A stretch of DNA of 37,572 nt from Ectocarpus siliculosus (Eukaryota > Sar > Phaeophyceae > Ectocarpales > Ectocarpaceae): contig FN649742.1 in assembly GCA_000310025.1 (NCBI GenBank), positions 4,806,950 to 4,844,521 on the forward strand, read 5' to 3'. Position 1 is the first letter of the stretch; each line of letters opens with the position of its first letter. The notes below the pieces were generated by a model, which searched no databases, had not been told where the DNA came from, and saw only the letters and a program-made list of their open reading frames with translations. Of the stretch, positions 1-37,572 are shown in pieces. A program made the translations under genes and the position numbers.

Positions 1-29
1 CCCCCCCCCCCCCCCCCCCCCCCCCCCCC
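1..29. repeat. poly-C run at the window edge
   Basis: The first 29 bases are all C, directly at the window boundary. Such a tract usually marks a hard-to-sequence point or contig edge. It lies in the intron or 5' flank upstream of the first visible KH exon, so the missing 5' part of that gene lies to the left. Confidence 0.95.
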
Positions 30-185
30 ATGATTTGCGCGGCCAGAGGGAATATTCCTGGAGGCCGGTCAAACGACGAACGCTAACAATGAACGACCCC
101 CCCCCTCTCCTCCCCGTGCTTCTCTCGGCGGCGCTGTTCTTGACTGCGGGGCACTTGACGTGACGGTATGACCCGTGCACGCGCC

Positions 186-230
186 ACCGTACCGTACCGC
201 ACCGTACCACGTACCACGTACCACGGGTCA
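186..230. repeat. short tandem repeat of a GTACC/CCGTACC unit before a splice acceptor
   Basis: Overlapping copies of CCGTACC and CCACGTA occupy the 45 bases before the predicted acceptor at 229-231. They take the place normally held by a pyrimidine tract. This is an imperfect microsatellite inside the intron preceding the first visible KH exon. Confidence 0.8.
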
Positions 231-231
231 G

Positions 232-459
232 GCCGCCGAGCGCCTGACGGCCAAGGTTGCCGTCCGGGAGGATGTCGTGTCGACCTTTGTCGGCCACGCC
301 GGGTCGGAGATACGGAAGCTGCGGCGCCTCTGCGTCGGGTGCGACCTCGGGCTGTCGCCGGCGACAGACGGCGTGGCTGAGGTGTTGCTGCTGGCGGATG
401 ACGAGGCTAGGCTCGCCGCCGCCGTCGGCCTGGTCGAGAAGTGGGTCCATCACCAACAG
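232..459 (+). CDS. KH exon 1 of the visible part (complete KH module)
   Basis: This exon runs from acceptor TCAG at 231 to donor CAG|GTTCGG at 459, 76 codons, and encodes one complete KH fold. There is an initial beta strand (LTAKVAVRED), a helix with GHAG as the GXXG RNA-binding loop (VGHAGSEIRKLRR), a central strand, then a strand and long C-terminal helix (VAEVLLLADD...VGLVEKWV). It corresponds to one KH repeat of the vigilin-like gene. Confidence 0.75.
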
Positions 460-3400
460 GTTCGGACATCTTTTTGCTGTACTTGTGCATACCTCTGGGA
501 TACGCCGGTCACTTTTTGGTGCTGCTACTGATGACCGACAGATTTTCTAGAGGTGCTCTGCTAGCAGTCTGCTACATTGACTGCAGCGGGTCCAAACCGC
601 AAGCTTGAAGTCGAGGCTCGTTTTCGAGTGCAGTACTGAAGCTGGTTCTTCAGCTAGAGTTGTCGCCCGCAGCTACTTACTTCAGATCCAGGCTCACCGC
701 GTTCCTTTTTAAGCGATGAATTGAAGTGGACTCGTCAACATCGGGTTCGAGTTACTACAGCAACAATCACCGGATAGGATATGTAGACATGCGATGGTAC
801 AACTGCATCAAAAGACTCGTTGTATTGTGTGCCGATCGGCTCCCAAGCCGATCAACTATCCTCAAGGCCGGGGCTACTGTTTTCACTTTATCACGTACTA
901 TTTCATTCTTCGCGCTATTTGGCACGGAACTTAGTGCTTGGGGAAGCGTCTACGGGCGAGCTCAGTCGACGTCCGTTCGAAGAGCGAGTAGCCGGGTCTA
1001 GAAGTCTAAATTGTTTTGCGTTGCAAATGTACGTTGTAGGAGCTATGATTCCAACTGCGAACAAAGACTAGCTGTTGCAGCTGCGTCCGTGATGTGTAGA
1101 TGCTGCTGTCTTCCCGAACCTTTCACAGAAGGGTAATTTCGGTTTATCTCCATCATCCCCGTACTAGAGGTAAGCAGGGGGGAGCACGGGCGGGATGGAC
1201 GGCGGAGTGGCTGCGTGTGCGTGTCTGGGCAACAGGTTCGGTATATGCTACACATGTTGCACAAGCGGTGCCGCGTCTCCCGCTCCCCACGCCACGACCT
1301 ACCACCTAGCGCACATCTAAATACCACCAGTGTGGTACAAGCAGAACGGCAAGCGCAAGGCGTCCAATGACGCTACCGCCGCCCTTACCCTCCCGCTCCT
1401 CCTTCGACCTCGGCAGGTTCGGATGGTGGCCGTGGGGTCGAAGATAGCCGGGATGCTCAGGACTTTCCGCGCCGCGGGAGTGAGAGACAGGATTACCGGG
1501 GCTAATCGGCGGCAAAAGGGGTCGGGGACAAGCGGTGGCGGCGGCGGCGGCGGAGGAGGAGGAGGAGGAGGAGGGGGAGGAGGAGGAGGAGGAGGAGGAG
1601 GAGGAGGAGGAGGAGGAGCGAACTCGAATGATGGCGGGCGGGCGAGGGGTGATGCGGGTGAAGGAGGAGACGCGGACGACCTGTTCGGAGGCGTGATGAT
1701 GGACTCCTTGGTGGCGGAGGGCATGGTGAGAGAAAAACGGGGTCCGGGGACTGGAGAAGGGGGGACGTGCTCTCTGTTTTGCATGCATTTAGCTGTTAGA
1801 CCATTGACCGGGCATCCTTGAGAGGACGGAGCATTGTTCCTAAAGGACCGATGGCGAAAACCAACCGTTCCTTCCTTTTTGGCCAGAGGGTACTCTCATT
1901 GTCATGTATGCCGAAGAGGTAGGTAAGGTGTTGTTCTCCGTAGCCCCTTGCATCTCTTGTATGTTTTGTGCCGGAACGGAGAGCCTCGGGAGTTTCGGGG
2001 AACACGTCGGATTTTCGACGGGACCGGGCAGGCATTCTTTCCACCAAGTGTTTGTCGCGGTGTGAGTGTGGGACATACATACAGGCCAGTCGAATCAAGG
2101 GCGGGTCGCAGTATCCCCAGTTTTGCCAGGCTTGATATGTTGGCTTGCGGGAAAGGGGGTGGGGGAATTCGCACCATCTGTGGCAGGCGAGTCTTTGTTG
2201 ATTTTCGTCGAAGCGTGCTCTTAGTCGTCTTCTTCGTCTTCTCCCTTGGTGATCGGGTTTCGTTCCAGATGTTGGGGTCATCCGTAGGTAGATTGGGCTC
2301 AGACACCGACCCTCACGGCTGGTGCTTCACCCCCCTGCGGAATTTAGCACAAAGTAAACACAAAATAAATGTCTTTCGTGTACGTATGTGTGACAAGAAC
2401 AACAATCACTATGACGACTGCCGAACGTACAATGCTTTCGGGTGGCGCCAGGTGAGACTGAGGGGCGGGGACGAGGAGCTGGACCGTGCGGAACGCCTCG
2501 TGAGGGAGTTCGAGGCGGACAACTGGACCACAGAGGCACCTGTAGCGATCAGCGATGAGGTACGGTGCGCTGTGTGAGCACATCGCCGGGGTTGTGAAAA
2601 CCATTCACCCGACATCTTTTGTACAACAGTTTTTTTTTTCCTACTTTGCGTATTGAAAATACGTTCGGCGTGACCCGTGAGCAAGGTGGGTGTGCCTAGA
2701 GAGCGGGGGATTGTTTAGCATTCATGAAGCGTGGGGTGATTTTGCGTTTGTTGTTGTGGTTGTTGCTGTCATGTACTCTCGGCCATCGTCACGTCGGCGC
2801 ACCGCGTTAAGTTAAGCTGGTTGGTCAAGCACCCTCGAGGCAGTTACACAGTGCTTATAGAGTAGTGGGCCCTCAATAACGCCGGTATGTGCCTGGCGAA
2901 TCAACCGGCGCTATTCAATGGATAGAATGACGTGGTGCTTCAGTCTGTGCCGAGCAATTTCACTGGCGCGATGCAGGGCCACCGGCGCCAGTCAACCGGC
3001 TTTGCTGACCCCCCCTCACTGCAACTGTCTCTGGAATTGAAAGCATCAGAAATGAATCAAACCATTGGCAGCTGTCATCCGTACGCAAGGAAGTGAGCAC
3101 AAGATACCGAACACGCTTAGCAGGATGCAGCGCACCTCCATGCGACTCGCCGAATACCGCACGTGATGCCATGAAGTCGACCATTCCGCCATTAAACCAC
3201 CAACACTACCAGGGAATATAAGTCCACGAAGTGACAATTATATCGTTTCACCATCCCGTCATCCCATGTACTCATCATTCCGCCATGCAATCCTTTCGTC
3301 CCGTGATTCCACGAAGTGACCATTCCGTCATTCCATATGTGATCCCCTCGTGGCCAGGACGTGCTGCTTCGGAAAGGTTTTCTCCGGAACATGCAGGCCA

Positions 3401-6400
3401 ACCAGACCGATGTCAACCTCCACTTCCTTCGCGATAGGGGAGTCGTTGTGGTGCGAGGTCGGCAGAAGCATGCCGAAAGCGCGGCGACCTTACTGCTATC
3501 GAAGCTGCACGGAGGAGGGGAACTCGATGAGAACGGGGTGAGAGAGGTAGATAGAGAGAGGGACACAGAGAGAGAGAGAGAGATGGAGAGAGTGGATGAG
3601 GTTTAGACGGACAGTATGAAAAAGAGGGAAAGGGAGAGAGGGAAAGAGAGAAAGAGATTGTTGTTTGCAACGCTGCTTTCAAGACCGCAAGAGTTCGTCA
3701 TGCGCAACCGAAGGAAGAAGGGAACACGAAGGACACACCGGGGCTTGGATGTAGAACACGCGTGTTTCTTTCAGGAGGTGTGCTGACATAAAAGCAGAAA
3801 ACATGGCTGCTGGGCAAGTGCACTAGGCGAGATACAGGCGAACAATGCACCGGTTGCTCTCTCGCCCTCGTTCGATTCTTGTTTCACCAACGCTTTTCCA
3901 ACCCCCAACCCCCCTCTCCCCGTCCGCGCACGTCTTCCGTTCTCTCCCCCCTTCTCTCCGCTTCCCCGCCCACCTAGATGCCTCCTTGTTCAGTGTCCTT
4001 GGTTGCCGTGGCCCCATCCGGCATGGAGGTCCTCACGGCTCGCGGCCGTCTGCACCTCAAGAGGCTGTCCGCCGACACCGGGACCGAGATGCACGTTATC
4101 CCCCCTGCGTCCGTGGTTAGGATCAGAGCCCGGGGCCGGGACCCCGAGGCCGTGGCGGAGGCCACGAGGGCCCTCCTGAGGTTCGTAGGGGGCCACCGGG
4201 CGGAGGTCTTCTTGGACCTAGCCAAGGTTGAGTCGGACGCGTCTCCTCCGGCTCGACGTTCTTCCAGCGGCGGCGGCGGCGGCGGCGGCGGTAGCGAAGG
4301 CAAGGCCGGAGCGGAGGCGATGCAAGAGGTGGTCAGCGGTGGCGGCGGCGGCGGCGGCGGCGTTGGCCGGGACGGAGGTGTCGGGGCTAGCGCGGCTGAC
4401 GCCAAGAAGGCCGTACGGACGCCGGTAAGCTCGGTGAGCAACAAGATCATTCGGCGGACGGTGAAGCTCCATGGCTGCGAGGCGGAGTTTGTAGCGGCCC
4501 CGCCGCCGTCGCCCCCGGTGTCCTCCAACACCGCTAGCGGCGGCAGGGGTGGCGGCAACGGCAACGGTAACCGCCGCGGCGGGAGTGGTGCAGGAGCAGA
4601 AAGACACCGCCACGGCCCTCACAAGAGCGGGCCTGGCCGTCAAGATGCCGGCGGTCGAGGAGCGGGGGTCGGGGCCACCACAACCGCCGACGATACCCAC
4701 GACGACGGGTCACTGTCGGCGGTGACCGGTGTGTCGTACACTTCGTCGGCGCCGGCGAGAAGGGTTATGATTCGGGGCCTGCCCGGACTGGTGGATAAGG
4801 CTCGAGACGCGCTGGTTGCTCTGGTTTTGGGACGGGAGGATGGCGAGGTGGCGCTGGGGGAGGAGGCTGCGGCGGCTTTGGGAGCGGACAGCTGGAGGAA
4901 AATTCAGGTGAGAGGAGCATGTGTTTGTGATCCATGCGGCATTGTTTTTTTGGTGGTCCTTGTTGGGTGTTGCTTCCGTGCACGAGGCCGTTCTCTCCTT
5001 CCAAGTTGGTTTGCTTTGTCCTTACATTACTTCGTTTGCCTTGGTGCTGATCCATGCGGCGTTTTTGTTTGGTATTTTTTTTTGTTGCCACCTGCACGAG
5101 AACTTTGAAGGTGGCATTGCTCCGACCTGCTCGTGCGCATGTTCCCGCTCTTCGGTTCGTACCCTCGTCCTCAGGATTCAAGCGAAAGGGTCACCATTAC
5201 CCCGGATAGGTCGAGGTGCTCGCTTCGGGTCTCCGGCCCACCGGCGGCGGTTGAGGCGTGCAGGAGGGAGTTGTACACCATGCTCGCGGACGCGTTTCGG
5301 GGAGAGTTTGTCGCGGTGAGTGTCGTTAGTCTGTCTGTCTGTCTGCCTCTCTCGCTGTCTCTCTCTCCAGGTGGTATAATAGCGTCATTCTTCAGTTTCG
5401 GTGGCGACTTATTTTACTTGTTCTTCGCAAGGGAGGTGTTCTTCAGCCGTACGTGCCACGAGTCCCAGTTGAAAATTCAAAGCTTCTCTCGTCTATGCCG
5501 TCGCCTCGGCTCTACCCGGCCGGCATTCTCCCGGTCATGTCAGGGGGAAAGAGGAGAATATTGAAGCAGCCGCGCAGGAGAACATTTCACCCGTCAGACG
5601 GCGTGCTCATCTGCTGTCACGCCGCAGACCAGCCTCCCTGGAGTGAAACCCATGGCATGTACCGCCGCCATGTGACGCCGTGCGCGAAAAGAAGAAGTCG
5701 ACTATTCCATTCGTACGGCGATCTCACGTCAAACTTTCTAAACCACATCGCTTCCCTGCCCACCAGGTGCCCATCCCACGCGAGGCCCTCCACGAGGTAG
5801 CCACCCCCCTTCGCCTTGCCGATGCCGCCGCCGCCGCCGCCGCCGCTACGGCCTCCTCGCCAAGGACCGGCGATGGCAAGCGAACCGCGGCGGCAGCGGG
5901 GCAAATAGCGGAGGTTCTGGGACCTATGGGAGTCGCTGCGGCGGCGTGCGGGTGGCGGGGCGAAGGCAACGTACAGCTCTTGGCCGACTGGCCGTGCTCG
6001 TGCGTTCGTGTGAGGGGGGAAGCAGCGGCCGTGAGCGTGGCGGTGAGATACAGGGAGGGGGGGTGGATTCGGGGGTTGTGTGGGAAGGCTTGGGTGTACA
6101 TCCACTTGTTTGGGCGCCACCGGCGTGTTGAGGGAGTGGTAGCGGGCGGGGGGCCGGGGGATTCGCAGGCCTAGAGCGGGGAGGTGAGGGTGTACTCGTA
6201 GTCGTGCATGCCGTAGTCGTTAGACCATTGACCTCGCATCCTGGGTTCTCACCGGGCCAGGCTCTGACTCACATCACCAAGCGCGAAGCGCCGTGAGGTG
6301 TTCGGCGAGTCGCATCGAGGGTGCGCTGCATCCTGCTAAGGATGTTCGGCATCTTGTATAGAGTGGGGAGGGGGGGTGGGTAATTTGTGGTTGATTGCGG

Positions 6401-9145
6401 ATGGAGGTGTGTCGCTGTGGAGTTGTGCTGCGGTGGAGGCAGTAAGACCGCACCAGTAAGGCCGGTCGCCCTGTGAGATTGCGTGACACAGATGCGCTAT
6501 TCAACTTATCCCATACTCTGAATTGTGCCGGGGGACCGATACAAGGCCGGCCAAATCCCTTGGAACTGTTATGCGGCCTTGTTCAGGGACTACCGTCCGT
6601 GCCGCTTCCCGAAACACCACGGTGCTTTGCCCTTTGCGCTCGGTGCCTGCGCCGCCCCGGTCCGGCGAAAAGCCGGCGTGTGCCGCCCCAGCTCTGCTGG
6701 GATGCGAGGTTTACGGTCTAGCGCCTACAGAAGACGCCTCCACTGTTAGAGGCTCTTGTCTTGCCGGTAGGGTCACCCAACGTCAACCACATATGGGTGA
6801 TAGTGTAGGCTTCTTAACTGAACACCTGTTCACATCGACAACCTCTTCTTTGTGGGATCTTTTTGAGGCTAGTGTATTTACTCCCAGGTTCCCAATGTGA
6901 ATGTGGCGAGTTCTGCGTGTCATGCGTCAAACGAGATCCCCCCCCCCCCCGGCCGCCGCCGCCGCCGCCGCCGTGGCCATGAAACTTCTCGCCCCAACGA
7001 AAACACAAGGTGGGCGAGATCAACACCGCACTGTCGAAGTGGTCAGCCCTGGCCGTTGCCGCGGAGGTCGAGGAGTGGATGGAGCCGGAGCTGTTCGGCA
7101 AGCAGCGCAAGGCCATCAAGAAGCTGTCCCAGAGCATGGGAGGTGTTGTCCTCAACGTCGTCGACGGCGTGTGCAGCGGGAGAGCCGCGTCCGAGGAGGA
7201 GGCTCGGGATGCGACGAGAAAGCTCGAGGAGCGGGTGAGGGAGGGGATACCCCGGTCGATCCGCCGGGGGGGTGCGGGTGGAAGTTGTGGGACGCACAGC
7301 GGTATGCTGGCCCTGTTTTGGCGACCTCTTTTGGACACTGGACACCTTGCTAGCGTTGCTGGGGATGTTTTTTTTTTTGTGGAATGGTTGTGGAGGGACT
7401 GATTGAGGTGGGGCCGGAAGAAGAGGATGGGACCGGGCGTGCCTTTGAGGCGTGGCGGTGTCGTCGAGTGCTGTTGAATGCATTTCTCATTACCTACAAA
7501 GAGCGGGTAAGGCTCGGTCTGATAACATTGTCTTTTCCCAACGGTTGTTCGTGTTTTTCTTCCGGATAAAAAAATCATCGATTGTTGGGCACGAGAAAAC
7601 ATCCCAAAACGGGAGAAACGAACGTGAATTTTTCTTTTCGTGGTCACAAAATTTCAAAATAAGGATAGTCGTGATTTGTGGGGAGAAATCAAGTCGATAA
7701 GAACGTGCCCAACTCGCCCAGAAGACCCACAACATCGCGATAACCTAACCGGTACAGGAGTACGTCTACCGAATCAAGGAGAAGTCATTTACGAATTATT
7801 CAGGCCCTCAGTCCAGAAAAAGTGTTCCCGTTCCGCCGCCGCTCCATCTCTCTCCCTTACTACGCGGAACTTGTCCTGACCACGGTCCCCTCTGCCATCC
7901 GGTCGCGACCGACGACCAAAAAAAAAAAATAGGTGAGCGAGCTACGAGCTAGGCGGGCAGTGGTGCGAGTGCCCCCGGAGGTTGTGACCCGGCTGACAGG
8001 CCGAGGGGGATGTAGCATCGACAAGATCAAGGAGAGAACGCGCGCGACCATACGCATCGGGGAGGGGGTAGGAGGGAACGAGGTTATCATCTGCGGGGAC
8101 CCCTCCGCTGTCGCCGCGGCCAGGCGCGAGGTGAGTGATTTATTCCCGCTGCGCCACTCAGAGTCTGGAGCGCGTACACACCCCTCGAGCTAAAAGTCCG
8201 CGTGTAGTTGGTCGGGAAGATTTGTACATGTTGGTAAGGTGCTTGCTTGTTCGTTGGCGTTCGTGCCTTGTATCGATATTTTCTTTTTACGTCCGTGAAT
8301 AGGCACACCTTCCTCACCGCTCCGTGCTAGGGTGATAGATGGGGTCCCGTTCCGTGAGCACAGCGGGGGAGCAGCACGCAACACGGCTTCACAAGGTGCT
8401 GCCCCGGTGCCACGTATAAATCCCGCCGACGTTTTCGGCCTTCCAGCAGTTGCAGGCCACGACGGCGTTGCGAGGAAGCTGCCCCCGCTAGCAGGTCGTT
8501 ATTTTTTTCCTTGGCGAAACACGCCCTATTACTCCAAAATCCCCGTACTTCTTCAGAAGATAAATCTATCTGGTTATTGTTGGGTGTATGTAGTATGCGA
8601 GTACACTTCACGCGTGACCTCCACTGAAACCTAACCCTACCAACAACGACCTCCATAGGTGGAGGCAATGGCTCGCGGGCCGTCGAAGAGCAGCCCTGCG
8701 GCCCAGGCCCCCAAGGACAGGCAGAGCCCAGACGGCGGCGTTCCTGACGCGGCCGGGGACCCTTCGCCGCTCCTGCCGCCTTCCCCAGGCGAGGGGGTGC
8801 CGCAGACGGGAACCCCGTCGCCCCTGCCCCCATCGCCGCAGAACCAGAACCAGCTGCACGCCGGCAACGCTGCGGGCGGCGGGGGTCAGGATGTTGATCT
8901 GGCGGACCGACGGGGGGGTGAGGCGACGGCAGGTTCGGTGAAGACGGCAGGTGCGGTCCCGAAGCTCGACGGCGAGGGTTACCGCCGCGGCGTAGAAGAC
9001 CAAGAACGGGTTGCCGAAGAGCAGCCCCCAGTCGTGACCCCGCCGGGCGGCAGCGGCGACGCGCGACAGGCGCCGGGGCCGAGCGCCTCGGGATCGACCA
9101 GGCGCCCGCTTGGCGATCGTGATGCCTCCTCCAGCGGGGGCGGCA

Positions 9146-9202
<57 letters not shown>

Positions 9203-9768
9203 CCGGCAGCGGGAGCTTCGGAACGAAAGAGAGGGATATTCCCCGGGGCGGCGGGGGTTCTACCGGGGTTGCGGCAGAGCCGGCGGGGTCACCACCACCC
9301 GCCGTCGTGGGTGGCAGCAATCACCCGGCCAAGGGTTCTTCGGCGTCGTCGTACCGAGGGAGGCTCGGCGAGCGCGACACGCGGGTGTCGGCGGCGACGG
9401 AGTCGGAGGCGGAGCGCCTCCTTGCCAGCCTTCTCCTCGTGGACAACGTGGCGGCGGACGTGGGGCGGTTGTCGGGCCGGTCGCACTTCTCGCGCCGCCG
9501 TCGCGAAGGGGCGGCGGCGACGACGGGCGTGGGTGCCGGCCTGCGACAGCCGCCGCCGCCGCCGCCGTTTTCTGGTTCTGGCGATACCGGCGGACACAGA
9601 GCGACACCCGCTGCTACTGCCGCCGGCGGCGGTCTCGTGGTTGGATCCGCTACTCCGGCCTGCAACGGCTCGCCGCCTCCGTCGCTGCTGCCGGTCGGAG
9701 GTGGCGTGGCCCCGGCTTGCGGAGGCGGGTACTTCACGTCGAGCAGCGGGATTCGGGTTCGCCTCTGA
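232..9768 (+). CDS. vigilin-like multi-KH-domain RNA-binding protein (5' incomplete, 11 exons seen)
   Basis: Predicted exons are 232-459, 1417-1725, 2452-2559, 3358-3537, 3978-4907, 5175-5315, 5767-6042, 7010-7234, 7396-7506, 7933-8130 and 8659-9768. Every junction is AG/GT and phase 0. Together they give 1,271 residues ending in TGA, with the N-terminus outside the window. I see about nine KH or KH-like modules. The clearest are residues 1-76 (GHAG in the GXXG loop) and 837-902 (GRGG loop, then IDKIKERTRATIRI). Others are degenerate or carry Gly/Ala-rich insertions. Multiple tandem KH modules, many without an intact GXXG, are typical of vigilin/SCP160 proteins, which bind RNA and act with ribosomes at the ER or in the cytoplasm. 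The last 369 residues are disordered and Gly/Ser/Pro-rich, with no KH module. The family is well supported; exact orthology to vigilin is inferred. Confidence 0.8.
1417..2559 (+). CDS. KH module split over two exons with a 28-glycine insertion
   Basis: Exon 1417-1725 begins after a strong pyrimidine-rich acceptor. It encodes VRMVAVGSKIAGMLRTFR, resembling the first half of a KH fold, then 28 consecutive glycines encoded at 1534-1617, then an acidic linker. Exon 2452-2559 supplies the closing strand and helix (VRLRGGDEELDRAERLV). Both are phase 0 at both ends. The glycine run interrupts the KH fold, so RNA binding by this module is uncertain. Confidence 0.6.
1533..1618. repeat. GGC/GGA trinucleotide repeat (coding poly-Gly)
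   Basis: A run of GGC then GGA triplets, read in frame as 28 glycines. The coding strand is almost pure purine (GGA)n, a polypurine sequence able to form triplex or G-quadruplex structures and prone to length change. Confidence 0.95.
3099..3164 (+). repeat. copy A of an intronic inverted repeat
   Basis: About 66 bases around TTAGCAGGATGCAGCGCACC and CATGCGACTCGCCGAA recur in reverse orientation at 6293-6358 with a few mismatches. Both copies lie in introns of the KH gene, roughly 3.1 kb apart. They flank the exons at 3358-6042. Confidence 0.85.
3220..3350 (+). repeat. degenerate minisatellite in a KH-gene intron
   Basis: Imperfect repeats of CCATTCCGTCATTCCA-like words and of CCACGAAGTGAC (near 3224 and 3310) fill the interval before the exon at 3358. 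Nothing coding is seen here. The repeat ends just before the acceptor TGGCCAG at 3357. Confidence 0.6.
3545..3660. repeat. GA-rich simple repeat
   Basis: Imperfect (GA)n and GGGAAAGA-type repeats lie immediately downstream of the donor at 3538. This is an intronic purine tract without coding potential. Confidence 0.8.
3978..4907 (+). CDS. large KH exon with Gly-rich insertions
   Basis: This 310-codon exon opens with a full KH-like module (LVAVAPSGMEVLTARG, LHLKRLSADTGTEMHV, VVRIRARGRDPEAVAEATRA). Two runs of about eight glycines and a long Gly/Ser/His-rich spacer follow, and then the end of a second KH fold (RRVMIRGLPGLVDKARDALV). It closes with the start of a third module (LGEEAAAALGADSWRKIQ) completed by exon 5175-5315. 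The ATG at 3978 directly follows a pyrimidine-rich acceptor (CCCACCTAG). Because the frame continues from upstream exons, it is read as internal and not as the start. Confidence 0.7.
4265..4366. repeat. two coding GGC triplet runs
   Basis: Two GGC microsatellites, near 4266-4290 and 4338-4362, encode about eight glycines each inside the large KH exon. They lie between two KH modules. Confidence 0.9.
6219..6358 (-). repeat. composite repeat: TTAGACCATTGACC word plus inverted-repeat copy B
   Basis: At 6219 begins GTTAGACCATTGACC..GCATCCT, which also occurs near 1796 in another intron of the same gene. At 6293-6358 lies the reverse-orientation copy of the repeat at 3099-3164. The two together suggest a fragment of a mobile element embedded in the intron between exons 5767-6042 and 7010-7234. 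Confidence 0.7.
6525..6749 (+). other. unassigned GC-rich open stretch inside a KH-gene intron
   Basis: An open frame of 74 codons with protein-like composition (for example GDRYKAGQIPWNCYAALFRD and KHHGALPFALGACAAP). It sits in the long intron between exons 5767-6042 and 7010-7234, just downstream of the repeat fragments at 6219-6358. I do not recognise it. It does not resemble a KH module, and the preceding and following exons join in phase without it. It may be a transposon-derived fragment or a skipped exon. Confidence 0.25.
7010..7506 (+). CDS. KH module over two exons (7010-7234 and 7396-7506)
   Basis: The first exon encodes ALAVAAEVEEWMEPELFGK followed by QRKAIKKLSQSMGGVVLNVV, with GKQR in the GXXG position, and ends ELEER|GTGAGG. 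The second begins after a poly-T tract, encodes GLIEVGPEEEDGTGRAFEAW and a C-terminal helix, and ends KER|GTAAGG. Both are phase 0, and together they complete one KH fold. The second exon is short, and its acceptor (GTGGAG|GGACTG) is not strongly canonical. Confidence 0.6.
7933..8130 (+). CDS. canonical KH exon with GRGG loop
   Basis: This is the best KH domain in the window: RRAVVRVPPEVVTRLTGRGG, then SIDKIKERTRATIRI, then EVIICGDPSAVAAARRE. GRGG is an intact GXXG loop, so this module is expected to bind single-stranded nucleic acid. The exon follows an acceptor preceded by a poly-A run (7918-7929), an unusual context, and ends at GAG|GTGAGT. Confidence 0.85.
8659..9768 (+). CDS. terminal exon: disordered Ser/Gly/Pro-rich tail of the KH protein
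   Basis: The exon starts after acceptor CCATAG, completes the last KH helix (RRE|VEAMARG), and then runs 369 codons to TGA at 9766. The sequence is low in hydrophobics and rich in Pro, Ser, Gly and Ala. It contains a poly-Ser run encoded by AGC repeats (9151-9200) and an Arg-rich patch near 9490 (SHFSRRRRE). The one more ordered segment is around EAERLLASLLLVDNVAAD. No known domain is recognised. It may mediate protein contacts or phase separation, which is inference only. Confidence 0.7.
9151..9200. repeat. (AGC)n microsatellite encoding poly-Ser
   Basis: About 16-17 uninterrupted AGC triplets, read as serine in the frame of the KH protein's last exon. The other frames would read Gln or Ala. 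A length polymorphism is expected. Confidence 0.95.
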
Positions 9769-12700
9769 ACGGGACAGGGAAAGTTACTGGTTGTGGCCGG
9801 GCGGGAGTACTGACCGTTCGTGATGGTCAACAGGAAGAAGATGAGGGTGATGCCACAGGGTGGCGCGCAATCAGCTTGCTGATTGGTCAATTTATTGATT
9901 GGCAGATAGGTCGTGTGGCAGTTTTCGGGGGGGACGTGCCGTCTTTGGACGAGCTTGATGTTTTTTTTGGGTTCGGGTACAGTTTGGCCTTCTGTTTTTG
10001 CGCGACACGCCATTGGGCGCTGTTGTTTTCTTCGTACCTTCGCGTGCGGCTTGCATAGCACGGAGCAATTTTTGTTGGGGGTACGTGTGTACGGTCTGTA
10101 TCTACTTTGTTGAAACTTGTCGTGACGTAGCCGCGGCGATTGTAGGCGGAGCATGCGGGCGTTTGTGGAGCATGTTTTTCACTCCATGCATGCGGCAAAC
10201 GAGGCCAGGTGTAGATGAGGAGGGTTCGTTTTTGTGTGTGCGCCCCAAAGGGGTGCGTTATCTGTCGATGGTTATACGGTTGATGTGTATGGAGAAGACA
10301 TTTGTTTGCTTCGGGCTTATGAACGTGGTCAGAGCGGGGAGGGTACCAATCCAATGTCTTGAGGGAAGAGCATTCATTAGTTGGTCGGTTTGGGGGGCGC
10401 TTCTCCACGTGATGGGGGTCATGCATAGCCACTGGAGCGGATGGGTTTTGTCTATTCTCGTTTGTCGTGGTGGTGAAAGAACGCAGAGGGGTTGAAAAAG
10501 GGACGCTTGTGCGTGTGGGTGGATGGAAATGGAAATTGTGGACGAAGTGGTGGACCGAAACTTTTTCAGACGAGACGCTGGGTATGTATGCGTTGGTGCA
10601 ACACATAAATCAGACAGAGCGACGAGTGCAATGCAGGGTGTTAGTAATGGCGGAGACGCGGGCTGCCACGCATCACCTCTCACGGAGGTTCTACATGGAG
10701 ACAGAAGAAGAGAAGATGTCACTCATTCAGCTTCAATAGTGGCTGACCCAGGGTCGCACCAAGTCCGCTGAAACCCTCCCAAACCCAGCCTTTTCTTTAA
10801 CCGCACACCATGTGGTACATCTACATATCATGGCCGTGACAAGTCATGTCTGCTCTCTCTCCTCTCGTGAATCCGTACGCTCCCCTTGAACAATCTCTCT
10901 CCAACCGATTCCGCTATAATGAATGTCCGGGGTCCAGCCAAACGGGCCTGCTTCGTTCGTACAGGGCGGTGTTCGTCAGGTCAGTAGCCCAACTGCTGTT
11001 GCATTATCTGCTCTGTTTCAACAACTTTCAGGAAGCATTGGATTTTTGAACGAGGCTTCTTGTCACGGCAGGTGGACTTCACTCCCCCCTGACATGGTGA
11101 CACATCTTTCTTGGCCTTTTAAAACTCCGGTGGGGGGGTGGCAGAGAAAAAAAAAATCGACAGGTTCGTTCATTTGCCACGTAGTAGTAGTGATTGAGGC
11201 GAAAGTTGGGCATGGGTCGTGCCAAATTCTGTTCTCCCAGTATGTTTCCCCGATTGTTGTACTGTTGTTTGGTTTTCCTGTGTTTCTTTCGCTCGCTCTA
11301 TCTTCCTCCGATGACTCCTCCTTCGTTGCGATATGGAAGTATCGTTGCAAACGCACGCAGGAGCTTCACACAGCACAATTTTTCTGTCACCAGATTTCGT
11401 AGTACCTTAAATTACATGATCGATCCAAGCACGTACTGAAAAAAAAAATGGAAGCTACAATCAATCGTTGCCGTTCAGCTCGAGGAAAATATCTGCTCCG
11501 GCAACAACTTGGTTCCGGAGAATTTTTGCATGACGTCCCCCTGGGAACTGCAGCGTCCCGTGGAATACATCGTCGTCGCATACCCCCCCCCCCCCCCCTC
11601 TAGGGCACATGGGGTGGACCTCCTTCCCGAAACGTGGGGCTAAACACACCTCCTCCCGGCAATATGGGGAACAACAAAACATCTCTTAAACACCATGCGT
11701 TGGTTGTGCGAAAGCCCCTCCCTGAAACTTGAGCATGAGTGCCTGCCTACTGCCTTGTATGGTGTAATCAAGGACTGTTGAAATCCCTGTCCATAATTAA
11801 TTGTAATTGGAGCAACTAGTGTGTGAGCATTATTCCAGCGTTTCATGGACGGACGTTGTATGAGCGCTTATTGGATATTTTGATTTTTCTTTGGATATGG
11901 ATATATGGATATTTGGCGTCCTTGAGGGGTATGTATTGAAGTAGCTTGACGGAAGATCAAAATCCCAGCCCCGCTCCCTCACTCTCCGAGTGGGCGCTGA
12001 GCGGACCTGGTCTAAGAAGGCTAAACAAGAGATCAAACAACAACTAACACTGTGAGTACCCGAAGCCAGGAGCAACGAGCTTGCTCCCTTCCCTCTTTTC
12101 TTTTCTCTGTTCCTCCATAACAATAGCATACACCAATGAATAAAAATTGCACATTTAATAGGCGTTCAATGTTTCCTTACGTGTAGTCTATGAAACAACA
12201 GAATACAAATCTTTCGCAAAATACTGCTCAAATACAAAATCTCCTTATATGCTGTCTGGGAAATCGTAGACATACAGGTACTTTTCTGACGCTATGAATC
12301 CATTGCTAATCTGTCTCAGACTCTTTTCTATGATGGAGATGGTTTCGTGGTGTCATATTAAGAAGAAAAAAAAAAACACTATAAAACTCCAGAAAAGCAC
12401 CGTACGACTCAGCAAGAGAGAAACAAAACCCACCAACCCGCAAAAAAAAAAGACAGCACGTACGACGGCACTCGGCATTAACCCGTGCCCTCACCATATA
12501 CCACGCAATGTTACCTACGTAGTGTAAAGGGCGGGTCCTACCCTACCTAGTGTATTGCAAGCCCTACGTACTACTGTAGGAGACACCATTTCCACACACC
12601 CTAAGGTCGGCATCACGTCCAAGCACGCACGCTAACAGGCCTCGCGCGCGTCTGCGACAGACATCGAAACCACCCACCACCCAGACAACACGAACGAACG

Positions 12701-14055
12701 GACGTGCATACTCCATGAGCTACCACTACCAACCACCCAACCAACACTCGTTAGCATGCTGGAGGCGTCAGAAACGAACGCCAGCCAGCTAAAACACTGA
12801 ACAATAAATTAAATAGAGGGTGGAATCTGAGATCTTGTTGGAGTCATCCATGTTTCACAACGTTCGCGACATTTTACCCCTTTACCCCCGGTACATTAAT
12901 ACGTATCAGTTGCATGCCACACACTCCCATCACTACTGTTACACGTTCCAATCGGGTAATACCTGCGAAACATATTCTGGTGCGTATGTATTTCGGTCAA
13001 CAGGTTCCGCCACAAATGTACCTCTCGTGGCTCTCGACAACAAAGACACCCGAGCCAAGCGAACGCGCGAAAACCTTGCCTAAATATCCGCACGGAAAAA
13101 GAAGTATCCTCAAACAGCATCTCATGACTACTACATTTTAGCATTGGTCCGAGTATCAAGCACGTCAAGAGGATGATACGTGCAGCATAAAATACGTTTT
13201 GGGGAAAAAGCAAATGCACAAGCCCACAACCACGCCCCCGCCCCCCGCCCCCCGATCTCACCGCACTTTTCCATTCAGATCATTACCCGATTGTTTTCAA
13301 CCTACTTTCGCTTCGGCCTTGTATACTTGTCCGGTTGCTCTCCCCCAAGACAGTCAAACCACGCAACACCCTCGAAACCCACGCAAATTTACTCCACGAA
13401 ACAAACGAAAAAACAAAAAATCCTTCACAACACGCACAGAGTCCTTCAAAAGTCTAGCAAGAATCCTCCACAGCACAATGCGACACACAACCCCCACTTT
13501 TTTTTGTTGAGAAAACACAAATACGAAAACCGCGTAAAATATAAAAAAAAATCCGTGTAAACCCACCACTAATAGTGGACCGTGCGCCTGAAAGAGCGGC
13601 AAATCCATCCGCGCACGAGAAACAAAACGCGCGTACTACACCGCGACTCGCAATAAAATGGGCGGTACCTCCCCCCTATCAACACAACAACCATCCTGCA
13701 TACTTCTATCCTGCCATGGCTTCATTTTGACCGTATGTTGTGCTTCGCTTACACTCCGCACCCTGCCACCCCGCGTGCCCTAAACCAACCAACAGCAGAA
13801 ACGTTTATGCTCTGCGCACCAGCCTTTCCCAGAAGCAACAACCGCAACCGCAGCCACACCAAAAAAAAACACGCGCACACCCCCCCTCTTAAGACCAAGC
13901 TAAGACGCACATTTTTCACTTCCTTCTTTTCCGACCATGGAGGAGGCGTTTTCGTACAAGAAGGAGGCGGGAGTGATCGGGTAAAGGGGTTACTCGGACA
14001 TACACAGCAGTATCAAGCCTGGCCGACCATCATCAGTAAAGTCAGGTGGATATCA
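9769..14055. other. convergent 3' flanks of the KH and kinase genes; no gene recognised
   Basis: About 4.3 kb without a supportable coding region on either strand. From 9769 to about 11.1 kb the plus strand is G/T-rich, as if part of the KH gene's 3' untranslated tail. From about 12.1 to 14.0 kb it is C/A-rich, the complement of a G/T-rich tail of the minus-strand kinase. A poly-C run of about 17 bases lies near 11583-11599. Long 3' untranslated regions would fit brown-algal genes, but the transcript ends cannot be read from the sequence. Confidence 0.5.
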
Positions 14056-16822
14056 TCACGACGAAGCCTTCATCCAGGGGTGACGAAGGAGATTCTCGAC
14101 GCTGGGCCGTTCCGCGGGGGAATGGCGCAGGCAGGACTGGATCAAACCCGCAGCCTGTAGATTTTTGGTGTTTGGGGACGACGTCGGGATTAGAGAGCGA
14201 CGACTCACTCGAGCACCGGTGCAGCGAACATGAGTCGAAAACGCCATCGTCAACATTGGACTACGGGAAATAGGGGGCTTTCCACGTTGTTGACGCCCGC
14301 TTACTACCCGAAGCCTCCGCACGCAGATTGTTGCTCAAACGGGTAAGCCCTCTCGGCGAACAACACTAACCAAATTCTTCGCGCTCGTATCAATACCACC
14401 GAACAGCGCTTTCAGTAATAGCTGGAGGTATGCGAGACAAATTCCAACACCGATATGGGAGACTTAACCCCTGCTTCCCTACATGGCTTACCTCCGGTGA
14501 CAAGGAGATCCCCCACGCCGACAGAAGGTCCACGAGTCTCTCTTCGACGGCCACGATCTGACACCGCTGATCCTGGGATGGAAGAGCCATCTCGAACGGC
14601 GGAACTCCTGTCAGCATGCTGCACGGCGAGAGTTACACCGGGGGGGGGCGGGGGTTGAAAGCATGCCGACAATGTCGGGTTTAGTGCCCACGCTTACTCC
14701 GCCTTGAAAGGGTAAAGTTTGGGCAGGGGAAAAGGATACCCCTCGCGGGTGCACGGGCTACTTTCGCGCGCAAGAAACCTTGTGCTCAACATATACCTAC
14801 CTACCGTTCACCAAACGAGCACAGCACCCTCAACTCCAAAAAAGTATAAGATTTTTAGCTTGAAACTGCAGCAGCAGCAGCAGCAACAGCAGCGGCAGGA
14901 ACAGCAGCAGCAAATACTTACACGAAGAGCAGGACGCCGCACGCCCACACGTCCACGGCGAACCCGTCGAATCCGCTCGAGACCGAGCTCGACAAGACCT
15001 CCGGGGCGATGTAGAACGGCTTGCCGCAGGGGCCCTGGGGAAGGAGAACCCTGGCCCCGCCGTCAGGCTTCTGAGGAATGCGCAAAGCCAGCCCGAAGTC
15101 GACAAGCTTCACGGTGTTCCCTTCGTCCAGCAGCAGGTTTTCAAGGCTCACGTCCCTAATATTGGTAGGCATTTGTCGACGGAAGAAAGGGAAGGGTGTC
15201 GGATAACGCAGAGCAAGACAGGTTGAAAAAAATAACACCATTCCATTGATTGATTGCCGATGATTTGGCGTACAAGAACACCGCAAAGTATTTTGTTACA
15301 GATGCTACAGTAGCGGCAACACAACCAGCAGGGTGGTGCATACTGGTAGTTCATCCCCCAACGCGCTATTTTACTGGCGAGAACCCGTCTTCCCACCGTT
15401 CGTTGTTGGTTTCGGTTTCCAACACGACATGGGCAAAGGTAGAGACATGGCACCGTGCTTTTTCTCTCTTTTTTCATCTTAAAAACCCCCGTCCCAGCGA
15501 TTGCTGCTCGCCGTTGGCAGTGCCGTACTCACCGGTGGCAGACCCCGTGGATCTTGAGGTGGCGAAGCGCGTGCAACACCTGGCGGAACAGCGGTCGCGC
15601 CTCGCCCTCCTCATACCGACCCCGGTCCGTCAGCGCGTCGAAAACCTCGCCCCCGCTGTAGAACGGCGTGACGATGTAGATGCTGTCCGAATCCCAGAGT
15701 GCCTGTGTAGTAAACAAGACGATCGACGGCCCCTCAATACATATACATCTCGCACAGGTGCTTTCGCAGCCACCAAAACAGATATCTTCGCCAGAAAAAA
15801 ATAAAGGCCCTTGCAAATTTAGGCAGTTTTTTCCCCTGTCGGGTACTACACGTAAACAATTTGCACTGCTGCGCCACCTCCGCTGATTACGCATAGCGCC
15901 CGCTAACAACACGACAGATGGAAAGATTGGTCGCACGGCAGCCAGCCATAAAAAAACTTCTATTTCCTTGTCATGCCGCTGCCCTTTGGTACGATACACG
16001 ACAGTGTATGATTTCTGACCTCGGTGCAAGGAAGGACGTTCGGGTGGCTCGACAGGAACTGCAAAGCGGCCACTTCCCGCAGCGGATCCTCGTATGTCCT
16101 GCCCTGCACCTCTCGCAGCTTGTCCAAGTTGAGCTCCTGCGAGATTTTAGGCACATACATGCATGGGGCAATATCATCTCAAGGGCGAAATAGTGCAACG
16201 GTACAAGAACCGGCGCTCAAACGGGTTGCTCCTCCGCGATTGTATTTTTTCGTTGGAAATCACTTCATTTTTTTCGAGATGCCGACGACGTATTTATGCA
16301 CACCCTTCGCGGCAACCACACTCTCAGCAACCGCGAAAGAACAATAACAAAATCGAGAACACCGAATCGAACACCAGTGTAGGCATTTCGTCTCCGGCAC
16401 GAGCATAGCAACTTGAAGCAACAGAAAAAACTAATCACCTTGATGGCGAAGTACGCTGGCGATGATGCCGCGGCTTCTTCGTCTGTAACCTCAACAGCAC
16501 GCAACACCTCTCCGAACTGGCATTCCCTGGAGGAGCTGACCGCCCTCCAGCGGCGGCCTGTCGCCTGCGATCTGAGGGTGTAGCTTTCGTTCTCCATCAC
16601 CTTGAGGGCCTTGGAGAAGGTAGGCATCGGGAAGCTAAGCTGGTCGTACGTTTCGGCGGAAGAAGAAGAAGCGGCGGTTGCGGTCGACGACGCCTGTGCT
16701 GAGGTCGTGGTGCTGCGAACCTTGGGCGGTGGGGCTGAGCTGTGCCGCTTGATCTTGATATTGTCTTCACGCCAGGAGGCGAGCAGCCGCCTGCTGTGCT
16801 GTTGCTGTGCTGGAAGAGCCAT
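14056..16822 (-). CDS. serine/threonine protein kinase (six exons)
   Basis: Exons in transcript order are 16822-16439, 16136-16020, 15702-15533, 15155-14922, 14618-14492 and 14154-14056. Phases agree at every junction, giving 376 residues and a TGA at 14056-14058. Kinase landmarks: FGEV of the nucleotide loop at about 103-106, the AIK lysine at 128, the helix-C Glu at about 149 (REVAAL), hinge IYIVTPFYSGGEVFDAL, HRD at 223-225 (HRDVSLEN), DFG at 243-245, APE at 274-276, then DVWACGVLLFVMLTG and the C-lobe ending ENLLRHPWM. The first two glycines of the usual GXGXXG loop are absent (RECQFGEV), and the catalytic-loop lysine of HRDxK is Ser. The N-terminal 70 residues are Ser/Thr/Ala-rich and probably disordered. 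The fold is closest to calcium/calmodulin or SNF1-like kinases by general form; the substrate is unknown. An alternative in-frame start lies at 16846. Confidence 0.85.
14872..14911. repeat. CAG/CTG-rich microsatellite beside a splice donor
   Basis: Interrupted CAG triplets lie within the kinase intron, ending just inside the donor (minus-strand GTAAGT at 14916-14921). It is intronic. On the transcribed strand it reads CTG repeats. Confidence 0.85.
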
Positions 16823-16846
16823 TGCCGTCCTCCTGCTGGCGTTCAT

Positions 16847-17636
16847 ACAAGTGTGGAAGGGGAGAACATACCCCACGTGTAATACTGTTTTGTGAGCTCG
16901 ACACGTGGGTGAGTGTGTGCATGCATGCGAATTCGCGGCGACGCCTCCTTCATCCGACATGTTGGATGATGAGAGAGCGAATTTGCAGATGACATGAATC
17001 GCGGAAAAAACAGCCAACCAAAGGAAGGGGCGTGCAGCTCAGCAGTGACCAACCTATTGCCACCAAACATATAACGACCTAGGATAAAGTAAGGAAGTGG
17101 TGGCCATGTGGCCATGTTCTGAGAGGCGACGAACTGTGGCGCAGCGGCAGTGATTGCAGTCCACGCAGAGCGTTCTCGTGCAAGTTCTCAACGAATTTGC
17201 AAATCCGCTGTTGTTGGCAAACTAAATAATCGTGTGCAGACTTTTTCTCCGTGCTGAGGAGGATGCCCCGCCAAGACGCACTCCGGTGCTACACCACAAG
17301 CCATGCTGGGCTCACGAGTTTTCATGCTGCCATTACTAGATGCAGTAGGACACAACTATTACATGCGATGCTCTAGATCCACGAGGAGCACGTGAGGATG
17401 TTGGCAAACACGACCCACCTTGACCTCTCTTGAATCCTTGATGCGGACGGCACGGCCCTTGAGTCGCTCGCGCTGGGGATATCAGACGTCAAACTAGTCT
17501 CCTCCCTACCTATTCTAGAATTGTAGGTTATATCGGTCCAGGCTGGCGAAAGGTGGCGTGGAAAGTGAGAGATAGAACGCGAGAAAAAGAGAGCCTGTTG
17601 GGAGAACGGAGCAGGCCGCGCGCGATTTAAACTTCG
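16847..17636. promoter_or_regulatory. divergent intergenic region between kinase and NTH1 genes
   Basis: Roughly 0.8 kb separates the outermost in-frame start of the minus-strand kinase (16846) from the earliest possible start of the plus-strand NTH1 gene (17637). With the genes diverging, promoters and 5' untranslated regions of both must lie here. I cannot identify a TATA box or a specific factor site with confidence. Confidence 0.5.
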
Positions 17637-17774
17637 GTGTCCAACGGTGATTGGTCGAGGGTTTGCGAAATTGCGAGGAAAGCCGTTCGCGAGGTACAAA
17701 CCCGGGCTGACGACGCCACGACGGCCTCGCCTCTTGTCTACCGGCACAGATTATCTCTCCTTCTCTTCTCCTCG

Positions 17775-20700
17775 ATGGGCCAGGCTAATAGGGTGAGCCC
17801 CGCCCCCTTGGCCGTGATAGTCGCTGCCGCTGTTACCGCTGCTGTCGCTACGATGCCTCGAAGCGGTATGGCGTTTTCTCTTCGATTTCCTCTACGGCGG
17901 CGGGACTGTCAGAATCGACCTGGACTCAGCATCATGGCCGCGAACAAGAACGCGCCGGCTTCACCTCCTATTAGGTACCAGGTACTACGGGGTAAACCAT
18001 GAGTGCGAGGGCCTGTGCCAACCTTCCCATCGTCACATATGTCAAGCACCGTGTTTTAGTCCGTGTTGACTCAGTCGAGCTACTGCTGTACACCCTTCCA
18101 ACCAACAGTCACAGCCCAGGCACCGACTCCACCGATGTGTGCACAGCAGTCCCTATGCTATGAGGGCCTGCAGGTATGCGATGCATTTGACTGGGGAGGG
18201 AAAGAATACATATTTATACCTCGTGAGTCCGACCCGGTGGTTTATCATCCCTAAATAGCTGGTGTACTCGTAAGATTCATCACAGCGCTCACATGTCAAG
18301 TTGCAGTTACATTACGACACACAGCAGCTTCCGTGGTCGACGCCATAATAATACAGTAGACTATCGCTTGGTACAGCAGTGTTAGCAAATGGTAGGGGTG
18401 TGTGATTGTCGCTTACCCCTTGCGCTGCATTAGACTGAGATTGTGCAACAGAGTTAGGCAATTTGATCTAGCCCGGGTCGTTTCTACGTAATTAACGGGC
18501 CGTAGACTAGTTACTTGCTGTATGTTGCGTACGCCGTCTTTGACTCGGAGGTGAGAATACTGTCTAACAAGGGTGCTGACCGAGCATATTCACAGGAACA
18601 CCTGTTGCGTGCTTGTTGCTCTCCGGTGCGTGTTTTCGACCCTACGTATGTATGTACGCTTTCGCTACACAGAAAAACTACAAGAATTCCAATCCCCACA
18701 GAGCCCCCCCAGGAGAAGTGGCGGGAGCAGATGGAGGGGATAAGATCCGTGCGGAGGTCGCGGGACGCGGCTGTTGATTTCGCAGGGGCAGGGGCTTTGA
18801 GAGATTCAAGCGCGGGCAGTGAAGACGACGTGCGGTTCCAGGTAGGTCCCCGAGTCACGAGTCACCCGCTGTTCCTACGGTTGTGCTCGTACCGATAGGA
18901 TGAGATGGTTGCTAGGTTTTGCTTTTCAGGGTTGGCTGATCTTCTTTGGTCTTTGGCTTTCACGCTGTATTCGCCGCATTGTTGCATGTGAGCCCCCTTG
19001 ATCCTTCCAACGTGTCCGATTGACGTCTAGGGGTCACTGTGATATTATAGTCAGACACAGCAGCTGATCATCTTGTTGTGCCCTCCAGGTTTTGATGTCT
19101 GCGATGCTCTCCAGCCAGACGAAGGACCCCGTCACCGCGGCCGGCTTAAACCGGATGAGACAGGTGATTCAGCAGCAGTAGCCTAGCCGCTGCCATCTGA
19201 AGCGCTTGCCGTCACTGCAGAGCGTTAAATCATACCTCGGGCGCGGAAGAGGGTGAGGGACAAGCTGTGCTCGTGTTTCGCTTTCTATCGGTGGAACTGA
19301 AGAGGCACAAGCACGATAAATACGAGTACTTGCGTCAAACTAGTACTTTTATTTTCGGCGAGCCACCATCGGTGTAGCGTCTCGCCCGCCCGAATGCCGA
19401 CGACTGCCGACACAATACTTCGCAGGCGTGCGCGCCAGCTCCCTTGGGAGCAGCCGCTCTTCTCGCGACTGGCATGGACGAGGACGCGTTGACGGAGCTA
19501 CTCCATCCCGTCAGTTTCAAGAAGACCAAGGCGAGTGCTGCTTGATTAGGCCACCGGAAAACATGTGGTAGATATGAGTCATCATTCTGCCTGTGGTGTC
19601 GTTCTCGGCCCTGTTTTTGTACATTTTGCTATATAACGCGGAGTGTGGAGTGTTCTTGTTGGGAAGGTGGGGGGGGTGACGCGGTCGTTCGCCGTAGCAG
19701 AGAATTGCATGTTCGTAGGGGAACGTGTCCACATCGTTGTGAAGCAACGGGGAACCCTAGCGCGCCTGCCTGGTGTATGCCCTCCACCGTATGAATGCTC
19801 CTGTGGCGGCCGAACAACGAGCGCACGTAACCGGCAACACTTGGAATGATCAAGTTCAAGCGTCGCCAGATCTGTTATATTCATTTTCTGCTGCGTTTTA
19901 CAGCTTGCGATGACCCCATGCCCCCCCTGCTCAGGCCAAGCATATCTTGATGGTGTGCAAACGGTTAGCCGAGGCAGAGGATGGTCGGCAGGCTGGAGCC
20001 ATCCCCGATACGGTCGAAGGTGCGTGATAATTCCTTTTGGCGGACGCAAAGGTGGTGATTTCAGGCTTACGGCGAGGTGGTTCCTGGATTTCCGGCGAGG
20101 TGAATTCCGGCACTGGGACACCTGAACTCAGGCCTTCAACATTTGTCCTGCCACGGTTGGGTGTTGACGTGTGTTCCTGTGTCCGCCACCCTTGACCGTT
20201 GAACGCACGCAAGGTCTGCTCGAACTCCCGGGGGTCGGGCCGAAGATGACGTATCTCGTCATGGACGTGGCCTGGGGACGGAACGAAGGGATCTGCGTCG
20301 ACACCCACGTGCACAGGTAGGTACTAGCGAAGTGTCCGCGGAGGGGTGGGGCGAGCACCCGGTGAACATCAATCCAGTTCGTTTGGCAAGGGGACGTTTG
20401 TGTTGACATGTTTTTTCGTCTTTCTCACCCGACTTTTTTTTTTCCTTTCGCCGGGGACTGGGAAACTTGGAATTTTGCAGCTGCTTGGGTTCGTGCTTGA
20501 CGTACCGAGTCAAGGAATTCGTAGTATTAATTTCAGGACGAGTATTTGCATCTGTTGTCCGCGTGTCCTTTGCCCAAGCACCGCAGGTTACGTCGATCGT
20601 TGTGGAAGGCTACTCGGTACGATCGCGTGTTGACTGGTATTACCGGAAATATAATTCTGAAAGGTCGCCATGCTAGTCTGTTCCAACTCCACTCCCCCCC

Positions 20701-22131
20701 CCTGTACTCACTTTGTGGTGCATTCTACGGTCATCTTTGAGCACGTCATCATTGAACACCCCGGTTGACGACCCTCCACCGCACGTTCTGGTGACTCGGC
20801 GTAAAACAATTTCAGCCTTGTCTACATCACCTGCAACAAACCGATCGAATAAAGAAGAATGGTATGGTGTTGCGGTTGTCGGGGGACGCCGAAGGCGTCG
20901 CTTCCGGTGTTGTTGGGTGGATATTCGAGTGGAGAACCCCTACGCGCACCGAAGATCGTCGCCCAGTCCGTTTTCGTCCCCCTTGTCCCTACGTCCTCGC
21001 AACATCTGTGGGTGCGAATACATTGCGGCCTGGAGTCGACCAACGGGATAGTGCTCCTATTGGCCTGTTTACCTGGTAGAAGGTATTTCTTTCGACTACG
21101 ACCCCCAAGTGTCCATACACCTACACCAGTAGCCTGCTTGCCCCGCTGTGCTTGCCGGAAAACGGCACCCCTTCCTGGAGTAGGATTAGCAACCGTCTCG
21201 GATGGGTAGACACGTGGAACAGGAACAGACCCAAGGCTCAGAACCCGGAGAAAACCAGGAAACACCTGCAGGGGTGGCTGCCTCGCGAGCACTGGTGAGA
21301 ATGCAGGATTCTGCTCTGTGTGCTTGTAGCTCATGGTTTGTGCGTCAACTGCGCGCTGTTAGCTGATCCCTTTCCCGGCTACTAAGTCACTTTGCGTGTG
21401 CGTCGTTCATCGTAAAGCTGGGTGCTGCACAGGCGTTGGGCGCATGGGTTAGCGGGTGGAGCAGGGCTTGAACGAGGCCCCTCGTTGTGCCCGCGGTTAC
21501 GGATTTCATACATTGTTGTGTATGGTAGTGCATTGCTCGTGGTACGTATTTCTTTTACGCCCGCAGTCATGTGTCGAACATTCTTGGACGCTAGCTATGT
21601 TCCTTCGCTCGAGGAGATATGAAGGCGTCGCCGACTTCGGCGTTCCTCCTTTTTCAGCGCCGGGTACTGTCAGGAAGACTGCTGTTGCTGTTTAGCACCC
21701 ACAACCACCCAAAATCCCAATTTCAGAAAAACGGGGGGCTTTGGTCTTACGTACATGCTCTTTCTCTCTCGCTCCACCTCGTCGTCTGTTCTAGATTCCT
21801 CGTGTCAGCTGTTGATTGCTTCTCAAATAAGCGTATTGAGGAGATTCGATGCACTGACACCGTTCATCTCAGAGCAAGTTCTTTCTCGTGAAATCAACTG
21901 CTTTGTTTCTAACCGTCACCCTCTTCTTACTCCATCCGCACCTCTATATTCTTCGCCAACCTGTTCGCGTAATGTGTGCCAATGCTAAGGTCGGAGGTCA
22001 ACGAGCTATTGGTGGGATTCGGGCAGCAGGTCTGCTTCGCGACGAGGCCGTCGTGTTCTGCTTGTGGCATCAGCGGCCTTTGTCCCTCGGCAGATAGACA
22101 CGGCGACCTTGCTCTACCGCCAAGCAAGTGA
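17775..22131 (+). CDS. NTH1: endonuclease III homologue, bifunctional DNA glycosylase/AP lyase (nine exons)
   Basis: Predicted exons are 17775-17981, 18120-18173, 18704-18841 (or from 18596), 19089-19163, 19426-19530, 19935-20019, 20214-20316, 21184-21294 and 21990-22131. Phases are consistent and give 339 residues, or 375 with the longer third exon. Family signatures: [41 protein letters not shown], the helix-hairpin-helix [11 protein letters not shown] with the catalytic Lys, VDTHVHR with the catalytic Asp, [16 protein letters not shown], and the cluster C-X6-C-X2-C-X5-C that holds 4Fe-4S. The enzyme removes oxidised pyrimidines and cleaves abasic sites in base-excision repair. The first exon encodes a hydrophobic Ala/Val stretch and an Arg-rich segment, suggesting an organelle transit sequence. 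An upstream in-frame ATG at 17637 is an alternative start. The first two exons are less certain than the rest. Confidence 0.88.
19531..19934 (+). other. GC-AG intron of the NTH1 gene
   Basis: The exon coding HPVSFKKTK ends AAG, followed by GCGAGT. The next exon begins after CTCAG with GCC AAG CAT (AKH). The joined KTKAKHI matches the conserved endonuclease III segment, so the donor is GC and not GT. The only nearby GT (in CCCGTCAG) would delete the conserved VSFKKTK. Confidence 0.75.
21990..22131 (+). CDS. NTH1: last NTH1 exon carrying the 4Fe-4S cluster
   Basis: After acceptor GCTAAG this exon reads [13 protein letters not shown], then the four cysteines in C-X6-C-X2-C-X5-C spacing, and ends LPPSK followed by TGA at 22129-22131. 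The cluster is the iron-sulfur loop used by endonuclease III and MutY proteins for DNA binding. All four ligands are present. Confidence 0.9.
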
Positions 22132-22803
22132 CGTATTGAGTAACGTATGAGTACGTTGTCCGTTGCAGCTTTGAACTGCTTTGGCGTAAATTCGCCATGG
22201 TTGTACCGTGGGGAGGACTGCGGAGCAAACCCTCGACCAATCTGGGAACTCGGCGGCGTAAGCCATGTTAGTGTTTTTGGTGACTTATGTTGAGTTTTTT
22301 ATCGTGACTGCCTTCTGTTTTTCTCGTTTTGTTTGGCAGAACGAAGAATATACGGCGTGCTATGCACAGTTTTCCAGCGTGTTTGAGGATTTGTCTTACG
22401 CGAAATTTCTTTCTCGTCTGGTCCTCGCCGAAGGACACCAAAATAGTAATTCATGCCGCTTGGCGCCGCCGCTGTGGTACAGACGTCACTACCGAACGAT
22501 GTTGCCGTTGACGATGTTGCGCATGTGCTATACTCACGACATTATTTCCGCACACGTCTTGTTGTTGATCGATGATTCAAGGGCATTTACCTGATTGACT
22601 TTGCGGCATACATGCGACTAGACTACAGTAGTCTACCTATCTCATGTCCAGCTCAAGCAAGAAAGCCCAGAATTGGGGCAGCGGGAGTACAGCAGTGTAG
22701 ACCCAGATGCGGTAGGCTCGTGGATTTGCCGGACACGCACGAGGAGGTGGATTGGCAGTACCATCATCGCAGGTGGATGTAGTTTCGAACGGGAGGTGCG
22801 GCG
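22132..22803. other. NTH1 3' flank; no further gene recognised
   Basis: This stretch is AT-richer than the exons, with no splice-consistent protein-like exon. Near 22619-22635 lies a near-palindrome, TAGACTA CAG TAGTCTA. It probably holds the 3' untranslated tail of NTH1 and the left margin of the repeat region. Confidence 0.4.
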
Positions 22804-23206
22804 CATGAGCGGCAAATGACAACGATTGGGCGGCTCTTGGACCCTCGCCGGGTGTTGTCAGCCCATGGGTGGCCTTTGAGCGGTCCATGGGCGGTCGATG
22901 ATCCATGGTGACCCAAGAACGGCCCATGAGCGGCTATTTCAACCCTTGACGAGACTCATGCCAGCTGCCGTTGGGCGATGTGGGTCGTTGATGGCTTGAT
23001 GGACCATTTTGGTACTTACTGACTGGATCAACAACCACCTGTTGAGGCGTCCAAGCGGGAGATTAGCCCGGGCAGGTGGCATGCAGTTGGGATCTTCACG
23101 CAGACACGGAACGAGAGACTGAGACACATGAGACCAGTTACAGCAGTAGACCACAAGAAGACCGGGAAGACCGGGCAGCCAGGTCGAAGGGTCGAAGAGA
23201 TCGGAC
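22804..23206 (+). repeat. dispersed repeat, copy 1, left part
   Basis: About 400 bases starting CATGAGCGGC and ending near GTCGAAGAGATCGGAC are clearly related to 33671-34129. Shared blocks include AACGATTGGGCGGCTCTTGG, TCCATGGGCGGTCGA, GACGAGACTCATGCCAGCTG and GTTGAGGCGTCCAAGCGGGA. Internally it is rich in short words built on CCCATGGGCGG and GACCGG. No coding region is evident. It is most likely a non-autonomous mobile element. Confidence 0.85.
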
Positions 23207-24152
23207 CATCGGGAGCTACAGCAGCAGATGTTCTCCTGCGGCGGCTACCTACGCAATGCCAGTTCGTGTTGCGGGCTAGCCGCAAAATAAGTGTTGTTAT
23301 TGTCACTACCTGTCGTTTCGACGGCGCCGATTGCTTAGCGTTTCTTGTCGTTTGTCGATACGGACGGTTGGTTCTCGTCGTTCCCGACGGTGTTTTTCTT
23401 GCGTTTTATTCTTTTCTCTAGGTTCCGACACCTGTTCTTGTTGTTACGGTATGTAAGGCGTTGACGCGGCTCTTGTGCTATTTTTCTGGTTTTTATTTTC
23501 TCTGTTTTCGTTCGTAGCCCCCGTATTTTCCTTTTTCCCTATCTACGTTTTCATAGTTGGGTCAAAGGATGGTCTTGCGACTCATCGTGTGAGAGGTGTA
23601 GGAGGATAAATTTTGGTATGTTGGGAGCTGTAGCTCCGCATCCTCGATCCTTGCATTCTGGGATTCGACAATTAGACTAGTTGCCAAGTTCCGAGATTAC
23701 CACGTATGCATATATGTGTGTATTAGAACCTCCAGGGTGGGCTAAGTAGTGTTGCGGGATTTGAATTTAGAGTATCAACGGCTTTGCGGAGTAATTCCCT
23801 GTGAGGAAAGTGCGGGAAATGGATGTAACTCCTGATTGAAGGTAAAAGAGGGGACAGGACCTTTGTGGCCCCGTTTAGAGGGACCATGTCCTCCCCGTCT
23901 GTACGCATCAGTCTTTGGGCGCCAACCAGCAGCAAGCACTGCTGTTCCAAGAGATGAATTCATAAACGAGTCTTCATATGAGTCTTCAGGAATCGCTACG
24001 CGTGTATTCCCACGACACGAGCGGAAGCTACGGAACACGTGGAATAGGAGCGGCCGCCCGACGTAAGTGGCGGCAGCGTAACAACGCGTGGTCGCGAGTT
24101 TATTTCTGGTTCTTGAGTGCACATGAAGAATAGATGTGGCGATTTATTCTGG
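23207..24152. other. segment separating the two parts of repeat copy 1
   Basis: About 0.95 kb lies between the left and right blocks of the repeat. In copy 2 those blocks are only about 100 bases apart. It contains no coding region that I can support. It could be an insertion into copy 1, or sequence deleted from copy 2. Confidence 0.5.
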
Positions 24153-24269
24153 TTCTTGTTATTTCACCGCCCGCCTCATCTGGCAGCCCTGCGTTCATCT
24201 TGGGCGTTTTTTAGATCCACCACCCGTGGTTTGTCCCGCGTTCACAGTCGTGCTGACCACTGGATCTGT
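24153..24269 (+). repeat. dispersed repeat, copy 1, right part
   Basis: It begins TTCTTGTTATTTCACCGCCC and ends CCACTGGATCTGT. It matches 34234-34347 with scattered differences. Confidence 0.85.
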
Positions 24270-26061
24270 ACCTACAACAGTTGCGGCCGCCTACCACGCA
24301 CAGACACATACACCACATTTCCAGGCAACACGGAACATTCAAAAGTGGCAGGTACTCGGAGGAAACAAGCGCAACCGAAAAGAGGCAGAAAGAGCAGCAG
24401 AGCAGTGGTTGTAGTCTACAGGGACAGGAGTGATGGTGTAGGTTTTGAAGAAACAGCTGTTGACGACAGCGCACATCATCCACATGTGCTAGGTATCAGC
24501 TAGAGCAGGCGGTGCATGTCATGCAATTCGAACCCTCGGGAGTGCTCTGGAAGGCTTGCTTCTTGAGTTGCGGTCAACGGCAGCTTGTCCCCGCACTTGT
24601 ATGTTCGCAAATACAACGGCTACACGAGCACCGACGCCATTTTTTTGCATGCGAGACCCCTGATGATGTCAACGCCTAAACCGCTTGAACCGGTAGCATG
24701 TAGCATCTGTGGTAGCCACATCCCCGAGAGTGGTCACATACATCCAACCACGTCCTGAATTACCACCGAAGAGCCCGTGTCCCACGTTCCCCATGGTGCG
24801 GCGTAACTACTGGTGTAGAGGTCAATTCGTTTCCGGGAAGAATATTTTGTGTGGCGAGCACAAGCAGGACACTTGCTTTTGGGGAGATTTGCGGAGATAT
24901 ACACTACGATCCTCGACATCACCACCCAAGAAGCAAACCTGAACGTACCAGCACACACGACGCTTCTTCATGGTGTCCTCTACTGATAACAGTATTTAGG
25001 CCGCTAGAAATGGCGGGAAGGTTGCGGGAAGTTGCTTTCTATCGTATAGTATGAACTATGAACAAGAGCCAGCGTCAGAAGGGTTTTTGAGTTCCCCTCA
25101 GCCGCGGATCCTACACTAAACTCTCTAGACTATAATAGTCTATACAATTACCTGCTCGACGGCGGTGGCGAAACAAGAAATTGAGCCTCGACCCCAAATG
25201 GACGTTTCTTATTCGCAGGCCGCAACTAACTGTATATCGTATGCAAGAGCGCTATGAGACCTGCACATTCGCTCGGAGAAACCGGTGGACTGGACTATGC
25301 GTTTAAAAACATCTTACGTTTCTCCCTCGGACCTTGTCCGCACTCTCTTTCTACACCAGAAGCTAGCCGCTAGCGACTGCCGGCATATCACCCTTTGCGG
25401 TGCAGCCGAGTCTACCTGGATCTGCTGCTGATCGACGGGGAAGAAGAGTGATCGTTACAGGCGGTGAGGTTCGCTTCTGTTTTTTCCTGGATTTAAGGAA
25501 GGGCGACGCAACAGCAGCGTTCCAAAATGCGGGAGAATATAGTCTAGCCACCAAGCGTGGTGCCTGACGTTGTATCCTGTATTCTGGTTTCCACAGAGAA
25601 CTGGCTGTCCCCATTTTCCAGTCATCATCACAGCTCGCATATATTATAGTGCTGCTGTGATATCTACAAAGAAGGGAGTGTACCCATCCAGCACCCCGCG
25701 CACGCACGAAGCACGAGCCCATTACAAATCATTAACAGGGTGTGAAGCAAAATGAATGGTGTCCAGCAGACATTGTTAAAGCCGAACGGATCAAAGGCAC
25801 ACAGTCATCGCTGTTTGTGGCGATCTCGCCTATTTGACCCACGAGCTCAGACGTCCAACCAAAGGGCAACGGACCAGCAGGTCCTGGCCCCCTTTGTCGG
25901 GGCGCGGTAGCGGCATCATTTGTGACAGACAGCGCGTTCTCCGAGTCAATTGACCAAAAAAGTCATATACTAGTTTGGTGTGTTGTTGATGAAATCGGTG
26001 TGGAGGAGTGACTCCGAGTGTGGCATTGAAACTCGCTTCGGTCGAAGGCACTTAACGGGGT

Positions 26062-26170
26062 TTCGAGCGTGGTTTCGAGCGTGGTGCAGTGTTCGTGGCG
26101 CGTGGTTTGCCTGGTTCACCACACGCACGCGTGGTTTGCTGGGTTCACCACACGCGTGGTTTGCTTGGTC
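26062..26170 (+). repeat. minisatellite of a CGCGTGGTTTGCTGGGTTCA-like unit
   Basis: Two short copies of GTTTCGAGCGTG come first. Three copies of a 24-28 base unit with the core CGTGGTTTGC(C/T)(T/G)GGTTCACCACAC follow, the last one partial. It is non-coding. Confidence 0.85.
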
Positions 26171-26564
26171 CAAAATACATTTACTTGATATTTTTAAAAA
26201 GAACTCTGCAACGGCCGTTGAGCATCGTACGTGTCGTCCATTTGGCTTCGTATTCTAGCCTGAGTTGAACCACTCGCAAATCGTGGCGCCGCCGCCGCAG
26301 TTCCTCAGTGTTTTTGTTATTTAGACTATTATTGTCCATCACTTGAATCTTCGTTTCTGCCGGGTAGCTCCAATCCGTGGTTACGCCTGAAGGGTTCGTC
26401 TACTTACCCACCACTCCTGCGGTGCTTACCTCCAATTGTATTAATGGAAGAAGGGTGCAATACGCTCTTCCGTCAAAGTGTACACACGAACAACAGTAGC
26501 ACTTTTCCTCGAAGTACCAGGAACGGATCCGAGAGAAAATCTCACTTTGCAAGAAAAACTCGCA

Positions 26565-26640
26565 TACGCCGGGATTCGATTCCCGGACGTTGGCCACTAT
26601 TATTGTAGAAGGTTTGCGAGGATACCAACTAGAATACCGG
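26565..26640 (-). other. tRNA-like remnant with A-box and B-box words
   Basis: On the minus strand, TCTAGTTGGTATCCTCGC resembles a tRNA D-arm/A-box. About 40 bases later comes CCGGGAATCGAATCCCGG, which resembles a T-arm/B-box but carries one extra loop base. The acceptor stem does not pair, and no proper anticodon arm is seen. It is therefore at best a decayed tRNA or a tRNA-derived SINE head. Confidence 0.25.
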
Positions 26641-27192
26641 GGCGACCAGCTCAACTCAAACCTCCAGGGAAATAAGATGCGTATCCTCAACTGGGCCGTG
26701 TATGTGCCTTGTTTTGACGTTCTGCCGAGCACTGTACATGGTGGCATATCGCACTGAACCGTGGTGGTGGGGCTTCTTCGCCCCGCCCCGTACCTGCCCA
26801 CCGCGTTTGCTTTGAAACCATTCTTCCTTCAAGTAGGCTGGCCTGCAATTTCCACATCGCCATGGCCACCACGAGAGCACCCGCTAGCGGCCAAGGTTTC
26901 AACGAGGCTACGGACGCATCGTTTCCCCCAACGGAGTGAGTGCAAAGATCAGCGGGGATTAGGCGTTATCCGGAACCGGCATTGACGCGGGTTCAACTTT
27001 GCCGGGTAGGCTCTGGGGTGGTGTTCGTCCCCGGAGCCCCGGGGACATTGCCAGGCGTTCCCTGGTCACCATGACCCTTGGTTTGCCTTGTAATCTATAC
27101 CCCTCTCATATGTGGTGTCGTACCCAACTGCTTTAGACTGTATCGTGGTTCCCCCCCCCGCAAATACTGTGGGTTTTCCCAACTCTTGATGT

Positions 27193-27333
27193 ATGTCATA
27201 CATTCTGGGCGGAAGCAGTTTGATATATCGCGGCGCTGATTTTCTCGAACGGCTTCGGGGTTTAGTGCCGTCTCGGCAATCGCGAAACTCTTCATCTTTT
27301 GTCTCTACTTCGCACAAATTCAACAAACTTGAT
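27193..27333 (+). CDS. possible first exon of the channel-like gene
   Basis: An ATG-initiated stretch of 47 codons ends NKLD|GTAAGT, a good donor, in phase 0. The acceptor CATACAG at 27974 would join it in phase to LTNHFFPSLTRFHG. The encoded segment is basic and Ser-rich, as expected for a cytosolic N-terminus. The alternative is that translation simply starts at the in-frame ATG at 27960. Only transcript data can decide. Confidence 0.35.
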
Positions 27334-27959
27334 GTAAGTACGCACGAAAGAGGGAGGGCGCAAAAAACGCATGCACCCGATGCCTGTGAGGCAAGAATCA
27401 GTTACCTCTCCTCAGTCCGTTCATTGCTCTGGCGCGTGACCTTAGATATTGCAGCAGACTGTTGAGCGTTCATCAAGAAGCCTGGTGACTTTCGATGAGC
27501 TTTGTGTATTTCTTTGCTCCCAATTGGGCGTTGTTTGACTGAAATGTATGGTGCCCGACATTGGCCGCGCAAGCATCAGGATCCCCCCCCCCGTTTTGAC
27601 CTCTGCTCCAACGTGTGGAAACCACTACGTAACAGAGTGGCATTTCATGCCTCGGCCCCAACGTTGGCATGGCTTGACTTACTTTTCCCGTGTTGATGCT
27701 TGACCATCCAGCGATGCCAATGAGCCCCCTCCGTATTGGTGGATGGTAACTCAGCCGATCACATCTGAGCAACCCCCTGCCGAAGACACAGCCAGGCCTC
27801 GAGCAGTATGGTGAGTCACGAACGAGGGATACTGGTGTGTCTCGGACAGTGGAATAGGGTCGAGGAAAATTGAACATTATTAGTACCACGTTGTATCCCT
27901 CCAGCAAAGGGAGGACATCAAGCCTTTCAGAACAGTAGGGGGGCACCAGACAACCCACC

Positions 27960-30900
27960 GTGCCGACCATACAGCTCACAAACCATTTCTTTCCCTCTCT
28001 CACTCGCTTTCATGGCGACATTAGGCCACCTTCAACTGTGGTTCAAGAAGACCGGGGAAAAGCCACCGCCATGTGGGTAGTTCTGCTCGCCTTGTTTGTT
28101 GCATACGTTGGCTATCTCGGCGTCAACGCTTCGGAAATGCGGAAGAATCCACCGGTCCAAATAAGGCGTAAGGTATGAATCTCGTCGTATGTGGAGTGGA
28201 ATGCAGGGTACTCGGGGGGCAAGGTCCCAACTTGTACGTTGATCATTCATGGCCATCGCACCCTTAACAGTTAGTTTTGCCTCTACCCGTTGTCATGCCC
28301 GACCAGATCGAGAAAAGTTGGTGCCTTGAATAATTTGTTGTCCGAGACGAGATTTATGGCAGTCGAAACCAAAGTGTTGTGCTCACCAGAAACACCACCG
28401 ATTTCCATTTTTTCAACCGCATCAGGAGGAGCCTTTCCCACTACCAGATGTAGTGCTCTGCCCCTCAGCTGGGGACGGCTGCGACGCCGACGATGGCTTG
28501 GACTGTTTGCCGATGAATTGGTACATGTCGACTGTCGAGGTGAGCCCAGAAAGAGTTCAAAATAAATTTGTTTGCTCTCTGGTACGATGGAAACTTCGTG
28601 AAATACTGCGTCCAGCAACACCTTTGTGGTTGTGTATTCAACGCTGAATACTGCTTTCGCCAAAAGGCTTGATTCGGATAGGAGCCCTACGGTTCCACCA
28701 ATATTGTGGTTTAACTCTAAGCGTGTGTGCTTTGAAACAACAATCTATCCCAAGCTTACTGCATGTTGCTTAGATGATTGTCCAACCATGCGATGTTGAC
28801 AAGTGTCCACCATGCATACACTTTTATTTGTTTCTGCCTTTTTAGTTGGGTTAGGGTCCGCGTGCTCGACGTTGAGCTGCTAGACTTGACCATATTTCCG
28901 TCCCCATGTTCGCCTTGGGCCTTCCCCTTTCGCACGTTTACGTGGCTCCTCGTCGACATGCGACGGAAAGGGCCTTTCGGGATGCAACGACTACTTCGCG
29001 CCAACTCCCGCGCCAACTCCCGCCCCAACACAGGCTCCGACTATCGCCCCCGCGGTGGGTGCGGCGCCCCCGACCGGTGGCTACTATTCTGATGATTTTT
29101 ACTCGTATAACTCAGGTCGTGATTTTTCAGATGATTCGAGTGCATCACCTGGAGATGACGGTTTTGAGGCAACGCCTTCGCCGGTGGTGGTGCCGTCTAT
29201 CCGCGTCCAAGTGGCGACAAGGGCAAACGAGTTGTGCCCGAGAGTACCCCTATCGGAGTGCGCCATTGACTACGATGGTGTCGAGGCTGGGGATGTGCAC
29301 TCACTGCATGCTTCCTTTTATGTGAGTCGCCTCTTCTCACGCGAATATATGGCGCGCTCTTGTTCCAAGACTAGTACATAGTTTTGCGTACGTTTTTGCG
29401 AAAGGTTTTGCGTGTTGTGACAGCTGTGTCTGATGCACCGCACATGGACTTGCCATGCTGAACTTTGTCACTTGGCTGTTGGCTGTTGACCGTTGATGTT
29501 ACTCAACTGAGACGGCGTGAGCCCGAAAGAAACTTGAGGAAAACACCATATACACTACATGTGATCGGATGCTTGACCGGTTGAACGTTTCTGCCGCGAT
29601 TTGCTCCATACGATCTTGTTTCTACTGCACAACGTCAAAGGTTCTGTGGAACGACACGGTTTCCCCCACGCCTGTGAGCAGTGCTCGACGATTTATCAAC
29701 ATGTTCTTTGTCGATGAAGAAACTGCGGTTACTGATGCGGTGGTGGCCGTCAGACTGCCGTACGACCGGGTCAACATTACCGGCACGGACCCGTTCACGT
29801 TTTTGTCGAATGATGTGGTACGTTTCCTTAAGTCGCGATTGTAGTCCCCCAGTTCATCCAAAATCAGCTGCACTCGCGTCCCATGAAGTAGTGCGTTCGA
29901 CGCCGTGCAAGCGTTGCCTCACCTTCACTGTCGCCGTACTGTCCAGAACACGTGATTGCGCTGGTTTCAATCGTTTCATAGTCGGGTCATTTTGTGCCGA
30001 CTACCATCCCGTCCATTGCGTCACAACCGACAGGTTCTGAGCAGTCTCTCAATACGTGCCCCTCAACTCCGACGGCGAAATATGATCGTGTTATTTCTAA
30101 CTAGTATCCCGTCCATTGCATCACAACTGACAGATTCTGAGCATGTCGCAATACGTGCACCTCAACTACGACGGCAATGTGGGATCCACGGAGCGAACCT
30201 ACACTCAGGTTTGTTCGGATTAGGGTGTTGGCTGGTGCATCTGTTCCGTCGGCCGAGCCATTGAGCACAAGCGATATTTTGGCACAGTTTCAACAAGACT
30301 ATGGATGCGTGTTGGAGAGTGTTTGCCAAATAACACGCCTCGTTTAGGACCCTGACTGTGTGAGGCATGAGTGGTTTCAAACGTCAACGTTTCAAACATA
30401 TCAATACACAGGCGACAACGACCGCACAGCACACGCTTCAGCTGGACACGTTTGAGGGAAAATCGTATGAGGGAGCCCTGCTGTACGTTACGTTAAGCGT
30501 GAACACGTTCGCCTATCAGTCCATCGAGGAGGTTGATCCCGTCGACTGGGGGACCCTGCTTGGGAGCGCCGGTGGCATGTGGGGTAAGATTGATTGCTTC
30601 TGGTTCTCCTCTTGTGCATGTGCATGCTGTTTCACCAGGCATGCGGATGCTATTACTCCCACCAACCAAGGACGTTTAACCGATGCCTTCCAAACTCCTC
30701 ATAGGACACGTTTTCGTGTTTTCCTGCTGTTCGGCGTAGTTCGACGGTTCTTTTGAGGTCAAGGCGCCATTGTTGTGTTCTCCCTAACGTACTGCCCAGC
30801 TTCCTCGATTATTTAACGACTGCTTTTTTAGGAATCACAGAATGGTTATCAACAGACCATTCGAGAAAGAACAGCGTCACCCAGCACTATCTCTTTGATT

Positions 30901-31343
30901 TCATCCGGAGTTTTCATTTGGAAACGGAGCAAGCAGATTTGATGGATGTAGACTATCCTCTCTGCGTTTTTTGGGGCGGAAAGTGAGCGCTTTTCGTGTC
31001 ATTGCGATCCGAGTTAACATCACCACCCTACTCTACCACCCGATTCCTACTCCTGTTATGCTTTCTCAGTGGCAGTCGTTTTGTCTGCGTCACCCATCTG
31101 ATGTGCTGCTTCGTAATGATAATTGGGGTCGTACCAGATATTCCAATAGCTGTGCAATACTTACTCTCGATGCGACCCGATACACATACATCGCTTTGCC
31201 CCACCTCTGCTCGGCTATGTACAGAAATAATCTGCTTTGCGTTCGCAGCCTGCTTTGTCGCAAGTCAAATGGTGGGTCCTGACAAGAAATGGGGGTGGAA
31301 GACGTTCGGCGGCATTTGCAGAGGAGTGCGCAACAAGACTTGA
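27960..31343 (+). CDS. two-transmembrane, DEG/ENaC (amiloride-sensitive channel)-like protein
   Basis: Predicted exons are 27960-28172, 28426-28539, about 28971-29321, 29641-29817, 30134-30208, 30412-30583 and 31225-31343. They join in consistent phase, giving about 406 residues and a TGA. Order: a cytosolic segment with a His-Gly pair at about residues 18-19 (SLTRFHGDI), a first membrane helix at about 39-55 (WVVLLALFVAYVGYLGV), and the post-helix pattern NPPVQI...FPLPDVVLC (F75-P76, C83). A large ectodomain with a Pro/Thr-rich linker (APTPAPTPAPTQAP) follows. Then come YVTLSVNTFAYQSIEEV, DWGTLLGSAGGMW and a second hydrophobic helix (EIICFAFAACFVASQMV) near the C-terminus. His-Gly before TM1, FPxxxxC after it and LL..xGG before TM2 match the ASC/DEG/ENaC family, known as trimeric cation channels. 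The classic G/S-X-S filter is not obvious. The third exon's start (GGAAAG acceptor) and the last junction are the weakest points. Confidence 0.6.
28971..29321 (+). CDS. ectodomain exon with Pro-Thr-Ala-rich linker
   Basis: After a probable acceptor at 28970 the frame reads GLSGCNDYFAPTPAPTPAPT, then GGYYSDDFYSYNSGRDFSDD, then a more ordered part (VVVPSIRVQVATRANELCPR...ECAIDYDGV) ending SFY|GTGAGT. The TPAP repeats look like an extracellular, probably glycosylated, spacer. In-frame stops at 28881 and 28887 limit how far upstream the exon can extend. Confidence 0.5.
30001..30186 (+). repeat. 100-bp tandem duplication covering an exon acceptor
   Basis: 30001-30087 and 30101-30186 are two related copies, period 100. 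Both contain ATCCCGTCCATTGC, a CTGACAG/CCGACAG acceptor and the start of the channel-gene exon. The second copy is the functional exon (ILSMSQYVHLNYDG). The first has an extra base after TCTGAGC, which shifts its frame, and it has no usable downstream donor, so it is a dead exon copy. Confidence 0.75.
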
Positions 31344-32789
31344 AGCAATAGCAGCGGCAGCAGCGCATGCAGATGCTGCATGCAGTGTTTCAAGCTGGTC
31401 GTTAAGATTTGTTTTGAAATATGGCCAAGTTCTGGATTCCAAACGAGCTCTATGACACGAATACGTCCACCGCCTTCGGACTCGCTGTTATTGCATGCAA
31501 CAAACGTCGCGGTTGGTTTTGGTTCGAGAATATTGTCCTCGTGGTGACAAAAACTGGTACAGTGCGTTATGTTGTTTCCTTCCGAATGGCTTTGCGATAT
31601 TATTGTGGTTGTATACTCAGGAGGAGCACCACACACATGGGGGAGCATTTATTTTTGGAGGGAAGCTTCCTCGCCACCCGACAAATGTAGACCTCACGCA
31701 AATGTTACAACATGCGTTTCATCGAAGCTGCAGGGTTGATCTGGCGGGTGTTTTCCTTACATTTTTTTACAAAGCCCGGATTATAGTTCAAGGTTTGATT
31801 GTTGCTGTTATCATGGTGTAGTACAAGGATGACTGCACATTTTGACTAAGTGGTGGCTCGGGTCCGTGTGCTTGCCGATTTTTTTTTATTGGTCGATTAC
31901 TCAATATTTTCCAGTAAATTACAATATTGATATCTTTGAAGATTTTGTTAAATCGAATGATTCACACTTGTGCACTGTGAGTACCTCGGTTGCATATTTA
32001 CGAAATTCTGGCAATTTCATCATTCCAGGCGGTTTTTCTACTTTTCAAGGAGTAATTCGTGCGCCGTGGCGACCTTTGGTGTCGTGAGGTTTGATTTGAG
32101 GAGAAGAAAATATGGGTCGCTTTTCAACTAATGGTGGCATTGGATTTTGGGTGGCGAAGAATGTGGTAGTTTGCCGTCGTTGCCTTCCATATTGGTGAAG
32201 AGGTTCCTTCCGATGAATCGCTGGTGAGTTTAGTAGAGAATGCTTTATTATAGTGTTTTCTCAAGATGATTGATCCATGGTATTGAAGGATTGTTTCAAT
32301 CGTCGAGCCAGGAGATTGAGAACGTGTTGTGGACCTGGAATGATCGAATTTCGCGTTGGCGATTTGGATTGTGTGGATTCCTTTGGACGCATTCTGTATT
32401 TACTGGGTATGTGAAGAGCTTTGTACATCTTGTAGAGATTGATGAATAACGAGCGGAGGGGGGGCGGTTCAGGTACCCGGTGAAAGCTGCTGATCTACGC
32501 GGACTCTTGAGCGTACGGTATGGTGCACAAACAAGGGGGGATACTAACTCTTTTGAAAATATACATACAATCACAGAGAGACTACCCTTTCCAGACAAAA
32601 GCACAGTTGAAGGGGATGCGCTAAAGTCTTTACAGGGAATGGGAATTTTAATTTGTGGTATCTGAGAGTTTCCGTTTAGTCTAACCCCCAAACGGCTGCG
32701 CTCACAAATATGTAACAAAATTCGCTACGTCCAATACTGGTATGTATACGAAATGGTACTTGCAGTCAAGGCGGTCCTTCTTTCGCGAG
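31344..32789. other. 3' flank of the channel-like gene; no gene recognised
   Basis: About 1.4 kb, AT-rich and T-rich on the plus strand, consistent with a 3' untranslated tail and intergenic DNA. The open stretch beginning ATGGCCAAGTTCTGG at 31421 shows no family resemblance, and I did not call it. Confidence 0.4.
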
Positions 32790-33572
32790 CTATTTGGTGC
32801 ACATGGCGTCCAGGTTAGACCCCAGTTCTATGATGTGCTCGACAGCCAGCGTATCCTTCATGGTCCGGAGGGCGTTGATGCCCGCATCCTCCAACCCACA
32901 GAACGCCAGCAGCGGTATCCTGTAGAATATTGTGCCGAAACGCCTTTGCTGACAACCTTTCCTCTTTTCCTAGCAGACCGAATACTGTGTCCAGTTCGCC
33001 GCCATTGTCTTTCTTGAGGAACGGGCGCCCGCCAGGTGAACTCACCACCTACTGTACCACGGCACAAGGTCTGTTCCTTCCACACCGTGTGCCATACCGA
33101 CTAATTTGTTTCGGCGGGATTAGTCTGCTCCCCGTCTGTCGAGAGTCCGATCATCATCTTTTCTGCAGCCGGAATGTAGTAGGGGGTCTTGCCAACCAGT
33201 CCGAAGAAATCTTGGGGGCGCAGGCCGGCCCCGTTGGGGATGCCAACGCTGTGGCCACGCTGAAGACTATGTATTTGGAATTTTAACTCAGTCTCTTCCA
33301 ATGCCTTCAACAGCTTAGTTGGCCACCCTCTTCTCACCCTCTGCGACTTTCTCGGGAGTGTTGCCGAGCAGGTGCTCTTCTCCGCCGATATCGTCCAGGG
33401 CGAATTTCGTAGAATTTCCTTGAGCTCCCTCGGGACGGGACAGGCCCCATTCGGCGGAGCCGGGTGGATTTGTTCGATGGCGTCCATCACAGGTCGGCAC
33501 TCATTGGCGAGCATGTCCTCCATAAACATGCCCATGTCTTCCTCCTGCTTCTCCTGCATTAGCTCTAACAAT
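32790..33572 (-). pseudogene. uncertain minus-strand coding locus, probably decayed
   Basis: Protein-like segments occur in order on the minus strand. The first is MGMFMEDMLANECRPVMDAI...RELKEILR. Then KFALDDIGGEEHLLGNTPEK follows in a different frame. After a plausible 79-base intron (GTGAGA...CTTCAG) come RGHSVGIPNGAGLRPQDFFG and LVGKTPYYIPAAEKMMIGL, ending in a stop. Farther on are GRPFLKKDNGGELDTVFGLL and, after a CTACAG acceptor, LAFCGLEDAGINALRTMKD and AVEHIIELGSNLDAM ending in TAG at 32790-32792. The frame break after EILR and the stop between segments suggest a broken gene, although unresolved introns could explain part of this. I do not recognise the family. Confidence 0.4.
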
Positions 33573-33670
33573 GGGACCGTCTGTTAACGTATGTAAAACC
33601 CGTCTCCGACGCCGCCGTTTACGGGGATCTACGGGCTCCCGTTCGTAAGTGTACCAGCCGCGATGATGGT

Positions 33671-34129
33671 CATGAGCGGCCGATGGCAACGATTGGGCGG
33701 CTCTTGGACCCCACCGGGTGTTGGTAGGCTGGCAGCCCATGGGTGGTCTTTGGGCGGTCCATGGGCGGTCGACGACCCATGACGGCCCAAGGACGCCCCA
33801 TGAGCGACTAATTTCGACCTTGACGAGACTCATGCCAGCTGCCGTTGGACCGACGTAGGTCGTTGATGGATAAATATGTATGGACCCTTGTGTGGTACTG
33901 GCTGCCCGTTGAGGCGTCCAAGCGGGAAAAAAGCACGGGCACAGGTGGCATGCAGTTGAGATCACCACGGCAGATCAACCCTGCTTAGACAAGGTAGAGA
34001 GACTGAGAGGCATGAGGCCTGTTTTTCGAGACCAGTTTTCCAGTTATGACCACAAAAGACCGGAAGACCGGAAAGACCGGGCCGCCGGGCCGAAGGCCGA
34101 ACTGGGCCGAAGGGTCGAAGAGACCGGAC
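33671..34129 (+). repeat. dispersed repeat, copy 2, left part
   Basis: Same element as 22804-23206, same orientation, about 10.9 kb downstream. It starts CATGAGCGGCCGATGG, keeps GACGAGACTCATGCCAGCTG, and ends GTCGAAGAGACCGGAC. It differs by small indels and many substitutions, so the two copies are not recent duplicates. Confidence 0.85.
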
Positions 34130-34233
34130 GACACCGGACAAAGAACCAGTTCTATTTAGAACTGTTCTATGTGATATTGTTTCTACAGTTCCGCTTTTTA
34201 TTTAGTCCGTGGGTACGTGGGTAGACGATACTA

Positions 34234-34347
34234 TTCTTGTTATTTCACCGCCCGCCTCATCTGGCACGCCCTGGGTTCATCTTCGGCCTTTCGAAGACCC
34301 TCGGTGGTGTGTTCCGTGTTCACAGTCGTGCTGGCCACTGGATCTGT
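34234..34347 (+). repeat. dispersed repeat, copy 2, right part
   Basis: TTCTTGTTATTTCACCGCCC through CCACTGGATCTGT, matching 24153-24269. Here it lies only about 100 bases after the left part. A pair of TAGTCTA words follows at 34456-34473. Confidence 0.85.
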
Positions 34348-34532
34348 GTGTTTCGTCATGCGAGAGCTAGGTATGAGCCTATACATTCGCTATAAGTGGT
34401 ACAGCAGTAGTCAACGTTGACTAATTGCAGCATTAGTCTTCTACGTTGAAAAGTGTAGTCTACCTATAGTCTACAGCAGCATGGTCCACCTACATGCAGG
34501 GGTGAGGCGCCGCGCGGGGTAAGGAGCAGCTG

Positions 34533-34883
34533 GTGGCGGTGGTGGCGGAGGATTTACCAGGAGCCAAACACGTGTGCCGATTGTTTTGGGCTCTCTACAG
34601 CAGGCTCCAAAAGAAGGGCCCTGCGGTAGGGGCGTCCAAGGCAAGTACTGACAGAAATGTTCTTTTTTGTTTTTGTTCTTTTTTTGTGCGAAGATGCCGC
34701 TGCTCTTGTCGAAACATCAACGCCGGCGATTCACAACGATTTCTTGTCCATCCAAAACTCGGTATAGGTTGTACGACACTGGAACCTACAGGGGACATGG
34801 CGACGGAAGCCTTGAACGCTCTCGAAATGGAAGCCCTGCACGCTAACCGGCGGCAACTAAAATTCCTCCTTAGAATAGACTAG
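34533..34883 (+). CDS. unassigned open stretch, possibly one or two exons
   Basis: The frame is open for 116 codons from an internal ATG and ends TAG. Two parts look protein-like: AEDLPGAKHVCRLFWALYSR, followed by LQKKGPAVGASK, and GDMATEALNALEMEALHANR, followed by RQLKFLLRID. The middle is T-rich and Cys/Phe-biased, like an intron, and the first part ends AAG|GCAAGT, a possible GC donor. However, the obvious acceptor (CCTACAG) would not join in phase. Family unknown, and a real gene is uncertain. Confidence 0.3.
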   Translation: MAVVAEDLPGAKHVCRLFWALYSRLQKKGPAVGASKASTDRNVLFCFCSFFVRRCRCSCRNINAGDSQRFLVHPKLGIGCTTLEPTGDMATEALNALEMEALHANRRQLKFLLRID

Positions 34884-37427
34884 AAGCGTAGCCCTCGGAA
34901 CCGTCGTTTATATTTTTCATGCACCGGGAGGGAGCATCGCGGCATATATACATGTATGCATACCGTAGGTGCGGCTGCGATGGTACGACCGGCAAAACAT
35001 TGCCACGACATGAAGCATCGGTGCTTTGATTTTGCCGTAAAGACCAAGAAAACGGCACTTTCCGAGAGGTATACTCTGCTGTCGGTGGCTGCCGTCGATA
35101 CAACCAATGGTAAGGTACATGTTGTTGGTGTGGTGAGGTGTGTGGTGAGTCACGTTGCATTCCGTTTCCACCAAGTGCCGCACATGTAAACTAGAGTTCT
35201 GCTGCCGCGGCTTCTCAGCCGATGTGAGTTTTTATGCGTGGTGCCAAGGGTAAATTAAGAAGGAGCGGGCACCCCTTGGCTTGCTTGATTTGGCACGCTA
35301 TATCCACTTTGGGACGAGGGCCTATACATTTTTTACAACACGTCTTTTTTTTGGAACTTTGATTGACGCTTTATTGCAGTGCTATGCTGCACACCGGCAC
35401 GAGCTGCTGGAACAAGCAGGAACATTGACTAACGATCGAGTGACGTGGAGCGCTACTCTACAACAACAACTTGTACCAGATTGTAGCTGCGCTGCTGTGT
35501 ACATGGTCGGTCGACAACGGCAAACCCGCACACGAGAAAGACAGCCCCGTGGAGAGCGTTTCATGAACATGCCACCATATCATGTAGCCCAAAAATACAG
35601 ACTGCGTGTGCCCCTCCCGGAGCCTGCTTGATCCGCTTGACAGCACTTTCAGCTTGTCAGAAACCACCTGGATCCTGCTCTTCTGTGCCCAGCGCGTACA
35701 GAGAGAAGGAGAAAGAAGAGGAGGGAGCGAACGACGCCCGGCCACGCTGTGGCTGGGTGCCGTCGTACCGTCAGACGAAGGTAGGGGCATCGCCGGATCT
35801 CTCAGTCTAATAAGCAGCCGCTTGGGCGCCAGGTGTCGTTTTTTATTTACCAACAGCAAAGCGCACAAAAGATCATACCAGTGCTGGAGTGTAGGAGCTT
35901 GGTCCCAACCGATAGGGCTCGAGACAGAGGTACGTGTAGAACCAAACGAGTGTGGATCCAACTCGTCAGGCTTCTTGCGCCGATGACAGCTGTTGCATTG
36001 GTTGCAATAGTATTGCAGCCTGGCCGTTCGTGTTGTTTCGCAGCCTTTGTTGGTTGATTGGTCTCTTGACGCGGGTTTCATGTTGCGGATCAGGAGGTAC
36101 AGCAGATAGATATCTCTTTACAGCGGTTTGGCTGCATGCTTTGCATACTAGGTTGGAGCACACCATGTCGTCCGTCACCGCCTCTGTCTCCTCTACACTT
36201 GGTACATGCGCAGCTCAGCGTCTAGGGGCTCGAAAGAGAGACGAATCGCCGCAGGGCGTGCAAACAACAACCGGTAGAAATTGTAATTGTTTGACAACAA
36301 CACCAGTCTTTCCACAAATGAACGGGCTGCTGTACAGTATTAGAGTAAGTACAAAGACTCCCCCAGCAGCAGGAGTGAGTAGCAGGCTTGTTTCATGCCA
36401 GCGCGCTGTCAAAACGTGAGCCGCTTGAAGTAAGGCTGGTTTCCGTCGAACGTGTGCATACCCTGCCTGTCTCTCCCTTCCCTCGATCGATGCGCACCTT
36501 GGCGTTTCGCAGCTCGAAGAGAGAAATCGTATACCTCCACTACATAGTATCATAGACTAATGTACTGCTGTGCACGCGGCACGCCCGCGGACGCGCGCGG
36601 CCGGTGCATAACTCATCCAAAAACAAATTGCACACAAACAACTGCTGTTTTTGCATTGATACCGGACGGTTGAGCTTGTTTCCCGCAGGGGGAGATACCT
36701 GGACTCTTATTTGGATAGAGATGCATAGACTAATCGTTGTGTTTTTTACGAACAATAGCTTGGACCAGAGTTCTGGGTACACCATATTTGACATGAGATA
36801 TCACACCCCCTGGACCGATTTCAACGGTCGATTATTTCAAGGCAGAAAGAGTGGCATGCTGAAAATGAAAATGGCGACGTTGAACCGCATCGTTCTTATT
36901 ATGTAGAGCTTTCCGAAAACGCATCGCTTTTTATTTATACGTCCTCTTCCTAGAGAAATCGAGGTTTGCAAATTGGTCCAGGGGGGATGATACCTTACGT
37001 CACCTACGCATACGGCGGCCGAGCGTCCGTTTTTTTCAAACTAGAGCCACGTGTCTGTCGATCCATCTCATTCATTTCTGGTACCCGCTAGGCACGAGAG
37101 ACAAGAGAGGGGCAGTGTATCATATTACCGTTTATTTCCATGTTGGGGTTCTAGAAGTGTGTACCTTTTGGGGTCGTTCGCCTGTGACCACGGAAAGGCG
37201 TTCCGCGTTAGTTGGAAAGGAACGGATGTTAGCAGCAACTGAGCAGAGACCGCAACGGAGACAACAACAACAACATTTTATCTTGACGTTCACTGATTCT
37301 GATACTCCCCTGGCACCCTCCGTTGCGCAACCCTCTTTTTATTTTCTTTACAAAAACACGCTGTTGTCCGCTTTCTCCTTCTCTAGGGCGGCGTGTGTGC
37401 GGCCGCCTCAGCGCTGCCGCTGCCAAG
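34884..37427. other. mostly non-coding DNA with no confidently called gene
   Basis: About 2.5 kb. Two short stretches look slightly protein-like on the plus strand: 34974-35112, ending TTNGK|GTACAT, and the part of 35628-35780 reading YREKEKEEEGANDARPRCGW before GTAGGG. Neither could be tied to a family or to a splice-consistent chain. The last few hundred bases must hold the promoter or 5' leader of the gene starting at 37428. Confidence 0.35.
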
Positions 37428-37466
37428 ATGGTGCGCTGGTCGAAGCTTTCGGGGGTTGATAAGAAG
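37428..37466 (+). CDS. first coding exon of a plus-strand gene leaving the window
   Basis: ATG in good context (GCCAAGATGG), then 13 codons MVRWSKLSGVDKK, ending AAG|GTACGT, a clean phase-0 donor. The GC-rich leader upstream (GCGGCCGCCTCAGCGCTGCC) looks like a 5' leader. The rest of the gene is outside the window, so the product cannot be named. Confidence 0.45.
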
Positions 37467-37572
37467 GTACGTCTTTTGAGCGGCATAGTCTAGCTTCGAT
37501 TTGTACACGTATCAGATGGAGAAGTTGGAAGTATTGTGGAGAAAGCCAGCTCGGCCGAGACAGACCGAGATG

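Follow-up and report, generated by a model that had tools for sequence, protein, structure and literature searches.

The window analysed here, 37,572 nucleotides of the Ectocarpus siliculosus genome, holds on its forward strand a gene at 28025-31343 in which six exons were recognised (Table 1), all with open frames, joined at GT-AG junctions, and encoding two hydrophobic segments. The window protein shares 41% identity with that of a paralog on contig C479, and the two genes have intron positions in common; four of the five exon junctions fall at the same residues in both, and for the fifth no model could be made in C479.

Table 1. Features of the gene and its immediate surroundings, in positions of the window
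Feature	Position	Strand	Content
CATGGC ("His-Gly")	28011-28016	+	3' end of an intron, non-coding
Exon A (first identified)	28025-28172	+	R/K-rich stretch, predicted cytosolic, and TM1; acceptor AG/G, donor AAG/GTATGA
TM1, AMWVVLLALFVAYVGYLGV	28068-28124	+	KD 2.21; lies in the part that aligns to positions 17-75 of the Pfam ASC profile
Exon B	28426-28539	+	Post-TM1 motif and first ectodomain cysteines
LPDVVLC	28441-28461	+	P-x4-C motif of the family, corresponding to FPxxxxC in ASC
Exon C	28971-29321	+	PT/S/D-rich low-complexity insert, then NELCPRVPLSE..DYDG ectodomain block
Tandem repeat	28997-29029		Within exon C
Exon D	29641-29817	+	Ectodomain, VLWNDTVSPTP..LPYDRVN..FLSND; 63% identity to C479 over a 27-residue stretch
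Exon E	30412-30583	+	Pre-TM2 block with LLGSAGGMW at its end; corresponds to the stretch of ASIC that precedes TM2
LLGSAGG	30556-30576	+	Motif shortly ahead of TM2 in the protein
Exon F	31225-31343	+	TM2 exon: Glu at GG+3, short basic C-tail, stop codon 31341-31343
TM2 core, IICFAFAACFVASQMV	31227-31274	+	In exon F

The last intron (30584-31224, phase 1) splits the codon of the Glu at GG+3 and splices GGMW-E-IICFAFAACFVAS; its position and phase are identical in all 18 of the loci in which a TM2 exon was recognised. Exon F was begun at 31225 because this gives a homologous TM2 start, and this position was preferred to 31249, although the automatic splicer scored the latter at 7.48 and the former at 6.93. 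The ITEWLSTDHS.. frame at 30834-30982 (forward strand) was also tried as last exon and rejected: the C479 paralog has TM2 straight after GGxW, the frame has no counterpart among the C479 tblastx matches listed, and its donor appears to leave a phase incompatible with the TM2 exon. No start exon was found upstream of 28025 when close paralogs, extended on the upstream side by as much as 5.9 kb, were compared by tblastx. That search listed no matches for the C33 or window queries and gave five weak matches between the pair of C489 copies; these fell in several frames, two of them crossed stops, and we judged them to be non-coding; a separate upstream search turned up nothing coding-like beyond the exon already known.

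Related loci number at least 24 in the 189-Mb genome. This count leaves out weak matches on C48, C8, C474, and C11:4968751 (E 0.2-3.6), and regex TM2 matches in low-complexity DNA were disregarded; the C48 match, 31 residues long with 52% identity, could be a true relative. On viral contigs there were 83 pattern matches, none of them confirmed. The family is under purifying selection, with dN/dS of 0.16-0.39 in three close paralog pairs (conserved exon cores only). Chance is excluded for the gene because of the 24 paralogous loci, the conserved introns, and these dN/dS values. The sequence-only reading had taken the genome to be of algal type, which looks right: EsV-1-7 repeats are abundant in it, and the EsV-1-7 domain is expanded in brown algae.

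Exactly two hydrophobic segments above KD 1.2 occur in each of five proteins, those of the window and of the four paralogs checked. They lie near the ends and flank a large, presumably extracellular domain. The sequence-only reading had described a Cys-containing ectodomain between the two segments and LLGSAGG ahead of the second, and both descriptions hold: the window protein and L024 have six ectodomain cysteines each, and the motif is followed by a hydrophobic exon that ends in a stop at 31343. All 13 aligned members have the Gly pair, a count to be read with the manner of discovery in mind, as most loci were found via the pre-TM2 block and therefore possess the block and its GG partly by selection. 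The FPxxxxC said to follow the first helix is, in its literal letters, an FPx6C (FPLPDVVLC), but the P-x4-C motif itself is present as LPDVVLC, which aligns with FPDVALC and YPDLWVC of relatives. P-x4-C occurs in all 13 loci whose exon came from homology and in three others to which the pattern itself led, and was not located in three of the 19 loci examined; the letter before it is F, Y, L, or N across loci and L in the window. The His-Gly pair placed before TM1 had to be given up. Its codons are intronic, the acceptor AG/G (28023-28025 in the window) stands before the same codon in all nine members with a located TM1 exon, the window included, and HG is absent from the 15 upstream codons in the other eight, two of which have a stop there.

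At GG+7-9, where ASIC1 has GAS, the canonical G/S-x-S filter is found in none of 18 TM2 exons; its absence from the expected place after the GG, already remarked from the window alone, is confirmed. L019 lies outside these 18: the roughly 1.35 kb that follow its GG exon contain no recognised TM2 exon. A literal G/S-x-S stands farther on in five of the 18, at GG+15 in both C70 copies, GG+16 in C479, GG+17 in L025, and GG+25 in L023; in the C70 copies it reads S-A-S at GG+15-17, possibly a shifted filter. Asp or Glu occupies GG+3 in 15 of these exons, and Pro occupies GG+10, in the middle of TM2, in 11.

The assignment of the gene to DEG/ENaC, for which a search of the spliced protein with the Pfam ASC profile had been proposed as a check, stands for the family more than for the window copy. 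The gathering score of PF00858 is 23.6 bits; the window protein remains below it, at 17.2 bits (E 0.0028) in the corrected model and 16.6 bits in the first, but two of eight paralog models pass, L024 at 28.8 bits (E 8.1e-7) and L025 at 27.3 bits. The other six fail, a third paralog with a sub-threshold 19.9 bits. In the window protein and three paralogs, the best ASC stretch is TM1 plus P-x4-C (profile about 15-78); in the first, later rejected, window model it was the pre-TM2 end (profile 398-440). ASC is matched by five of nine members at E up to 1, and every other family by at most one. Four of the nine have no ASC match at that E, and three of the nine models lack TM1 exons; C479, the closest relative of the window protein, has no Pfam ASC match, and that of L017 appeared only after hand correction of its TM1 junction. 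None of ten block-shuffled decoys and not the single reversed one matched ASC. Searched alone against Pfam, none of six C-terminal pieces matched ASC, and one gave LiaF-TM with an E of 0.0015, lower than the ASC E of the window protein; this match is probably due to chance.

Profile comparisons with animal channels bring out the pre-TM2 block. When the A3 profile of this block was run against PDB, the best 13 of 177,635 sequences were all ASICs (12 ASIC1 and one ASIC2, E 0.0047-0.023), and two beta-ENaC sequences followed at E 0.53. The C-block HMM scores 17.2 bits at residues 378-414 of chicken ASIC1, a value reached by none of 5000 block-shuffled ASIC1 sequences, and this block is also the one that hhalign aligns between A2 and ASIC1 (E 0.003, probability 10%); L023, whose model retains unspliced sequence, was excluded from alignments A1 and A2. 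The N-block HMM does not recognise ASIC1, giving -2.6 bits, a score equalled or exceeded by 1361 of 5000 shuffles. A six-frame PF00858 search of the whole genome gave no matches, in our opinion because the exons are short; among 14 control genomes, one (Thermotoga) passes the cut-off in such a search. No phmmer matches were obtained for the C-terminal half of L024, and the only one for the first window model, LRRC8A (E 0.26-1.4, covering 56-119), was taken as chance. The similarity to ASC is collinear at both protein ends, and kinship to ASC (DEG/ENaC) at the level of the family is supported by these sequence comparisons.

The order of TM1, P-x4-C, Cys-containing ectodomain, and pre-TM2 segment is that of ASIC1 and ASIC2 (PDB 3ij4, 6l6p; Pfam PF00858), in which an L-G-x-I-G-G hinge stands directly before TM2, as the GG does in the algal family. 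The algal proteins differ in having no G/S-x-S at the aligned place, an acid at GG+3, and no HG that could be found. Their ectodomain is also shorter, with about 260 residues between the membrane segments of L024 versus roughly 350 in ASIC1, and has six cysteines rather than the about 14 of ASIC1; no Cys-rich thumb was recognised. Outside animals, PMC10507113 describes Deg/ENaC homologs in the heterokont Cafeteria roenbergensis and the filasterean relative Tunicaraptor, both clustering with the ASIC and ENaC groups, and a candidate in Symbiodinium sp. KB8. These are non-animal like the algal family, and Cafeteria is also a stramenopile; set against the published description of the Cafeteria and Tunicaraptor homologs, only two of nine algal models pass the ASC cut-off. 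PDPNaC1 and BRTNaC1, considered as possible protist relatives, were set aside, as both are reported to come from myriapods.

We conclude with moderate confidence that the gene is a member of a lineage-expanded family of two-TM proteins (at least 24 loci), probably cation channels, distantly homologous to ASC (DEG/ENaC). An unrelated two-TM family could have come to resemble ASC by convergence, through short motifs and two hydrophobic helices, and it is true that every single match is short and weak, that the N-block HMM alone misses ASIC1, and that a C-terminal piece matches LiaF-TM, an unrelated TM family. Convergence nevertheless seems improbable, as two independent blocks match ASC in collinear order, none of the ten shuffled decoys matches ASC, and the A3 profile is specific for ASICs across PDB. 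P2X receptors, the other class of two-TM trimeric channels, occur in some algae and have the same two membrane segments and large ectodomain, but the algal family has no sequence match with them: no P2X family appears in the Pfam matches of nine proteins at E up to 10 and no P2X chain among the PDB matches listed, and the motifs agree with ASC instead. A P2X-type receptor is thus hardly credible here. Homology at the family level might also suggest a canonical Na+-selective, amiloride-blocked DEG/ENaC channel, an identity made highly improbable by the absence of G/S-x-S from its place, the few cysteines, and the failure to find HG.

An ASC homolog could also have ceased to be a channel and become a receptor or adhesion-like protein at the cell surface, with the two TMs and the fold kept and the pore lost. 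The empty filter position and the mid-TM2 proline are consistent with this, as is the divergence of the ectodomain, in which relatives are 20-41% identical to the window protein. Against it stand the good conservation of TM2 and of its intron position and the acid that 15 of 18 exons retain where the pore mouth would lie, which would be odd for a mere anchor; we regard loss of the pore as fairly unlikely. That the window copy is decaying or mis-assembled, the family itself being real, would fit the missing start exon. This is very unlikely, however, as the six recognised exons are all open with GT-AG junctions, and third codon positions are the most variable in comparison with C479 (0.42/0.37/0.65).

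Under the channel reading that we prefer, these proteins are probably a divergent family within the ASC superfamily and putative cation channels. On the model of ASIC1, the proteins would form trimers whose extracellular domains would sense a stimulus, which might be a ligand, protons, or osmotic or wall strain. The ectodomain would then pull on TM2 through the GG hinge, opening a cation pore. Because the G/S-x-S ring is lacking at its usual place and most members have an acid at GG+3, a Na+-selective pore is less likely, and a non-selective or Ca2+-permeable one would be the more likely alternative.

Most descriptions of DEG/ENaC treat it as a family of animals, with a few unicellular exceptions (PMC10507113, PMC9822975), and according to the former of these papers its genes are already reported in another heterokont, C. 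roenbergensis. Among the open-licence PMC matches listed, none reported such DEG/ENaC-like genes from a brown alga. That a photosynthetic heterokont has a large, divergent, and expanded family matters for deciding between an ancient and a transferred origin of the superfamily. The family also provides natural pores that lack G/S-x-S at the usual place, in which the role of that ring can be tested, and it supplies concrete candidate sensory channels in brown algae, which may represent an independently evolved set. More tentatively, and as a possibility that we hold to be rather unlikely, brown algae may possess a large set of mechano- or chemosensory channels of DEG/ENaC type that is their own (at least 24 genes here), in which an acidic ring replaces the Na+ filter and the pore is Ca2+-permeable. 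If this is true, a lineage with independently evolved complex multicellularity would have its own DEG/ENaC-type repertoire, and these channels could account for osmotic, wound, or gamete-signalling conductances of brown algae.

The region 27960-31343 was translated and spliced, and each motif of the sequence-only reading was tested. Exon limits came from tblastx against C479, the contig carrying the closest relative of the window protein, with junctions set to GT-AG. C479 shares four of the five junctions to the residue; its second-to-third exon junction defied modelling. The last junction, previously doubtful, reads GGMW-E-IICFAFAACFVASQMVGPDKKWGWKTF and is settled by the common position and phase of its intron, which lies two residues past the GG of LLGSAGG, in phase 1, at all 18 loci with a recognised TM2 exon (193-861 bases). 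Over 315 aligned codons, the window and C479 share 41% amino-acid identity, and the fractions of differing sites by codon position are 0.42/0.37/0.65; dN/dS is 0.16-0.39 in three close paralog pairs (NG86 and YN00, conserved exon cores). Purifying selection acts on the coding exons, and the gene and its family are real. Extending the search by as much as 5.9 kb of upstream DNA revealed no start exon.

Exons of the channel-like gene and other features of the window
Feature	Position	Strand	Remark
Exon 1	28025-28172	+	start placed by AG/G acceptor comparison among members
Exon 2	28426-28539	+	
Exon 3	28971-29321	+	
Exon 4	29641-29817	+	
Exon 5	30412-30583	+	
Exon 6	31225-31343	+	ends in stop
Protein kinase fragment	15532-16146	-	Pfam Pkinase E 1.6e-7, 31.5 bits, narrowly missing the 31.7 cut-off
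Kinase N-lobe-like frame	16268-17038	-	by eye
Possible gene for an RNA-binding protein	3978-5105	+	KH domain matched weakly (E 0.0064, short of the cut-off); many Gly/Ala repeats in the frame
GGA and GCA trinucleotide arrays	1552-1618, 9143-9200, 14868-14912		within open frames, where they encode runs of Gly, Ser or Gln
Imperfect tandem repeat	26099-26169		upstream of the gene; unit about 25-29 bases

The window belongs to contig C17 of a 189-Mb assembly. Searched with the first protein model, the assembly gave the gene itself, a clear paralog on C479 with identical exon order (best E 3.1e-8), and weaker matches elsewhere. The union of this search, less four weak rows, and two with paralog pieces gives at least 24 loci, a lower bound: nine on C489, two each on C68, C70, C3 and C33, and one each on C17, C479, C26, C11, C4, C6 and C340. 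Eighteen of the 23 beyond the window locus were cut and examined. The C489 cluster (at least nine copies, both strands, about 594-886 kb) suggests local duplication under constraint, because L018 and L017, the sole pair compared there, differ mostly at third codon positions. Locus L019 (C489:588700-595700) has an intact GG exon and no recognised TM2 exon in the downstream stretch examined; it may be a broken copy, or that exon may lie outside the stretch. A weak match to the window ectodomain block at C48:41163-41255 (minus strand; 52% over 31 residues, E 0.21) is possibly a further relative. Cysteine repeats of the EsV-1-7 domain are also abundant in the assembly (880 first-look candidates, 150 scored); as this domain has undergone strong expansion in brown algae, we regard the organism as a brown alga or a very near relative.

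The motifs read around TM1 fared unequally. The His-Gly pair proved non-coding: AG/G precedes the first conserved codon in all nine members with a located TM1 exon, the window included, and the 15 upstream codons of the other eight contain HG in none and a stop in two. FPxxxxC does not hold literally, FPLPDVVLC being FPx6C, but its LPDVVLC aligns with a P-x4-C motif in relatives (FPDVALC in C479; YPDLWVC, YPDTYVC or NPDLWIC in other branches). All 13 loci with an exon located by homology carry P-x4-C; a search for the pattern itself adds FPDLAVC (C4), FPYVSVC (C11) and YPHVLVC (C68) at fitting places, and both approaches together failed to locate it in three of 19 loci.

Kinship to ASC (Pfam PF00858) had been proposed from the motif layout. 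At 17.2 bits (E 0.0028; residues 11-64 aligned with profile positions 17-75), the window protein stays below the gathering score of 23.6, which two of eight paralogs exceed: L024 (28.8 bits, E 8.1e-7) and L025 (27.3 bits, E 2.4e-6). L018 reaches 19.9, and the other five, C479 included, have no ASC match in Pfam. The window's N-terminal piece alone gives 15.0 bits (E 0.013), and the first, later rejected, model matched the opposite end (16.6 bits, residues 264-307 against 398-440). None of six isolated C-terminal pieces matches ASC, and one matches LiaF-TM at E 0.0015, better than the window protein's ASC E-value, so that the latter score alone proves nothing. Within a nine-member alignment, in which three models lack TM1 exons, ASC is matched by five members with E no higher than 1 (the fifth owing to a corrected L017 junction), and any other family by at most one; neither the ten block-shuffled decoys nor the one reversed decoy match ASC. 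In six-frame searches, this assembly gives no ASC match, and Thermotoga maritima passes the cut-off among 14 control genomes.

For the C-terminal end, a 13-member profile of the pre-TM2 and TM2 block searched against 177,635 distinct PDB sequences ranks ASICs 1-13 (E 0.0047-0.023), near-duplicates of each other comprising 12 ASIC1 and one ASIC2. Two beta-ENaC (E 0.53) and a diguanylate cyclase (2.4) come later; two intervening BURRH matches (0.13) we take as chance. An HMM built on this block scores 17.2 bits on the pre-TM2 segment of chicken ASIC1 (378-414), a score reached by none of 5000 block-shuffled ASIC1 sequences, and hhalign of the nine-member alignment finds the same segment (E 0.003, probability just 10%). 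The N-block HMM misses ASIC1, with -2.6 bits, a value that 1361 of 5000 shuffles attain. With whole-length profiles, ASICs make up 13 of 14 rows in one search and 13 of 17 in another, at E 0.2-1. Taking both ends jointly, with their order and the control sets rather than any single score, we consider distant kinship to ASC quite probable.

The absence of a G/S-x-S filter after GG, remarked in the sequence-only reading, extends to the family: counting residues after GG, none of 18 TM2 exons has it at GG+7-9, where ASIC1 has GAS. Five of the 18 carry a literal [GS]-x-S deeper: both C70 copies at GG+15, C479 at +16, L025 at +17 and L023 at +25. In the C70 copies, L015 and L016, it reads S-A-S, spans GG+15-17 beyond the place of the ASC filter, and may represent a filter that has shifted; many other members have small or hydroxyl residues there. 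GG+3 is acidic in 15 of 18, the other three having V (C479), G (one C68 copy) and Q (C4). GG+10 is proline in 11 of the 18.

ASIC1 is a trimer with both termini inside, in which a GG hinge couples the extracellular domain to TM2. In each of the five proteins analysed, hydrophobic segments number exactly two and enclose N-glycosylation sequons. By homology, the protein would likewise form a trimer with both termini inside, the GG hinge coupling the extracellular domain to TM2. The window protein and L024 have six ectodomain cysteines each, in contrast to about 14 in ASIC1; a disulphide-rich thumb is therefore probably absent or reduced. The pore also differs, in the missing G/S-x-S at the aligned place, the acidic GG+3 and the proline at GG+10. 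The main rival reading is a channel-dead receptor. Channel function seems likely to us; we would most readily expect gated cation conduction, not selective for Na+ and perhaps permeable to Ca2+.

DEG/ENaC proteins are already known in heterokonts. In the parts of the literature consulted, homologs are described in Cafeteria roenbergensis and the filasterean relative Tunicaraptor, along with a Symbiodinium candidate, all in a search its authors term non-exhaustive (PMC10507113, 2023), and none in the pathogenic protozoa examined in PMC3681921. Among the open-licence articles listed, we saw no report of ENaC, PF00858, or sodium- or acid-sensing channel genes of this kind in brown algae or algae generally. 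Within the literature searched, a large, divergent family in a brown alga, without the filter at its place, thus appears to be new.
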